In this document: in pieces, positions 1 to 64,000 of the stretch
Position numbering within the stretch: position 1 is the stretch's first letter
Layout of the letters: every line of letters begins with the position of its first letter
Assembly (NCBI GenBank): GCA_015059875.1
Contig: SUZQ01000001.1
Coordinates: forward strand, 1 to 64,000
Length of the DNA stretch: 64,000 bases
Reading direction: 5' to 3'
From: Rikenellaceae bacterium
GTDB taxonomy: Bacteria; Bacteroidota; Bacteroidia; Bacteroidales; Rikenellaceae
The notes under the pieces: generated by a model
Told to the model about the DNA's origin: nothing
What the model saw: only the letters and a program-made list of their open reading frames with translations
Database searches by the model: none
Position numbers and translations under genes: made by a program

Positions 1-719
1 AACGCCCGATATACTTCACGCAGGTCTATGTCTTGCAGAAGTTCGGCTTGTTGGACTACTTGCAGTTTGACGGCTACGCATACCGCTTTGTGCCGATTCT
101 CACTCCGTACAAAGATTCGTGGAGCATTGGTCGCATCGACGCTGACTACGCCTACGACAAGTTGATGAATACGATGCGTTACGGCAACCTCGCCGACAAG
201 CGTGTCTATGTGGACTACTTTACGCAGTACAACTTGCAGGTGTCGCGCGCACGCGAGGCATTTGCGCGTGTTGCTCGCGAATATATCAAGCGTGGTGATA
301 ACGAGAGCCTTCGGCGTGCCGAGGAGTTGCTCGACAGAGGTTTGGAGGTGCTGCCGATAGACCAATTACGCTTTACCGAGGCCAACACCTTCCCATTTAT
401 CGAGTGTTACTACGACCTCGGTTTGAACGAGAAGGGCGATGCGTTGCTGTTGGCGTATGGCGACAATTTGATCGACTATATCGAGTACTACTTGCAGTTC
501 GATGGTGTGCAGGGCGACTTGGTTGCAGATATTATGTACGACAAGATGGACGAGTTATCGCGTTTGTACTACCTCGCAGCCTACTACAACCGTGAAGATG
601 TGGTCTATGGCATAAACGAGTACTACCGAACCCTCGGCGCCGAGGATAAGGATTTGATTCTCACCCAGCGCGAGAAAGACTCGCTCGGCATTCAAGGCGC
701 ACCGAAAACTAAGCTGTAA
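1..719 (+). CDS. DUF2723 family membrane protein, C-terminal part (truncated by window start)
   Basis: Frame is open from base 3 (RPIYFTQVYVLQKFGLLDYLQFDGYAYRFVPI...), consistent with the C-terminal region of DUF2723 proteins of Bacteroidota; stop at 717-719. Confidence 0.7.
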   Translation, partial: RPIYFTQVYVLQKFGLLDYLQFDGYAYRFVPILTPYKDSWSIGRIDADYAYDKLMNTMRYGNLADKRVYVDYFTQYNLQVSRAREAFARVAREYIKRGDNESLRRAEELLDRGLEVLPIDQLRFTEANTFPFIECYYDLGLNEKGDALLLAYGDNLIDYIEYYLQFDGVQGDLVADIMYDKMDELSRLYYLAAYYNREDVVYGINEYYRTLGAEDKDLILTQREKDSLGIQGAPKTKL

Positions 720-857
720 GCTAAAGGCTATTAGCCGTTAGCCATTGGCCATTGGCTTTTTAGTGAAATTAGAGAAATTAGGGAGTTTAGCGATGCTATT
801 CTCCCTAATCTCATTAAATTCCCTAAACTCCCTACTGCCGGGTATCGTTTTCGATAC

Positions 858-1604
858 CTATGGCATGGAAGGGTTGCTCTCTTTGATAATTTGGTCGAAT
901 AGGTGTTCCAATTCTGCGGCTAATCGCCAATCATCACCGATATGCATCTCAATACCTTCACGATTGATTCCTTTCAAATTGATTAACAAGGTGTAGTCGT
1001 GAACGAGAGTATCATTATTTTGCACAAGGTTTACCGATGAATGTTTTTGTGCAGTAGCACCTCCTATAATAGCACCCGTCTTACCTCCCCAAAAATCGCC
1101 AGCCAAACTGCTAATAACAACATTTTTTGTATCTGCTGATGTTGTAATACTTCCGCTAATATTACCCTTGGTAATTTGACAATTATCCACTAATTTATAT
1201 GATGCAATATCAGCAAAAGGGAATGCAATATCGTTTATATATATGACTTTATGATTAACAAATAGTGCAAAATAGCCATAATCCGTCAGGTCGTTAGGGC
1301 GTATAACTCTATCAGGTGTTCCGTGCTTTTCGGTTAAAAGTTCTAACGCATTATCTATTTTCGACTGGGTAGATTCAATCTTTTGCTGTTCCCTCTTTTG
1401 TGCATACTCCTTGTAGGCTTCTTGTTGTTGGAGTTTCTCCTGTTTATCACTATTCTTCGCAACAATAATCACTATAGCTATCGCTGCAACAATTCCTATA
1501 AGCCCCAATATAACAACAATATTCTCTACAATTAGAGCAAGCATAACGACAAAAACAACGAAAGATGTTATGCTACCAGAAATACTTGTTCTCATACTAC
1601 TCAA
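858..1604 (-). CDS. Hypothetical membrane-anchored protein with N-terminal TM segments and coiled coil
   Basis: 248 aa ORF; two hydrophobic N-terminal stretches (SFVVFVVMLALIVENIVVILGLIGIVAAIAIVIIVA), then a Q/E/K-rich coiled coil; overlaps the upstream gene by 8 bp. Confidence 0.7.
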   Translation of the reverse strand: MSSMRTSISGSITSFVVFVVMLALIVENIVVILGLIGIVAAIAIVIIVAKNSDKQEKLQQQEAYKEYAQKREQQKIESTQSKIDNALELLTEKHGTPDRVIRPNDLTDYGYFALFVNHKVIYINDIAFPFADIASYKLVDNCQITKGNISGSITTSADTKNVVISSLAGDFWGGKTGAIIGGATAQKHSSVNLVQNNDTLVHDYTLLINLKGINREGIEMHIGDDWRLAAELEHLFDQIIKESNPSMP

Positions 1605-2682
1605 CTTTTTTGATAGTAATTCCTTCTATATTAGAATTTACATAGTGCATGAATTTCGAAAAGTTCGCAGGTGTCCACTGATTACTTACATAAATTCTTT
1701 TGTTGCCAAAAATTAGAGGGATAAATCGGCGAAGTTCTTTATCCTTAACCTCTAATTCATCACGAACTACGCCATGTGAGCCTTGAAGATTAGAAGGGAA
1801 AACATTTTTCAGCTCATCAATCGTCAATGCGCTTCTATTTCTCAAATATGTTTGTATTACTATTGCGGGTGTTTTGCATTTCCCATAATTACCTTCGCCA
1901 TTTACCGAATACCGAGAATAATCCTTCTCCGAGTAGTTTTTTTCAGTCTTTACATATATTTGACTTTGCGGCTGTTTAACACTAATACTTGTAGATGTCT
2001 TCGATGTATTATAAGTCTCGCTAATGATACTTTTTACTAAATAGGATAATTTATTAAATGTGTCTTGGTTAATATTTTCGTTATACACCTTTTGTATAAA
2101 ATATCTTACTAAATCGTCAGATGGAGATAACAATTCACTCTTGATTAAGGTTTCTAACTCTTTTTTGTATTTGCGCTCTTTTGCTGAATTTAATATGGCA
2201 TCAATGTCAAAATATGATTTACAAAAGAGTTTCAACTCCTCTATTTCACTATCGCTAATATTCGACATGTCAATCTCGTAGAATGGTTGTACATCCATTA
2301 TGTTAGCAAGTTGAAGATCAGCGTAAAACCTATACACGATACCATTTGTCAGGATACCAAGTTTTGTTTCAGGAGAAGCATTGTAATAACGATATAACTG
2401 ATTTACATGTGGTGTTAAATCTCTTACCCCACAATGTTTGCATTCTATTAGAATAACAGGCTTATTATCATTCAAGATAGCATAATCGACCCTCTCCCCA
2501 TTTTTTATTCCTATATCACATTTTATCTCTGATATAAACTCGGAGGGATTAAAAACATCATATCCTAATGCTATAAAAAATGGCAGAATTAGAGAACGCT
2601 TTGTTTCTTCTTCGGAGTGCAAGATATTCTTATATTCATTTATACGCTCTGATAATTGCCTAATAGACTCCTTAAATTCCAT
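1597..2682 (-). CDS. HsdR N-terminal-like (type I restriction R subunit N domain) predicted PD-(D/E)xK nuclease-fold protein
   Basis: Start reassigned to MEFKESIRQLSERINEYK; contains GERVDYAILNDNKPVILIECKHCG (D...IECK nuclease motif) followed by HsdR_N-like sequence; no helicase domain. Confidence 0.7.
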   Translation of the reverse strand: MEFKESIRQLSERINEYKNILHSEEETKRSLILPFFIALGYDVFNPSEFISEIKCDIGIKNGERVDYAILNDNKPVILIECKHCGVRDLTPHVNQLYRYYNASPETKLGILTNGIVYRFYADLQLANIMDVQPFYEIDMSNISDSEIEELKLFCKSYFDIDAILNSAKERKYKKELETLIKSELLSPSDDLVRYFIQKVYNENINQDTFNKLSYLVKSIISETYNTSKTSTSISVKQPQSQIYVKTEKNYSEKDYSRYSVNGEGNYGKCKTPAIVIQTYLRNRSALTIDELKNVFPSNLQGSHGVVRDELEVKDKELRRFIPLIFGNKRIYVSNQWTPANFSKFMHYVNSNIEGITIKKVE

Positions 2683-3014
2683 AGTTTCCTCATAAATGCC
2701 CACCAACCCCGAATAAGGCGTTATTCCAAAAAGAAAGTGTGAGGTTGATTTTCGTCTATTTGATAGAAGGTTCTGACAAAACCTTTGAGAAGATAAACGA
2801 TTGAAGCCCCACACTTGAATAGTATGGGTATACCAATTCTGGCATAGCGTCATAACTATACAAGGAATGAGTGCTATTCGCCGTTCCTTCTCATTGAAAA
2901 CTGTCAGATTCTCTACCAAGAACAATACGAAAGACACTTTCTATATGTCTGCAATCCGAGGACTGCTCCACAAATTTAGAAATTATTTTTGCAATCTGCA
3001 AAAATTAGATATTC

Positions 3015-3114
3015 CGTCATTGCGAGAGCCGTAGGCTCGTGGCAATCTCCATTATAGTAATTAAAGTAATAGAGGGAGAATCCCACGCTCATTACATTCG
3101 CTCGGAATGACAAG
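3015..3114. repeat. CGTCATTGCGAG-type palindromic intergenic element, copy 1
   Basis: cgtcattgcgagagccgtaggctcgtggcaatctcc ... gggagaatcccacg...ctcggaatgacaa; terminal inverted repeats. Confidence 0.75.
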
Positions 3115-3418
3115 TTTTTTATTAGCAAAAAGCCAATGGCTAATGGCTAAAAGCTAAAAGCCCTCAAATTTATTTTCGATAGTTGCAAAGTTGCGCTAAT
3201 AAATAGTGGTTATTAGCGGTAGTTAGGGGTTGTTAGCGGAAATTAGAGTGGCGCACCCCTAATAACCTCTAACCGCCTCTAACAACCTCTTGTATAATTG
3301 CGCCACAAATCCGCCACAAATCCCTAACAAAAGTTTTAACTTTTAACTTTTAATTTTTAACTTTGCACCAAACAAAAAAGCTAATGGCCAATGGCTAATA
3401 GCTAATAGCAAAAAAAAT

Positions 3419-4888
3419 ATGGCAAAACTTACACTCTACAACACGCTGACTCGCCGCAAGGAGGAGTTCAAGCCGATAAACGAAGGTCGTGTCGGAATGT
3501 ATGTCTGCGGACCAACCGTATATGGCGATCCGCACCTCGGACACACACGCCCCGCAATCACCTTCGACCTCTTGTTCCGCTACTTGAAGGCAGAGGGCTA
3601 CAAGGTGCGCTATGTGCGCAATATCACCGATGTTGGTCACCTCGAACACGATGCCGATGAGGGCGAGGACAAAATCGCAAAGAAGGCTCGTTTGGAGCAG
3701 TTGGAGCCTATGGAGGTTGCCCACTACTACACCGAGCGTTACAAGACCTTTATGGCGAAGTTGGGTGTGCAAACCCCATCTATCGAGCCTCACGCATCGG
3801 GACACATCATCGAGCAGATCGACTTCGTGCAGCGCATCATTGATGCCGGCTACGCCTACGAGTCGAATGGCTCAATCTACTTCGATGTCGAGAAGTACAA
3901 CAAGGACTTCCGCTACGGCGTTTTGTCGGGCAGAAACCTCGACGATATCGTAACCGACACCCGTCAGCTCGATGGTCAGCAGGATAAGAACCACTCCTAC
4001 GACTTTGCGTTGTGGAAGAAGGCTGCACCGGAGCATATTATGCGTTGGCCTTCGCCGTGGAGCGATGGTTTTCCAGGTTGGCACATGGAGTGTTCGGCAA
4101 TGAGTACCAAGTATCTCGGTGAGAAGTTCGATATTCACGGAGGCGGTATGGACTTGATGTTCCCGCACCACGAGTGCGAGATTGCGCAATCTACCGCAGC
4201 TCTCGGTCACGACTCGGCTCGCTACTGGGTACACAACAATATGATTACCATCAACGGCAAGAAAATGGGTAAGTCGTACAACAACTTCATCACCCTCGAG
4301 CAGATGTTCAATGGCGACCACCCTGCCTTGGAGCAGGCTTACTCGCCAATGACCGTGCGTTTCTTTATCTTGCAGGCGCACTATCGCTCTACGCTCGACT
4401 TCTCGAATGAGGCGTTGCAGGCAGCAGAGAAGGGTTTGGACCGCTTGATGAAGGGTATCGAGGCGTTGCACAAAGCCCCTGCTTCGGCTTCGTCATCGTT
4501 CGATGTTGATGAGATTGAGAGTCGCTGTGCCGAGGCTATGGCTGACGACTTGAACTCGCCAATCGTGATTTCGACTATGTTCGACTATGTTCGCCTCTTC
4601 AACCAGCTCTCGGAGGGTAAGCAGACCTTGACCGCCGAGGATAAGGCAAAGGCTGAGGCAACCGTGCAGCGTTGGGTGTTCGATATTCTCGGTTTGGAGA
4701 ACGAGAAGGCAGAGGCTGCGGGTGGCAAGGATATGGTATCGCCACTTGTAACGATGCTGCTCGATATGCGTATGCAGGCAAAGGCGGATAAGAATTGGGC
4801 TTTGTCCGACGAGATTCGCGATAAACTCACCGCTATCGGCATCCGCGTTAAGGATCGCAAGGATGGTTACGACTGGGAGATAGAGTAA
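3419..4888 (+). CDS. cysS: Cysteine--tRNA ligase
   Basis: [58 protein letters not shown] (KMSKS-type) motif. Confidence 0.97.
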
Positions 4889-4912
4889 ACTTTTCTCTCC
4901 CGATACAGGGTT

Positions 4913-4985
4913 GCGGTAGTAGCTCAGTTGGTAGAGCATTGGCTTCCCAAGCCAAGGGTCACGGGTTCGAGTCCCGCCTACCGCT
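4913..4985 (+). tRNA. tRNA-Gly (anticodon CCC)
   Basis: Cloverleaf: acceptor gcggtag/ctaccgc, D-arm agctcagttggtagagc, anticodon stem ttggc-ttCCCaa-gccaa, T-arm acgggttcgagtcccg. Confidence 0.93.
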
Positions 4986-4988
4986 CAA

Positions 4989-5023
4989 GAGGCGCGTCTA
5001 AGTAGACGCGCCTCCTCTTTTTC
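4989..5023 (+). terminator. Rho-independent terminator after tRNA-Gly
   Basis: gaggcgcgtcta-ag-tagacgcgcctc perfect 12-bp stem followed by a T-rich tract. Confidence 0.9.
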
Positions 5024-5063
5024 GCTGTATGCAGAACTCTGGCAACTTCGTTGCCCACCTTCA

Positions 5064-6947
5064 TTAGAGCAACCTCTCCAACGACTGCAAGTTCTTCTCG
5101 TTAAGCAACTGCTTACCCTCGGCAGTATAAGCGTAGTCGATGCGCTCTGCAAAATGGCTCTCTACCTTGTTGCGAACAACCTTCATCGTGCTATTTACAA
5201 GTCCGTTCTGCTCGGTGAACGGCTCGTCGACAATCGCCAAAGCAGCAGGCAGCCAACGGTCAGGGAACTCCTCGCCAAACTCGCCACCTGTGCGGTACTT
5301 GCGAATCTCGGCATCAATCAGCTCCGCTGCCTTTGCAGCATCGTTACCAACCTCTCTGCGCAATGCCTCCTTATTTGGCACTACGATAGCAATGGTATAA
5401 GGGTTTTGGTTGTTGTGCAGAATAATCTGGTCGATATATGGCGACTTATCCACCATAGCCTCCTCCATACCCTCTGGGCTATACTTCTCGCCATCGCTCG
5501 AAATCAACAAGCTCTTGAAGCGACCAAGAACATAGAGGAAACCATCCTTGCCCATATATCCCATATCGCCCGTATGCAACCAGCCATCCACAACGGTTTC
5601 AGCTGTTGCGGTAGGGTTTTTCCAATAACCCGCCATAACATTCTCGCCCTTGATAACGATTTCGCCCTTCTCGCCCAATGGCATCTCGTTGCCCTCGTTG
5701 TCGAGAATACGCAATTCGAGTGGCTGAATAACCTTGCCCGACGAGCCGAAGCGATGACGACCTTTGCCGAGCGAGTTTGCCGAGATAATAGGTGTCGCCT
5801 CCGACAAGCCGTAGCCCTGCAACATCGGCATACCCACAGCGTAGAAGAATCGCTGCAACTCCGAGTCGAGCAACGCTCCACCTCCTACGAAGAATTTGAT
5901 ATTGCCACCAAAGCCTTGGCGCACCTTCTCGAAGAGAATCTTGTCGAACAGAGCCACAAGTGGTTTCAACACAAAACGCCAACCCTTGCCCTTGGTGTAG
6001 CCATCCTGATTGTATTCGTATGCAACCTTCAAGGCAAACTTAAAGAGTTTCTCGACAGTCGGGCCCTGCTTGTGAATCGAAGCCTCTATATTCTTGCGGA
6101 AGTTCTTTGCCAAAGCGGGAACAGACAACAACACATGCGGCTTGACCTCGCGGATATTTACAGGAACATTCTTCAATGTCTCAAGCGGAGTGCGACCAAC
6201 CTGCGTTGTAGCTACCGAAGCACCGCAAGCCACCATAATATAGAAGCCTGCAACATGGGCAAAGCAGTGGTCTAACGGAAGGATTATAAACATCGTATAG
6301 TCCGAAGGAATCGAGATACGAGTCAGTGCCTGCTCGACATTTGCAGTATAGTTACGATGAGTCAAAATCACGCCCTTAGGATCGGCAGTAGTACCCGAAG
6401 TGTAGGTTATTGTGGCGTAGTCGTCGTTCTGAACGGCGCGACCAACAGCCAGAAACTCCTCACGATGCTCTGCGAGGTACTTCTCGCCCATTGCATTCAA
6501 CTCCTCAAGACTTATCTCGCCCTCCTGCAACTCCACATCGCCCCACACGATGATGTGCTTCAAGAGAGGCAACTGCTCGCGGATTTTACGAATCTTCGGA
6601 AGCTGATTGCGCGAAACAAAGATAGAGCAAACCTCAGCGTGACGCAAGCGGAACAAGAGGTCGTTCGCCTCCTCCAACTTTATCGACAACGGCACACTGA
6701 TAGCACCCGCATACAAGAGTCCCAACTCCGAGGTAATCCACGCATTGCAACCCTCCGCCAAGATTGAAACCGCCTGCTTCGGCTCAATGCCGAGAGCAGC
6801 AAGTCCTGCACCCGTTTTCAGGGCTATCTCGCGAGTCTCGGCGTAGGTTGTCGGCTCGAACTCGCCAGAGGTTTTCTCAAGCAAGAAAGTCCTTTCGCCA
6901 AACTTCTCAACCGATGACTCAAAGAGGTCTATAATTGTTTTTTTCAT
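5064..6947 (-). CDS. Long-chain fatty-acid--CoA ligase (AMP-binding)
   Basis: TITYTSGTTADPKGVILTHRNY AMP-binding signature; GYGLSEATPII; GWLHTGDMGYMG. Confidence 0.93.
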   Translation of the reverse strand: MKKTIIDLFESSVEKFGERTFLLEKTSGEFEPTTYAETREIALKTGAGLAALGIEPKQAVSILAEGCNAWITSELGLLYAGAISVPLSIKLEEANDLLFRLRHAEVCSIFVSRNQLPKIRKIREQLPLLKHIIVWGDVELQEGEISLEELNAMGEKYLAEHREEFLAVGRAVQNDDYATITYTSGTTADPKGVILTHRNYTANVEQALTRISIPSDYTMFIILPLDHCFAHVAGFYIMVACGASVATTQVGRTPLETLKNVPVNIREVKPHVLLSVPALAKNFRKNIEASIHKQGPTVEKLFKFALKVAYEYNQDGYTKGKGWRFVLKPLVALFDKILFEKVRQGFGGNIKFFVGGGALLDSELQRFFYAVGMPMLQGYGLSEATPIISANSLGKGRHRFGSSGKVIQPLELRILDNEGNEMPLGEKGEIVIKGENVMAGYWKNPTATAETVVDGWLHTGDMGYMGKDGFLYVLGRFKSLLISSDGEKYSPEGMEEAMVDKSPYIDQIILHNNQNPYTIAIVVPNKEALRREVGNDAAKAAELIDAEIRKYRTGGEFGEEFPDRWLPAALAIVDEPFTEQNGLVNSTMKVVRNKVESHFAERIDYAYTAEGKQLLNEKNLQSLERLL

Positions 6948-6960
6948 ATTTTTCAGCTCT

Positions 6961-7048
6961 TAGCCATTGACCTTTGGTCTTCACCGCTGCGTTTCGGCAT
7001 AGTTTGCAAGCAACCTCTGCTCTCCACTTAATCGCGGCGGTGGCCATT
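6961..7048 (-). repeat. 88-bp composite intergenic element, copy 1 (flanked by TTAGCCA-type heptamers)
   Basis: Aligns gap-free with the reverse complement of 48085-48172; about 72/88 identities by hand count. Confidence 0.85.
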
Positions 7049-7082
7049 AGCCATTAGCTAAATTAAAATTACACCTATCAAT

Positions 7083-8873
7083 TTAATCCATCTTCAATAC
7101 GGCCAAGAACGCAGTCTGCGGCACTTGCACCTGACCAATCTGTCGCATACGCTTCTTACCGGCCTTCTGCTTCTCCAAGAGTTTACGCTTACGCGAAATA
7201 TCGCCACCGTAACACTTCGCAGTTACATCCTTACGCACCGCCTTTACCGTCTCACGGGCGATAATCTTCGCTCCGATAGCCGCCTGAATAGCGATATCGA
7301 ACTGCTGGCGCGGAATTAACTCCTTCAACTTCTCGCACATCTTGCGGCCAAAGTCGTAGGCGTGGTCGGCATATATCAACGACGAGAGCGCATCCACAGG
7401 ATCGCCATTCAATAAAATATCCAACTTTGCCAACTTGCTGACCTCGTAGCCCGTGCGGTGGTAGTCGAACGAGGCGTAACCCTTCGAGATACTCTTCAAC
7501 TTATCGTAGAAGTCGAATACAATCTCCGACAACGGCATCTCGAAATTGACCTCCACGCGGTCTTGCGTGATATATGTCTGATTTTTGAGGATTCCGCGCT
7601 TGTCGATGCAGAGTTTCATCACAGGGCCGAGGAAGTCCGCCTTGGTGATAATCTGCGCAAGAATATATGGCTCTTCAATCTTCTCAATCTTGGTAACCTC
7701 TGGCAAACCCGATGGGTTATGCACCTCGACAACATCGCCCATCGTGGTCGTAATCTTGTAGGACACATTCGGTACGGTGGTGATAACATCCATATCGAAC
7801 TCGCGATAGAGTCGCTCCTGAATAATCTCCATGTGCAACAATCCGAGGAATCCGCAACGGAATCCGAAGCCGAGAGCCAACGAACTCTCTGGCTCGAATG
7901 TCAGCGAGGCGTCATTCAGCTGCAACTTTTCGAGCGAAGCTCGCAAATCCTCGTATTGGTCTGCCTCAACGGGATAGACTCCCGCAAAGACCATCGGCTT
8001 AACATCCTCAAAGCCTGCGATAGCCTCCGTACAAGGTTTTGCCACCGAAGTGATCGTATCGCCCACCTTCACATCCTTCGACTCCTTAATACCCGAACAG
8101 ATATAACCCACATTGCCAGCCTTCAGCTCGGCACAAGGCTGCATCTTCAACTTCAAAACGCCAATCTCGTCAGCATCGTACTCCTCGCCCGTATTGAAGA
8201 ACTTTACATGCTCGCCCTTCTTGATCGAGCCGTTGAATATGCGGAAGTAGGCAATAATGCCTCGGAAAGGATTGAACACCGAGTCGAAAATCAGAGCCTG
8301 CAACGGCTCATTCTCGTCGCCCTTTGGTGCAGGAACGCGACTTACAATCGCCTCCAACACCTCGTCTACACCCTCGCCTGTCTTACCCGAAGCGCAGAGA
8401 ATATCATCGTGGTCACAGCCAAGCAGATCAACAATCTGATCCTTCACCTCGTCAATCATAGCCGAAGGCATATCAATCTTGTTCAGTACGGGGATAATTT
8501 CCAAGTCGTTGCCGAATGCGAGGTAGAGGTTCGAGATGGTCTGCGCCTGAATACCCTGCGTAGCATCTACCACCAACAGCGCACCCTCGCACGAAGCGAT
8601 AGCGCGCGACACCTCATACGAGAAATCGACATGTCCTGGGGTGTCAATCAGATTGAGTGTATATTGCTCGCCATCACGCGCCACATAGTTCATCTGTATG
8701 GCGTGCGACTTAATCGTAATTCCCTTCTCGCGCTCAAGATCCATATCGTCCAAGACCTGCGACTGCATCTCGCGCTGATTCAGTGTATTTGTAGCCTCCA
8801 ACAAACGATCCGCCAAAGTAGACTTGCCGTGATCGATATGGGCTATAATGCAAAAGTTTCTTATTTTCTTCAT
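7083..8873 (-). CDS. lepA: Elongation factor 4
   Basis: [30 protein letters not shown]; full-length LepA architecture. Confidence 0.97.
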
Positions 8874-8933
8874 AATCGGGACAAAGATAGGAAAAAAGTC
8901 GCAGACTTTTAATTAAAAATTAAAAATTAAGAA

Positions 8934-10172
8934 TTAAAGGGTGCTATTGCGACCAAAAATAGCACTAACAATCTTCTCGGTAGTGCCACGATGCTGTCCG
9001 ACATAGAGCTTAGCAATAGCGGAGAGGCGAGCAAGATAGTCGGCATCGCTCTTCAACTCGTCGAACCACGACTGTAGCTCCTGCTCATCTTTGACCGAGC
9101 GACCTACGCCCAGAGCAATCAGATCGCGAGCCTCCTTAAACTTGTGATATTTTGGCCCAAACGCTACGGGCAAACCATAGACCGCAGCCTCCAAAGTGTT
9201 GTGAATACCTGCTCCGAAACCACCGCCTACATACGCCCACTCTGCCGAGCCGTAGACACGCGAAAGCAAGCCCATAGTATCAAGCACAAGCACCTGTTTA
9301 TCAACAAAATCACTCTGTGGCAATTGGCTATATCGTACAGCTCCACCCTTCGCCTCGCACAAGATTCGCTCAATGCGCGACTCCTCCATTTCGTGCGGAG
9401 CAACAACAAACTTTATATCGGGATTTGCGTTGATAAGCGGCAAGAGAATCTCCTCGTCAGCACCCCAAGTCGAGCCAGCTACAAAGAGCCGTTTTTCGCC
9501 CTTGAACTGCTCCACGACCTCTACCCTCTCTGCCGCCTCGGCGATGGTTGCTACCCGATCGAAACGGGTGTCGCCCGCCACAACGACATTTGTAACGGCA
9601 ATCTCGGCAAGCAGCTCTCGCGACGCTTCGTCTTGAACAAAGAGCATCTCGAACGAGCGTAACGCCTTGCGCCAAATCGCCCCAAACGGGTTGAAGAATA
9701 TCGACTTACGACGAAAGATTGCCGACACGATAAAGGTGCGGATATTGCGTCTGCGCAACTCGGCAAGCATATTGAGCCAGAACTCGTACTTTACAAATAT
9801 TGCTATTTCGGGTTTTGCTACATCGAGAAATGCCCTTACATCGCGTTTGGTGTCGGCTGGGATGTAGAAAACATAGTCGGCATTCGGGTAGTTCTTGCGC
9901 ACCTCATAGCCCGAAGGCGAAAAGAAGGTCAATAAGATTTTGTAGTCGGGATAGTCGGCTTTGATTCTATCGACGATAGGTCTGCCCTGCTCAAAATCGC
10001 CGAGCGAAGCGACATGCACCCACGCAATCTTCTCGCCCTCGCCTATCGCCTCTCTCATACGGTCAAACATCCCCTTGCGCCCATCACACCAGAGTCGCGC
10101 CTTGGGATAGAGAGGCGCAACAAGGCGGATAAGTGCCGCATATATGACCATACAAAGATTATAAAACCACAT
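8934..10172 (-). CDS. waaA: 3-deoxy-D-manno-octulosonic acid transferase
   Basis: GT30-like N-terminus (HVASLGDFEQGRPIVDRIK) and C-terminus (EWAYVGGGFGAGIHNTLEAAVYGLPVAFGPKY). Confidence 0.9.
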   Translation of the reverse strand: MWFYNLCMVIYAALIRLVAPLYPKARLWCDGRKGMFDRMREAIGEGEKIAWVHVASLGDFEQGRPIVDRIKADYPDYKILLTFFSPSGYEVRKNYPNADYVFYIPADTKRDVRAFLDVAKPEIAIFVKYEFWLNMLAELRRRNIRTFIVSAIFRRKSIFFNPFGAIWRKALRSFEMLFVQDEASRELLAEIAVTNVVVAGDTRFDRVATIAEAAERVEVVEQFKGEKRLFVAGSTWGADEEILLPLINANPDIKFVVAPHEMEESRIERILCEAKGGAVRYSQLPQSDFVDKQVLVLDTMGLLSRVYGSAEWAYVGGGFGAGIHNTLEAAVYGLPVAFGPKYHKFKEARDLIALGVGRSVKDEQELQSWFDELKSDADYLARLSAIAKLYVGQHRGTTEKIVSAIFGRNSTL

Positions 10173-10228
10173 CTATTCGTTATCTACACGGAGTGCAAAA
10201 GTATCTCTTTTTTCCCAAAACACAAATT

Positions 10229-10603
10229 TTACCACCCATATTGCAGGGCATCCTCAATAAATCGCAACGAAACGACCACCTCGCCCGCAACTTCGATAGC
10301 TATAAGCGAGAATCGTGGCTCGTAGGGGAGTCTGTGTTGTGCCATATATGCCGAGGCCGCACGACGCATCGCGCGCAGCTTCTGGCTATTGATGGCATCT
10401 TCGGGCGAGGTCATTGAGTTTGCCTTGCGGGTTTTGACCTCGACAAAGTGCAACTCATCGTAGCGCAAGGCGATAATATCAATCTCACTCTTGCCCTCGC
10501 GCCAATTCTGCTCCACAATCATAAAGCCATTTTGGCGCAGATACTCCACCGCCGCCTGCTCACCCAACGCTCCGCGTTGCTGCTTTTCGGTCATAATATT
10601 CAT
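10229..10603 (-). CDS. YraN family (UPF0102) nuclease-like protein
   Basis: GALGEQAAVEYLRQNGFMIVEQNWREGKSEIDIIALRYDELHFVEVKTRK. Confidence 0.93.
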   Translation of the reverse strand: MNIMTEKQQRGALGEQAAVEYLRQNGFMIVEQNWREGKSEIDIIALRYDELHFVEVKTRKANSMTSPEDAINSQKLRAMRRAASAYMAQHRLPYEPRFSLIAIEVAGEVVVSLRFIEDALQYGW

Positions 10604-10663
10604 TAGCTATTAGCCGTTGGCCATTAGCCATTAGCTTTTTTATATAAATTTACCTCTATCTAC

Positions 10664-11365
10664 TTATAATAAGAATGATAGGTCGTCACCTGCATTTACC
10701 TCATACGCTGCGATGCCCTTTTTGAAGATACGCATCGGGCGAGAGCCGATAAGCTCCAACTTGCCATCAATGTAGCGAAGCATACAACCCTCGCGCAAGC
10801 CTACAACATAACGACGCGGATTCGCCTCGATATACTCTTCGATACGCTGCTCACGAGTCTCACCTGCGTGACCTTCAGGATTTGCATCGAGGTAGTGCGG
10901 ATTGATCTGGAACTTCACCGCCCCGATAGCCTTGAACGACTTTGGCTCAACGATAGGCATATCGTTTGTGGTGCAGATTGTTGGACAGCAGACATTGCTA
11001 CCTGCCGACCAACCCACATACGGAACGCCCTCCTTCACACGACGGAGAATTGCAGTCATCAGGCCCTGCTCCTGCATCTTCTTTGTCAGGGCGAAGGTGT
11101 TACCTCCACCGACACAGATTGCCTGCGCCTCCAAAACCGCCTTGCGCGGATTCTTCTCACGATGAATCGAGCGCACCTTAACGCCAATCTCGTCGAAACG
11201 CTCCTGCACCTTGCGCTCGTACTCGTCGTAGGAGAAGGTAACGGCTGCATAAGGGACAAAAATAACCTCACTTACGCCCTGCAAATGTTCGCCAATTCGG
11301 GCAATCGGGTACTTCAAATATGCCTCTCCGGCATTAGTCGAATTTGAGATAAGCAATAATTTCAT
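10664..11365 (-). CDS. pepE: Dipeptidase E (S51 peptidase)
   Basis: ICVGGGNTFALTKKM; VPYVGWSAGSNV nucleophile motif. Confidence 0.93.
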   Translation of the reverse strand: MKLLLISNSTNAGEAYLKYPIARIGEHLQGVSEVIFVPYAAVTFSYDEYERKVQERFDEIGVKVRSIHREKNPRKAVLEAQAICVGGGNTFALTKKMQEQGLMTAILRRVKEGVPYVGWSAGSNVCCPTICTTNDMPIVEPKSFKAIGAVKFQINPHYLDANPEGHAGETREQRIEEYIEANPRRYVVGLREGCMLRYIDGKLELIGSRPMRIFKKGIAAYEVNAGDDLSFLL

Positions 11366-11607
11366 ATATCTGTCTGATTTTTAGTTATTTACAATTTTCG
11401 CAAACTCTTTTGTTAGTAAAATAATCATAAATTTATGCCAAAGATAATAAAAAAGTGTTACATTTGCACCGTCGGTTTTTTATAAATTTCGCTCTTTAGC
11501 ATCAAAATTGTCAATAGAACGGTGCTGGGAACGGAAAAACCGAAAAATTTGAAATAGAAGAAATTACATATACAACTAAACTATTGTTAAATTAAAAACT
11601 GAAAGTT

Positions 11608-11841
11608 ATGTCAGAGATTCAAGAAAAAGTTGTTAAGATTATCGTTGACAAGTTGGGCGTTAAGGAGTCTGAGGTTACTCCAGAGGCTACCTTCACTGGC
11701 GACCTCGGTGCAGATTCGTTGGATACCGTAGAGCTCGTTATGGAGTTCGAGAAGGCATTCGGCGTTCAGGTAGAGGACGAGGCTGCTGAGAAGTTCCAGA
11801 CTGTAGGTGATGTTATCAACTACATCGAGGAGCACAAATAG
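11608..11841 (+). CDS. acpP: Acyl carrier protein
   Basis: [22 protein letters not shown] phosphopantetheine motif (DSLD). Confidence 0.98.
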
Positions 11842-11884
11842 TCTTAACGACAAACACTGAATTTACAACCAATCAAGCGTACAG

Positions 11885-13135
11885 ATGAGAGAGGCAAGAA
11901 GAGTTGTTATTACGGGCATAGGCACTATCAATCCGATAGGAAACAATGTGGAAGAGTACTTTACCAATCTCGAAAACGGTGTTTCAGGTGCAGCCGAAAT
12001 AACTCTTTTTGATGCAACAAACTTCAAATCTCGTATCGCTTGCGAGGTTAAAAATTACGATTGGAGCCAATACTTTGAGCGCAAAGAGGTACGCAAATAT
12101 GACCGTTTCTGTCAGTTTGCACTCGTTGCGGCAACCGAGGCTGTTGAGGATGCGAAGTTCGACTTCGATAACCTCGACAAGGAGCGTGCGGGCGTAGTTT
12201 GGAGCTCTGGTATCGGCGGAATCCAATCTTTTCACGATGAAGTAATGGGCTGGGCAGAGGGAGATGGTATCCCTCGCTTCAGCCCATTCTTTGTACCCCA
12301 TCTCATTACCGATATCGTTGCTGGACACATCTCCATCAAGTATGGCTTGATGGGCCCTAACTATAGTGTCACTTCGGCTTGTGCATCCTCAAATCACGCT
12401 ATGATTGACGCACTGAACCTCATTCGCTGGGGCAAGGCTGATGTTATCGTCACAGGAGGCTCGGAGGCCCCTATCACCATCGCTTCGGTGGGCGGATTCT
12501 CCTCAATGCACGCACTCTCGACTCGCAACGACGATCCGCAGCACGCCTCGCGTCCGTTCGATATCGATCGCGACGGTTTTGTGATTGCTGAAGGTGCCGG
12601 AGCCCTCGTATTCGAGGAGTACGAACACGCAAAGGCAAGAGGGGCAAAGATATATTGTGAAGTTGTCGGCGGTGGAATGTCTGCGGATGCCCACCACATG
12701 ACTGCACCACATCCAGAGGGTAAAGGGGCTATCATCTCTATGCGCGAGGCGTTGAACGATGCCGAGTTGAAGATAGAGGATATCGACTACCTCAACACCC
12801 ACGGAACATCGACTCCACTTGGCGACATTGCCGAATTGACCGCCGTAAAGGCTCTCTTTGGCGACCACGCCTACAAGATGAATATCTCATCTACAAAATC
12901 TATGACCGGACACCTTCTCGGTGCTACGGCTGCAATCGAGGCTCTTGCCTGCGTTATGGCGGTGACTCGCGATATCGTTCCTCCGACTATCAATGTCGAG
13001 ACGGTAGACCCACAGATTGACGAAAAACTCAATTTAACAATCGGAAAGGCTCAAAAGCGCGAAGTTAAGTGCGCCATGAGCAACACTTTCGGTTTCGGAG
13101 GTCACAACTCAACGGTGATATTCCGAAAGTTATAA
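11885..13135 (+). CDS. fabF: Beta-ketoacyl-ACP synthase II
   Basis: RRVVITGIGTINPIGNNVEEY; VTSACASSNHAM; NTHGTSTPLGD. Confidence 0.97.
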   Translation: MREARRVVITGIGTINPIGNNVEEYFTNLENGVSGAAEITLFDATNFKSRIACEVKNYDWSQYFERKEVRKYDRFCQFALVAATEAVEDAKFDFDNLDKERAGVVWSSGIGGIQSFHDEVMGWAEGDGIPRFSPFFVPHLITDIVAGHISIKYGLMGPNYSVTSACASSNHAMIDALNLIRWGKADVIVTGGSEAPITIASVGGFSSMHALSTRNDDPQHASRPFDIDRDGFVIAEGAGALVFEEYEHAKARGAKIYCEVVGGGMSADAHHMTAPHPEGKGAIISMREALNDAELKIEDIDYLNTHGTSTPLGDIAELTAVKALFGDHAYKMNISSTKSMTGHLLGATAAIEALACVMAVTRDIVPPTINVETVDPQIDEKLNLTIGKAQKREVKCAMSNTFGFGGHNSTVIFRKL

Positions 13136-13145
13136 ACCCACAACT

Positions 13146-13916
13146 ATGTTTGACTTTATACTTCGTCCGATACGCCGTAACTTCGGACGCGACAAATCAT
13201 ACTATCGAATCATTGACGATATGTTCGGCTTCATTCCGAACAATATCGAACTATATAAGCTCGCTCTAATTCACAAGTCGTCGTCCATCGAGATTAGTGG
13301 TCGCAGCATAAATAATGAGCGACTCGAATTTTTGGGAGATGCCGTAATCGAGAGCATCACTTCGGACTACCTCTTTATCGAGTACCCCGACTATGACGAG
13401 GGCAAACTCACAAAGTTGCGCTCGAAGCTCGTTTCCCGCCAATCGCTCAACGCCATAGCCTGCAAGCTCGGTTTGGACAAGCATATCATCTGCTGCCGTT
13501 CGATAAATGCTACGCAGAAGCACATCTACGGCGACGCCTTCGAGGCGATGATGGGAGCAATCTATCTCGATCAGGGATACAACTTTGCAAACCGCCTGCT
13601 TATCAACAAAATCTACTCGGCAAATCTCTCTCTTGAGGAGGTTGATGAGACCGAGACCGACTTTAAGAGTCGCCTTATCGAGTGGGGACAGAAGAACCAC
13701 CATACCATCGTATTCCGCACGAAGGGAACACCTACGGGAGCTGGTGCAACACGCAATTTCCACAGCACGGTACTCATTGATAATCTTGAGGTTGGACACG
13801 GCATTGGAGGCTCGAAGAAGGAGGCTGAGCAGCGTGCTGCGCAGTCGGTATCGCACGAGCCAAGCGACGAAGAGTGCGCACGCATTCTTGATCGTTTAGA
13901 CAAGATGGAGAAGTAG
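13146..13916 (+). CDS. rnc: Ribonuclease III
   Basis: NNERLEFLGDAVIES signature and C-terminal dsRNA-binding domain (GSKKEAEQRAAQ). Confidence 0.96.
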   Translation: MFDFILRPIRRNFGRDKSYYRIIDDMFGFIPNNIELYKLALIHKSSSIEISGRSINNERLEFLGDAVIESITSDYLFIEYPDYDEGKLTKLRSKLVSRQSLNAIACKLGLDKHIICCRSINATQKHIYGDAFEAMMGAIYLDQGYNFANRLLINKIYSANLSLEEVDETETDFKSRLIEWGQKNHHTIVFRTKGTPTGAGATRNFHSTVLIDNLEVGHGIGGSKKEAEQRAAQSVSHEPSDEECARILDRLDKMEK

Positions 13917-13936
13917 TTTTACAAAAAAGAGGAGCA

Positions 13937-14566
13937 ATGCAGGAGATTCACACGAAGATGGCGGTACGAGGCATTGAGGCTCTCGACGATAGCGAGCTTC
14001 TCGCTCTGCTCTTGGAGAGCCGGGGTTTGGCGGAGGAGGTGCTGCGCGAGTGCGGCTCGTTGAAGAGCGTTGCCCGCACACCTGCATCGCGTCTGCGTAT
14101 GGTGGCAGGACTCGGAACAAAACTCGCCGAGCGAACCCTCGTAGCAGCCGAGATAGGTCGCCGCATTGCTGCCGCAAACGGAGCTATTGAGCAGAGCATC
14201 ACATCGAGCGATGATGTCGTGCGGTTGATGCGCCCGATGCTCAAGGAGCTGAAACATGAGGAGTGCTGGGTAATATTCCTCACAAACTCCAACCGCATTA
14301 TTGAGCGTACCCGCATAAGTCAAGGCGGGGTACAAGCTACCGTTGTGGATCAACGACTTATCGTTAAACGAGCTTTGGAACTCCTCTCCACACGCATTAT
14401 CCTCATCCACAACCACCCATCGGGAAATGCCTCTCCGAGTGGGGCTGACTTTGATATCACCTCGAAGGTTAAGGCGGCAACAGCCCTCTTCGATATTCAG
14501 TTGCTCGACCATATTATAGTGAGTGCTACCGATAGCTACTCTTTTAAGAGTAGTGGCAAATTGTAA
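13937..14566 (+). CDS. radC: RadC family (JAMM/MPN) protein
   Basis: LIHNHPSGNASPSGADFDIT JAMM motif. Confidence 0.93.
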   Translation: MQEIHTKMAVRGIEALDDSELLALLLESRGLAEEVLRECGSLKSVARTPASRLRMVAGLGTKLAERTLVAAEIGRRIAAANGAIEQSITSSDDVVRLMRPMLKELKHEECWVIFLTNSNRIIERTRISQGGVQATVVDQRLIVKRALELLSTRIILIHNHPSGNASPSGADFDITSKVKAATALFDIQLLDHIIVSATDSYSFKSSGKL

Positions 14567-14653
14567 AATCACAAACAAATTATCTGCTATTTCTTTGTCA
14601 TATTTCTCTATTTTGATTAACTTTGTGAAAGATTAATCATAAAACACAACAAT

Positions 14654-16069
14654 ATGAGAAGAAGAACCATTGCGCTTGGCGCACTCTTTTTGGCTACCAT
14701 TATTTCGGCTCTCATCTACATCTTTGTCGAAGGGAACAGTAATGAGCCTTACACCATCAAGAATGGAATGATTCATTTTGCAGAGCCTGAACGCGCTGAG
14801 GGGCAGACCTCAATGCTCGGTTTTGCGGCAGAGCCTATCGACACCGTGCGTGTAGGTGTCATCGGCCTTGGACAACGCGGTTGTGGCCCACTCAAGCGTA
14901 TGTCATTTATCGACGGCGTGAAGATTGTGGCAATCTGCGACCTTCATCAAAAGAATCTCGACAGAGGTCAGAAGCGACTTGAGAAGTATGGTATGCCGCG
15001 CGCTGACGAGTATATCGGCGAGGAGGCTTGGAAAGAGCTTTGCAAACGCGAGGATATCAATCTCGTCTATATCGTAACCGATTGGCCTTCGCACACACCT
15101 ATGGCTGTCTACGCTATGGAGCAAGGCAAGCATGTCGCTATCGAAGTTCCTGCGGCTACCTCTGTTGCAGAGTGCTGGCAGTTGGTTGACACCTCGGAGC
15201 GTACTCGCCGCCACTGTATGATGCTCGAAAACTGCATCTACGACCACTTTGAGCTGACTTCGCTCAATATGGTACAGCAGGGCTTGATTGGCGAGGTTAT
15301 CCATGTGGAGGGTGGCTATATCCACGCTCTTGATAAGTTCTGGTCAAGATTCAATGATAATTGGCGTTTGAAGTTCAACCAAGAGCATAACGGCGATGTC
15401 TACGCTACTCACGGCCTTGGCCCAATCTGCTATGTGCTGAATATTCACCGCGGTGACCGTATGACTCACCTCGTTTCGATGGATACCGATTCGTGGAAGG
15501 GTAAGGAGCTTGCAAAGGAGTCGCTCGGAACAGAGGAGTTTGCAAATGGCGACCACACCTCAACCCTTATTCGTACCCACAAGGGTAAGACAATCGCGTT
15601 GCAGCACAATGTCTACTCGCCACGCCCATACAGCCGTCAGTATCAGCTGACAGGTACAAAGGGGTTTATCAACAAGTACCCTACTCCGGGTATCTTGCTC
15701 GAGCATGACTCGATGAAGGATAGCGGCGTAGTGCCAAATCACGAGGATCTCTCGTCGCACAAATTCTTGCCACAAGAGGCGTTCGATGCTCTCGTTGAGA
15801 AGTATCGCCACCCTATCCAGAAGGAGCTTTTGGAGAAGGCGTTGAAGGCTGGCGGTCACGGAGGTATGGACTTTATTATGGACTACCGCCTTATCTACTG
15901 CTTGCGCAATGGCTTGCCACTCGATCAGGATGTATACGATGCAGCCGAGTGGTCGTGCATTGGCGAGTTGTCGGCAGCCTCTATCGAGAATAACTCGATG
16001 CCTGTAGCATTCCCAGACTTCACTCGTGGCGAATGGGATAAGTTGAAGGGACACACCTTTGCAAAATAG
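14654..16069 (+). CDS. Gfo/Idh/MocA-type glycoside hydrolase, GH109 (alpha-N-acetylgalactosaminidase)-like
   Basis: RVGVIGLGQRG Rossmann motif; C-terminal HGGMDFIMDYRLIYCLRNGLPLDQDVYDAAEWSC typical of GH109; N-terminal TM anchor. Confidence 0.85.
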   Translation: MRRRTIALGALFLATIISALIYIFVEGNSNEPYTIKNGMIHFAEPERAEGQTSMLGFAAEPIDTVRVGVIGLGQRGCGPLKRMSFIDGVKIVAICDLHQKNLDRGQKRLEKYGMPRADEYIGEEAWKELCKREDINLVYIVTDWPSHTPMAVYAMEQGKHVAIEVPAATSVAECWQLVDTSERTRRHCMMLENCIYDHFELTSLNMVQQGLIGEVIHVEGGYIHALDKFWSRFNDNWRLKFNQEHNGDVYATHGLGPICYVLNIHRGDRMTHLVSMDTDSWKGKELAKESLGTEEFANGDHTSTLIRTHKGKTIALQHNVYSPRPYSRQYQLTGTKGFINKYPTPGILLEHDSMKDSGVVPNHEDLSSHKFLPQEAFDALVEKYRHPIQKELLEKALKAGGHGGMDFIMDYRLIYCLRNGLPLDQDVYDAAEWSCIGELSAASIENNSMPVAFPDFTRGEWDKLKGHTFAK

Positions 16070-16094
16070 TCGAACAAAAAAAGCTATCTTGAAG

Positions 16095-17114
16095 ATGGCT
16101 CCCTCAATGACATACTTTAGAAAGGCTCTGTCTGACCTAAAATCGCACTTCAAGCGGTTACAGTCGGCAGAGCCGATTCTTCATAACGGAGAGATTGTCG
16201 TCAGCCGCACCCACGCCGCCATAGAGACGGAGGTGATGTGGAACCGCCATCGCTATCTGCTCTCGCTACCGTTCAAAAGCGAGGATATACACCACTTGGA
16301 GAGGCTTGAATCGAAGGCGAGGGAGATCGGGCAAGGGCCTCTAATCGAAAATATTATCCTCTACGATGAAGTGACACTACTCAACTCGGTGGGTAACTCA
16401 TACAGCTATGATGTTGTTTTACAGGATATTTCATACGGAGTGCCACTACATGAGGCTGTTCTGCTCTACAAGAGCGAAGAGTTGCTGCAAGCCGTGCAGA
16501 GGATGAAAGAGCGTCTTGATGCGATAGGCTTCTGCCATAATAATCTCCGTCCAGCAAATGTTCTGCTCTCGCCAAATGGTGTAGCTCGTCCAATTAGGTA
16601 TTGGTACGCGAAGTGGGAGCGTTTCTCCGATAACGACACGCAGAGATTGACCGAGATTATCAACCAATACGCCCATCCCGAACACGACTCCGCGAGAGCC
16701 TCCTTTTTGCCTACAACTCACGCACAAGAGGGGCTTAAATCGGTCGCTCACGAAGGTATTACTCGCCTCTGCAAGGGTGGCCGTTATGGATTTGTCGATA
16801 GTGATAAGACCATGATAACGCGTTATGTATACTCGTGGGCGAGCGACTTTATGGAGGGGCGCGCCATCGTAGCCAATGGGCGCAAAATGGGCGTGATAGA
16901 CGAGAGAGGCAAGAAGATTATACACTCCATATACGACAATATCGAATTTGATGTTGAGACAGGCATATTTACCGCCACGAAAGAGGGGCGTCACTACTTG
17001 ATAGATTACAATGGCGACTTGATTAATAATAAGGTTTCCCCTACCGCAAAGGAGGATAGAGGACAATGTAAATGGTTATGCCGTTGTTTGTGTAACACAC
17101 TCTCAAAAAAATAG
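16095..17114 (+). CDS. Protein-kinase-fold-like (predicted pseudokinase) protein with C-terminal WG-type repeats
   Basis: GFCHNNLRPANVLLSPNG resembles a kinase catalytic loop; GRYGFVDSDKT...GRKMGVIDERGKKIIHSIYDNIEF WG-like repeats. Start chosen from several Met codons. Confidence 0.6.
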   Translation: MAPSMTYFRKALSDLKSHFKRLQSAEPILHNGEIVVSRTHAAIETEVMWNRHRYLLSLPFKSEDIHHLERLESKAREIGQGPLIENIILYDEVTLLNSVGNSYSYDVVLQDISYGVPLHEAVLLYKSEELLQAVQRMKERLDAIGFCHNNLRPANVLLSPNGVARPIRYWYAKWERFSDNDTQRLTEIINQYAHPEHDSARASFLPTTHAQEGLKSVAHEGITRLCKGGRYGFVDSDKTMITRYVYSWASDFMEGRAIVANGRKMGVIDERGKKIIHSIYDNIEFDVETGIFTATKEGRHYLIDYNGDLINNKVSPTAKEDRGQCKWLCRCLCNTLSKK

Positions 17115-17193
17115 CTCAGCTAAATTGTCGTTTTCTCGATTCGTTTTAGTATATTTGCGCATTGATTGGACTTGATACACCACTTTGACATTC

Positions 17194-17316
17194 AAAATTG
17201 GAGGTGATTGAGGAAATTTTGTGCATTGCAAGGCGGTGAGTCCGCAGCATACTTGGCGTATGTGAGGAACTCAACGACCGCAGCAAGGTGCAAAATTTAC
17301 CAATCAGAACAATTTT
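17194..17316. repeat. Long-hairpin (MITE-like) intergenic element, copy A
   Basis: aaaattggaggtgattgaggaaattttgtgca...gcagcatac-ttggc-gtatgtgagg...ggtgcaaaatttaccaatcagaacaatttt; arms pair over the full length; homologous to 23658-23784. Confidence 0.85.
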
Positions 17317-17344
17317 AGAACAAAATGTAAAAACACAATACGGT

Positions 17345-18886
17345 ATGACACAGGAAGAACTATTTAAGAAGTTGATCGCGCACTGCAAGGAGTATGGCTT
17401 TATCTTCCCTTCGAGCGAGATTTATGATGGTCTGGGCGCAGTTTATGACTACGGTCAGAATGGTGTTGAGTTGAAGAATAACATCAAGAGATATTGGTGG
17501 GATTCGATGGTTAAGCTCCACGAGAACATTGTGGGTATTGATGCTGCCATCTTTATGCACCCAAAAACTTGGGAGGCTTCGGGCCATGTTGCAGCCTTCA
17601 ACGATCCGTTGATTGACAATAAGGACTCGAAGAAGCGTTATCGTGCCGATGTGCTTATCGAGGATTACCTCGCAAAGCTCGACGAGAAGATCGAGAAGGA
17701 GGTTGAGAAGGCTCGCAAGCGTTTTGGCGAGGCTTTCGATGAGGAGCAGTACCGCGCAACTTCGCCTCGCGTGAAGGAGATTTCGGAGAAGCGTGATGCT
17801 GTTCACGCCCGTTTTGCCGAGGCTTTGAACAACAACGACCTCGCTGAGTTGAAGCAGATTATCCTCGATTGCGAGGTTGTATGCCCTATTTCGGGTACTC
17901 GCAACTGGACCGATGTTCGTCAGTTCAACCTTATGTTCTCGACTCAGATGGGTTCGACTGCCGAGGGTGCAAATACAATCTACCTCCGCCCAGAGACTGC
18001 GCAGGGTATCTTCGTAAACTACCTCAATGTGCAGAAGACAGGTCGTATGAAGCTCCCATTCGGTATCGCACAGATTGGTAAGGCTTTCCGTAACGAGATT
18101 GTAGCTCGTCAGTTCATCTTCCGTATGCGCGAGTTCGAGCAGATGGAGATGCAGTTCTTCGTACAGCCTGGCACCGAGATGCAGTGGTGGAACGAGTGGA
18201 AGAATACCCGTATGGCTTGGCATCGCGCTTTGGGCTTCGGTGACGAGAACTACCGCTTCCACGACCACGACAAGTTGGCACACTATGCAAATGCCGCTAC
18301 CGATATCGAGTACAACTTCCCATTCGGTTTCAAGGAGGTGGAGGGTATCCACTCGCGTACCGATTTCGACCTCGGTCGTCATCAGGAGTACTCTGGTAAG
18401 AAGATTCAGTACTTCGATCCTGAGCGCGGCGAGAACTATGTTCCTTATGTTGTTGAGACCTCGATTGGTGTAGACCGTATGTTCTTGCAGATTATGTCGG
18501 CTGCATACTGCGAGGAGAAGCTCGAAAATGGCGAGGAGCGCGTAGTGTTGCGCATCCCTGCTTGCTTGGCTCCTACAAAGGTTGCCGTTATGCCACTCGT
18601 TAAGAAGGATGGACTTCCAGAGAAGGCTCGCGAGATAATCGATGCGTTGAAGTTCGACTTCAATGTTGCATACGACGAGAAGGATTCGATTGGCAAGCGT
18701 TACCGCCGTCAGGATGCCGTAGGTACTCCGTTCTGCGTAACCGTTGACCACCAGACCTTGGAGGACAACACCGTAACTGTTCGTCATCGCGACTCGATGC
18801 AGCAGGAGCGTGTGGCTATCGCAGATCTCTACTCGATGGTTGAGCGCGAAACATCGTTCCGCGAGTTGTACAAGAAGTTGAAGTAA
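17345..18886 (+). CDS. glyQS: Glycine--tRNA ligase (single-subunit type)
   Basis: MTQEELFKKLIAHCKEYGFIFPSSEIYDGLGAVYDYG; YLRPETAQGIFVNY. Track start at 17288 lies inside the upstream repeat; start moved to MTQEE. Confidence 0.95.
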   Translation: MTQEELFKKLIAHCKEYGFIFPSSEIYDGLGAVYDYGQNGVELKNNIKRYWWDSMVKLHENIVGIDAAIFMHPKTWEASGHVAAFNDPLIDNKDSKKRYRADVLIEDYLAKLDEKIEKEVEKARKRFGEAFDEEQYRATSPRVKEISEKRDAVHARFAEALNNNDLAELKQIILDCEVVCPISGTRNWTDVRQFNLMFSTQMGSTAEGANTIYLRPETAQGIFVNYLNVQKTGRMKLPFGIAQIGKAFRNEIVARQFIFRMREFEQMEMQFFVQPGTEMQWWNEWKNTRMAWHRALGFGDENYRFHDHDKLAHYANAATDIEYNFPFGFKEVEGIHSRTDFDLGRHQEYSGKKIQYFDPERGENYVPYVVETSIGVDRMFLQIMSAAYCEEKLENGEERVVLRIPACLAPTKVAVMPLVKKDGLPEKAREIIDALKFDFNVAYDEKDSIGKRYRRQDAVGTPFCVTVDHQTLEDNTVTVRHRDSMQQERVAIADLYSMVERETSFRELYKKLK

Positions 18887-18904
18887 CCTTTCGGGGCGAC
18901 TGCA

Positions 18905-19318
18905 ATGGGGCGAATACTTGCAATAGACTATGGCGTGAAGCGTACGGGTTTGGCGGTTAGTGACCCGTTACAGATTATTGCAGGTGCGCTCGAAACCGTA
19001 GAGACCAAGCAACTTGAAAAGTACATTGCCGACTACTGCTCCCGTGAGGATGTAACGACGATAGTCGTTGGCAAACCCTCGCAGATGAATGGCGAGAAGA
19101 GCGAAACAATGCGCTACATCGAGCCGTTGGTTGGGCGTTTGCGACACAATTTTCCCGATAAGGAGATCGTTATGTATGACGAGCGATTTACCTCGGTGTT
19201 GGCGCAGCGCACAATTCGCGAAAGCGGTATCGGCAAGATGGCTCGACGCGATAAGGCGTTGGTTGATAAGGTCGCTGCAACGATAATCTTGCAGTCCTAT
19301 ATGGACTCTGCAAGATAA
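18905..19318 (+). CDS. ruvX: Holliday junction resolvase-like, YqgF family
   Basis: MGRILAIDYGVKRTGLAVSDPLQIIA; YDERFTSVLAQ. Confidence 0.96.
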   Translation: MGRILAIDYGVKRTGLAVSDPLQIIAGALETVETKQLEKYIADYCSREDVTTIVVGKPSQMNGEKSETMRYIEPLVGRLRHNFPDKEIVMYDERFTSVLAQRTIRESGIGKMARRDKALVDKVAATIILQSYMDSAR

Positions 19319-19348
19319 TTGACAATTGACAATTGATAATTGACAATT
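19319..19348. repeat. TTGACAA-type heptamer array
   Basis: ttgacaattgacaattgataattgacaatta, period 7. Confidence 0.8.
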
Positions 19349-19361
19349 AAGGTATTTTATT

Positions 19362-19907
19362 ATGATTTATCCTATCGTAATTTACGGCAATCAGGTATTG
19401 CGTAAGGTAAGCGAGAATATTGATGCTTCGTATCCAGACTTCAAGAAGTTGGTAGATGATATGTGGCTCACACTTGGTGAGGCGAGTGGTGTGGGATTGG
19501 CTGCACCGCAGATTGGCAAGAATATCCGCCTCTTTATCGTCGATTGCACCCCTTGGGCAGAGGAGAATCCCGAACTCGCAGACTTCCGCAAAGTCTTTGT
19601 AAATGCTGAGATTTACGAGCGTTCGGAGCAGACATCGCACTTCGAGGAGGGTTGCCTTTCGATTCCAGGCATTCACGAGGATGTGGTACGCCCCGTATCG
19701 ATTCGTATGCGCTACCTCGACGAGAACTTCGTGGAACACGACGAGGAGTTTTCGGGCTATCCAGCACGAGTTATTCAGCATGAGTACGACCACCTCGAGG
19801 GTAAGGTCTTTACCGACCACCTCTCGCCACTGCGTCGCAACCTGCTGAAGAGCAAAATTCTGAAACTCGCCAAAGGGCAGTTCAGTTGCGCCTACAAGAC
19901 AAAATAG
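19362..19907 (+). CDS. def: Peptide deformylase
   Basis: GVGLAAPQIG; EGCLSIPG; HEYDHLEGKVF. Confidence 0.97.
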   Translation: MIYPIVIYGNQVLRKVSENIDASYPDFKKLVDDMWLTLGEASGVGLAAPQIGKNIRLFIVDCTPWAEENPELADFRKVFVNAEIYERSEQTSHFEEGCLSIPGIHEDVVRPVSIRMRYLDENFVEHDEEFSGYPARVIQHEYDHLEGKVFTDHLSPLRRNLLKSKILKLAKGQFSCAYKTK

Positions 19908-19930
19908 AGTTGGTTTCCCAACTCTATTTT
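19901..19930 (+). terminator. Terminator overlapping the def stop codon
   Basis: aaaatagagttgg-tttc-ccaactctatttt perfect stem. Confidence 0.85.
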
Positions 19931-19968
19931 ATTTGCTTTTAGCCATTGACCATTAGCCATTGGCTTTT

Positions 19969-21141
19969 TTATATTATTCTCCTCGCCTTGGCAGAAGGAG
20001 TTAGGGTAAGGTTCTCCAAATCGACACCCGTGATATTTACTACGCCACTCCGTTTGCCGACCTCGATAGAGCCATATTTATCAGCTATACCGAGAGCCTT
20101 TGCGCCGTTGATGGTTGCCCACTGCAACAACTCTGCAAGAGGGATATTGCGAAACATCTTCAACTCCTCCACCATAGATAACGACCAATTCGAAGCGAGC
20201 GAATCGCTACCGATACATATATTTATATCGTGTGAATGAGCGCGCAAAATCTCGACACTACGAGGCTCAAGACGCGAAATATAGGCATTCGAGCGTGGGC
20301 ACAACACCCAATATACCGGGGCGGTAAAGTGGTTCAAAATGATCTCGATATCGCTCGTAGTCACCTCGCAATTGTGAACAAACAACACGCTGCGCCCCTT
20401 CGGCACACTCGCCACAATACGCTCTGCTGGCGAGCCATAGTGAAGAAAATCGCACCTGAAACCAACCCTTGCATACCACTCATGAAGCGAGCCACAGCCT
20501 CGGTATAGCTCCGCTTCAGCCGTCGACTCAAGAAAGTGAATCGACAGCGGTTTGTCAGCATCAGCTGCGCAAACCTCACGGAACGGTGCATCCGAAACCG
20601 AGTATATAGAGTGGGGGGTGAGCGATGTATTGGGATACTTCAGCAACTCGCGCTGGCGGTCAAGATTGCACTCGCGCAGACCGAAAACTTCAACGAAGTT
20701 GTGATAGAGAATCGGGCTTGCCGCCTTTGCCGAGAAGGATGTTGCACCATTTACGATATCGCCAACAGCATCCACACCCTCCTGCCACATCGCCTTGTCG
20801 GCCTCCTCAATCGCCTTCAGGCGCACCTCTTCCGAGAAGTTGCCACGCACCTTGCCGATACTCTCGGCAAAGGCGGCAAACCCCTCTCCCTCGGCTATTG
20901 CACCACGAAGATAGGAGAGTTCGATATGCGAATGGGCATTTATGAAGCCCGCACAGAGGATACCCGAATAGAACTCCACTCCTGCCATAGAGTCGAGTCC
21001 TTCACCATACTGCTCCACCGCGACAATCTCGTGACTGCCGTCGGCAAAACACCTAATTGTTAGGAGTGGACAGGGCTGAAACCCTTGTGGAGTCAGCAGA
21101 TAGTGCGAGGCTATCTTTCTTATAGAGGAATCCATCGGCAA
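19969..21141 (-). CDS. Amidohydrolase family protein
   Basis: GFINAHSHIELSYLRGAI metal-binding motif; LFVHNCEV; CIGSDSLASN. Confidence 0.88.
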   Translation of the reverse strand: MPMDSSIRKIASHYLLTPQGFQPCPLLTIRCFADGSHEIVAVEQYGEGLDSMAGVEFYSGILCAGFINAHSHIELSYLRGAIAEGEGFAAFAESIGKVRGNFSEEVRLKAIEEADKAMWQEGVDAVGDIVNGATSFSAKAASPILYHNFVEVFGLRECNLDRQRELLKYPNTSLTPHSIYSVSDAPFREVCAADADKPLSIHFLESTAEAELYRGCGSLHEWYARVGFRCDFLHYGSPAERIVASVPKGRSVLFVHNCEVTTSDIEIILNHFTAPVYWVLCPRSNAYISRLEPRSVEILRAHSHDINICIGSDSLASNWSLSMVEELKMFRNIPLAELLQWATINGAKALGIADKYGSIEVGKRSGVVNITGVDLENLTLTPSAKARRII

Positions 21142-21985
21142 AAATCTTTACATCTACATATCTATGGAAGAGCGAATCTATCGCCACCTCCTCATTTGGT
21201 TTGTACACAACGCGAAGATTGCGAATCTCAAGGTTCTGCTCCTTTGGCACCGTCCACCTCTTTCTCCTCTTGCCACCCTTTTTATCACTCTTATTCGCAC
21301 TGTTCCACTCCTCTTCGCTCGGTTTGATATACTTTCCAAAACTCAATACAAGTTTTCGATTATCTCCGCGCGCAACTATGGTACGATTCACGATACCTTT
21401 ACTGCGCAGCGACACCGAAGCCGAACCATTGCGATAACCATTCTCGTCGTAGAGATGAAATTCGGCTATTCGAGGATACTTCTCAAGATCATCTTCGCAG
21501 GTGTAACTGTACGAAATTGCATACTCGCCCTGAACTATAGGGGATATCTCAATCTTTAGAAGCGTAGAGTCGGCACGCTTGGTCGCCCTGATAAGGGTAT
21601 CTTGGTAGACCGTGCGCGTATACTCGCGCAGAGCAACACGACTGATTGTATCAAGCGTTACCACCTTACGGGCATACTCTTTGCTCTCCCTCTCAAGACG
21701 CGAAATCGCCATCTCCACAACCGAGCCGAGTCGCGCACTCTTACGGCGCGAGAAGTTTCCGACGGTATACCTCACATCCTTTGCCGTATAGCCATAGCGA
21801 TTGAATATAGGCTCGTAAATGTGCAACGAATCGATATTCATTCGCATATCTCCAATATAGGCATTCACCACAAATGCATCGTGGAATATATCGGCAAGGG
21901 TATCATCCGGAATGACATTCTTCTTGCGGCAGCCCGCCATCGTAAGCACCACCATCAGAAGCACTATATACAGACTCCTTTTCAT
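21053..21985 (-). CDS. DUF4296-like lipoprotein
   Basis: MKRSLYIVLLMVVLTMAGCRKKNVIPDDTLADIFHDAFVVNAYIG; lipobox MAGC. Confidence 0.8.
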   Translation of the reverse strand: MKRSLYIVLLMVVLTMAGCRKKNVIPDDTLADIFHDAFVVNAYIGDMRMNIDSLHIYEPIFNRYGYTAKDVRYTVGNFSRRKSARLGSVVEMAISRLERESKEYARKVVTLDTISRVALREYTRTVYQDTLIRATKRADSTLLKIEISPIVQGEYAISYSYTCEDDLEKYPRIAEFHLYDENGYRNGSASVSLRSKGIVNRTIVARGDNRKLVLSFGKYIKPSEEEWNSANKSDKKGGKRRKRWTVPKEQNLEIRNLRVVYKPNEEVAIDSLFHRYVDVKIFADGFLYKKDSLALSADSTRVSALSTPNN

Positions 21986-23184
21986 CTTTTTTCACTCTTT
22001 ATCATTGTCGATGTAGCCACAAGCGAAACGCCCAACGCCACAACAACAAATATGGTAAATATCGCAATCAAATCAACGCCCTGCAACTCTACAGGGTAGT
22101 TCTCAACAAGAAAATTTCCGCTTGGCATCTTAATCACACCAAAGTGCTGCTGCACCAATGTTACGGCAACTCCAAGTATCAAACCTATAACTCCTCCTAC
22201 GCCCGAAATTAGCAACCCTTCGCGCACAAATATTCCGCGAATAAAGTGGTTGTCAGCCCCTAACGAGTGGAGCGTTTGTCGCTCGTCGCGCTTCTCGATA
22301 ATGAGTATCACAACTGTTCCAATTATCGAGAGCGATGCCACAACCAACACCAACAACGAGACGAAGAAAATCGCCCACTTCTCGTAGCGCATTATAGCAT
22401 AAAATCCCGCGTTTTTATCCTCACGCAGTGTTACTGTATACCCCTCGCCAAGCTCTTTGCGCAATCGCTGCGCCACGCTGCTGTGCGAAACGCCATCCGT
22501 AACCTTTACAAGCACCCTATCGGCAAAGCCCTCAGTGCCAAAAATGCGATTTGCTGCGCGGAGCGAGGTCATCGCAAAGGAGGCTGCCTGCTGTTGGTCG
22601 AGGAGAAGCGTACCACACACATCGAGGCTCTCGCTGCGCATCGTGAAGGTTGGCATAATGGAGCCAATAGCTCCGCCACCCAACGCGAAAACCTCGATAT
22701 CGCCCGCCGCAAGCGAGTACATACCAAGATGATAGGTAACTCCCTCACCAAGCACTATCCTATCCAACTCGCCAAGTTGCACCTCGCCATTGCCCAACGA
22801 GATATGCTCCTCAACGGGAACAACGCTCTTGTACCCCTCATCCACACCGCGCAACTTAACAGCTACGCGATTGCCACGATAGGAGAGCAGAGCCTCCCTC
22901 TCAACCACAAACGACAACGCCTCAACCCCTTCGCACTGCTCTACACGCTGCCGCAGTGCCACATCGGAGGTATCAAACATCCGCTGCGCCGCAATTTCGA
23001 TATCGGCATCCACAACTTTGTAGAGATCGCGTACCAACGACTCGAATCCGTTAAAGACCGAGAGCAGAATCACCATCGCAGCCACAGGCACAACTACGGA
23101 GAGCAGACTGACCGTAGCGATGATATTTATCACCGAGTGCGACTTACGCGAGGTGAGGTATTTTAGAGCAAATCTCCACTGCAT
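21982..23184 (-). CDS. FtsX/LolE-like ABC transporter permease
   Basis: MQWRFALKYLTSRKSHSVINIIATVSLLSVVVPVAAMVILLSVFNGFESL; TGA stop overlaps the downstream ATG (ATGA). Confidence 0.92.
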   Translation of the reverse strand: MQWRFALKYLTSRKSHSVINIIATVSLLSVVVPVAAMVILLSVFNGFESLVRDLYKVVDADIEIAAQRMFDTSDVALRQRVEQCEGVEALSFVVEREALLSYRGNRVAVKLRGVDEGYKSVVPVEEHISLGNGEVQLGELDRIVLGEGVTYHLGMYSLAAGDIEVFALGGGAIGSIMPTFTMRSESLDVCGTLLLDQQQAASFAMTSLRAANRIFGTEGFADRVLVKVTDGVSHSSVAQRLRKELGEGYTVTLREDKNAGFYAIMRYEKWAIFFVSLLVLVVASLSIIGTVVILIIEKRDERQTLHSLGADNHFIRGIFVREGLLISGVGGVIGLILGVAVTLVQQHFGVIKMPSGNFLVENYPVELQGVDLIAIFTIFVVVALGVSLVATSTMIKSEKR

Positions 23185-23233
23185 ATCCCGACATCAACCA
23201 TTCCGAGAGGGTGTAGACAAAACCCCGTTGCTA

Positions 23234-23572
23234 CTACTTCTTCAACAGCGAATCGATATTCTCGATATACTCCAGTGAGTCGTCGATAAAGAACTGCAAC
23301 TCTGGGATAACCTTCACTTGGTGGCGCATACGGCGACCAAGCGCACCGCGAATGAGTCTGTTCTGCTGCTCGATAACCTCAAGTGTAGCTTGCGCCTTAT
23401 CGAACGGAAAGACACTCACATAAATCTTGGCATAACCCAAATCGGGCGAAACGCGCACAGCCGTTACCGTTGTCAGCACGCCTCGCAGCGACTCCGCTAT
23501 ATCGCGCTGAAAAATCTCAGCCACATCACGCTGAATCTGTTTTGCAATCTTCTCCTGTCTTGTATTCTCCAT
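23234..23572 (-). CDS. rbfA: Ribosome-binding factor A
   Basis: TRQEKIAKQIQRDVAEIFQRDIAESLRGVLTTVTAVRVSPDLGYAKIYVS. Confidence 0.93.
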   Translation of the reverse strand: MENTRQEKIAKQIQRDVAEIFQRDIAESLRGVLTTVTAVRVSPDLGYAKIYVSVFPFDKAQATLEVIEQQNRLIRGALGRRMRHQVKVIPELQFFIDDSLEYIENIDSLLKK

Positions 23573-23657
23573 AAATATTTCTTGCTATTAGCCGTTGGCC
23601 ATTAGCCATTAGCTTTTTTTATTATTGTTTTATTTTCAATTATTTCCAACTCTCCAA

Positions 23658-23784
23658 AAAAATCGGAGGTGATGAGATTATTTTTGTGCGATGCTAGGCG
23701 ACAAATCCGCAGCATACTATGGCGTATGTGAGGAATTTGGCGACCGACGCACTCGTGCAAAAAGAACTCATCAGAACGATTTTT
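23658..23784. repeat. Long-hairpin (MITE-like) intergenic element, copy B
   Basis: aaaaatcggaggtgatgagattatttttgtgcg...gcagcatac-tatggc-gtatgtgagg...ctcgtgcaaaaagaactcatcagaacgattttt. Confidence 0.85.
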
Positions 23785-23787
23785 CGT

Positions 23788-24639
23788 TTAGAAGGTATAC
23801 TTAAACACCTCCTTATTCTTCGGGAAGGCAGGTCGCTTCCAATCCCACTCCTTGAAGCCCGCCTTGCCAATACGGAAGCCCACCTTCATCGAGATTGTCA
23901 AATTGTCAAGTGGCGAACGCAGAGGGGTGTTGTAGAAGGGATTTTCGCCTGGCTTCTCCACTCCATCCAAGTTGTTCGTATAGTACTTATTACGATTTCG
24001 CAATATGTCCGAATATCCAAAATCGTACATTGCTCGCACTCCGACCTCTATCTGACCGAATATAAGATCGAAACCTCCACCACCTCGCAAGCCGAACGAG
24101 AAGCGGTTGTCGCGCTCAAGGCGAAACTCATATTTGCCCTCCTTTATCGCCTCGAATGGGAGTACCGAGCCATCTTCGGTCATCGCGTAGATATACTCCT
24201 CCTCGTTATAGAACTTCGACGCAAAGTTGTACGAGAATGTTGGTGCCGCCTCCAAATAGATTCGCAAATGCTTCTTAAAGAGATAGAAGTGCGGTTGCCA
24301 CACAATCGGGATGATTATCGAATTGATAGTTCGTTTGTAGTACTTGTAATCCTTTTTGCTCTCGTAGAAATGCGGATAAGGCGCAAACGAAAAACCACGC
24401 TGCAACAACTCTACATCGATACCAAAGCAGGCGATAAATCGCGGCATCGAGTAGTATCGCCACGAAAAGCCCGCTTGATATGTACCCCAAATTGGCTTCA
24501 TCTCCTGATCTGGGTATGGGCGCGCCGTTGCATATCCCGTACCGCCCGTTACGGCGATAGTGTGCTGTGCCGAACTCTCCGCAACCGCAGCCACCGAGAG
24601 CGCAAACACAAGTGCCAATATCTTGATAAATCTCCTCAT
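23788..24639 (-). CDS. Outer-membrane beta-barrel protein
   Basis: Signal peptide MRRFIKILALVFALSVAAVAESSAQ, alternating beta strands, C-terminal F. Confidence 0.8.
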   Translation of the reverse strand: MRRFIKILALVFALSVAAVAESSAQHTIAVTGGTGYATARPYPDQEMKPIWGTYQAGFSWRYYSMPRFIACFGIDVELLQRGFSFAPYPHFYESKKDYKYYKRTINSIIIPIVWQPHFYLFKKHLRIYLEAAPTFSYNFASKFYNEEEYIYAMTEDGSVLPFEAIKEGKYEFRLERDNRFSFGLRGGGGFDLIFGQIEVGVRAMYDFGYSDILRNRNKYYTNNLDGVEKPGENPFYNTPLRSPLDNLTISMKVGFRIGKAGFKEWDWKRPAFPKNKEVFKYTF

Positions 24640-24647
24640 CCTTTCAA

Positions 24648-26687
24648 CTATTTGAGCGTGTTTTTAATTCCTCCGAGACCTCCAGCCATTCCGCCAAAGC
24701 CCATTCCGCCGCCGCTACTGCCACTCTGCTGCGTTTGGTTCTTGCCCTTGCTCTCCTTCTGCTTCTTCTCCCACTCCTCGTAGAGCTTATTCAGACGCGA
24801 CTCCTCCTTGTCGTCGAGCATCTTCACCAGATTCTCCATCGTCAGAGGCAAGAACACCTTGTTCATATCGATATTTATCTCGAAGTCCCAATTCATCTTC
24901 GTGGTAAAGAGATCCTCGCCTCGCTCATTGAAGTACGCCTCGGCTCGCTCTGGCTGCAACCCAGCAACCACATCTCCTGCATCCCACTTGCCATTACCAT
25001 TCTTATCCTCGATAATGCGCAAACGAATTTCTCCAGGAGTCACGAAGTTGAATTTGTACTTACCCGTTACAACATCCTTCAACTCCTGCATGGTCTTACC
25101 CGAACTATCCGTAAGCAAAAGGATATACTTGGTGTTCGCTGCACCCATTACATTTATCGACACGGTTGCAAACTTCTCAGGATCGTATGTCGTAAACTCC
25201 ATCACCGTAGAGTCGTTCTCATAGCCCATAATATCGGTTACGCTCTTTTTCGGGATGTAGAGGCGATAGTTTGTCTTATCCTTCCATCGCGCCTTCACCT
25301 CCCAACGGCACATATTCATCGTGTCGCGCACGAAGTGCATCGTCTCTGGCGTAGTCGTCTTATCCTCGGCAACAATCGAGAGTTGCATTGCCGTAGTGTC
25401 AAACTTTACGGCTGGTGTTCCGAATACAATATCGAAACCCTTTTCAGGATTCACCTCCTTACCCGCCGATATCTTCATCACAAACGGATTCTTGGCATTA
25501 GGATCTTTGTACTCCTTGCCCTCCGCCTTCGCTTTTGCCTTCTCCTTCTCTATCCTCTCGCGCTCCTTCTCCTGCTCCTTTGTCTCGACCAATCTCCACG
25601 CAAGTTTCAGAGGCTCGCGCGTCTTTGAAAGCTGGCGCAGCGAGTCGTGGCGATAGTAGACAATCTTTCCCTTGATGGTATCGGGCAACTGCTCCGCAGG
25701 AACATTGAACCACAACGCCACCGTATCGCGACCATTGGTCTGCGGGTCAATCAAGATTTTATCACTCGAAATATTGTCGAAAATCAGCGAGTCAATACGC
25801 GGATAGTCGGCGTTGAAGTAGAGCAACGCCTTCTTCTGCTCTGGGCGCACAGCATCCACCAATCGCTGATTCACAAACGCCTTGTCGGTAAACATTCTGA
25901 AGTAGAGCTGCGGCTCGGCACTCGGATACATACGCAATGAGTCAAACCAAATGGAGAACTCTGGCATCTTGGCAGGGTTGTAGATTGTATCAAGCAATCC
26001 GACCATATCCGTTCCCGGCTCGTATATCTGATTATCGTTCTTGTCGCCTATAGCGTAGATGCGATAGTTCACAGGCTTTAAGTTCTGCGCAATGAAGATT
26101 CCGTTATTCTGCGCACGAGCGATAACATCGGGCTTGCGGTTGAAGATTGTCGAGTCGTAGCCTGGAGTATTAGGCAGCGAATCGGCAATGTAGAACCAAA
26201 TGAATGTACGGCTGACACTATCCGCCTTGTACGAATCGGCGGTATATCCCGAACACATCATCGAATCGACCTTATCGCCCGTTGAAAAGACATAACGCAT
26301 AGCGTTGAGAGGGTTACCCTCGTTATTGTCGCAAATTGCCGAGCCGAGGTCGATGGCGTAGGTGGTATTCTCCTTCAAGGTGTCACGAATGGTTATAACG
26401 ATACCCTTGCCTCGCGTAGTCAATAGTGGAGCCTTCTTCATTGCAGGCGAGGTGAACATCTCCTTGTTCTGATCCTTAATCTGCACGAACTCGTTGAACT
26501 CAATATATATCTTCTTCGCCGTGAAGTTTGTGGCGAAGTTATCGGGCTCCAACTTAACAATTACGGGAGGTATGGTATCCTTTGGGCCACCCTCAGGTGT
26601 CATAATATTGGCACAACGCGAGAAGAATGCCCCTCCAAAAAGCAGCAATACAACTACACGCAGAACTATTTTACAACCTCTTGTCAT
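24648..26687 (-). CDS. Ig-like domain-containing lipoprotein
   Basis: FFSRCANIMTPEGGPKDTIPPVIVKLEPDNFATNFTAKKIYIEFNEFVQI, typical of Bacteroidota Ig-like (SbsA-type) proteins. Confidence 0.88.
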   Translation of the reverse strand: MTRGCKIVLRVVVLLLFGGAFFSRCANIMTPEGGPKDTIPPVIVKLEPDNFATNFTAKKIYIEFNEFVQIKDQNKEMFTSPAMKKAPLLTTRGKGIVITIRDTLKENTTYAIDLGSAICDNNEGNPLNAMRYVFSTGDKVDSMMCSGYTADSYKADSVSRTFIWFYIADSLPNTPGYDSTIFNRKPDVIARAQNNGIFIAQNLKPVNYRIYAIGDKNDNQIYEPGTDMVGLLDTIYNPAKMPEFSIWFDSLRMYPSAEPQLYFRMFTDKAFVNQRLVDAVRPEQKKALLYFNADYPRIDSLIFDNISSDKILIDPQTNGRDTVALWFNVPAEQLPDTIKGKIVYYRHDSLRQLSKTREPLKLAWRLVETKEQEKERERIEKEKAKAKAEGKEYKDPNAKNPFVMKISAGKEVNPEKGFDIVFGTPAVKFDTTAMQLSIVAEDKTTTPETMHFVRDTMNMCRWEVKARWKDKTNYRLYIPKKSVTDIMGYENDSTVMEFTTYDPEKFATVSINVMGAANTKYILLLTDSSGKTMQELKDVVTGKYKFNFVTPGEIRLRIIEDKNGNGKWDAGDVVAGLQPERAEAYFNERGEDLFTTKMNWDFEINIDMNKVFLPLTMENLVKMLDDKEESRLNKLYEEWEKKQKESKGKNQTQQSGSSGGGMGFGGMAGGLGGIKNTLK

Positions 26688-26714
26688 CTATCTCTTCTCA
26701 AAAAAACAAAATCA

Positions 26715-27317
26715 CTACTCATTTGGCGTATCCTCTGGAGTGTCGGGAGTATCGGGGGTATCGGGAGCGTCGGGAGTCTCAGGCTCTGCTGGTTTCTCTG
26801 GAGCGACAACCCTCCACTTGTAACCCTCCTTCGAGCCCTCGTCGTAAACGCCATTTTTCCAAGCGTGGAATATCAAAGTCAGGTATGTATAGGTCAAGTT
26901 TTCGGCCTCCGCCTTGCGATACATATAGGCGTACATCTGTGCTGCTGGGTAGACCACTACGACCAACGCAGGGGCTTTATCCTGAAATATCGAAAGGTAG
27001 TTGTTCAGCGAACCCTCCATCGTGTACGGCTCGCTCTCACCATCTGGCTCGGAGCGTTTCTCGCCCGTTTCGGGATGGGTAATAGTCTTTGTCACAGCAT
27101 CCTCGTACGACTCGACAGTCCAATCCTCCTTGTCGGTGTAGTAGATGTAGCCGTAGCACTCCTCGGCAGCCACACGCTCGCCACCCGACTCCGCCTCGAC
27201 AAGCACCTTAATGCGCAGTGTCGTGTCGGTCGTAACCTTCTTGAAGCACCCCGTAGCCACGAGTGCTACCGTAACAACAAGTGCAATATTTCGCAACAAC
27301 TTAACCATAAATCTCAT
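26715..27317 (-). CDS. Putative lipoprotein with PDT repeat tail
   Basis: MRFMVKLLRNIALVVTVALVATGCFKK lipobox; C-term PETPDAPDTPDTPDTPEDTPNE. Confidence 0.75.
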   Translation of the reverse strand: MRFMVKLLRNIALVVTVALVATGCFKKVTTDTTLRIKVLVEAESGGERVAAEECYGYIYYTDKEDWTVESYEDAVTKTITHPETGEKRSEPDGESEPYTMEGSLNNYLSIFQDKAPALVVVVYPAAQMYAYMYRKAEAENLTYTYLTLIFHAWKNGVYDEGSKEGYKWRVVAPEKPAEPETPDAPDTPDTPDTPEDTPNE

Positions 27318-27780
27318 CTATCTTCTGCGCCAAAGCCTCCTTGTTGCACTGCAACAATTCACACAGTGGCGTAATTACAAAATCTCGCTCCATAATTAGC
27401 GGATGCGGCACTTTGAGTCGCTCGGTTGCGATATGCTCCTCGTCGAAAAAGAGGATATCCAAATCCAAACTACGCGAGCAGTATCGCGCCCCCTCTCGCT
27501 CCTTCACTCTGCGCTCCACCTCTCTGTCGCGCCCCAAAAGAGCCTCAACCTCCTGCAACGCATCGAGCAACGGCTCCGCCTCGCGCTCGGTTTCCACCTC
27601 CCAAGCGGCATTGGTAAAGAGCTGTTCGCTCTCGAACCCCCACGCCTCGCTTGTGTAGTTCTGCGACCTGGCAACAATCGCCACACCTCGCTCCGCCAGC
27701 AGTCGCTCCGCCTCGACAAAGCGGGCTGCCACATCTCCGACATTCCCTCCGGCAAGTATTATAGCGCGGTGCTTCATCAC
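27301..27780 (-). CDS. folK: 2-amino-4-hydroxy-6-hydroxymethyldihydropteridine diphosphokinase
   Basis: LLGRDREVERRVKEREGARYCSRSLDLDILFFDEE; VPHPLIMERDFVITPLCEL. Confidence 0.95.
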   Translation of the reverse strand: MMKHRAIILAGGNVGDVAARFVEAERLLAERGVAIVARSQNYTSEAWGFESEQLFTNAAWEVETEREAEPLLDALQEVEALLGRDREVERRVKEREGARYCSRSLDLDILFFDEEHIATERLKVPHPLIMERDFVITPLCELLQCNKEALAQKIDEIYG

Positions 27781-28925
27781 TTTCCGAAGTTTATGTAGCG
27801 ACTCGTAGCCAACGCAAAGTAGGAGAATACAATGCGCGGATCGCCATTCTGTCTGAGTCGTCGCAGAGCCTCCTCCAACAACTCCAAAATAGGCTCAATA
27901 TTCTCTGAGTCGATATACGGAGCAAACTTTCCGCAAAACTCCGCCTCCTCGCCCCACAGGTACGAAGCCGCCGAGACACCCGCATGGGTGATATACGCCT
28001 CACGCAACAATCGCGCAAAGTCCGCCATAAGTCCCATCTGTCGCTCGCGCGAGAGGGCTGCAACCTCGTCCGACCAGACCAACAGTTCGAGGTGCTTATT
28101 GAGGTAGCAGTGGCGCATCATCGTGCGGAAAAGGTTGAAATTCTCATTTCTGATTTCATCCTCCTCGCCCGAAAGCAGTTGTCTGAGTAGCAACAAATCG
28201 CCACACGCCAAGCGCGCCATATTGCGCACCTCCGCCTCGTCGGTAACGCCGCTTTGGCGAATCTCCTGCTGCAAATCCTCATCCGAAAGTCGAGGCACCG
28301 ATACCTCCTGCGTACGCGAAAGAATCGTGCCGAGAATCTTGTCGGGTTGCTCCGTAACAAGGATAAAAATCGTATCCTCCCACGGCTCCTCCAAGATTTT
28401 AAGTATCATATTTGCCGCCCTCTCGTTCATCGTTTCGGGCAGCCAAATAAGCATTGTCTTATACTTCGAGGCAAAGGACTTGAACGACAATTTGCGAATC
28501 ATCTCCTCCGCCTCACGCACCGCGATAGCACCCTTCAATGTCTTGCCCAAATCGAGCATATCGTACCATTGCTGCTGCGAGAAGTAGCCGTTTGTTCGCT
28601 CCCATAAAGTGCGGAACTCCTCAATAAAGTCGTTCGCTACCAAACCGTTTGTAGGCTTCTTTCCCTGCTTGTTCACTGGAAATACCAAGTGAAGGTCGGG
28701 GTGCGCCAACTTCTCGATTTGACGGCACGAAGGACACTCGCCACACGAGTCGCCATCGTGACGATTGGTGCAGTGGAGATACTGCGTATATGCCAACGCC
28801 AACGGAAGCGTTCCCGAACCCGCAGCCCCCACAAAGAGCTGTGCATGGCTGATTCGCCCACCGTCAATACCTGCGGCAAGTCGCTTTTTCAACTCGGCGT
28901 GTCCCTTAATATCGCAAAATCTCAT
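27777..28925 (-). CDS. holB: DNA polymerase III delta-prime-like subunit
   Basis: GRISHAQLFVGAAGSGTLPLALAYTQYLHC; CGECPSCRQIEKLAHPDLHLVFP. Confidence 0.88.
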   Translation of the reverse strand: MRFCDIKGHAELKKRLAAGIDGGRISHAQLFVGAAGSGTLPLALAYTQYLHCTNRHDGDSCGECPSCRQIEKLAHPDLHLVFPVNKQGKKPTNGLVANDFIEEFRTLWERTNGYFSQQQWYDMLDLGKTLKGAIAVREAEEMIRKLSFKSFASKYKTMLIWLPETMNERAANMILKILEEPWEDTIFILVTEQPDKILGTILSRTQEVSVPRLSDEDLQQEIRQSGVTDEAEVRNMARLACGDLLLLRQLLSGEEDEIRNENFNLFRTMMRHCYLNKHLELLVWSDEVAALSRERQMGLMADFARLLREAYITHAGVSAASYLWGEEAEFCGKFAPYIDSENIEPILELLEEALRRLRQNGDPRIVFSYFALATSRYINFGK

Positions 28926-30391
28926 CGCTTACCCCTCCTCAAAATGTGGTTCAACATCCCCCTCAAATCTATCTTTTCGCGCCATGCGGCGTAGCACAGA
29001 TATAGAACGATAAACAGAGTCGAAACGGTATATCGCAACCACTCATTCGGCAACTCAATCCACTCTGCCACGAAAAATATCGCCAATCCCAAGAGGATAT
29101 ACTCCGCCATTCTGCCAAACTGATATGGTGTCGGATAGTAGATTCTGTTCAGCACCACACTCACCACCACCATCACAACCTCGGCTGCAAAGCGACTCCA
29201 CGCAGCTCCGTAGTAGCCCATCTTTGGAATCAGCAGAACACCAAAGCCCACCGAGCAGAGCAATCCCGTAAGGGTAATCCACAGTGCAAACTTGGTCTTC
29301 TCCTCGCGCTTGTACCAGAACGAAAGGTTGAGCCAAACGCCACTCAAGATATTTGCGCCAAGCACAACGGGCAGAATGTGTATTCCCTCGCGGAAATCGC
29401 GACCTACAATCAGCGCAAAGATATCGCGGTAGAGCGCAATGGCAAGGAATATCAGCATCGAAGCCATCACAAAGTATTTCAACGCTGCGGCATTCATCTC
29501 CTTGAACTCCTCCTTGCGGAAGTTCGAGAGGAAGAATGGCTCAGCCGCCAAGCGATACATATGCGTAAAGAGCGTCATCACAACGGCAATCTTAGTAATT
29601 GCACCGTAGATGCCGAGTTGTGCCAACGAGCCAACAGGAACGAGATATTTTATGAGTTGGCGATCGATAAATTCGTTTGCCGTACCCGCAATGCCCGACA
29701 ACAACAACGGCAGCGAGTAGCCGAAAATCAGAAGCAGCAATGCCCAGTCGATGCGCAGGCTTATACGCCCAGATGCAGCAACCACCGCAACGAGGGTAAT
29801 GGTGCTTGCTACAAGGTTTGCCACAAATGCCCAGCCAACACCAAACTCCGAGTCGAACAATCCCACAGCCCAAAATGCAACCGCTAAACCGACCTGCAAG
29901 ATGATATTAAAGAGTTTTAGCGACACAAAGGTCAGAGCCTTGCCCTGTTCGCGAAGGCGCGAAAATGGAATGCACGCTGCAACATCCATCATAACGATGG
30001 CGGCAACGGTGACCACATACAACGGATTCGCGGCATAGACCTCGCCCATTAGAGCCGAAGCCTCGTGACGGAACAACACCACAACCACAAAGAAGAGCAA
30101 CGCCGCCAACGAGGTTATGCCCCAAGTCGTAGCAAAGAGTTTGCGTTTGTTCTGCTCGATATTGCCACCCTCCACCTCAGCTTTTGCCGCGAAACGGAAG
30201 TAGCTCGACTCCATACCCATCGTCAGCACAACGAGTGCGAACGGAATCAAGGCGTAGACATCGGTAACTATGCCGTACGACTCAACACCAAAGATACGGG
30301 TATAGAATGGCGTCAGCAGGTAGCTCAGCATTCTGCCGAGTATTGTGCTGATACCATAGATAGCCGTCTGTTTTGCAAGTTTTTCGAGCAT
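28922..30391 (-). CDS. Polysaccharide biosynthesis protein / flippase (MOP superfamily)
   Basis: MLEKLAKQTAIYGISTILGRMLSYLLTPFYTRIFGVESYGIVTDVYALIP; multiple TM segments. Confidence 0.9.
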   Translation of the reverse strand: MLEKLAKQTAIYGISTILGRMLSYLLTPFYTRIFGVESYGIVTDVYALIPFALVVLTMGMESSYFRFAAKAEVEGGNIEQNKRKLFATTWGITSLAALLFFVVVVLFRHEASALMGEVYAANPLYVVTVAAIVMMDVAACIPFSRLREQGKALTFVSLKLFNIILQVGLAVAFWAVGLFDSEFGVGWAFVANLVASTITLVAVVAASGRISLRIDWALLLLIFGYSLPLLLSGIAGTANEFIDRQLIKYLVPVGSLAQLGIYGAITKIAVVMTLFTHMYRLAAEPFFLSNFRKEEFKEMNAAALKYFVMASMLIFLAIALYRDIFALIVGRDFREGIHILPVVLGANILSGVWLNLSFWYKREEKTKFALWITLTGLLCSVGFGVLLIPKMGYYGAAWSRFAAEVVMVVVSVVLNRIYYPTPYQFGRMAEYILLGLAIFFVAEWIELPNEWLRYTVSTLFIVLYLCYAAWREKIDLRGMLNHILRRGKR

Positions 30392-30562
30392 CGTTTTTTC
30401 TCCCTTGCCCGCGTATGCACGCCCCCATTATGCGCGCACACATTGGTTCAGTCTGCAAATATAGTGAATTATCGCGAAATAACCACAATTTGCATACGCC
30501 ATTTTTTCTATCAAGATTTTTTTGCTACCTTTGTCTTGATTTTTAACCAAAACATCTAATCA

Positions 30563-32908
30563 ATGAAAAGAGTACTGCTTTGTTGCTTGGCAACAATATT
30601 GTCCGCATCGGTATTTGCTGCCGCACCACTTAAATTAACTTCAAAAAACATCGACAAAATAGTTAAGGAGCTGACTCTCGAAGAGAAGGCTCACCTCGTT
30701 GTCGGTGCGCGAATGAGCGACAACAAAGAGGCTGCCGGAGAGGTGGGTTACACCCGCAAAATCATCCCTGGAGCTGCCGGCACAACATACCCCGTGCCAC
30801 GCCTCGGCATTCCGCCAGTTGTGGTTGCGGATGGCCCTGCTGGATTGCGCATCTCCCCAACTCGCGAGGGCGACTCGCAGAGCTACTACTGCACAGGTTT
30901 TCCCGTTGGTATTCACCTCGCTTCGACTTGGAACGAGGATATCATCTACAATGTTGGAGCTGCCATAGGTCAGGAGGTTAAAGAGTATGGTGTGGATGTT
31001 CTGCTCGCACCAGGAGCAAACATTATGCGTAACCCGCTGTGTGGTCGCAACTTCGAGTACTACTCGGAGGATCCATTATTGACGGGAAAGACCGCTGCGG
31101 CGATGATTAATGGCGTAGAGAGCAACGGCGTAGGAACATCGCTCAAGCACTTTGCGGTAAACAACCAAGAGATTAACCGCTTGGCGAACGATTCGCGCCT
31201 CTCGATGCGCGCCCTGCGCGAGATATATTTGCGTAACTTCGAGATTGCGGTCAAGGAGTCGCAGCCGTGGACCATTATGACCTCGTACAACTACATCAAT
31301 GGTCGCCACGCATCGGAGGACTCAGGTTTGTTGGAGACCATCTTGCGCGACGAGTGGGGCTTCGAGGGGTTGGTAATGACCGATTGGAGTGGAGGTTACG
31401 ATGCTGTGGGACAGATTGCCGCAGGCAACGACCTCTTGATGCCAGGTAAATATTGGCAGTACAATGAGATTGTTGAGGGTGTCCGCAGCGGCAAACTCGC
31501 TGAGGCAGACCTCGATAAGTGTGTACGCCGAATGCTCGAACTCATTGTTCGCACTCCGCGATATCAGGGCTACAAATTCTCGAACAAACCCGATATGGAG
31601 GCCCACGCCAAGCTCACTCGCGAAGTGGCTGCCGAGGGTTTTGTTCTCCTGAAGAATGATAAGATGTCGCTACCCCTCAAGGAGCGCAAAGTGGCTCTCT
31701 TTGGCTCAACCTCGTACAACTTTATTGCAGGTGGTGCAGGTTCGGGAAATGTCAATCGCCCCTATGTTGTAGACCTGCGTAGTGGACTTCTCGGCAATGG
31801 ATTTACGCTCTATGAGCCACTCGACAAGCGTTATCAGAAGCACATGGCAGCCGAGCAGAAGCGTCTTGCTCCAATTGTGAAGTTGCGCAAGTGGTACGAG
31901 TACGCACTCCGTCCGAACGAGCTGCAACGACCTCACGCATCAATCATCGAGGCGGCACAGTCGGATGCCGAGGTGGCTATCGTAACCATCGGTCGCAACT
32001 CTGCCGAGGCGTTCGACCGCCATATCGAGCGCGACTTCCTACTCTGCCCCGACGAGGAGGCCCTGCTGACTGCCGTTTCGCGCGAGTTCCACAAGGTGGG
32101 CAAGAGGGTTATCGTCGTGTTGAATATCTGCTCGCCAATGGAGGTCGCATCGTGGCGCGACAAGGCGGATGCTATCCTCTGCTGCTGGATGCCAGGACAG
32201 GAGGGCGGAAACTCCGTCGCAGATGTGTTGCTTGGTCGCGTTTCGCCAAGCGGACACCTTCCAATAAGCTTCCCTATCGACTACGAGGATGTGCGCTCGG
32301 CAAAGAACTTCCCTCGCAATGTGCCTGGAAATGGTCTGAATCAGTCGCGCTTCAACATCTCGACAGTGGGCAAAATCTACGATGTGAAGAATATCGACTA
32401 CACCAACTACGAGGAGGATATCTATGTCGGCTACCGCGACTACGCAACCCGCAAGGTGGAGGTGGCATATCCATTCGGCTTTGGTTTGACCTATTCGCAG
32501 TTCGAGATGAGCAATATGGAGGTTAAGGAGGGCAAGAATGGCTACACCGTAAAATGCGTTGTTAAGAACATTGGTAAATTCCCTGCAAAGCAGGTTGTTC
32601 AACTCTACTCGTCGGAGCTAAATCCTGAGGTAGACCGTCCTATAATCGAGTTGCGCGGCTACAAGAAAACACCTCTTCTGAAGGGAGGCGAAGAGGCTGT
32701 TGTCGAGATTGTTATCAGCAAGGATAACTTAATGACCTATAACGAGAAGGCAAACGGCTGGAAGCTCACAAAGGGTGACTATGATCTCTTGCTCGGCTTT
32801 GATTCGCAAACGCTCCCACTGAAGCAGCGCATCACCATCACAAAGGAGGTTATAAAGCCTGTTTCGACTCTTATGAAGCCAGCATCGGGAGAGGTCTTTA
32901 TAAAGTAG
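30563..32908 (+). CDS. Glycoside hydrolase family 3 (beta-glucosidase-like)
   Basis: Signal peptide; TSLKHFAVNNQEINR; GFEGLVMTDWSGGYDAVGQIAAGNDLLMPG; C-terminal Fn3-like. Confidence 0.95.
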   Translation: MKRVLLCCLATILSASVFAAAPLKLTSKNIDKIVKELTLEEKAHLVVGARMSDNKEAAGEVGYTRKIIPGAAGTTYPVPRLGIPPVVVADGPAGLRISPTREGDSQSYYCTGFPVGIHLASTWNEDIIYNVGAAIGQEVKEYGVDVLLAPGANIMRNPLCGRNFEYYSEDPLLTGKTAAAMINGVESNGVGTSLKHFAVNNQEINRLANDSRLSMRALREIYLRNFEIAVKESQPWTIMTSYNYINGRHASEDSGLLETILRDEWGFEGLVMTDWSGGYDAVGQIAAGNDLLMPGKYWQYNEIVEGVRSGKLAEADLDKCVRRMLELIVRTPRYQGYKFSNKPDMEAHAKLTREVAAEGFVLLKNDKMSLPLKERKVALFGSTSYNFIAGGAGSGNVNRPYVVDLRSGLLGNGFTLYEPLDKRYQKHMAAEQKRLAPIVKLRKWYEYALRPNELQRPHASIIEAAQSDAEVAIVTIGRNSAEAFDRHIERDFLLCPDEEALLTAVSREFHKVGKRVIVVLNICSPMEVASWRDKADAILCCWMPGQEGGNSVADVLLGRVSPSGHLPISFPIDYEDVRSAKNFPRNVPGNGLNQSRFNISTVGKIYDVKNIDYTNYEEDIYVGYRDYATRKVEVAYPFGFGLTYSQFEMSNMEVKEGKNGYTVKCVVKNIGKFPAKQVVQLYSSELNPEVDRPIIELRGYKKTPLLKGGEEAVVEIVISKDNLMTYNEKANGWKLTKGDYDLLLGFDSQTLPLKQRITITKEVIKPVSTLMKPASGEVFIK

Positions 32909-32935
32909 AAAATCGGAGTTATAGAACATAGTAGA

Positions 32936-32967
32936 GAGGGCGCGCTTTGACGAGTGCGCCCTTTTTT
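32936..32967 (+). terminator. Terminator after GH3
   Basis: gggcgcgctttgacgagtgcgcccTTTTTT. Confidence 0.8.
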
Positions 32968-32978
32968 AGGGAGGACGA

Positions 32979-33130
32979 TTGAGAATTGAGAATTGAGGAT
33001 TCGGCCATTAGCCATTAGCCATTGGCCATTAGCTTTTTCAATTTTGCATTCTGCATTCTGCATTGGCGCACCCTTACTGGCCCTTAATAGCCGTTACTCG
33101 CCCTTACTGGCCCTTATCTAATTGCGCGCC
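32979..33130. repeat. Mosaic repeat array: (TTGAGAA)n - (TTAGCCA)n - (GCATTCT)n - TGGCGCA...TGCGCGCCA cassette
   Basis: Direct reading of the GH3-rpsA spacer: four period-7/8 or inverted-end units in series. Confidence 0.8.
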
Positions 33131-33195
33131 AACTTTGCGCGCCAACCCTCTTTTCTCGTCTAATTATCCTAAAACTCAAATATTTGTCGGAAAAT

Positions 33196-33226
33196 TTTGC
33201 AATCTTGATTTTTCGACTTACCTTTG
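33196..33226 (+). promoter_or_regulatory. Bacteroidota-type promoter upstream of rpsA
   Basis: TTTG (33196-33199), N19, TACCTTTG (33219-33226), matching TTTG/TAnnTTTG. Confidence 0.7.
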
Positions 33227-33317
33227 CAGTCCGTATCGTGTGCGCGAGTGCGCTCCGTACGCATAATTCACTATTTATTAACTTTTTAACGAGCGATTGT
33301 ATCGCAAAATTTATTGT

Positions 33318-35099
33318 ATGGAGAATACAAAAGTAGCAGTCGAGAATTTTGATTGGGCAGCGTTTGAGAACGAGTCGAGCCTTTACGATCAGCCAAAAGA
33401 GCAGATCGAGAAGTTGTATGGCGATTCGATGTCGAACATCGCGGTAGGTGAGACCGTTGAGGGTACAGTTACCGAGATTAACAAGCGCGAGGTAATCGTA
33501 AATATCGGCTACAAGAGCGAGGGTGTTATCCCTGCAGCAGAGTTCCGTTATGACGCAGAGCTCAAGGTTGGTGACAAGGTTGAGGTCTATGTTGAGTCTG
33601 TAGAGGATAAGGGCGGTCAGCTCCTTCTCTCGCACAAGAAGGCTCGTCAGCTCAAGTCGTGGGATCGTGTTAACGAGGCGATGGAGAAGGACGAGATCAT
33701 CAAGGGTTATGTTAAGTGCCGCACTAAGGGCGGTATGATTGTCGATGTATTCGGCATCGAGGCATTCTTGCCAGGTTCGCAGATCGATGTTAAGCCTATC
33801 CGCGACTACGATGTATATGTTGACAAGACAATGGAGTTCAAGGTTGTTAAGATCAATCAGGAGTACCGCAATGTTGTCGTTTCGCACAAGGCTCTTATCG
33901 AGGCTGAGTTGGAGGCACAGAAGCAGGTTATCATGTCGAAGTTGGAGAAGGGCCAGATCTTGGAGGGTGTTGTTAAGAACATCACTTCGTATGGCGTATT
34001 CATCGACCTCGGTGGCGTTGATGGTCTTATCCACATCACAGACCTCTCGTGGGGCCGCGTAAACCACCCAGAGGAGGTTGTAGCACTCGACCAGAAGTTG
34101 CAGGTTGTTATCATCGACTTCGATGAGGCTAAGAAGCGTATCGCTCTCGGTTTGAAGCAGCTCACTCCTCACCCTTGGGAGGCACTCGATGCTAACTTGA
34201 ATGTTGGCGACACCGTTAAGGGTAAGGTTGTTGTTATGGCTGACTACGGTGCATTCGTTGAGATCGCTCCAGGTGTTGAGGGCTTGATCCATGTATCGGA
34301 GATGTCGTGGAGCCAGCACTTGCGTTCGGCTCAGGACTTCATGAAGGTTGGCGACGAGGTTGAGGCAGTTATCTTGACTCTCGACCGCGAGGAGCGCAAG
34401 ATGTCGCTCGGTATCAAGCAGCTCTCTGCTGATCCATGGGAGGCAATCGACGAGAAGTATCCTGTAGGCACAAAGTGCACTGCAAAGGTTCGCAACTTCA
34501 CCAACTTTGGTGTATTCGTAGAGATCGAGGAGGGTATCGATGGTTTGATCCACATCTCTGACCTCTCGTGGACTAAGAAGGTTAAGCACCCAGGTGAGTT
34601 CACTCAGGTAGGTGCTGACATCGAGGTTGTAGTTCTTGAGAGCGACAAGGAGAACCGTCGCTTGAGCCTCGGCCACAAGCAGTTGGAGGAGAATCCTTGG
34701 AATGAGTTCGAGCAGCAGTACACTGTTGATTCGGTTCACACAGGTACCGTTATCGATTTGACCGAGAAGGGCGCAATCGTATCGCTCGGCGAGAACATCG
34801 AGGGCTTCGCACCAGCTCGTCAGTTGGTTAAGGAGGATGGCTCGACTATCAAGAAGGGCGAGACCGCAGACTTCAAGGTAATTGAGTTCTCGAAGGCTAC
34901 AAAGCGTATCACTTTGTCGCACACTCGTATTTTCGAGGAGGTTAAGCGTGCAGAGGTAGCAGCAGAGAAGGCTACTCGCAAGGCAGCTGCCGAGGAGACA
35001 AAGTCGTCGGTTAAGAAGATTCAGCAGTCGGTAGAGAAGACCACTTTGGGTGATATCGCCGGTCTTGCAGAGTTGAAGGCTCAGTTGGAGAAGAAATAA
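33318..35099 (+). CDS. rpsA: 30S ribosomal protein S1
   Basis: Repeated S1 domains (e.g. GVFIDLGGVDGLIHITDLSWGRVNHPEEVV); start at MENTKVAVENF. Confidence 0.95.
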   Translation: MENTKVAVENFDWAAFENESSLYDQPKEQIEKLYGDSMSNIAVGETVEGTVTEINKREVIVNIGYKSEGVIPAAEFRYDAELKVGDKVEVYVESVEDKGGQLLLSHKKARQLKSWDRVNEAMEKDEIIKGYVKCRTKGGMIVDVFGIEAFLPGSQIDVKPIRDYDVYVDKTMEFKVVKINQEYRNVVVSHKALIEAELEAQKQVIMSKLEKGQILEGVVKNITSYGVFIDLGGVDGLIHITDLSWGRVNHPEEVVALDQKLQVVIIDFDEAKKRIALGLKQLTPHPWEALDANLNVGDTVKGKVVVMADYGAFVEIAPGVEGLIHVSEMSWSQHLRSAQDFMKVGDEVEAVILTLDREERKMSLGIKQLSADPWEAIDEKYPVGTKCTAKVRNFTNFGVFVEIEEGIDGLIHISDLSWTKKVKHPGEFTQVGADIEVVVLESDKENRRLSLGHKQLEENPWNEFEQQYTVDSVHTGTVIDLTEKGAIVSLGENIEGFAPARQLVKEDGSTIKKGETADFKVIEFSKATKRITLSHTRIFEEVKRAEVAAEKATRKAAAEETKSSVKKIQQSVEKTTLGDIAGLAELKAQLEKK

Positions 35100-35123
35100 T
35101 CTGACAAATTGCCAATAACAGAG

Positions 35124-35154
35124 GGGAGTGTCTAACGAGTTTTTAGACACTCCC
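35124..35154. terminator. Terminator-like hairpin, copy 1 of a repeated hairpin
   Basis: gggagtgtctaa-cgagttt-ttagacactccc then aattttttt; nearly identical to 45078-45107. Confidence 0.85.
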
Positions 35155-35164
35155 AATTTTTTTC

Positions 35165-35333
35165 GGAATTATATAGTTTAATGTTGTGATTTATAATAAT
35201 TCGTCATTCTGAGGCTTCGTAGAAGCCGTGAGAATCTCCCTTGTTGTATTTTAACAGAAAAGTGGGAGATTGCCACGAGCCTAACGGCTCTCGCAATGAC
35301 GAGTGATTTTACAACATTAAACTATATAATTCC
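35165..35333. repeat. Nested palindromic MITE-like element with 23-bp perfect terminal inverted repeats
   Basis: ggaattatatagtttaatgttgt (35165-35187) / acaacattaaactatataattcc (35311-35333), enclosing a CGTCATTC...GCAATGACG palindrome. Confidence 0.9.
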
Positions 35334-35360
35334 CATTTTTTTAGCTACCTTTGTATAGTT

Positions 35361-36839
35361 ATGAGAGCGTTTATCGAGAGAGCAGTAAGTAGGATATCAA
35401 AAATGCCTATGGCGATGGTTGTTGCACCATTTGCCGCAGGCATCCTTTTCGCTGATGCTGTGACGATTCCGTTGTGGCTTGCACTTCTCGCCTCTGTTTT
35501 CACACTCGTCGGCGTAATTGCCCTATCGAAGTGGTGGCAAAATGTTGCGGTTCTGGCGATGATTTTTGCAATCGGCTCGCTACTGCACGGACTCTCCTAT
35601 CGTGGCGATATCCCATACGACAAACCGCTGTCGATTCTCCTAAAAGTTGAGAGTTCCTCTGCCGAACGCAAGGGTTACACCTCCGCCGAGGCGAAAATCA
35701 AAGCGTGTGACAATAGCTCTATTGCGGGATGCAGAGTGGTGCTTTGGGGCGATTCGCTGACACGATTCTGTGCTGGCGACCATCTGCGTTTGACAACCAC
35801 CATTCGCCCATTCAAGTCGAAACAAGAGAGCTACGCTCGACTGATGCACCATCGCGGATTTATCGGCTCGGTGTCGGTTGGTCGCAATACAAATTACGAA
35901 TATATCCCTACGGAGCGAGAGTCGCTGCACGATTGGGCAGTGGGCAGATTGCAACGCGCTGTAGGCGAGGGTGATGCGCGAGCAACTCTCTTGGCAATGA
36001 CCATTGGCGAAAGGGGCGAAATATCGAACGAACTGCGCCAAAACTACTCCACAAGTGGAGCTTCGCATCTGCTTGCCGTATCGGGTTTGCATATAGGCAT
36101 CGTCTTTATGCTGATAAACATTATGCTCCTGCCATTGTTGCTGCTGCGCTACGGAAACGCCCTGCGCTCGGTCTTGGCGGTCGCTCTGATTTGGTTATAT
36201 GTTTGGCTGTGTGGTCTATCGCCAAGTGCGGTGCGCGCCGCAATAATGTTCTCATTATTGCAGTTCTCGCTCTCCTCGTTGCGCGACTACGCAAGTGTCA
36301 ATATCTTGGCTGGTACGGCGTTTGTGATGCTCGCTTTCGACACCCATCTGCTGTTCGACATCTCGTTCCAGCTCTCATTCGTAGCCGTTGCAAGCATTGT
36401 GTTGTGGGGCGTTCCTCTATATCGTCTATGTCGCACCCGTTTCGCCGCTTTGAATGCGCTCACGGGAACACTTATTGTCGGTATCGTCTCGACTTTGGCG
36501 ACAATGCCCCTCGTGACAAACACCTTCTCGGTGGTCGCACCGATAGGTATCTTGATAAACCCCGTAGTTATTGCCCTTGCCTATGTGGTTGTTATGGCGG
36601 GAATCGTAACGCTCGCCACACCTCTCGTTGCTCCCGTTGCAGAGTTTGCCGTGAAGTTGCAGAATTGCGTGGTGGAGTGGGCAGCAACGCTCCCCTATGG
36701 ACACTTCGAGGTGGCGATATCGGATGGTGTTATGTGGTCTATCTACGCGGTGTTTGCAGTGATTACTATTCCGATTTGGCTCTTTGTTGTCAAGGATGAG
36801 CGCGAGAGAGATAACGAAAAGACGAGGTTCACAAAGTAG
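35361..36839 (+). CDS. comEC: ComEC/Rec2-family competence protein
   Basis: SGASHLLAVSGLHIGIVFMLI; CGLSPSAVRAAIMFSLL; N-terminal DUF4131-like. Confidence 0.92.
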   Translation: MRAFIERAVSRISKMPMAMVVAPFAAGILFADAVTIPLWLALLASVFTLVGVIALSKWWQNVAVLAMIFAIGSLLHGLSYRGDIPYDKPLSILLKVESSSAERKGYTSAEAKIKACDNSSIAGCRVVLWGDSLTRFCAGDHLRLTTTIRPFKSKQESYARLMHHRGFIGSVSVGRNTNYEYIPTERESLHDWAVGRLQRAVGEGDARATLLAMTIGERGEISNELRQNYSTSGASHLLAVSGLHIGIVFMLINIMLLPLLLLRYGNALRSVLAVALIWLYVWLCGLSPSAVRAAIMFSLLQFSLSSLRDYASVNILAGTAFVMLAFDTHLLFDISFQLSFVAVASIVLWGVPLYRLCRTRFAALNALTGTLIVGIVSTLATMPLVTNTFSVVAPIGILINPVVIALAYVVVMAGIVTLATPLVAPVAEFAVKLQNCVVEWAATLPYGHFEVAISDGVMWSIYAVFAVITIPIWLFVVKDERERDNEKTRFTK

Positions 36840-36871
36840 TGAGCCTCGCCTCTTTTTTGCCCTTTTCAACT

Positions 36872-37474
36872 CTATTTCTTAGCCCTTCCGCGACGCATCT
36901 CCTTGCGGCGTGTCGAGCCTTTGACCGTCCAGCCAAAGGTGCCAATCTGCTCACCCAGAGTGAAGTATGCTCCGTGAGCATAGGCGAGAAGGCGCATCTT
37001 CTCGACATTGAGTTTGCCCGTTTCGCCATCGAGATACTCTTCATCTACGGCAACATTCACAACCTCGCCAATAAACATATCGTGCGAGCCAAGTGGGATA
37101 ATCTGCTTCACGCGGCACTCAATCGAGATTGGCGATTCGGCAATCGAGGGCGCAGCCACCACAGCCGACTTTTCGGGGGTTAGACCACACTCCTTGAACT
37201 TGTCGAAGTCGCGTCCCGAACGCACACCGCACCAATCTGTCGCCTCTGCCAACGCCTCGGTGGTGAGGTTGATGACAAACTCGCCCGTGCGCTTGACAAT
37301 CTCGTAGGAGTGTCGCTCAGGGCGTATCGACACATACGCCATAGCTGGCTCGGAACAGATTGTTCCTGTCCACGCCACAGTTAGCATATTGTAGTTTTCG
37401 GGCTTGTCGCCACAACTAACCAACACCGCTGGAACGGGGTTTACTATTGCACATGGTTTCCAATTCTGCTTCAT
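36872..37474 (-). CDS. Flavin reductase family protein (FMN-binding split barrel)
   Basis: NMLTVAWTGTICSEPAMAYVSIRPERHSYEIVKRTGEFVINL. Confidence 0.92.
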   Translation of the reverse strand: MKQNWKPCAIVNPVPAVLVSCGDKPENYNMLTVAWTGTICSEPAMAYVSIRPERHSYEIVKRTGEFVINLTTEALAEATDWCGVRSGRDFDKFKECGLTPEKSAVVAAPSIAESPISIECRVKQIIPLGSHDMFIGEVVNVAVDEEYLDGETGKLNVEKMRLLAYAHGAYFTLGEQIGTFGWTVKGSTRRKEMRRGRAKK

Positions 37475-37480
37475 ACTTCT

Positions 37481-37882
37481 CTATTTTTCTGCTCCTACGC
37501 GCTCCAAAGTGATATTCTCGCCCGACCATTGATTTATCTCGAATGCTCGATTCAGCACTGAGTTGCCACCCTTCTCAACCTTGATTATCAGCGGGAAATG
37601 CTCCACATTGTGAATGTCGTTCGAGAGGGGCAGGGTGTGAGGTATAACATAGACCAGAATATTGAGGTAGTCGCCATCGCCACACTTCACCTCTACATTT
37701 CGATTCGAGTTGTACTCCATAGGTGGTGTCGTGAGGTTGCTACCCACGGGAGCAACAAAACTCTCCTGCGACAGAAAATCTATTCGCGTGCCATCTGCGG
37801 AGCAAAGCTCGCACACAACCACGAGATTGTAACGCCACAACTCCTCGAATCTGCTCGAAACGGTAACTTTGAATACGCTCAT
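37481..37882 (-). CDS. Hypothetical protein
   Basis: 133 aa ORF, 6 bp from the flavin reductase start, beta-rich. Confidence 0.6.
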   Translation of the reverse strand: MSVFKVTVSSRFEELWRYNLVVVCELCSADGTRIDFLSQESFVAPVGSNLTTPPMEYNSNRNVEVKCGDGDYLNILVYVIPHTLPLSNDIHNVEHFPLIIKVEKGGNSVLNRAFEINQWSGENITLERVGAEK

Positions 37883-37957
37883 AATCTACAATTTAACCCC
37901 CTTTAACCCCTTTTGGAGGTTTATTTTCTGCAAATATAGCAACTTTCGCGCGAAAAC

Positions 37958-37989
37958 TTTGCACAATTTGCATTTTTGTCGTACATTTG
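37958..37989 (+). promoter_or_regulatory. Bacteroidota-type promoter upstream of the DUF177-rpmF-plsX operon
   Basis: TTTG (37958-37961), N20, TACATTTG (37982-37989). Confidence 0.7.
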
Positions 37990-38025
37990 CACGCTAATTA
38001 CGCTATATAGGCACAGAATAGGTGC

Positions 38026-38148
38026 AACAAGAGAGGCTAAAGAGGCAACAAAGATGGCAACGAAGGAGGCGACAAAGGAGGCAACAATGATGGCGGCAAA
38101 GGAGACAATAAAGGAGGCGACGAAGGAGGCTACAATGGTGGCTGCAAA
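38026..38148 (+). repeat. 12-bp tandem repeat (consensus about acRAAGGAGGCg) at the 5' end of the DUF177 gene
   Basis: acaaagatggca acgaaggaggcg acaaaggaggca acaatgatggcg gcaaaggagaca ataaaggaggcg acgaaggaggct acaatggtggct. Confidence 0.9.
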
Positions 38149-38608
38149 TAGGTTTTCGATTGACTATATGTCGCTCTCAAGCGGTCTTCACACTTTCGAC
38201 TTCGAGGTGGATGATGCACTCTTTGCGGAGATGGAGTCAAACGAGATTAAGGGCGGAAAGTGTAGCGTTCACGCCTGCCTCAACTGCTCCGACACAAAGC
38301 TCGATGTAAATGTCGTGATTTCGGGTAGCGTAGTTGTAGAGTGCGACCGCTGTTTGGAAGATTGCAATATTCCGATTGAGTTTTCGGGCCTGCTCACAGT
38401 CCGTTTTTCGGATTTGCAACACGACTACGACGGCGATGTGATGTGGATTGCAAAGGGCGATCAGCTCTCGCTCAAGCAGTATATCTACGAGAGCATCGTG
38501 ATTTCGTTGCCCTACCGCCGAGTACACGAGGAGGGTGGTTGCAACCCCGAAATGATGGCGCGATTTAGTGTTGCCGACGATAGTGACATCGTTGAAACAG
38601 AGGAGTAA
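38135..38608 (+). CDS. YceD/DUF177 family protein
   Basis: NRFSIDYMSLSSGLHTFDFEVDDALFAEM...VVECDRCLEDCNIPIE; upstream of rpmF as usual. Start uncertain (38054 or 38135). Confidence 0.88.
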   Translation: MVAANRFSIDYMSLSSGLHTFDFEVDDALFAEMESNEIKGGKCSVHACLNCSDTKLDVNVVISGSVVVECDRCLEDCNIPIEFSGLLTVRFSDLQHDYDGDVMWIAKGDQLSLKQYIYESIVISLPYRRVHEEGGCNPEMMARFSVADDSDIVETEE

Positions 38609-38662
38609 AACTTCGACAGAACAAGAGTAATAAAAATAGGTAAAACTTAAAAATAGAACATT

Positions 38663-38848
38663 ATGGCACATCCAAAACACAAAGTCTCGTCAACTCGACG
38701 CGACAAGCGTAGAACTCACTACAAGGCTGTTGTTCCAACAGTCGTAACTTGCTCGAACTGTGGTTCGGCTGTTCTCTATCACCGTGTATGCCCTGAGTGC
38801 GGTTTCTACCGTGGCAAGTTGGCTATCGAGAAGAAGGTAGAGGCATAG
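38663..38848 (+). CDS. rpmF: 50S ribosomal protein L32
   Basis: MAHPKHKVSSTRRDKRRTHYKAVVPTVVTCSNCGSAVLYHRVCPECGFYRGK. Confidence 0.98.
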   Translation: MAHPKHKVSSTRRDKRRTHYKAVVPTVVTCSNCGSAVLYHRVCPECGFYRGKLAIEKKVEA

Positions 38849-38867
38849 TAGGTCTATGCACAAATTA

Positions 38868-38906
38868 CGAAGCCTGCTTGCCGATTAGGTTCGCAGGCTT
38901 TTTTGT
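38868..38906 (+). terminator. Terminator/attenuator between rpmF and plsX
   Basis: aagcctgc ttgccgattaggttc gcaggctttttt. Confidence 0.8.
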
Positions 38907-38928
38907 TATTCGATGAACCTTTTTTAGT

Positions 38929-39897
38929 ATGATTAGAATCGGATTGGATGCAATGGGAGGCGACTTTGCCCCCGAAGTTGCCGTTAAAGGTGCGGTTATG
39001 GCGTACAAACAGCTCAATACGGGCTGTGTTGTCAGCGACTGCCGCATAGTTTTGTATGGCGACGAGGAGCGTATTCGACAACTCCTCGATTTTGAGGGTT
39101 GTCCGCAGGAGGCGTTCGATATAGTGAATACAACGGAGGTCATCGAGATGGGCGACCATCCCGTTCGCGCTTTTCAGCAGAAGCAGGATTCGAGTATCGC
39201 AGTGGGATTTCGACAGTTGGCAGAGGGCAAAATTGATGGTTTTGCGAGTGCTGGCTCGACGGGCGCGATGATGGTTGGCTCAACGCAGATTATTCGCGTT
39301 ATCGAGCGCGTAATCCGCCCAACAATCTCGACTGCAATTCCAACGACTACGGGGCAACCCGTCGTAATACTCGATGTCGGTCTGAATGTCGATTGCAAGC
39401 CCGATATCTTGGAGCAGTACGCCCTCATAGGCTCGATATATGCCGAATCGGTGCTTGGCATAGCCAATCCTCGTGTGGCACTACTTAATATAGGTAGCGA
39501 GTCGAGCAAAGGTAATATGCTTACGAAAACGACCTACGAATTGTTGCAGGTTGGCAGCGAGACGGGGCGTTACAACTTTGTTGGAAATATCGAGGCTTCG
39601 CACATCTTCACTTCGGAGTGCGCCGATGTGGTGGTGTGTGATGGATTTGTGGGCAACTCCGTGCTGAAACTCGCCGAGGGACTATACTCCATAACGGCTC
39701 AAATGGGCTTGACCAATGAGTTTTGGGAGGGGTTGAACTACGAGCATACGGGCGGAACACCCATTCTCGGTATCAATGCTCCAGTGATTATCGGCCACGG
39801 CAAATCCACCGCAAAGGCTATCAAGAATATGATTCTCTCCACAGCGGCAGCAATCCGTGCCAATATCGTCGAGCGATTGCAGGAGGCGTTTCGATAG
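38929..39897 (+). CDS. plsX: Phosphate acyltransferase PlsX
   Basis: MIRIGLDAMGGDFAPEVAVKGAVMA; CDGFVGNSVLKLAEG. Confidence 0.97.
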   Translation: MIRIGLDAMGGDFAPEVAVKGAVMAYKQLNTGCVVSDCRIVLYGDEERIRQLLDFEGCPQEAFDIVNTTEVIEMGDHPVRAFQQKQDSSIAVGFRQLAEGKIDGFASAGSTGAMMVGSTQIIRVIERVIRPTISTAIPTTTGQPVVILDVGLNVDCKPDILEQYALIGSIYAESVLGIANPRVALLNIGSESSKGNMLTKTTYELLQVGSETGRYNFVGNIEASHIFTSECADVVVCDGFVGNSVLKLAEGLYSITAQMGLTNEFWEGLNYEHTGGTPILGINAPVIIGHGKSTAKAIKNMILSTAAAIRANIVERLQEAFR

Positions 39898-39986
39898 AGT
39901 GCAGGGGGGGGGTGACACGCCTTGTCATAAGCCTCGCAATGACACTGCAAATAGACCAACAACACTAAATCATATTAGTTCGTAAC

Positions 39987-40026
39987 AAAATAGTGTGTCC
40001 AAAGTTTTTTTTGGACACACTATTTT
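39987..40026. terminator. Bidirectional terminator between plsX and efp
   Basis: aaaatagtgtgtccaa-agtttttt-ttggacacactatttt perfect 16-bp stem. Confidence 0.9.
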
Positions 40027-40049
40027 GCTAGAAATGGTATACTCCTCTA

Positions 40050-40622
40050 CTACTTGATACGCTCGTAGTACTCGCGAGTGCGGGTATCAACGCGAATCTT
40101 GTCACCTGTATTGATGAACAAAGGCACCTTGATAGTTGCACCAGTGTTTACGGTTGCAGGCTTCAAAGAGTTGGTTGAAGCGGTATCACCCTTGATTCCT
40201 GGCTCGGTGTAGGTAACCTCCATATCAACGATTGGTGGCAACTCTGCAGCCAAAACTACATCCTTGTCGGTGTGGTACATAACCTCAACGATCTGACCAT
40301 CTGCCATAAGGTCGTAGTTGTCGATGAGCGACTTCTCGATGTTTATCTCCTCGAAGGTCTCGGTGTGCATAAAGTGAGCACCGAGGTCATCCTCGTAGGT
40401 GAACTGGTAAGGGCGACGCTCAACGCGCACCTGCTCAATCTTGATACCTACCGACGAGAAGGTATTCTCGAGAACGCGACCATTCTCCAAGTTCTTGAGC
40501 TTTGAACGAACGAAAGCAGGGCCTTTGCCCGGCTTGCAGTGCTGGAAATCGACAACAAGGAAAGTCTTGCCATCCATCTCGATGCACATACCGATTTTGA
40601 TATCAGCAGCTGTAATTGTCAT
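40050..40622 (-). CDS. efp: Elongation factor P
   Basis: IKIGMCIEMDGKTFLVVDFQHCKPGKGPAFVRSKLKNL. Confidence 0.97.
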   Translation of the reverse strand: MTITAADIKIGMCIEMDGKTFLVVDFQHCKPGKGPAFVRSKLKNLENGRVLENTFSSVGIKIEQVRVERRPYQFTYEDDLGAHFMHTETFEEINIEKSLIDNYDLMADGQIVEVMYHTDKDVVLAAELPPIVDMEVTYTEPGIKGDTASTNSLKPATVNTGATIKVPLFINTGDKIRVDTRTREYYERIK

Positions 40623-40831
40623 AATTGTATATTTTTAATTATTAGAAATTTCCGGGTGCAAAAGTAGTAAAAAAAACTGAAAACCAAAACTACACTATCA
40701 ATATAACGGCTTAATATCCTCTATTTGACACAAAATCTGCTATTTAATTAGGTATAACCGTTTATTATTCGTAACTTTGCGGGCTTTTTGGATATGTCGA
40801 TTATTTATACACAAAATAAACTTTTATTTTT

Positions 40832-40981
40832 ATGAAAAACACAACAAAACAGAAGTGGGAGATGGAGTACTCCGCACCCACAGTCGAAGCCTGCTCGGTA
40901 GAGGTCGAGAGGGGTTTCGAGGCATCAGTTAATTCGGGCATCATCGACGATGCAACAACCGACAATTGGGGTAATCTTTAA
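40832..40981 (+). CDS. Small 49-aa peptide upstream of a surface lipoprotein (uncharacterised; absent from ORF track)
   Basis: ATG...TAA: MKNTTKQKWEMEYSAPTVEACSVEVERGFEASVNSGIIDDATTDNWGNL; stop 13 nt before the lipoprotein start; TAACTTTG promoter-like box at 40772-40779. Confidence 0.7.
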   Translation: MKNTTKQKWEMEYSAPTVEACSVEVERGFEASVNSGIIDDATTDNWGNL

Positions 40982-40994
40982 TCTTACTGCAGCT

Positions 40995-43886
40995 ATGAAG
41001 AATTTATTTAAGAAGAGTATGCTTTTTGCTGCAGCAGCAATGGCATTTGTATCGTGCTCAAACGATGCAACTGAAGATGTAATCAACGGCCCAAGCTTTA
41101 AGGTCGAGGTAAATGCTGTAACTACCGATTCGCGTAGTGCATTCGGCGAGTTGAATGGCGACAAGTATCCAACTTTGTGGGAGGGCAACGAGTCGTGGTT
41201 TGTCGGCGTAAACAACGCTTATACAGAGGATGTAAACACAATTACCTTCTCGGAGGACAAGAAGTCGGCAAAGGCGATGGCTGCTTTTTCGAGTGAGCCT
41301 GTGGCAGATAATGGTACATACACTTTGTATGCATTGTCGCCATCAAGTGCGTGGTCATCGTATCATTTTGGCAACGACTACTTGCGTTTTTACATTGCAC
41401 GCAACATTCAGACGCCAACCGCCACTTCGTGCGATCCTGCTTCGCAGGTACTCTTCGCAAAGTCGGAGGCTATGAACAGTGCAAACTCTTTCAACATCGG
41501 CTTTGAGCATTTTTCGGCTTATGCAAAATTCTCGTTCAAGAATGTTGCTGAGGGTGGTGTTGTTAGCAGCGTGACCGTATCGGCTGAGGATGTAAACCTT
41601 GCTGGTCGCTACGCTTATACTCTTTCAACAGGTAAACTTGCTGAGCTTGACCGCTTGGAGAAGAGCATCACTTTGATGACCTCTTCAACTGAGAATTTGT
41701 GGATGGCGGTAGCTCCAGTAGATGTTTCGGGCAAGAAACTTACTTTCACTATCACAACCGATAAGGGCCTTCTTTCGAAGGAGGTTACAATGCCTGCAAC
41801 TGCAAAGTTTGAGTCGGGAAAGGTTGCTACATTCACAGTAGATATGTCGGGTATTGAGTACCCTGCTGTTGCAGGAGAGAATTGGCAGCTTGTTACGGCT
41901 GTTGCTAATGTTACTGCTGGTGAGTATATTGTTGTTGGTCCTCGCACAGACGGTAGCACTGTGGCTTATCTTCCAAGCACAACAATTGGCTCTTCTCCTT
42001 CTCAGAAGGTTATAAATATCCCAGGTCTTGATTTGAACAGCACCGATGTTATTACAACCACACTTGTTCCTGAGGATGCTCGCTTTACCTTTACGGGTAC
42101 AGCCACTGCCATGACTATTACAAATGCAGATGGTAATTATCTCTATACAACCACAGGCAACAATGGTCTTCGTGTTGGCACCACAAAGGGAACATGGGTT
42201 ATTGCAAGCAATCCAAATAGCGCAAAAGCCCTTACCTTGAAGTTCGATAGCACAGGTCGCTATGTAACTATGTACAATGATCAGGATTGGCGTTGCTACA
42301 CCTCAGTTTACGAGAAGTATAATGGCAACACCCAAAATGGTGAGATATACCTCTACAAGAAGGTAACAGGCGACGGTGGCGAGACTCCTGATGTTCCTGC
42401 AACTCCAGTGTTGGAGGTAAACCCTGCAACTGTTGAGGTTGCTGCTGCGGGTGGCAATGCAGAGTTCGGCTACACCGTAACTAACCCTGCTGAGGGCGTT
42501 AGTGTTGTGGCTTCGACTACCGCAAATTGGATTTCGGACTTCAACTATGCAACTGCTGGCAAGGTAACATTTACCGTTGCTGAGAATACCGTTGCTGAGG
42601 CTCGTGAGGCTGTTATTACCCTCGCTTACACTGGCGCAGAGAGCAAGACCGTAACCGTTAAGCAGGCTGCTGCCGAGGTTGGCGGTGGCGAAGGACAAAC
42701 ATGCACTGTTACTTATACTGTGGCAACAACATCGTCTTGCACAACATCGGGAACGGCTCCACAAGGCTCGTCAGCTAGCTACTCGCAAACATACGCTACT
42801 AAAGAGCAGTTAACAGCTGGAAATAGCGCAACCTTTACTCTGAAAGGTTATACTGGAGCAACCATTACGGGTATGGTTCTCAATATGAAATCAAATGCTA
42901 ACAAGGGTGCAGGTAAATTCTCGGTTGTTGCAGGCTCAACCACATTGGCTGCAATTAGCAGTGCAACAAACTTTAATGCTTGGTACGATAACAACTCTTA
43001 CGGAGGCACATTCCGTGATATCAATGTTGTGATGACTAATGATTCGTATGTTGTCGGAAATGGAGAGAATGTTGTGGTAAAATTTGAGGCAACAACTAAC
43101 TCGATCTATATTCATAGTATTACCCTTAAGTACACTCTTGGCGAGACTCCTGATGTTCCTGCAACTCCAGTGTTGGAGGTAAACCCTGCAACTGTTGAGG
43201 TTGCTGCGGCGGGTGGCAATGCAGAGTTCGGCTACACTGTAACAAACCCTGCTGAGGGTGTTAGTGTTATGGCTTCGACTACCGCAAATTGGATTTCGGA
43301 CTTCAACTATGCAACTGCTGGCAAGGTAACATTTACCGTTGCTGAGAATACCGTTGCTGAGGCTCGCGAGGCTGTTATTACCCTCGCTTACAGTGGAGCA
43401 GAGAGCAAGACCGTAACTGTTAAGCAGGCTGCAGCCGAGGTTGGCGGTGGCGACGAGCCAGGCACAAGTGTTGTAGTTCTCAGAGAGGAGTTTGATAATA
43501 CTACTACTGCCGATAGTAGCACAGCTATCAACACATCGAAATTCCCTAATTTCTCAGGTGCGACCTCAAAAGCTTTTACAAGTAAGTATGGAGGCTTGAA
43601 ATTTGGTTCTAGTTCTGCAGCAGGATATATAACATCTAAGTCGCTTGATCTCTCTTCGGCTTTTACAGTGCAGATAGATGCTTGTAAGTATGGTAGTGAT
43701 ACGGGAAATATTGTAGTAACTTGTGGTACTCAATCACAAACTATCCAAAATAGCGAGCTTGGTGCAGCTGGATCGTTCAAGACTTTTACTCTTACATTCG
43801 CAGCTGCTACGGCTACATCTACAGTAAAGATTGCTACATCAAGCAAACGAGCTTACATTGATAATGTAGTTATCACTCGAAATTGA
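40995..43886 (+). CDS. Fimbrillin-like/BACON-domain surface lipoprotein
   Basis: MKNLFKKSMLFAAAAMAFVSCSND lipobox; two BACON-type domains (VLEVNPATVEVAAAGGNAEFGYTVTNPAEG...ITLAY.GAESKTVTVKQAA). Confidence 0.8.
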   Translation: MKNLFKKSMLFAAAAMAFVSCSNDATEDVINGPSFKVEVNAVTTDSRSAFGELNGDKYPTLWEGNESWFVGVNNAYTEDVNTITFSEDKKSAKAMAAFSSEPVADNGTYTLYALSPSSAWSSYHFGNDYLRFYIARNIQTPTATSCDPASQVLFAKSEAMNSANSFNIGFEHFSAYAKFSFKNVAEGGVVSSVTVSAEDVNLAGRYAYTLSTGKLAELDRLEKSITLMTSSTENLWMAVAPVDVSGKKLTFTITTDKGLLSKEVTMPATAKFESGKVATFTVDMSGIEYPAVAGENWQLVTAVANVTAGEYIVVGPRTDGSTVAYLPSTTIGSSPSQKVINIPGLDLNSTDVITTTLVPEDARFTFTGTATAMTITNADGNYLYTTTGNNGLRVGTTKGTWVIASNPNSAKALTLKFDSTGRYVTMYNDQDWRCYTSVYEKYNGNTQNGEIYLYKKVTGDGGETPDVPATPVLEVNPATVEVAAAGGNAEFGYTVTNPAEGVSVVASTTANWISDFNYATAGKVTFTVAENTVAEAREAVITLAYTGAESKTVTVKQAAAEVGGGEGQTCTVTYTVATTSSCTTSGTAPQGSSASYSQTYATKEQLTAGNSATFTLKGYTGATITGMVLNMKSNANKGAGKFSVVAGSTTLAAISSATNFNAWYDNNSYGGTFRDINVVMTNDSYVVGNGENVVVKFEATTNSIYIHSITLKYTLGETPDVPATPVLEVNPATVEVAAAGGNAEFGYTVTNPAEGVSVMASTTANWISDFNYATAGKVTFTVAENTVAEAREAVITLAYSGAESKTVTVKQAAAEVGGGDEPGTSVVVLREEFDNTTTADSSTAINTSKFPNFSGATSKAFTSKYGGLKFGSSSAAGYITSKSLDLSSAFTVQIDACKYGSDTGNIVVTCGTQSQTIQNSELGAAGSFKTFTLTFAAATATSTVKIATSSKRAYIDNVVITRN
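42379..42690 (+). repeat. 312-bp intragenic duplication (BACON domain), copy 1
   Basis: About 302/312 identical to 43140-43451 by hand comparison. Confidence 0.9.
43140..43451 (+). repeat. 312-bp intragenic duplication (BACON domain), copy 2
   Basis: See copy 1. Confidence 0.9.
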
Positions 43887-45011
43887 GACTCGGGTAGTGG
43901 AGAGGGAGGGGGTACTACCCCTCCCACCACAGACCCTACCCCGGGACTAACTAACATATCAGCTTCGCTCAACGGCACTTTGGCGTGGGCAGGTTGCGTG
44001 GTGGAGTCACCGGAGTATATCTCGAATGGCTTGGTTACCTTCCACTTCAACGCCACAAACGGCTCGCACACAACCTCCGCTTCGTACAGCGTCGGCACGA
44101 CACAGACTTACGCGCAGGTGAGCAATGTGCAGCTCAAAGCCGCTACAACATACAAGGTGTACGCCTCGTGTACAGCGACAAACGGCTCGACTGTGACCTC
44201 GCCAAACTACGAGATTACAACCGCAGGTCAGGGTGCTGCGCCAAGCGAAAGCTGGCTTGAGTTGCCTGCAGCGGATAACGGTACGCTCTATCCGAACGCC
44301 ACAGAGTACACGGTTTCGGCAAATGGCGAGCGCAACTACACCATCTACTACGACAAATCGACCTACACCTCGATGTGGGTGGCTTATCCTCTCGAATCGA
44401 GGCACATGGGCGACTTATCACGCCCAAGCTCGTGGTCGTTCAACCCGTTGTTCAGCTCAAGCGATCAGGTTGATTTGTGCAGCTCCTCATACGAAGGCGG
44501 TACATACTCGCGCGGTCACCTTATTCCAAACGCTTCGCGCAACGGTATCGCGCTGATGCAGAAACAGACATTCTATGTGACCAACTCTGTGCCGCAGGTG
44601 CAGACGAGATTCAACGATGGCATCTGGAACTCGTTGGAGCAGGCTTTGCAGGGTATTGCCAAGAGTGAGAAGATATATATCGTAACTGGTGTTGCCTTCG
44701 AGAAGGCAGGCGAGTCGAAAACTATAAAATATATTCAGGCAAAGGACGACACAAAGGATGTGCCTATTCCAAACTACTTCTACAAGGTTGTCTTGAAGGT
44801 TACAACCAACGGAAGTGGCACGGTGACAGCCGCATCGACAATCGGTTTTTGGTTTGAGAATAAGGCTTACACCGACTCCTACACCAACTACTCTGTTTCG
44901 GTGGATCAGATTGAGGCGTGGACAGGTTTCGACTTCTTTGCAAACCTCCCCGACAACATAGAGAACTCGGTGGAGAGCAATTCAAACTGGTCGTCGTTCC
45001 AAAGCTTCTAA
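43887..45011 (+). pseudogene. DNA/RNA non-specific endonuclease (NUC1-like) domain, in frame with the upstream lipoprotein after a single TGA
   Basis: YSRGHLIPNASRN (DRGH-like) motif; frame open from 43887 right after TGA 43884-43886 (DSGSGEGGGTTPPTTDPTPGLTNISASLNG...); no signal peptide or convincing start of its own. Confidence 0.7.
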
Positions 45012-45077
45012 AGAGTAGTTCTGATTGGCTCTTTTTGAGTCGCTCTTCAGTAGCCCGATGGCTCACATAGTGAAATT

Positions 45078-45107
45078 GGGAGTGTCTAACAAGTTTTTAG
45101 ACACTCC
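45078..45107. terminator. Terminator-like hairpin, copy 2 of the repeated hairpin
   Basis: gggagtgtctaa-caagtt-tttagacactccc then aatttt; nearly identical to 35124-35154. Confidence 0.85.
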
Positions 45108-45155
45108 CAATTTTGTTAGAAGTTGTATAACAAGAGGGATTAACGCCGAAATCAC

Positions 45156-47261
45156 CTATTTTAAGTATTTATCCAACCAACCGAAGAACTCTCTGTTCCA
45201 GACTAACGAGTTTTGAGGTTTGAATACCTGATGTGCCTCGTTCTCGAACGAAACCAATCGTGCAGGAATGCCGCGCAATCGAGCCGCTGTAAACGCCTCC
45301 AACGACTGCGTGTATGGGATTCGGTAGTCGCGCTCGCCCGTGATAATCAAGATAGGGGTATCCCACCTATCCACCGCCTTGTGTGGCGAGTTGGCATAAG
45401 AGCGCATAGCGGTCTTGTTATCCTTCTCCCAATATGCGCCTCCGTAGTCGTTGTTTACGAAGAACAGCTCCTCGGTGTGTCCGTACATCGACTCGAAATT
45501 GAAGATTCCGCAGTGGGCAATAAACGCCTTGAAACGCTTCTCGTGGTGTCCTGCGAGGTAGAATGTTGAGTAGCCGCCATACGACGCTCCAACGCAGCCC
45601 AAACGCTCGTTATCGCACCACTTCTCCTTTGCAACATCGTCAATAGCTGCGAGGTAGTCGCGGATATTCTGTCCCGAATAGTCGCCCGAAATCTGATCCA
45701 ACCACTCCTGACCGAACGATGGTACGCCGCGACGATTAGGAGCGACCACAACATAGCCCTGCGCCGCCATCAGCTGGAAGTTCCAGCGATAGCTCCAGAA
45801 CTGCGAAACAACGCTCTGCGGGCCACCCTGACAATAGAGCAGAGTCGGGTACTTTTTGTTTGCGTCAAAATCGGGCGGAAAAATCACCCAAGTGAGCATC
45901 TTTTTGCCATCGGTGGTCTTAACCCATCGCTTCTGCACCTCGCCCATCTTGATATTGTTGTAGACAAAGTCGTTTACGGCGGTAAGCTTTGTCATAGCTC
46001 CATTTGCGAGGTCAAACTCGAAGATTTCGGGAGCCATCGAGATGGTCATCACCGAGCCAACGCACTTGCCACCGCCCAACTCAAACGAGTTGATGTCGTG
46101 GTCGCCCTTCGTGATAACCTCCACATCGCTTAAGCCATCCGCCTTAACGCGACAAATCTGATGTGTCGCCTCGATTGGCGCGATGAAGTAGATTGTTTCA
46201 TCGTCGGCCCACGCCACATTTGTTGCGTGATAGTCGAAATTTGGAGTCAGATATTTCACCTCGCCTGAAGTGAAATCGTAGACCATAAGTCGCTCCTTGT
46301 CCGCCTCGTTACCTGCGCGCTCCTGCGAACGGAAGGCGATCTTCGAGCCGCTTGGCGACCATACGGGATACTTGTCGTAACCCACAAATGGGAGGTGTGC
46401 AACCTCTTTGCATATATTGCGCGTAGTGCCACTCTGAAGGTCGTATACGAAAATGTCCGAGTCTGTCGATACGGCATACTCCGTACCAGTCAGAGGCTTG
46501 CAAGTGTAGGCGAGTTGCTTTCCATCAGGACTCCACGCAATCTCAGCGTGGTCGAAATATGGAGCAAGCGGAGTGTCCCAAGCCGACTTCTCGCCCGTAA
46601 TATCTTTGCCCGTGCCGACACCATTTGCCAACAGATCGGCAACAAAGATGTGGAGGTACTTTCCGCTATCCCAATAGTCCCAATGGCGCACCATCAAGTC
46701 GTCGTAGATGCGAGCCTTCGACTTCGCCATATCGCTGTGAATATCGGCAGAGTTTATATTCTTGGCGTGAACATACTGCGTGTAGTAGATGTGCTGCTCG
46801 TCGGGTGCGATGCCAAAACCCTCGATACCGCCCTCGATATTGGAAATCTGCTTCGGTTGCGAGCCATCCGCCTGCATCTTCCACAACTGCATATCGCCGC
46901 TGCGCGTCGTTGCAAACCAGATATCTGCACCATCGGCACTCCACACGGGCGAAACAGAGGTCGCTTCAAGGTCGGTAAGCTCCACCTCCTCGCCCGTTGC
47001 GAGGTTACGGCTTACGATGATTGTGATGCCACGATTCTCCTCCATATTGTAGCGCGTGAGGGTGTAGAGAAGTGTCGTGCCGTCGGGCGAAAGTGCGTGT
47101 TCACCAATACGCCCCATCTTCCACATAACCTCTGGAGTGAGGCGTGCCGCAGCAATCTCCTCTGCCGTTAGCGCGTTGTCAATTTTGAGAGGCTCAGGGG
47201 CTGTGTTGCACCCCGCAAAGCCCGAAAGTAGTAATGCCATAGCAATAAATAGTTTTTTCAT
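45156..47261 (-). CDS. S9 family prolyl oligopeptidase (DPP/acylaminoacyl peptidase-like), lipoprotein
   Basis: [32 protein letters not shown] (GxSxGG); N-terminal lipobox FAGC; TolB-like propeller. Confidence 0.94.
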
Positions 47262-47317
47262 ATCCCTATTTTAAGTTAAAATTTCTTATCTTTGTATTGC
47301 TCAAAACGAAAACAGAG

Positions 47318-47917
47318 ATGCGTACCGAGATATATTTTGCACATAAGGTGCTGATACTAACCGACTCCCCCGTAGAGTTCACGGAGTACTATCGTTTGCC
47401 TTCGTCCGAACTTTCAAGGGCGAATGTACTTAAAATTTTCGAAACCACCAATACAATTGTCGTTATAGACTCGATGATTGAGCCATACATAGAACGATTT
47501 GTAAGCGAATTTAAGTATGTAGAGGCGGCGGGCGGATTGGTCGAGAACGAGAAGGGCGAAACGCTGATGATCTACTGCTATCGCCATTGGGATTTGCCGA
47601 AGGGGCATATCGACGAGGGCGAGAGTGCCGAGGTGTGCGCCGTGCGCGAGGTGGCAGAGGAGACGGGGGTTGAGGGCGCAAAAATTGTTCGATTTTTGTG
47701 CAATACACTTCACGCCTATGGCGTTTATGGTGTGTGGGAGTTGAAGCAGACCTCGTGGTATCTACTCTCGGCGACGAGCTGTCCGACAAAACCTCAAAAG
47801 GAGGAGGATATCGCCATCGCCAAGTGGTGCTCGAAGGAGGAGCTTGAGGAGAATCTGCGCTCGACATACCCCACAATACGCAATGTTTTTGCAGCTAAAA
47901 ACGGAAATTTACAATAA
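47318..47917 (+). CDS. NUDIX hydrolase
   Basis: [25 protein letters not shown] Nudix box; TATCTTTG promoter-like box at 47287-47294. Confidence 0.92.
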
Positions 47918-47945
47918 TCCTAAGTAGCCAAAAACAAAAAACTAA

Positions 47946-48052
47946 CAGACCCCACCGCCCTATGGGCACCTCCCCTAACTTAGGGGAGGAAATTAAACTA
48001 CAATAAATTGTCCCCCTAAGTTAGGGGGACGAGCAAAGCGGAGGGGGGCTGT
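47946..48052. repeat. Twin-hairpin palindromic intergenic element
   Basis: cctcccctaa-c-ttaggggagg and gtccccctaa-g-ttagggggac within an outer inverted repeat cagaccccaccgc...gcggaggggggctg. Confidence 0.85.
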
Positions 48053-48084
48053 AAAAAAACTAAAAACTTATAACCAAAAAAGCC

Positions 48085-48172
48085 AATGGCCACCGCTGCG
48101 ATTAAGCCGAGTGCAGAGGCTGCTTGCAGACTATGTAGAGGCAGAGCAGTGAAGACTGAAAGTCAATGGCTA
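48085..48172 (+). repeat. 88-bp composite intergenic element, copy 2
   Basis: Gap-free reverse-complement match to 6961-7048. Confidence 0.85.
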
Positions 48173-48203
48173 ATGGCTAACAGCCTCAAAAAATAGATAG
48201 CGT

Positions 48204-49751
48204 ATGGTAAAGATTCTTTGGGTTGATGACGAAATCGAGTTGCTGAAACCGCACATTATGCTCCTTCAGGGCAAGGGGTACGAGGTGGAGACCTGCAACA
48301 ACGGCTACGATGCCATAGATATGGCAACGGAGGTGGCGTATGATGTAATTATTCTCGACGAGATGATGCCCGGAATGACGGGACTCGAAACGCTGCCGCT
48401 TATCAAGGATGTTCGCCCTACTACCCCCGTGATAATGGTTACAAAGAGCGAGGAGGAGGATATTATGGATAAGGCGATAGGCTCGAAGATTGCCGACTAT
48501 ATCGTCAAGCCCGTAAACCCATCGCAGATGCTGCCACTCATCAAGAAGCATGTTCACTCGCAGCAGCTCGTAACCGAGCAGACCACCGCTGACTATCGTG
48601 CCGAGTTTGGTCGTATCTCGGTCTCGATGCAGAACGCCTCGACCTTTCAGCAGTGGAGCGCAATATATCGTAAACTCGTAAATTGGGATATCGAACTGTC
48701 GGGTGGAGATGAGTCTATTCGCGAGATTTTGCAGTATCAAAAGGCGGAGGCAAATCGCATTTTTGGTCGCTTTGTCTGCAATAACTACCGCGATTGGATC
48801 AACTCGCGCGACGAGGATACTCCAGTGATGTCGCACACGCTGATGCGCAGCAATATCTTCCCTATCGTCGATAACAACACCAAGACCACGCTGCTTCTGA
48901 TAGATAACTTCCGCTACGACCAGTGGCGAGCTATCAGCGGAATGTTGCGCGGCTACTTCGATATTGCAACCGACGACTTCTACTGTGCAATACTCCCTAC
49001 GGCGACACAGTACGCCCGCAATGCTATCTTTGCAGGTTTGATGCCATTGGCGATAGATAAACTTATGCCACAGAGGTGGCTCAACGACAACGAGGAGGGT
49101 GGTAAAAATCAGCACGAGGAGGAGTTCCTTGCGCGACAGATTGCCCAGGCGGGCAAACGCTACAAGTGGTCGTTCGACAAGCTTGTACGCCCAGAGGCGG
49201 GCAGAAAGCTCATTGATAATATTCAGCGCATCTACGATGCCGATTTCTCGGTTATCGTCTACAACTTCCTCGATATCCTTTCGCACGCCCGCACCGAGAC
49301 AGAGATTATCCGCCAACTCACGGAGGATGATGCTTCGTTCCGTTCGCTTACGCGTTCGTGGTTCGAGCATTCGGAGCTATTTACGCTGCTTAAGATGCTC
49401 TCGGAGCGAGGTCATACGGTGGTCGTAACCTCAGATCACGGCACCGTGCGCGTGGATAACCCAGTGAAGGTTACGGGAGATCGCGAAACTTCGGCAAATC
49501 TACGCTACAAGACAGGTCGCAACCTTGCCTACAATCGCAAAGAGGTCTTTGAGATTACGCGCCCTGAGGAGGTGCAACTCCCAGCATCAAACCTCACATC
49601 GAGCTATATCTTCGCCTACAATAACGACTTTTTGGTCTATAACAACGATGCCAATCGCCATATCCGCTACTATCGTGACACCTTCCAGCACGGAGGAATC
49701 TCGATGGAGGAGATGATTGTGCCATATATCGTTTTGCAACCGAAGAGGTAA
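48204..49751 (+). CDS. porX: PorX-like response regulator with PglZ (alkaline phosphatase-fold) domain
   Basis: MVKILWVDDEIELLKPHIMLLQGKGYEVETCNNGYDAI receiver; DNFRYDQWRAI and TSDHGTVRV PglZ motifs. Confidence 0.92.
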   Translation: MVKILWVDDEIELLKPHIMLLQGKGYEVETCNNGYDAIDMATEVAYDVIILDEMMPGMTGLETLPLIKDVRPTTPVIMVTKSEEEDIMDKAIGSKIADYIVKPVNPSQMLPLIKKHVHSQQLVTEQTTADYRAEFGRISVSMQNASTFQQWSAIYRKLVNWDIELSGGDESIREILQYQKAEANRIFGRFVCNNYRDWINSRDEDTPVMSHTLMRSNIFPIVDNNTKTTLLLIDNFRYDQWRAISGMLRGYFDIATDDFYCAILPTATQYARNAIFAGLMPLAIDKLMPQRWLNDNEEGGKNQHEEEFLARQIAQAGKRYKWSFDKLVRPEAGRKLIDNIQRIYDADFSVIVYNFLDILSHARTETEIIRQLTEDDASFRSLTRSWFEHSELFTLLKMLSERGHTVVVTSDHGTVRVDNPVKVTGDRETSANLRYKTGRNLAYNRKEVFEITRPEEVQLPASNLTSSYIFAYNNDFLVYNNDANRHIRYYRDTFQHGGISMEEMIVPYIVLQPKR

Positions 49752-49785
49752 ATCCTTTTGGAATTGTCTACTTTAGGTGTGAAAA

Positions 49786-49822
49786 ACAAGCAGCGCAACT
49801 CGAAAGGTTGCGCTGCTTTTCT
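49786..49822. terminator. Bidirectional terminator between porX and exbD
   Basis: aagcagcgcaac tcgaaag gttgcgctgctttt. Confidence 0.88.
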
Positions 49823-49839
49823 ATGGTATGAGGTGCTGT

Positions 49840-50310
49840 TTAATACTTCAACACCTTTGAGGATGCATAAGACAACTTCAAGGCGTTGGCGCGGCGAAGC
49901 TCCTGCTTAACATCCGCAATAACACCCATCTTTGTGTTCTCGTCTGCCTTCAAACATACGGTCATCGAAGCACGATCCGACTCGTTCAAGTTGTCACGCT
50001 CGCCAGCTACGAAGTCCAAAATATCCTTCGTTGTCTTGTACGAGTCGTTCAACTGAATACGAGGTGCGGTACCGAACTTCGCCTGCATATTCAACGCAGG
50101 TGTACCTATATGTATATATGATACCAAGTTCTTCTTTTCGAGCTTCTGTACCTCGGTTGCCTCAGGCAACTTGTAGGTTACGAGCAACTCCTGATCGCGC
50201 ATCGAAGTCGAGAGCATAAAGAAGAAGAGGATGATATAAACGACATCGGGAAGCGATGTGGTCGACATTGCGGGCACTTCGCGCTCGCCCTTTTTCTTCA
50301 TTACTGCCAT
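49840..50310 (-). CDS. exbD: ExbD/TolR family biopolymer transport protein
   Basis: VPAMSTTSLPDVVYIILFFFMLSTSMRDQELLVTYKLPEA. Confidence 0.9.
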   Translation of the reverse strand: MAVMKKKGEREVPAMSTTSLPDVVYIILFFFMLSTSMRDQELLVTYKLPEATEVQKLEKKNLVSYIHIGTPALNMQAKFGTAPRIQLNDSYKTTKDILDFVAGERDNLNESDRASMTVCLKADENTKMGVIADVKQELRRANALKLSYASSKVLKY

Positions 50311-50311
50311 A

Positions 50312-50902
50312 CTACTTAATCATTTTACGCGGCTCTGCCTCCGAAATCTTCATTGGAATTGCCTTGGTTATTACTTTACGCTCTGCCTCATCCAAATCGG
50401 CGAACTCCTTACCGAACTTGCTCATTGCAACCTCGTCACGCACCTCGTTGAAGGCGCGAGTAAGCTCGTTCTGAACCTGAATGTAGACCTGATAACTTGT
50501 ATCACGAGTGTTCTGCAACGAAATCACACCTTCGCTGACAGGATATGCCCACTTCGAGCCATCTGGCATCTCAATATCAGTAACCTTCTTCTCTGGAAGA
50601 TCCTTGTCATCGAGTGGATTGAGGATAAACTCCTTCGCCTTATCCTTCAAGGCGTTCAACGAGATTACCTTTCCTCCTGCCATGATGTTACCCGAACCAG
50701 AAACGAACACCAAGAGAAGGTTTCGCTCCTTCACCTTGATATCCTCCTGCTTCACATTCGGATCTGCCATTGGTGGCAACATACGCACGATACCGGTATC
50801 GATATCCATTGTGGAAACCACAAGGAAGAAGATAAGCACGGTAAACGCGATATCCGCTTGCGACGAGGCGTTGATTTCAGGTATTTTCTTACTTTTAGCC
50901 AT
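50312..50902 (-). CDS. exbD: ExbD/TolR family biopolymer transport protein
   Basis: PEINASSQADIAFTVLIFFLVVSTMDIDTGIVRMLPP. Confidence 0.9.
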   Translation of the reverse strand: MAKSKKIPEINASSQADIAFTVLIFFLVVSTMDIDTGIVRMLPPMADPNVKQEDIKVKERNLLLVFVSGSGNIMAGGKVISLNALKDKAKEFILNPLDDKDLPEKKVTDIEMPDGSKWAYPVSEGVISLQNTRDTSYQVYIQVQNELTRAFNEVRDEVAMSKFGKEFADLDEAERKVITKAIPMKISEAEPRKMIK

Positions 50903-50912
50903 AAATACTCTA

Positions 50913-51335
50913 CTACTTTAATGCGTTGCGAACCTCTCCTACAAGTGTAACGAGAATCGTTGCAGCTGCAACTACATAAGTTACGAGGATACCTGTCTCG
51001 GAGATAACCAACTCGAATGGATCATCGAATACACCACCTGCCGAGTTTGGAATAACCAAACCATCGTGGCTGAGTGCAATGCCGAGGGCTGCGCCTACGA
51101 CAACTACAACCAAAACAACAGCGATAAGCGTGTTCTTCAATCCCGCAGGGTTGGTAATCGTACCCTTGATGGCCGCACAGATGACGCTAAGAATTGCTAC
51201 CACGAGCAACGCATAGCCCCACATGAGGTTCCAACTGATGGCAACTTCTGCACCACCCGAAATAACCGCCCAAGCAACAAGGCCGAGGGTTATGCCGAAG
51301 AGCACTGCCATCAAAATATTTAACATCTTTTTCAT
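50913..51335 (-). CDS. Hypothetical multi-TM protein of the exb operon
   Basis: 140 aa, 3-4 TM segments, between exbB and exbD. Confidence 0.8.
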   Translation of the reverse strand: MKKMLNILMAVLFGITLGLVAWAVISGGAEVAISWNLMWGYALLVVAILSVICAAIKGTITNPAGLKNTLIAVVLVVVVVGAALGIALSHDGLVIPNSAGGVFDDPFELVISETGILVTYVVAAATILVTLVGEVRNALK

Positions 51336-51371
51336 AAAATTCGTGTTGTGTACGATTATTCGTTAATCAAA

Positions 51372-52160
51372 TTATTTCTTGTTGTATGCAGTGAGCATAT
51401 CAGTCAAAGTGATCGAAGCATCCTCCATCTCGTTAACCATACCGTCGATCTTAACGATAACATAGTTGTAGAACACCTGGAGAACCATAGCTGCAATCAG
51501 ACCGAGGAGGGTTGTCAAGAGCGCAACCTTCATACCACCTGCTACGAGTGCTGGGCTGATATCACCTGCTGCCTGGATAGAGTCGAACGACTGAACGAGA
51601 CCAACAACTGTACCCATGAATCCGAGTGATGGAGAGAGCGAGATGAACAACGACAACCAGCCGAGACCCGACTCCAACTGACCAGTCTGTACCGAACCGT
51701 ACGATACCACTGCCTTCTCAACTGCGTCGAGACCGAGGTGGTAACGATCAAGTCCCTGATAGTAGATCGAAGCGATAGGGCCCTTGGTGTTGCGGCAAAC
51801 CTCCTTAGCAGCCTCGATGCCACCCTCGTTCAACGCAGCCTCAACCTTAGCGATGAACTTCTTGGTGTTGATAGTCGAGAGCGAGAGGAAAAGAATACGC
51901 TCAATAGCGATAGCCATACCGAGTACCAATACTACGAGGATTGGAAGCATCCATCCCCAACCTCCCTCGAGGAACTTCTGCATGAGAACATAGTGAATCG
52001 ACTCACCAGCGATCTCTGTCTCTGCGTCGATAGCAGGAGCCTCAACAGCCTCTACTACTTCGGTTGCAGGCTGCTCTGCAGTTGCAGTAGCTGCCTCCTG
52101 TGCAATTGCAGTGCTGAAAGTCATTGCAGCAGCTGCCAAAACCAAAAATAATTTTTTCAT
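51372..52160 (-). CDS. exbB: MotA/TolQ/ExbB proton channel family protein
   Basis: LPILVVLVLGMAIAIERILFLS; GFMGTVVGLVQSFDSIQ. Confidence 0.93.
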   Translation of the reverse strand: MKKLFLVLAAAAMTFSTAIAQEAATATAEQPATEVVEAVEAPAIDAETEIAGESIHYVLMQKFLEGGWGWMLPILVVLVLGMAIAIERILFLSLSTINTKKFIAKVEAALNEGGIEAAKEVCRNTKGPIASIYYQGLDRYHLGLDAVEKAVVSYGSVQTGQLESGLGWLSLFISLSPSLGFMGTVVGLVQSFDSIQAAGDISPALVAGGMKVALLTTLLGLIAAMVLQVFYNYVIVKIDGMVNEMEDASITLTDMLTAYNKK

Positions 52161-52468
52161 AGTTTTTAATTAATTAAAAATTTAGTTGTTTGTGTTATGT
52201 GTTTTTAATAAAAATTTATCCTCTTGTCTCGTTTCGTCACTTTTGGCTTACACACCACCAAAAAGCCGTAACCATTTGCGCGACAAACAATTATCTGCCC
52301 TATTTGCCTATTTTGACTCCAAAATTAGGCATATTACAGTCCGAAATATATAACTTTTTTTTTGTTTTTGCAAACTCGCAACTTTTTTCCACTCCCTTTT
52401 TTCGTGTTTTGCAATAGATTTACTACTTTTGTGCTATCAAGTGAAAGAACAACAAAAACAGTATAAAT

Positions 52469-53395
52469 ATGGAAAAGGCAAAAATCTTAATCGTCGGTAG
52501 CGGCCCTGCGGGTTTTACGGCTGCCATCTACGCTGCGCGTGCTGCGCTCAACCCTGTATTGTACGAGGGAATTGAACCAGGAGGTCAGCTCACAACAACA
52601 ACCGAAATCGAGAACTTCCCAGGTTATCCCGATGGCGTTCAGGGAACGGAGATGATGAACGATCTTCGCGCTCAGGCTTTGCGTCTTGGAGCTGAGGTTC
52701 GCACGGGCATCGTGACTGATATTGACACCTCAAAACGACCTTTCGTACTCACCATTGATGGAGAGAAACAGATTGAGGCTGAGGCTGTTATCATCTGCAC
52801 TGGAGCATCAGCAAAATATCTCGGTTTGGAGTCGGAGCGTAAGTTCCGAGGTATGGGCGTGAGTGCCTGCGCAACCTGCGACGGCTTCTTCTACCGCAAG
52901 CAGGATGTAGCGGTAGTTGGTGGTGGCGACACCGCCTGCGAGGAGGCAACCTACCTCGCATCACTCTGCCGTCAGGTCTACCTCATTGTGCGCAAGCCTT
53001 TCCTTCGCGCATCGAAGGCGATGCAGGAGCGCGTATTCAACACTCCGAACATCAAAGTCCTCTTCGAGCATAACACCGTAGAGGTGTTGGGCGATATGGA
53101 TGGTGTAACAGGCGCACGACTTCGCAAGGGCGATGGAGAGGAGTACGATATCGAGATTTCGGGCTTCTTCCTCGCTATCGGACACCACCCTAACACCGAG
53201 CTTGTAAAGGGCAAGTTGGAACTCGACGAGCAGGGTTACATCGTGGTTGAGCCGGGTACATCAAAGACCTCGGTGGAGGGCATCTTCGCCGCAGGCGATG
53301 TTCGCGACCCACACTACCGTCAGGCTATTGTAGCCGCAGGTTCGGGCTGTATCGCTGCGCTCGATGCAGAGCGTTGGTTAGCTTCGCAGAAATAA
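52469..53395 (+). CDS. trxB: Thioredoxin reductase
   Basis: CATCDGFFYR active site; GSGPAGFTAAIYAARA; GIFAAGDVRDPHYRQ. Confidence 0.97.
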   Translation: MEKAKILIVGSGPAGFTAAIYAARAALNPVLYEGIEPGGQLTTTTEIENFPGYPDGVQGTEMMNDLRAQALRLGAEVRTGIVTDIDTSKRPFVLTIDGEKQIEAEAVIICTGASAKYLGLESERKFRGMGVSACATCDGFFYRKQDVAVVGGGDTACEEATYLASLCRQVYLIVRKPFLRASKAMQERVFNTPNIKVLFEHNTVEVLGDMDGVTGARLRKGDGEEYDIEISGFFLAIGHHPNTELVKGKLELDEQGYIVVEPGTSKTSVEGIFAAGDVRDPHYRQAIVAAGSGCIAALDAERWLASQK

Positions 53396-53501
53396 TTGAC
53401 AGTTGACAATTGACAATTGACAATTAAAGGTTTTTTTGATTATAAAATATAGATAATAAATTTTACAAAAATTCTCAATTATCCATTATCAATTGTCAAT
53501 T
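53394..53501. repeat. TTGACAA-type heptamer arrays in inverted arrangement (trxB-rnz spacer)
   Basis: (TTGACAA)n ... aaaggttttttt ... atcaattgtcaattaa. Confidence 0.8.
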
Positions 53502-53506
53502 AAATT

Positions 53507-54421
53507 ATGATTTCAATCACTATTTTAGGTGCTGCATCGGCAAAGCCAACTGCAAACGGACACCCCTCGGCACAGGTGGTAAACTGCAATGAGCAGTACT
53601 ACTTGGTCGATGCGGGGGAGGGTGTGCAGCAGCAGATGTTTCGCTGTGGCATAAATCCGCTGAAGTTGCGCGCGGTGTTTATCTCGCACCTGCACGGCGA
53701 CCACTGCTTCGGTCTCTTTCCACTAATCTCTACGCTTGGTCTTTATGGCAAGAAGACGCCACTCACAATCTATGCACCACGCCCCTTTGGAGAGATTTTG
53801 GAGAGTCACCTCCGCTACTTCGACAAGGAGTTGCCATACGAGGTGCAGTGGGTGGAGGTTGATACCACGAAACATCAGATAATTTTTGAAAATCGCTCAT
53901 TGGAGGTGTGGAGCATTCCGCTGCGCCACCGCGTACCGACTGCGGGCTACCTCTTCCGCGAAAAGCCGCTGCCACGCAATGTGGACAAGTTCGCCATTGA
54001 GCGTTACGGATTGTCAATCAAGCAGATAGTTGCCGCAAAGGAGGGCGAGGACATCGAGTTGGAGGATGGTACAATTTTGCCAAACGAGCGCATAACATTC
54101 GTGGCACATCCGCCACAGTCGTACGCCTACTGCTCCGACACAAATCGTTCGGGTGCTGTGGCGAAGTATGTTGCGGGAGTCGATATGCTCTACCACGAAG
54201 CGACCTACGGCTCCGAGCATCAGCGCGATGCGAAAGAGCGCGGTCACTCAACCTCGGTGGATGCCGCAAAAACAGCATTGGCAGCGGGTGCAAAGCGACT
54301 TTTGATAGGTCATTTTTCATCGCGTTACAAGGATAAAGAGCCATTGTTGGCGGAGGCGAGAGCCATATTCCCCGAAACTGAAATTGCCCACGAAGGCGCA
54401 ACCTTCAGAATTGAAAATTGA
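53507..54421 (+). CDS. rnz: Ribonuclease Z
   Basis: VFISHLHGDHCFGLFPLISTLGL (HxHxDH); stop TGA lies inside a TTGAGAA array. Confidence 0.95.
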   Translation: MISITILGAASAKPTANGHPSAQVVNCNEQYYLVDAGEGVQQQMFRCGINPLKLRAVFISHLHGDHCFGLFPLISTLGLYGKKTPLTIYAPRPFGEILESHLRYFDKELPYEVQWVEVDTTKHQIIFENRSLEVWSIPLRHRVPTAGYLFREKPLPRNVDKFAIERYGLSIKQIVAAKEGEDIELEDGTILPNERITFVAHPPQSYAYCSDTNRSGAVAKYVAGVDMLYHEATYGSEHQRDAKERGHSTSVDAAKTALAAGAKRLLIGHFSSRYKDKEPLLAEARAIFPETEIAHEGATFRIEN

Positions 54422-54533
54422 GAATTGAGAATTGAGAATTAAAGGTTTTTTATATCAAATTAAACAAATTATAACAAAAACGATTTGTCGTTTTTACCAA
54501 TAATTATCAATTGTCAACTGTCAATTATCAATT
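54409..54533. repeat. TTGAGAA/TTGACAA-type heptamer arrays in inverted arrangement (rnz-trmH spacer)
   Basis: aattgaaaattgagaattgagaattgagaattaaagg ... aattatcaattgtcaactgtcaattatcaatt. Confidence 0.8.
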
Positions 54534-54546
54534 AAAAAACAAAATT

Positions 54547-55272
54547 ATGATTACACGAGCTGAAATACTTGATATTAAATCACTTGCAACAAAGCAGGGG
54601 CGCGAAGAGTTGGGAGCATTTATAGCCGAAGGCGAGAAGTTGGTTGGCGAAATCCGCAACTCGTCGCTGCGCATTCGTCGCATCTTGCAGACAAAGCCTA
54701 TTTTCGCTGACGGGGAGCTTATCTCCGAGCGCGAAATGGAGCGTATCTCGCAGCTGAAAACGGCAAATTCTGTCTTGGCGGTGGTCGAGTTGCCACGCTA
54801 CTCGCTCGCGAAGGCGCAACCCGAAAAAAATCTCGTTTTGGCACTTGACCGCGTGCAGAATCCGGGAAATCTCGGCACGATAATTCGCCTTGCCGATTGG
54901 TTTGGAATCTCGGATATCGTCTGCTCGGAGGATAGTGCCGACTGCTTCAATCCGAAGGTTGTGCAGGCGACAATGGGGGCGATTTTGCGTGTTCGCGTAC
55001 ACTACACCAATCTTCCGCAGTGGCTTGCTGCACAGCACAATACAAAGATTTACGGAACATTCCTTGAGGGCGAAAATATCTACTCGGCACAGCTCGACAA
55101 GTCGGGTGTAATCGTTATGGGCAACGAGGGGCAAGGCATCTCCGACGAGGTTGCCAAATCGGTTTCGCACAAGTTGCTTATTCCGCCATATCCAGCTGAC
55201 CGTTGCGGCTCGGAGTCGCTGAATGTGGCAGTTGCTACGGCTGTTATATGTTCCGAATTTAGAAGAAGATAG
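54547..55272 (+). CDS. TrmH/SpoU family RNA methyltransferase
   Basis: LALDRVQNPGNLGTIIRLADWFG; GNEGQGIS; SLNVAVATAVICSE. Confidence 0.95.
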   Translation: MITRAEILDIKSLATKQGREELGAFIAEGEKLVGEIRNSSLRIRRILQTKPIFADGELISEREMERISQLKTANSVLAVVELPRYSLAKAQPEKNLVLALDRVQNPGNLGTIIRLADWFGISDIVCSEDSADCFNPKVVQATMGAILRVRVHYTNLPQWLAAQHNTKIYGTFLEGENIYSAQLDKSGVIVMGNEGQGISDEVAKSVSHKLLIPPYPADRCGSESLNVAVATAVICSEFRRR

Positions 55273-55278
55273 TTCGCT

Positions 55279-55869
55279 ATGTTACTGCAAGATAGACTTA
55301 AAAATTATCGCCTTATTCTCGCATCTGCCTCACCTCGTCGTCGTGAGTTGCTTGCAGCGTGCGATATCGATTTCACACTTGCCGAGAGGTTCGAGTGCGA
55401 GGAGCAATACCCAGCCGACCTCGAAGCTGAAAAGGTTGCCGAATACCTTTCGCAGCTGAAAAGTAACGCCTACCCTACTCCGCTTGCCGAGCGCGATATC
55501 CTGCTAACCGCCGATACGGTTGTTATTTCGGGGGAGAAGATTCTCGGAAAGCCACACTCCGAGGAGGAGGCGCGAGAGATGATTTCGATGCTTTCGGGCG
55601 CAACACACAAAGTGGTTACGGGTGTAACACTCCGCACCGTTGAGCGTACCGTTTCATTCTCTGCCGAGAGTTTGGTTTCGTTCCGTACACTCGATGCAGA
55701 GGAGATTGAGTACTATGTCGCAAACTATCGCCCAATGGACAAAGCGGGTGCATACGGCATTCAGGAGTGGATTGGCTATATCGGCATCGAGGGTATCGAA
55801 GGCTCGTTCTACAATGTTATGGGATTGCCCGTACAACGACTCTACTCCTCCCTTAAAGAACTGATTTAG
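55279..55869 (+). CDS. maf: Maf-like nucleotide pyrophosphatase
   Basis: YRLILASASPRRRELL; LLTADTVV; DKAGAYGIQ. Confidence 0.96.
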   Translation: MLLQDRLKNYRLILASASPRRRELLAACDIDFTLAERFECEEQYPADLEAEKVAEYLSQLKSNAYPTPLAERDILLTADTVVISGEKILGKPHSEEEAREMISMLSGATHKVVTGVTLRTVERTVSFSAESLVSFRTLDAEEIEYYVANYRPMDKAGAYGIQEWIGYIGIEGIEGSFYNVMGLPVQRLYSSLKELI

Positions 55870-55910
55870 ACAGAGTTTGCTGCTGCATTATAATTTCACG
55901 GGGGGGGGTG

Positions 55911-56000
55911 ACAAATAGAGAGTACAAACTAACGGAACGCTCAGGGCTGATCCTTGAGGGTGGTGGTATGCGCGCCGAGTCATTGACAATCATCAAGTAG
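55911..56000 (+). pseudogene. Remnant of a patatin-like phospholipase N-terminus
   Basis: Frame translates ...REYKLTERSGLILEGGGMRAESLTIIK*; LxLEGGGMR is the patatin oxyanion-hole motif; stops immediately. Confidence 0.6.
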
Positions 56001-56121
56001 CGTTTAAGTTGCTGCCATAACCATAAAATTTTTCAAAAAACACCTCTCTAAAGTATCTCATCTATCCTCTTTTTACTATCTTTGCGCCCGATTTAGGTTA
56101 TATTTATAAGGTTAGTAAGTG

Positions 56122-57825
56122 ATGAAACCAAAATTTACTCTTGATTTTGACCCAAAAATATTCTACACTTTGCGCCACTACAATCGCGCACTGTTTGCTA
56201 AGGATATTATGGCGGGTATTATTGTCGGTATTGTGGCGATTCCTCTCGCAATCGCATTCGGTATCGCGTCGGGTGTAGGCCCAACCGAGGGACTTGTAAC
56301 GGCAATTATTGCAGGATTTGTTATCTCGGCACTCGGAGGTTCGCGTGTGCAGATTGGCGGCCCTACGGGCGCATTTATCGTCATTATCTATGGCGTGGTG
56401 CAGCAGTTCGGCTTGGGTGGTCTGGCGATTGCAACCATTATGGCGGGTATTATGCTGGTGCTGATGGGCGTATTCAAACTCGGCACTATCATCAAGTTTA
56501 TGCCATACCCTATTATCGTGGGCTTCACCGCAGGTATCGCTGTGACGATCTTCTCGACACAGATTAACGACCTGCTCGGTCTCGGCATCGAGGATGTTCC
56601 AGCAAACTTTATTGAGAAGTGGAAGTGCTATTTCGCAAACCTCGGCAACACCAATTGGTGGTCGTTGGGTATCGGCTTAGCGTCGATTTTGATTATTGTA
56701 GGCACTCCCTACATCTCGAAGAAGATGCCAGGCTCGTTGCTCGCAATCGTTATTATGACCGCTTTCTGCTGGGCTTTGGAGCACTTTACTGGCATTCACC
56801 CCGTAGCGACTATTGGTGATCTGTACGAACTCCCTTCGGGCTTGCCATCATTCCGCCTCCCTGCGTTGGGCGACGAGCCACTGTGGAGTACCATTCAGGC
56901 TCTGCTTCCGACAGCCTTTACGATTGCGATGCTCGGTGCTATCGAGTCGTTGCTCTCGGCGATGGTTTCGGATGGTGTTATCGGCTCGCGCCACAACTCC
57001 AACACCGAGCTTATGGCTCAAGGTTTGGCAAATATCGTAGTTCCATTCTTCGGCGGAATCCCCGCTACGGGAGCTATCGCACGAACAATGGCAAATATCA
57101 ACAACGGCGGTCGCACCCCCGTTGCAGGTATCGTTCACACCATTGTTTTGTTGCTCGTGCTGCTCTTCTTGGGCGGCTTGGTAGGTGCTATCCCGATGCC
57201 ATGTTTGGCTGGAGTGTTGATTATGGTGTCGTACAATATGAGTGGTTGGCGCACAATTCGTTCGATGTGTCGTCAGTCGCGCTCGGATATAGCAATTCTC
57301 TTTACGACGATGCTCCTGACCATCATCTTCGACCTCACAATCGCTATCGAGGTGGGCTTGATTTTGGCAGTTGTACTCTTCGTGCGTCGTATTATGGAGA
57401 CCTCGAACATCTCGGTTTTGCGCGATGAGATGGAGCTGCATCACGATGGTGAGGATGGCGATGTTCAGCTCGCAATTCCAAAGGGTGTAGAGGTATACGA
57501 GATTGATGGCCCATTCTTCTTTGGTGTGGCTACAAAGTTCGAGGAGCTGACCTCGATGCGCAACTCGATGCCTATTCGCATTGTGCGTATGCGCAAGGTG
57601 TCATTTATCGACTCAACAGGTCTGCACAACCTCGAAATCTTTATCGAGGCGGCATTGAAGGCTGGTCAAACCGTTCTTCTTTCGGGTGTAAATAAGAAGG
57701 TTTATGCCGCTATCGAGCGTGCTGGCATTCTTCGCAAGATTGGCAAGGAGAATGTTCTCGACCATATCGACCTCGCTCTTGCTCGCGCTGAGCAACTCTC
57801 TAAGGAGTTAGATGCAAAGAACTAA
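56122..57825 (+). CDS. SulP family inorganic anion transporter with STAS domain
   Basis: GIIVGIVAIPLAIAFGIASGVGPTEGLVTAIIAGF; GGSRVQIGGPTGAF; STAS domain VSFIDSTGLHNLE. Confidence 0.96.
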   Translation: MKPKFTLDFDPKIFYTLRHYNRALFAKDIMAGIIVGIVAIPLAIAFGIASGVGPTEGLVTAIIAGFVISALGGSRVQIGGPTGAFIVIIYGVVQQFGLGGLAIATIMAGIMLVLMGVFKLGTIIKFMPYPIIVGFTAGIAVTIFSTQINDLLGLGIEDVPANFIEKWKCYFANLGNTNWWSLGIGLASILIIVGTPYISKKMPGSLLAIVIMTAFCWALEHFTGIHPVATIGDLYELPSGLPSFRLPALGDEPLWSTIQALLPTAFTIAMLGAIESLLSAMVSDGVIGSRHNSNTELMAQGLANIVVPFFGGIPATGAIARTMANINNGGRTPVAGIVHTIVLLLVLLFLGGLVGAIPMPCLAGVLIMVSYNMSGWRTIRSMCRQSRSDIAILFTTMLLTIIFDLTIAIEVGLILAVVLFVRRIMETSNISVLRDEMELHHDGEDGDVQLAIPKGVEVYEIDGPFFFGVATKFEELTSMRNSMPIRIVRMRKVSFIDSTGLHNLEIFIEAALKAGQTVLLSGVNKKVYAAIERAGILRKIGKENVLDHIDLALARAEQLSKELDAKN

Positions 57826-57845
57826 GAGTCGGGTATCACAGATAA

Positions 57846-57882
57846 AAAAGACCAAAGTGTTTTGACGGCACTTTGGTCTTTT
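57846..57882. terminator. Bidirectional terminator between sulP and sdaA
   Basis: aaaagaccaaagtg-ttttgacgg-cactttggtctttt perfect 14-bp stem. Confidence 0.93.
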
Positions 57883-57908
57883 CTTTTTGGAAAAATCTCG
57901 TCTGAACT

Positions 57909-59108
57909 CTATCGCTCAACCATCTTTGCCAAGCCTCCCTCCGAGGTTTCGCGGTAGAGCGAAGGGAGATTGTGTCCCGTTTCGTGCATCACCGCCACAA
58001 CCTTGTCGAACGAAACAAGATGTGAGCCATCCGAGAGTGTAGCGTAGGTGTTGGCATCAAAGGCTCGCGCTGCTGCAATAGCATTGCGCTCAATACAAGG
58101 CACTTGCACCAATCCGCAGACAGGATCGCAGGTTAAGCCTAAATGGTGTTCCAAGCCCATCTCTGCGGCATATTCGATTTGCGCAGGTGTACCTCCAAAG
58201 AGCTGACAAGCTGCCGCAGCGGCCATAGCACACGCCACGCCAATCTCTCCTTGGCATCCCACCTCGGCTCCCGAAATCGAGGAGTTTGTCTTGACGACAT
58301 TTCCGAACAATCCTGCTGTCGCCAATGCGCGCAACATTCTGATACGGAGAAACTCGCGCGAGGTGTTTAGATGATACATTACAGCTGGCAGAACTCCGCA
58401 CGAACCGCAAGTTGGAGCTGTAACAACCGTACCTCCCGATGCATTCTCCTCGGCTACGGCGAGTGCGTAGGCGTAGATTTTTGCTCTCGTTGCGAGCGAA
58501 TCGGTAAAACTCTTCGACTTGACGAAGTAGGTACTCGCCTTGCGCGCAACCTTCAAACCGCCAGGCAATACGCCATCATTGTTCAATCCGCGCGCGATGG
58601 TGTCGCACATTACCGTCCAAATATTATCCAAGAAGTCCCAAATCTCCTTGCCCTCGCAATCCTCAACATACTCCCAATAGGTCTTGCCCTCACGATAACA
58701 CCACTCCTTTATCTCGCTGATGGTGCTGAGTGGGTATATCTGCTTCTTGTCGGCAGGCTTAGTATCCTCATTCGCCAATGCACCACCACCAACGCTGTAA
58801 ATCTCCCACTTGTCGTACACCTCGCCACCGCGCAACGCCTCGAAAAGCATTCCGTTTGGATGAAATGGCAGTACAACATCCGCCTTCCAGAGAATCTCTA
58901 TTGGTGCTACGGGCTGCAAAACGGACTCTATCGCCTTGTCGGTCAAGTGACCTCGCCCCGTTGCAGCGAGTGAGCCGTAGAGCGTCACACGAAAACTCTC
59001 CGCATCGGGACAACGCTTCAAAAACTCCTCAGCGGCACGCTTTGGCCCCATCGTGTGGCTACTCGATGGCCCATTTCCTATCTTGAATAACTCTCGTAAC
59101 GACTCCAT
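57909..59108 (-). CDS. sdaA: L-serine ammonia-lyase
   Basis: MESLRELFKIGNGPSSSHTMGPKRAAEEF; CGSCGVLPAVMYHL. Start moved from 59210 to MESLREL. Confidence 0.95.
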   Translation of the reverse strand: MESLRELFKIGNGPSSSHTMGPKRAAEEFLKRCPDAESFRVTLYGSLAATGRGHLTDKAIESVLQPVAPIEILWKADVVLPFHPNGMLFEALRGGEVYDKWEIYSVGGGALANEDTKPADKKQIYPLSTISEIKEWCYREGKTYWEYVEDCEGKEIWDFLDNIWTVMCDTIARGLNNDGVLPGGLKVARKASTYFVKSKSFTDSLATRAKIYAYALAVAEENASGGTVVTAPTCGSCGVLPAVMYHLNTSREFLRIRMLRALATAGLFGNVVKTNSSISGAEVGCQGEIGVACAMAAAAACQLFGGTPAQIEYAAEMGLEHHLGLTCDPVCGLVQVPCIERNAIAAARAFDANTYATLSDGSHLVSFDKVVAVMHETGHNLPSLYRETSEGGLAKMVER

Positions 59109-59160
59109 AATATCAGTTTTGATTGTGACAAAGATAGACAAAAAATTACAATTCCTATGC

Positions 59161-59207
59161 AAAAAGAGCCTCTCTAACTTCATTCTCTTGTTAGATAGGC
59201 CCTTTTT
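59161..59207 (-). terminator. Terminator at the end of the phage-like operon
   Basis: aaaaagagcctctctaac ... gttagataggccctttttt-type stem, two mismatches. Confidence 0.8.
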
Positions 59208-59213
59208 CAATCT

Positions 59214-59636
59214 CTATGATACATCTGCAATAAACAGTTGCCAACCACTCCAGATATCTGACATCTTTGCCGCAACGCCATTCTCCACCTCCGACATCGC
59301 TGCCACAACGGCGGTCATCACCGCTGCATCGGTGGTAGAGATCGGCTCATCGGGCAGAAGGTGTGTGGCATCTGCAACGCGGCGAATATAGCCCTCGGTG
59401 TTGTTCTCCGAAGGTGGTGCGTACCTATTTATCATATCGCGAAGGGTGCGGCATCCGTGCTTCACTGCGTATGTGTGCAACAAGACAAACATTGCGCGAT
59501 AGCCCCACTCGATACTCTCGAATTGGCGAAATGCCACATCGCTACTCTCTGCTCGCTCACCCTTGTAGCGGAACGAGCCGCGTCGTATATTTCCAGGATT
59601 AAGGTTTCGTAGTCCTCTGCTCATCTTTCGTGTCAT
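59214..59636 (-). CDS. Phage P5-like/muramidase-like lysis protein
   Basis: SRGLRNLNPGNIRRGSFRYKGE...FRQFESIEWGYRAMFVLLHTY...RYAPPSENNTEGYI, typical of Bacteroidota phage P5-like proteins. Confidence 0.75.
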   Translation of the reverse strand: MTRKMSRGLRNLNPGNIRRGSFRYKGERAESSDVAFRQFESIEWGYRAMFVLLHTYAVKHGCRTLRDMINRYAPPSENNTEGYIRRVADATHLLPDEPISTTDAAVMTAVVAAMSEVENGVAAKMSDIWSGWQLFIADVS

Positions 59637-60057
59637 ACTCTCCTATTTCGCGTTCAACCTTTCGTTTTACATAATTGCGCAACCACTCGAACAGTTTGGC
59701 ATCGCTCAATACCGAGGCATTCTCCAAAAACGACCACATCTCAACGCCACAAATCGCCCCAGCAATAATGCGTGTTAGGTGCAGCATCATAAAGTCGAGA
59801 ATGCAATACTCGATAAGCCAACTCATCGCAATGGTAAGCATCACAAAACCCGCCTTGCGTATCGTGCGCCACGCTTCGTGCGACGAAAAGTACCACTTCT
59901 CGCCCCTCTGTTTCGCCTCGCAACGGGAGGCTATGACTCCCGTTACAAAATCGACTAATATAAATGTCAATGCGCACAACACAACAGACCTTATCGGTGC
60001 AAATAGGGCGGCTAACCCCAAAATAGCACCATTAGCGTATCTGTACATAACCTCCAT
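59599..60057 (-). CDS. Phage holin family protein
   Basis: ALTFILVDFVTGVIASRCEAKQRGEKWYFSSHEAWRTIRK; overlaps both neighbours. Confidence 0.75.
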   Translation of the reverse strand: MEVMYRYANGAILGLAALFAPIRSVVLCALTFILVDFVTGVIASRCEAKQRGEKWYFSSHEAWRTIRKAGFVMLTIAMSWLIEYCILDFMMLHLTRIIAGAICGVEMWSFLENASVLSDAKLFEWLRNYVKRKVEREIGEYDTKDEQRTTKP

Positions 60058-60505
60058 TTATGGAGCATCTTTGCATTATATCGTTGCCTGCATCATAGCT
60101 TGCAAACTCCGACGCGTTTCTTTTCAAGTAGTTGGACAATCGTTTCAACAGCGACTGTCGGCGCAAACGCAACGACTTGTGCAGCGTGTGTACGGCAGTC
60201 TTGATTGCCGTATCGCTGCGCGCCGAGGAGGGAATATACAAACCCAACTCCCCTGTACGGACATTGAGAGATGGCTGAATCATTGTTCGCACCGCCATAG
60301 CGAGCGCAGGTGCGACATAATCGTCGAGCAGAGTCGTGTGAGAGCCTCCCAGCATCTCTTCGTATAGCTCTGTTCCCACAATCGGGACAATGTAGCGATC
60401 CGCTGCTGAAGCGATGTCTGAATCGAGTACAACCTCTGGCGAAACATATTCACCATCGCTGAAAGCCAATTTAATAACTTGTTCATTTGTGATAAGATTT
60501 TTCAT
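60032..60505 (-). CDS. Phage head-completion/adaptor-like protein (DUF6712-like)
   Basis: ITNEQVIKLAFSDGEYVSPEVVLDSDIASAADRYIVPIVGTELYEEML; adjacent to portal-like gene. Confidence 0.6.
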   Translation of the reverse strand: MKNLITNEQVIKLAFSDGEYVSPEVVLDSDIASAADRYIVPIVGTELYEEMLGGSHTTLLDDYVAPALAMAVRTMIQPSLNVRTGELGLYIPSSARSDTAIKTAVHTLHKSLRLRRQSLLKRLSNYLKRNASEFASYDAGNDIMQRCSINGGYVQIR

Positions 60506-60511
60506 AACCGT

Positions 60512-61738
60512 TTAATCAATAGATTTAAGGTTGGATTTGCTGATTTCGGAGAGGAAGAGCTGCTGTCGCTCATCGCTCTCGTCATACTCCAATCCATCCG
60601 CCTTGCGCGCCTCCCAAACCCTCATATAGATAGGTTTCGAGCGAGTTGGAGGGCGATTTATAATCTCTAACGAGGAGCTATCAATCTGCAAAATCTTGGA
60701 TATTGCGTGCAGAATCGGCTCCATTATCTCGCTCTGCTCGCCAAGAATTACGGTGTTGAGAGCCACCTCATACTCGTGCAAAATTCGCTCGGAGCTGAAA
60801 CCCGACGAGTAGTCCAAACCACTCAACGAGCGAAACCACGAGTGCGCCACCACAATGTCGCTTGTCGCCTGATCGTGCAACTCTTTCCAGTCGCCATCGT
60901 TTTGCGACTCAATGGGGATAAAACGCGAATTGTCGTCGGAACTCTCGTCACGAATGATAAACATCACCTGTCCGGGCTTACCCGCGAAACGCTGCTCCGC
61001 CATACGCGCCAACTCGGAGGCCTGCTCCTCGCTATCCACTGCGTTGTCAATCATCATTACACCCGAAAGCTGGAACGAATTGTCCAAACGAGCAATATTC
61101 CAACGATCTGTCTTGTAGGCTATTGCCGAGACATTCAATCCCGCAATGTACTGCGGAACACCGTAGTGGTCGAACATCGGCTCGTAGTCCTTGTAGTGAA
61201 TTATCGCACGAAGGCTTCCATCTGTCTGCTTCTCAAAGTTCGGATAGAGTGGCAACGATATCGCCTCCTTCGCATTGAAGTGCCTCCAGTCGTGATGAAG
61301 CAATATGTGCTGCGAATCCTTTGCGACACGGCAACGCGTAGCATCTTGATGATACAACGAGAGGAAGGAGTGATTCTCATCCGTCACCACCTCCAAGAAG
61401 GCGTTGCCGAACAACGACTTATCGAAAGCCAACTTGTTCAATATTTGGCGCAACGACTCGCCATCTCCGTTGGCTCGCTTTACGAAACTACCCAGCAGAA
61501 TCTCCGAGATGTCGTAGTTGAAACCCTTGCCAGAGATGTAATCCGCCTTATCGTTTATGATACGACGATGTGCAGTCGAGCGTCGCGACAAGACCGCCAA
61601 CGCCTCTGGCATATTGTTATCCGTTCCCCAACGCCAGAACTCTTTACTCTCAACCGTTTTGGGCGACAGCGCATAGAACATATCGGCACTATTTTGTGCG
61701 GTGGTACAGATTTTACTCTTTGTCTTTACATTTTCCAT
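60512..61738 (-). CDS. Phage portal-like protein
   Basis: FWRWGTDNNMPEALAVLSRRSTAHRRIINDKADYISGKGF; LSGLDYSSGFSSERILHEYEVALNTVILGEQSEIMEPIL. Confidence 0.75.
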   Translation of the reverse strand: MENVKTKSKICTTAQNSADMFYALSPKTVESKEFWRWGTDNNMPEALAVLSRRSTAHRRIINDKADYISGKGFNYDISEILLGSFVKRANGDGESLRQILNKLAFDKSLFGNAFLEVVTDENHSFLSLYHQDATRCRVAKDSQHILLHHDWRHFNAKEAISLPLYPNFEKQTDGSLRAIIHYKDYEPMFDHYGVPQYIAGLNVSAIAYKTDRWNIARLDNSFQLSGVMMIDNAVDSEEQASELARMAEQRFAGKPGQVMFIIRDESSDDNSRFIPIESQNDGDWKELHDQATSDIVVAHSWFRSLSGLDYSSGFSSERILHEYEVALNTVILGEQSEIMEPILHAISKILQIDSSSLEIINRPPTRSKPIYMRVWEARKADGLEYDESDERQQLFLSEISKSNLKSID

Positions 61739-61759
61739 ATCGTTGATGTTTTTTAGTGG

Positions 61760-62239
61760 TTAGATAATCTCGGGCGAAAACTCCGTGTCGTACGAAACAA
61801 GTCGCAGCGTAACAGTTGGAGTGTCGTGCAGACGGCTGCCCGAGGAGGATGTGAGGGCTTCAAGACGCAGGGGCTGCTCGGTGGTAAATTGAGCTGAATA
61901 GCCAACAAGGAGTCGGCGGCCATCGCACAATGACACCACAGCAACCAAACCCTCGTACAACACTTGCTCCAAAAATTCGATGGTCAGCCAATCGGAGGCA
62001 TCTCTTCTGTCGGCAACAATGCTCAACCGATGCGACACGCAGGCGACGCCATCGTTGCATTCGGCGCACTCTTCATACTGCGACAAATCATCCAAGAGGT
62101 CGATTTCGAGGGAAAACTCATCCGAAAGTTCAACCTCACAACCATCACTTGAAAAGAGGGCTGACTCCACCGCGTTGGCTGGGTAGAGAGTTACACTCTC
62201 CACCCCACCAACAGGCTTATAGTTCGAGGCAGCACCCAT
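61760..62239 (-). CDS. Hypothetical phage-module protein
   Basis: 159 aa; start codon overlaps the stop of the capsid-like gene (TAATG). Confidence 0.6.
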   Translation of the reverse strand: MGAASNYKPVGGVESVTLYPANAVESALFSSDGCEVELSDEFSLEIDLLDDLSQYEECAECNDGVACVSHRLSIVADRRDASDWLTIEFLEQVLYEGLVAVVSLCDGRRLLVGYSAQFTTEQPLRLEALTSSSGSRLHDTPTVTLRLVSYDTEFSPEII

Positions 62240-63219
62240 TACACAATCGTGAGATCATCATAGATATAAGCAGAAATCAACGCCTCATCGGCAATTGCCG
62301 TACCTGCAAGGAACACAGCGCGCTGACGATTCTCCATCTCGTCTGGATTGTACCACAAATGGATCTCCTTCTCAGGCGAATCGGCAGTGTTGAGAGCCAA
62401 GATGAAGTTACGACGATCGGTAAGAATCGCAAATGACGAGGCGATCTTAATACCGTAGTTGTTAGCCGCAACCTCCACAAGCGGAATACCATGATAGGTC
62501 AATACTGGGCGACCTGTGGCAATCGTCTGAGTACAGTTCGACAATCCATTATCATCAAGATAGAACTGATAAGCATCGTAGATGTCGGAACTTACATAGA
62601 ATACCAGATTTCCGTCCGATGCGATATTTCGCAATGTCGGCTTTGCAGAGCGCCAAGCATTGTTGAGAATCTCCACCACCGAGCAATCTTCGTGATCGGA
62701 GAGTACATAGACATTATTGAGATTACCACCCTTCTCATTGATGTTCAACAGACGGCGGATAAATCCGTCGAAGCTACTGATGTTAGAGACAACACCCTCA
62801 ACATCGCCAAACCACATCGAGGCGTAGACACTCTCGGCAATAGAGCGACGGAAAAGCTCGGTCTCAACCTTCTCCAGATCGCTACAGGTCAAGTCGCCCG
62901 AACTAAACTCTGGTACACTTGAGAGATAGTCAAAAACGGTTGAAATATAATCCTCGGCGGTATACGACGACTCAGCCTTCAATCTCTTCATCTCAACCTC
63001 GTTTTGCATATAATAGGTTGATGGGCCGCCCTGCCAACCCGCGACATAAGACTTTAGGATGTTTTTGCTGTGAGCGAACAACGGAACCTTGGTCGGCATT
63101 GGCTGATTGTAGAGTACGCGTACTCCAAACTCATCTGCCGACTTACCGCAGAATATTGGACGGAAAAAGATCTCCTCAACCTCTTTTACATTGTAGGTCT
63201 TTGAATTTTCGATAATCAT
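62239..63219 (-). CDS. Major capsid-like protein
   Basis: 326 aa between ClpP-like protease and portal; fold assignment from context plus N-terminal pattern. Confidence 0.6.
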   Translation of the reverse strand: MIIENSKTYNVKEVEEIFFRPIFCGKSADEFGVRVLYNQPMPTKVPLFAHSKNILKSYVAGWQGGPSTYYMQNEVEMKRLKAESSYTAEDYISTVFDYLSSVPEFSSGDLTCSDLEKVETELFRRSIAESVYASMWFGDVEGVVSNISSFDGFIRRLLNINEKGGNLNNVYVLSDHEDCSVVEILNNAWRSAKPTLRNIASDGNLVFYVSSDIYDAYQFYLDDNGLSNCTQTIATGRPVLTYHGIPLVEVAANNYGIKIASSFAILTDRRNFILALNTADSPEKEIHLWYNPDEMENRQRAVFLAGTAIADEALISAYIYDDLTIV

Positions 63220-63288
63220 AATTTTAAGTTTTTTTGTCTGTTTGTAGTTAAATTTTTTGTTGCAATGACAAATTCGAGATGACTCTTT

Positions 63289-64000
63289 TTACAACCTCTG
63301 ATATCTCAGATTGCGCAAATCATCTGCATACGCCAATGCGTTGTGTGTTGGCTGAACACCCTCCAACGAGGGGTCTTCACACACCTTTGTTCGGCTTCCC
63401 TTCACGCCATTTTGCCCCTCTTCAAACGCGATTGTAGAGGCTTTGGGCTGGATGTTTTCGGGCAGGTGAAGAACATTTACATCGTTCAATGGGGCTGTTG
63501 TTTCGACCTCTTGCTGCTGAGGGCTAAACCACCCTTTTACCCTCTCGATAAGACCTTTGGGCTTGGTGGTCTCCTCCACCCCGATAATCGCATCGGCAAG
63601 TCCCGCCTCAACAACCTCGTTTGGACTCAACCAGCGTCCGCGACCACTATTCTCGCTCATCAGGGCGATAAACGACTCCTTGCTGCGCCCCGAACGAAGC
63701 GCGTACAGCGACGCGAGGCGGTCATCGGTCTTTTTGAGTAGGTCAATTCGCTCGGAAAGGTCGGCGGCATTACCCTCTACGGTGCTGCTCGATAGATGCA
63801 CAAGATAGAGTGCTGACGAGGCAATTTCGCGGCAGCCTGCACTCGCAGCCTGCGCAATAATTGTGGCTGCCGAAGCGGTATAACCGTAACATCGCGTGGT
63901 GATTGTGGCGTCGAGCGAAATAAGTGACTCGTAGATAAGTAGAGCATCGTTTACATCTCCGCCCGTTGAACGGATATTCACAACAACCCTCTCAGCTTCA
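63289..64000 (-). CDS. ClpP-like phage head maturation protease (truncated by window end)
   Basis: Frame open to the window edge (EAERVVVNIRSTGGDVNDALLIYESL...CYGYTASAATIIAQAAS) with ClpP GG and Ser motifs. Confidence 0.75.
   Translation of the reverse strand, partial: EAERVVVNIRSTGGDVNDALLIYESLISLDATITTRCYGYTASAATIIAQAASAGCREIASSALYLVHLSSSTVEGNAADLSERIDLLKKTDDRLASLYALRSGRSKESFIALMSENSGRGRWLSPNEVVEAGLADAIIGVEETTKPKGLIERVKGWFSPQQQEVETTAPLNDVNVLHLPENIQPKASTIAFEEGQNGVKGSRTKVCEDPSLEGVQPTHNALAYADDLRNLRYQRL

Follow-up and report, generated by a model that had tools for sequence, protein, structure and literature searches.

A mobile, cross-phylum family of palindromic DNA elements related to RPE1, with two copies in a 64,000-nt Rikenellaceae window

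The window analyzed here, a 64,000-nt stretch of contig SUZQ01000001.1 from a Rikenellaceae bacterium, carries two long hairpins, A and B, both belonging to a palindromic mobile DNA element whose nearest named relative is Rickettsia palindromic element 1 (RPE1). Their family is real, mobile, and spread across phyla: it is multicopy, it inserts, and its members join an invariant apical hairpin to a very variable self-complementary stem, usually placed in one orientation at a stop codon. Our explanation as a whole, to which we give a probability of about 0.62, is that A and B would be non-autonomous mobile palindromes of about 125 bp homologous to RPE1, recognized in trans through the folded strand that carries the conserved core and altered in blocks along their arms. 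The two copies and their cores are as follows.

17194 to 17316, + strand: palindromic element, very probably RPE1-type, copy A (fold z-scores; model R1)
17242 to 17268, + strand: invariant apical core of copy A, CCGCAGCATAC-TTGGC-GTATGTGAGGA (core pattern; invariant columns among 51 aligned copies)
23658 to 23784, + strand: palindromic element, very probably RPE1-type, copy B (fold z -5.5; model R1)
23707 to 23734, + strand: invariant apical core of copy B, with loop TATGGC (core pattern)

Both copies lie at the stated coordinates and fold end to end, as the first-pass annotation had described for copy A; their z-scores range from about -5.5 to -6.7, and no shuffled sequence folds as well. Copy A reaches -47.3 kcal/mol as RNA (z -5.9; 0/200 shuffles as good) and -30.3 as single-stranded DNA (z -6.7), and copy B reaches -50.4 as RNA (z -5.5; 0/200). 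A covariance model of the family, R1, seeded with 51 sequences (5 of them from outside Bacteroidota), scored 85.5 bits for copy A at 17193-17320 and 80.3 bits for copy B at 23658-23787 when run against the window. Weak R1 matches at 45008-45175 can be read from their sequence as decayed remnants of the element.

45008 to 45099, - strand: putative truncated remnant, a half copy that ends at the core and adjoins a stop codon (R1, 20.6 bits; sequence)
45070 to 45175, + strand: second putative remnant (AAGTTGTATAACAAGAGGGATTAACGCCGAAATCACC) with its centre deleted, plus a terminator-like hairpin (R1, 23.5 bits, E 0.006; sequence)

The two remnants lie around the terminator-like hairpin GGGAGTGTCTAACAAGTTTTTAGACACTCCC, a second copy of which is found at 35124.

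The core pattern CCGCAGCATAC-N4-6-GTATGTGAGGA has 22 exact occurrences in the 2.07-Mb genome of the window, against none for a reversed-pattern control, so the element is far from unique to the two sites. This copy number and the empty orthologous sites described below bear out the multicopy, MITE-like character proposed in the first-pass annotation. Another genome of the genus (G001) holds 32 copies, and the pattern is present in 22 of 37 genus genomes and in 0 of 24 genomes from other families of the order. The 218 copies fetched, nearly all of which fold as one long hairpin, collapse into 115 clusters at 80% arm identity, with a median arm identity between copies of 37%; the palindromes, paired end to end, measure about 105-150 bp, typically ~125 bp. 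A core scan of GTDB genomes gave, among the matches listed, ruminant-gut Alistipes-like genomes, Tidjanibacter, and Cryptobacteroides, and also Nitrospirae, Deltaproteobacteria, Legionellales, Nevskia, Gallionella, Pantoea, Erwinia, Winslowiella, Pseudobacteriovorax, and a Rickettsia. Besides the clade of the window, Nitrospirota, Gamma- and Deltaproteobacteria, and some distant Bacteroidota have copies, and 20 nt of the core are invariant across phyla. Matches number 83 in the Rickettsia genome and 35 in a Nitrospirae genome; among enterobacteria, three genera have copies separating nuoL from nuoM. Among 297 Bacteroidota genomes scanned, 29 had matches (6 of 141 genera), mostly within one family of small genomes outside the class of the window, at a guess Chlorobi, with the variant apex GGAGCGTAC/GTACGTGAGG. 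None of the 4227 Rfam families matched, nor did phages to the DNA of copy A or plasmids to that of a Rickettsia copy, and a literature search for the core as a string returned nothing relevant.

In the accessible literature RPEs are described as Rickettsia-specific (PMC2229807, PMC5799277); for RPE1, PMC2229807 and PMC10969869 cite Ogata and co-workers. A Rickettsia copy outside the R1 seed (L059:3001-3126) is detected by the model at 48.2 bits (E 1.6e-8), and it lies inside an ORF whose residues 235-282 match the NCBIfam model of RPE1, TIGR01045, at 68 bits (E 4e-19; cut-off 30 bits). A second Rickettsia copy scores 81 bits with R1. Ten peptides from other copies divide into five that match RPE1 and no other family, all below the cut-off, and five that match nothing. 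The peptide of a Legionellales copy matches RPE1 at E 1e-4, and those of gut Bacteroidota, Nitrospirae, and Nevskia copies match it weakly (E 0.01-0.06); the copy B peptide has no match to TIGR01045. We are thus fairly sure of a family identity that we word as RPE1-type and not as RPE1 proper, because the peptides encoded in Bacteroidota and Nitrospirae fall below the TIGR01045 cut-off. RPE1 and the window family are homologous by the covariance model and have in common a 125-bp palindrome, dispersed multicopy occurrence, the lack of a known transposase, and the core, which in RPE1 is read as A-A-Y..V-R-E-D. They differ in that RPE1 is described as Rickettsia-specific and is often fused in frame inside ORFs, whereas copies of the window family mostly lie right after stop codons in the opposite strand sense, have many closed frames, and vary widely in their arms.

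What is new here is that the right end of the element, which lies 36-60 nt from the core, meets the stop codon of a neighbouring gene oriented towards it. In Bacteroidota, 101 of the 139 copies with a right-hand gene pointing into them have its stop codon at that distance, against 5/97 in the mirror arrangement; outside Bacteroidota the figures are 19/23 and 0/11. These counts rest on longest-ORF gene calls. Host stop codons are TAA in 79 cases, TAG in 35, and TGA in 7, and the host genes are often housekeeping genes with natural C-termini, judged from sequence to be pgk, fba, dnaK, lptB, and pta. A candidate class of attC-like boxes was discarded as a general feature, GTCTAAC standing next to the stop in some subfamilies and being absent from others. 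Copy B belongs to the stop-codon-abutting class, between these two genes.

23788 to 24639, - strand: gene of 283 aa that ends in TAA at the edge of copy B (no element at this site in sister species G005)
23234 to 23572, - strand: downstream gene, presumably rbfA-like as judged from its N-terminus (directly after the empty site in G005)

The automatic gene call at copy B missed the stop codon (23788-23790) and was corrected by hand.

Insertion is demonstrated by empty orthologous sites in the nearest relative, the sister species G005, where no element is present at site B or at pta, fba, lptB, and a DUF5606-like gene. At B, the G005 gene ends TAG-ACGATAG and the next gene follows. At pgk and an AraC-like gene both genomes have a copy, with different arms, which could reflect either block exchange or independent re-insertion. 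G001 has undergone recent amplification: some ten of its copies are nearly identical to one another, and many of these lie at the ends of contigs (subfamily L174, L176, L185, L186, L188, L191, L196, L198, L199, and L200). The repeated unit in this subfamily includes a terminator-like hairpin on the left, with the host stop within about 10 nt on the right; in L176 the extra hairpin itself has compensated arm differences. Head-to-tail tandem arrays of three copies occur with periods of about 124, 143, and 260 bp (L117/L181 on G001 C35, L145, and L008). TA is found at the far end of the element in 16/102 copies against a background of 8%, which supports a TA target duplication weakly at best. Palindromy reaches into the coding ends of fba and the AraC-like gene, and outer arms match their own partners better than foreign ones, moderately so. 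The idea that outer arms are inverted copies of the host flank is not general, because the stop-side arm is missing from the empty sites at pta, lptB, and B.

The first-pass annotation had pointed to compensated differences between the arms of A and B and had read covarying arms as the mark of a MITE or a structured RNA. The compensated differences are real on sequence comparison, and the covariation proved strong once many copies were aligned. In the 51-sequence alignment, 89% of cells are paired and 142 have changed on both sides (52 expected); the covariation score is 0.362, against 0.106 +/- 0.012 for shuffled alignments, none of 500 reaching it, and the signal is destroyed by sliding the partner any 1-3 columns. 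Among the 115 representatives, most of positions 3-11 to the left of the core pair with 2-10 to its right, using all four Watson-Crick types (Z 6.7-11.3). Apical pairs are invariant in these data because the pattern search required them. G.U cells (40 observed, 110 expected) and A.C mismatches (27 against 125) are depleted to a similar degree; slow compensation, which predicts G.U intermediates, is therefore unsupported. The MITE-like half of the earlier reading is thus supported, and an ordinary structured RNA kept by slow compensation is not.

The copy at glyQS suggests how arms can change together. Its setting comprises the following.

17345 to 18886, + strand: glyQS (glycyl-tRNA synthetase), true start ATG 17345 (homologue alignment)
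17150 to 17158, + strand: TATATTTGC, a lookalike of the Bacteroidota -7 promoter box (sequence; putative promoter)

The GTG at 17288 listed as the glyQS start does fall inside copy A, as the first-pass annotation had remarked. That start is an artefact, because in 38 of 41 genus genomes the first residue of the homologue aligns with ATG 17345. As an insertion copy A is atypical: it occupies the leader that separates glyQS from the upstream gene, and its core strand is sense. If TATATTTGC is the promoter, copy A would sit within the transcribed leader in that sense; a similar TATCTTTGC stands upstream of glyQS in relatives. Among the upstream regions of ~30 genus members, the insertion is common to the window genome (G000) and one sister species (G005) only, so the case for a role of the element in glyQS is weak. 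To the left of the element, the G005 leader (L238) also has a shortened second palindrome (GATTGGCAAGAAAGCCTTGCGCAAAATTAACCAATC), whose counterpart in the window is degenerate.

Between these two species the outer arms of the glyQS copy show one difference each per about 45 positions and the coding sequences are identical at 332/360, yet a central block of about 42 nt has nearly half of its positions changed, with five base pairs altered on both sides. Changes confined to one sharply bounded block of the two arms suggest exchange more than stepwise compensation, and part of the covariation would thus be block exchange between copies. Several other copies in the genome have the same 35-nt apex as copy A, which was therefore most simply copied in. 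The data fit template switching inside the hairpin as well as ectopic exchange; either process would keep the arms complementary without slow compensatory mutation.

Mismatches on the core strand are purine-purine in 766 cases and pyrimidine-pyrimidine in 138, a direction seen in 110 of 115 copies, and 70% of its unpaired bases are purines. Folded nucleic acids favour purines in loops; the core strand is therefore probably the functional, folding strand, and single-stranded DNA and RNA fit this purine test alike. We propose, tentatively, that a trans-acting factor would recognize the core strand in its folded state, whether single-stranded DNA or RNA, through the apical GCAGC-TAC / GTA-GTGAGG motif and the purine mismatches, and that the element would be inserted next to stop codons or retained only there. 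The complement strand would become the start of the 3'UTR of the host gene and may affect mRNA ends, but the pattern of mismatches gives no hint that the structure is maintained for this effect.

The strongest competitor holds that the element is a structured 3'UTR RNA acting in termination, mRNA protection, or as an RNase site, maintained by selection on the mRNA-sense strand and multiplied through duplication. The tight one-orientation placement after stop codons would suit it, as would the many copies after housekeeping genes such as pgk, fba, and dnaK and a near-identical copy at a wbjC-like gene common to the window genome and G005, with 1 difference in about 135 positions where the adjacent coding sequence is identical at 268/300. 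Yet the core strand is antisense to the mRNA of the abutting gene, which argues against an RNA function in the 3'UTR as the reason for the structure, and the purine-rich unpaired bases of the core strand are pyrimidine-rich on the mRNA. Moreover, the mRNA-sense strand shows no enrichment of G.U pairs (on the core strand G.U slightly outnumbers A.C, and on the mRNA strand the balance is reversed), and at the orthologous sites compared, sharing was seen with the sister species only. We regard this explanation as unlikely.

Less probable still is membership in the enterobacterial ERIC/IRU family, a 127-bp imperfect intergenic palindrome that is transcribed with its neighbours and has no known mobilizer; its Yersinia members, when placed at 3' ends, influence mRNA decay according to their orientation (PMC2229807, PMC10969869). 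Size, palindromy, intergenic position, and a similar-looking apex (GCTTAC-ATAA-GTAAGTGA in E. coli ERIC) made kinship convincing by eye, but ERIC went undetected by R1 even with filters off and by nhmmer models from these copies; the two families are alike in design, with no sequence homology detected. Slighter still are the chances that the element is REP-type and mobilized by a Y1 (RAYT) transposase, or that it moves by reverse transcription: a multicopy hairpin with asymmetric mismatches would fit either, but Y1_Tnp occurs in 0/41 genus genomes and RVT_1 in none of the high-copy genomes G000, G001, G005, G024, G027, and G034. The genomes searched for mobilizing enzymes are 71-99% complete; IS630 DDE_3 was found above cut-off in none of them, and IS110 was absent from them too, high-copy genomes included. 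Ordinary intrinsic terminators alike by convergence, which the A-tract and T-tract flanks and the position after stop codons might suggest, are refuted by the invariant 20-nt core across phyla and the empty sites, and near-identical dispersed copies speak against them as well.

The mobile RPE1-related palindrome that we favour can also be set beside other elements by their descriptions. QMITE2 of Coxiella burnetii lies mainly in 3'UTRs and overlaps gene ends by a few bp; it measures 150-190 bp, contains a GTAG REP, has direct repeats of 7-11 nt, and is a target of IS1111 (PMC5896051). Its gene-end placement thus resembles that of the window family, whereas size, REP, and repeats differ. BrickBuilt, a MITE of Porphyromonas gingivalis named in PMC10969869, is likewise intergenic in Bacteroidota.

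The accessible literature treats RPEs as a Rickettsia oddity; relatives are now seen in gut and other Bacteroidota, Nitrospirota, and enterobacteria. RPE1-type elements may be cross-phylum mobile hairpins, fixed in orientation beside stop codons, with a putative enzyme acting on the folded core strand and arms rewritten in blocks, a generalization we rate below even odds; if it holds, hairpin shape, not sequence, is what is inherited. Empty sites, an amplified subfamily, and strict stop-codon placement offer a handle for finding the mobilizer. For repeated hairpins in general, our data suggest that covariation can come from block exchange and call for caution in taking it as proof of RNA function.

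Other repeats accompany the element. A 42-aa gene (MKKNILSYSAPEVEIYVVAAERGYGDSVLLPGFGTEDDELVY), repeated in the right flanks of L016, L017, and L019 (contigs C56 and C69 of the window genome), ends directly at copies of one subfamily, and hence gene and abutting element may have been amplified together. A short tandem palindrome of the AGCTAATGGCCAATGGCTAATAGC type has many intergenic copies in the window on either strand (727, 3124, 3372, 6949, 10599, 19928, 23577, 33004, and 48154), one of which adjoins copy B. The window also contains a direct duplication of 300 nt, 97% identical and 762 nt apart, at 42377-42676 and 43139-43438.
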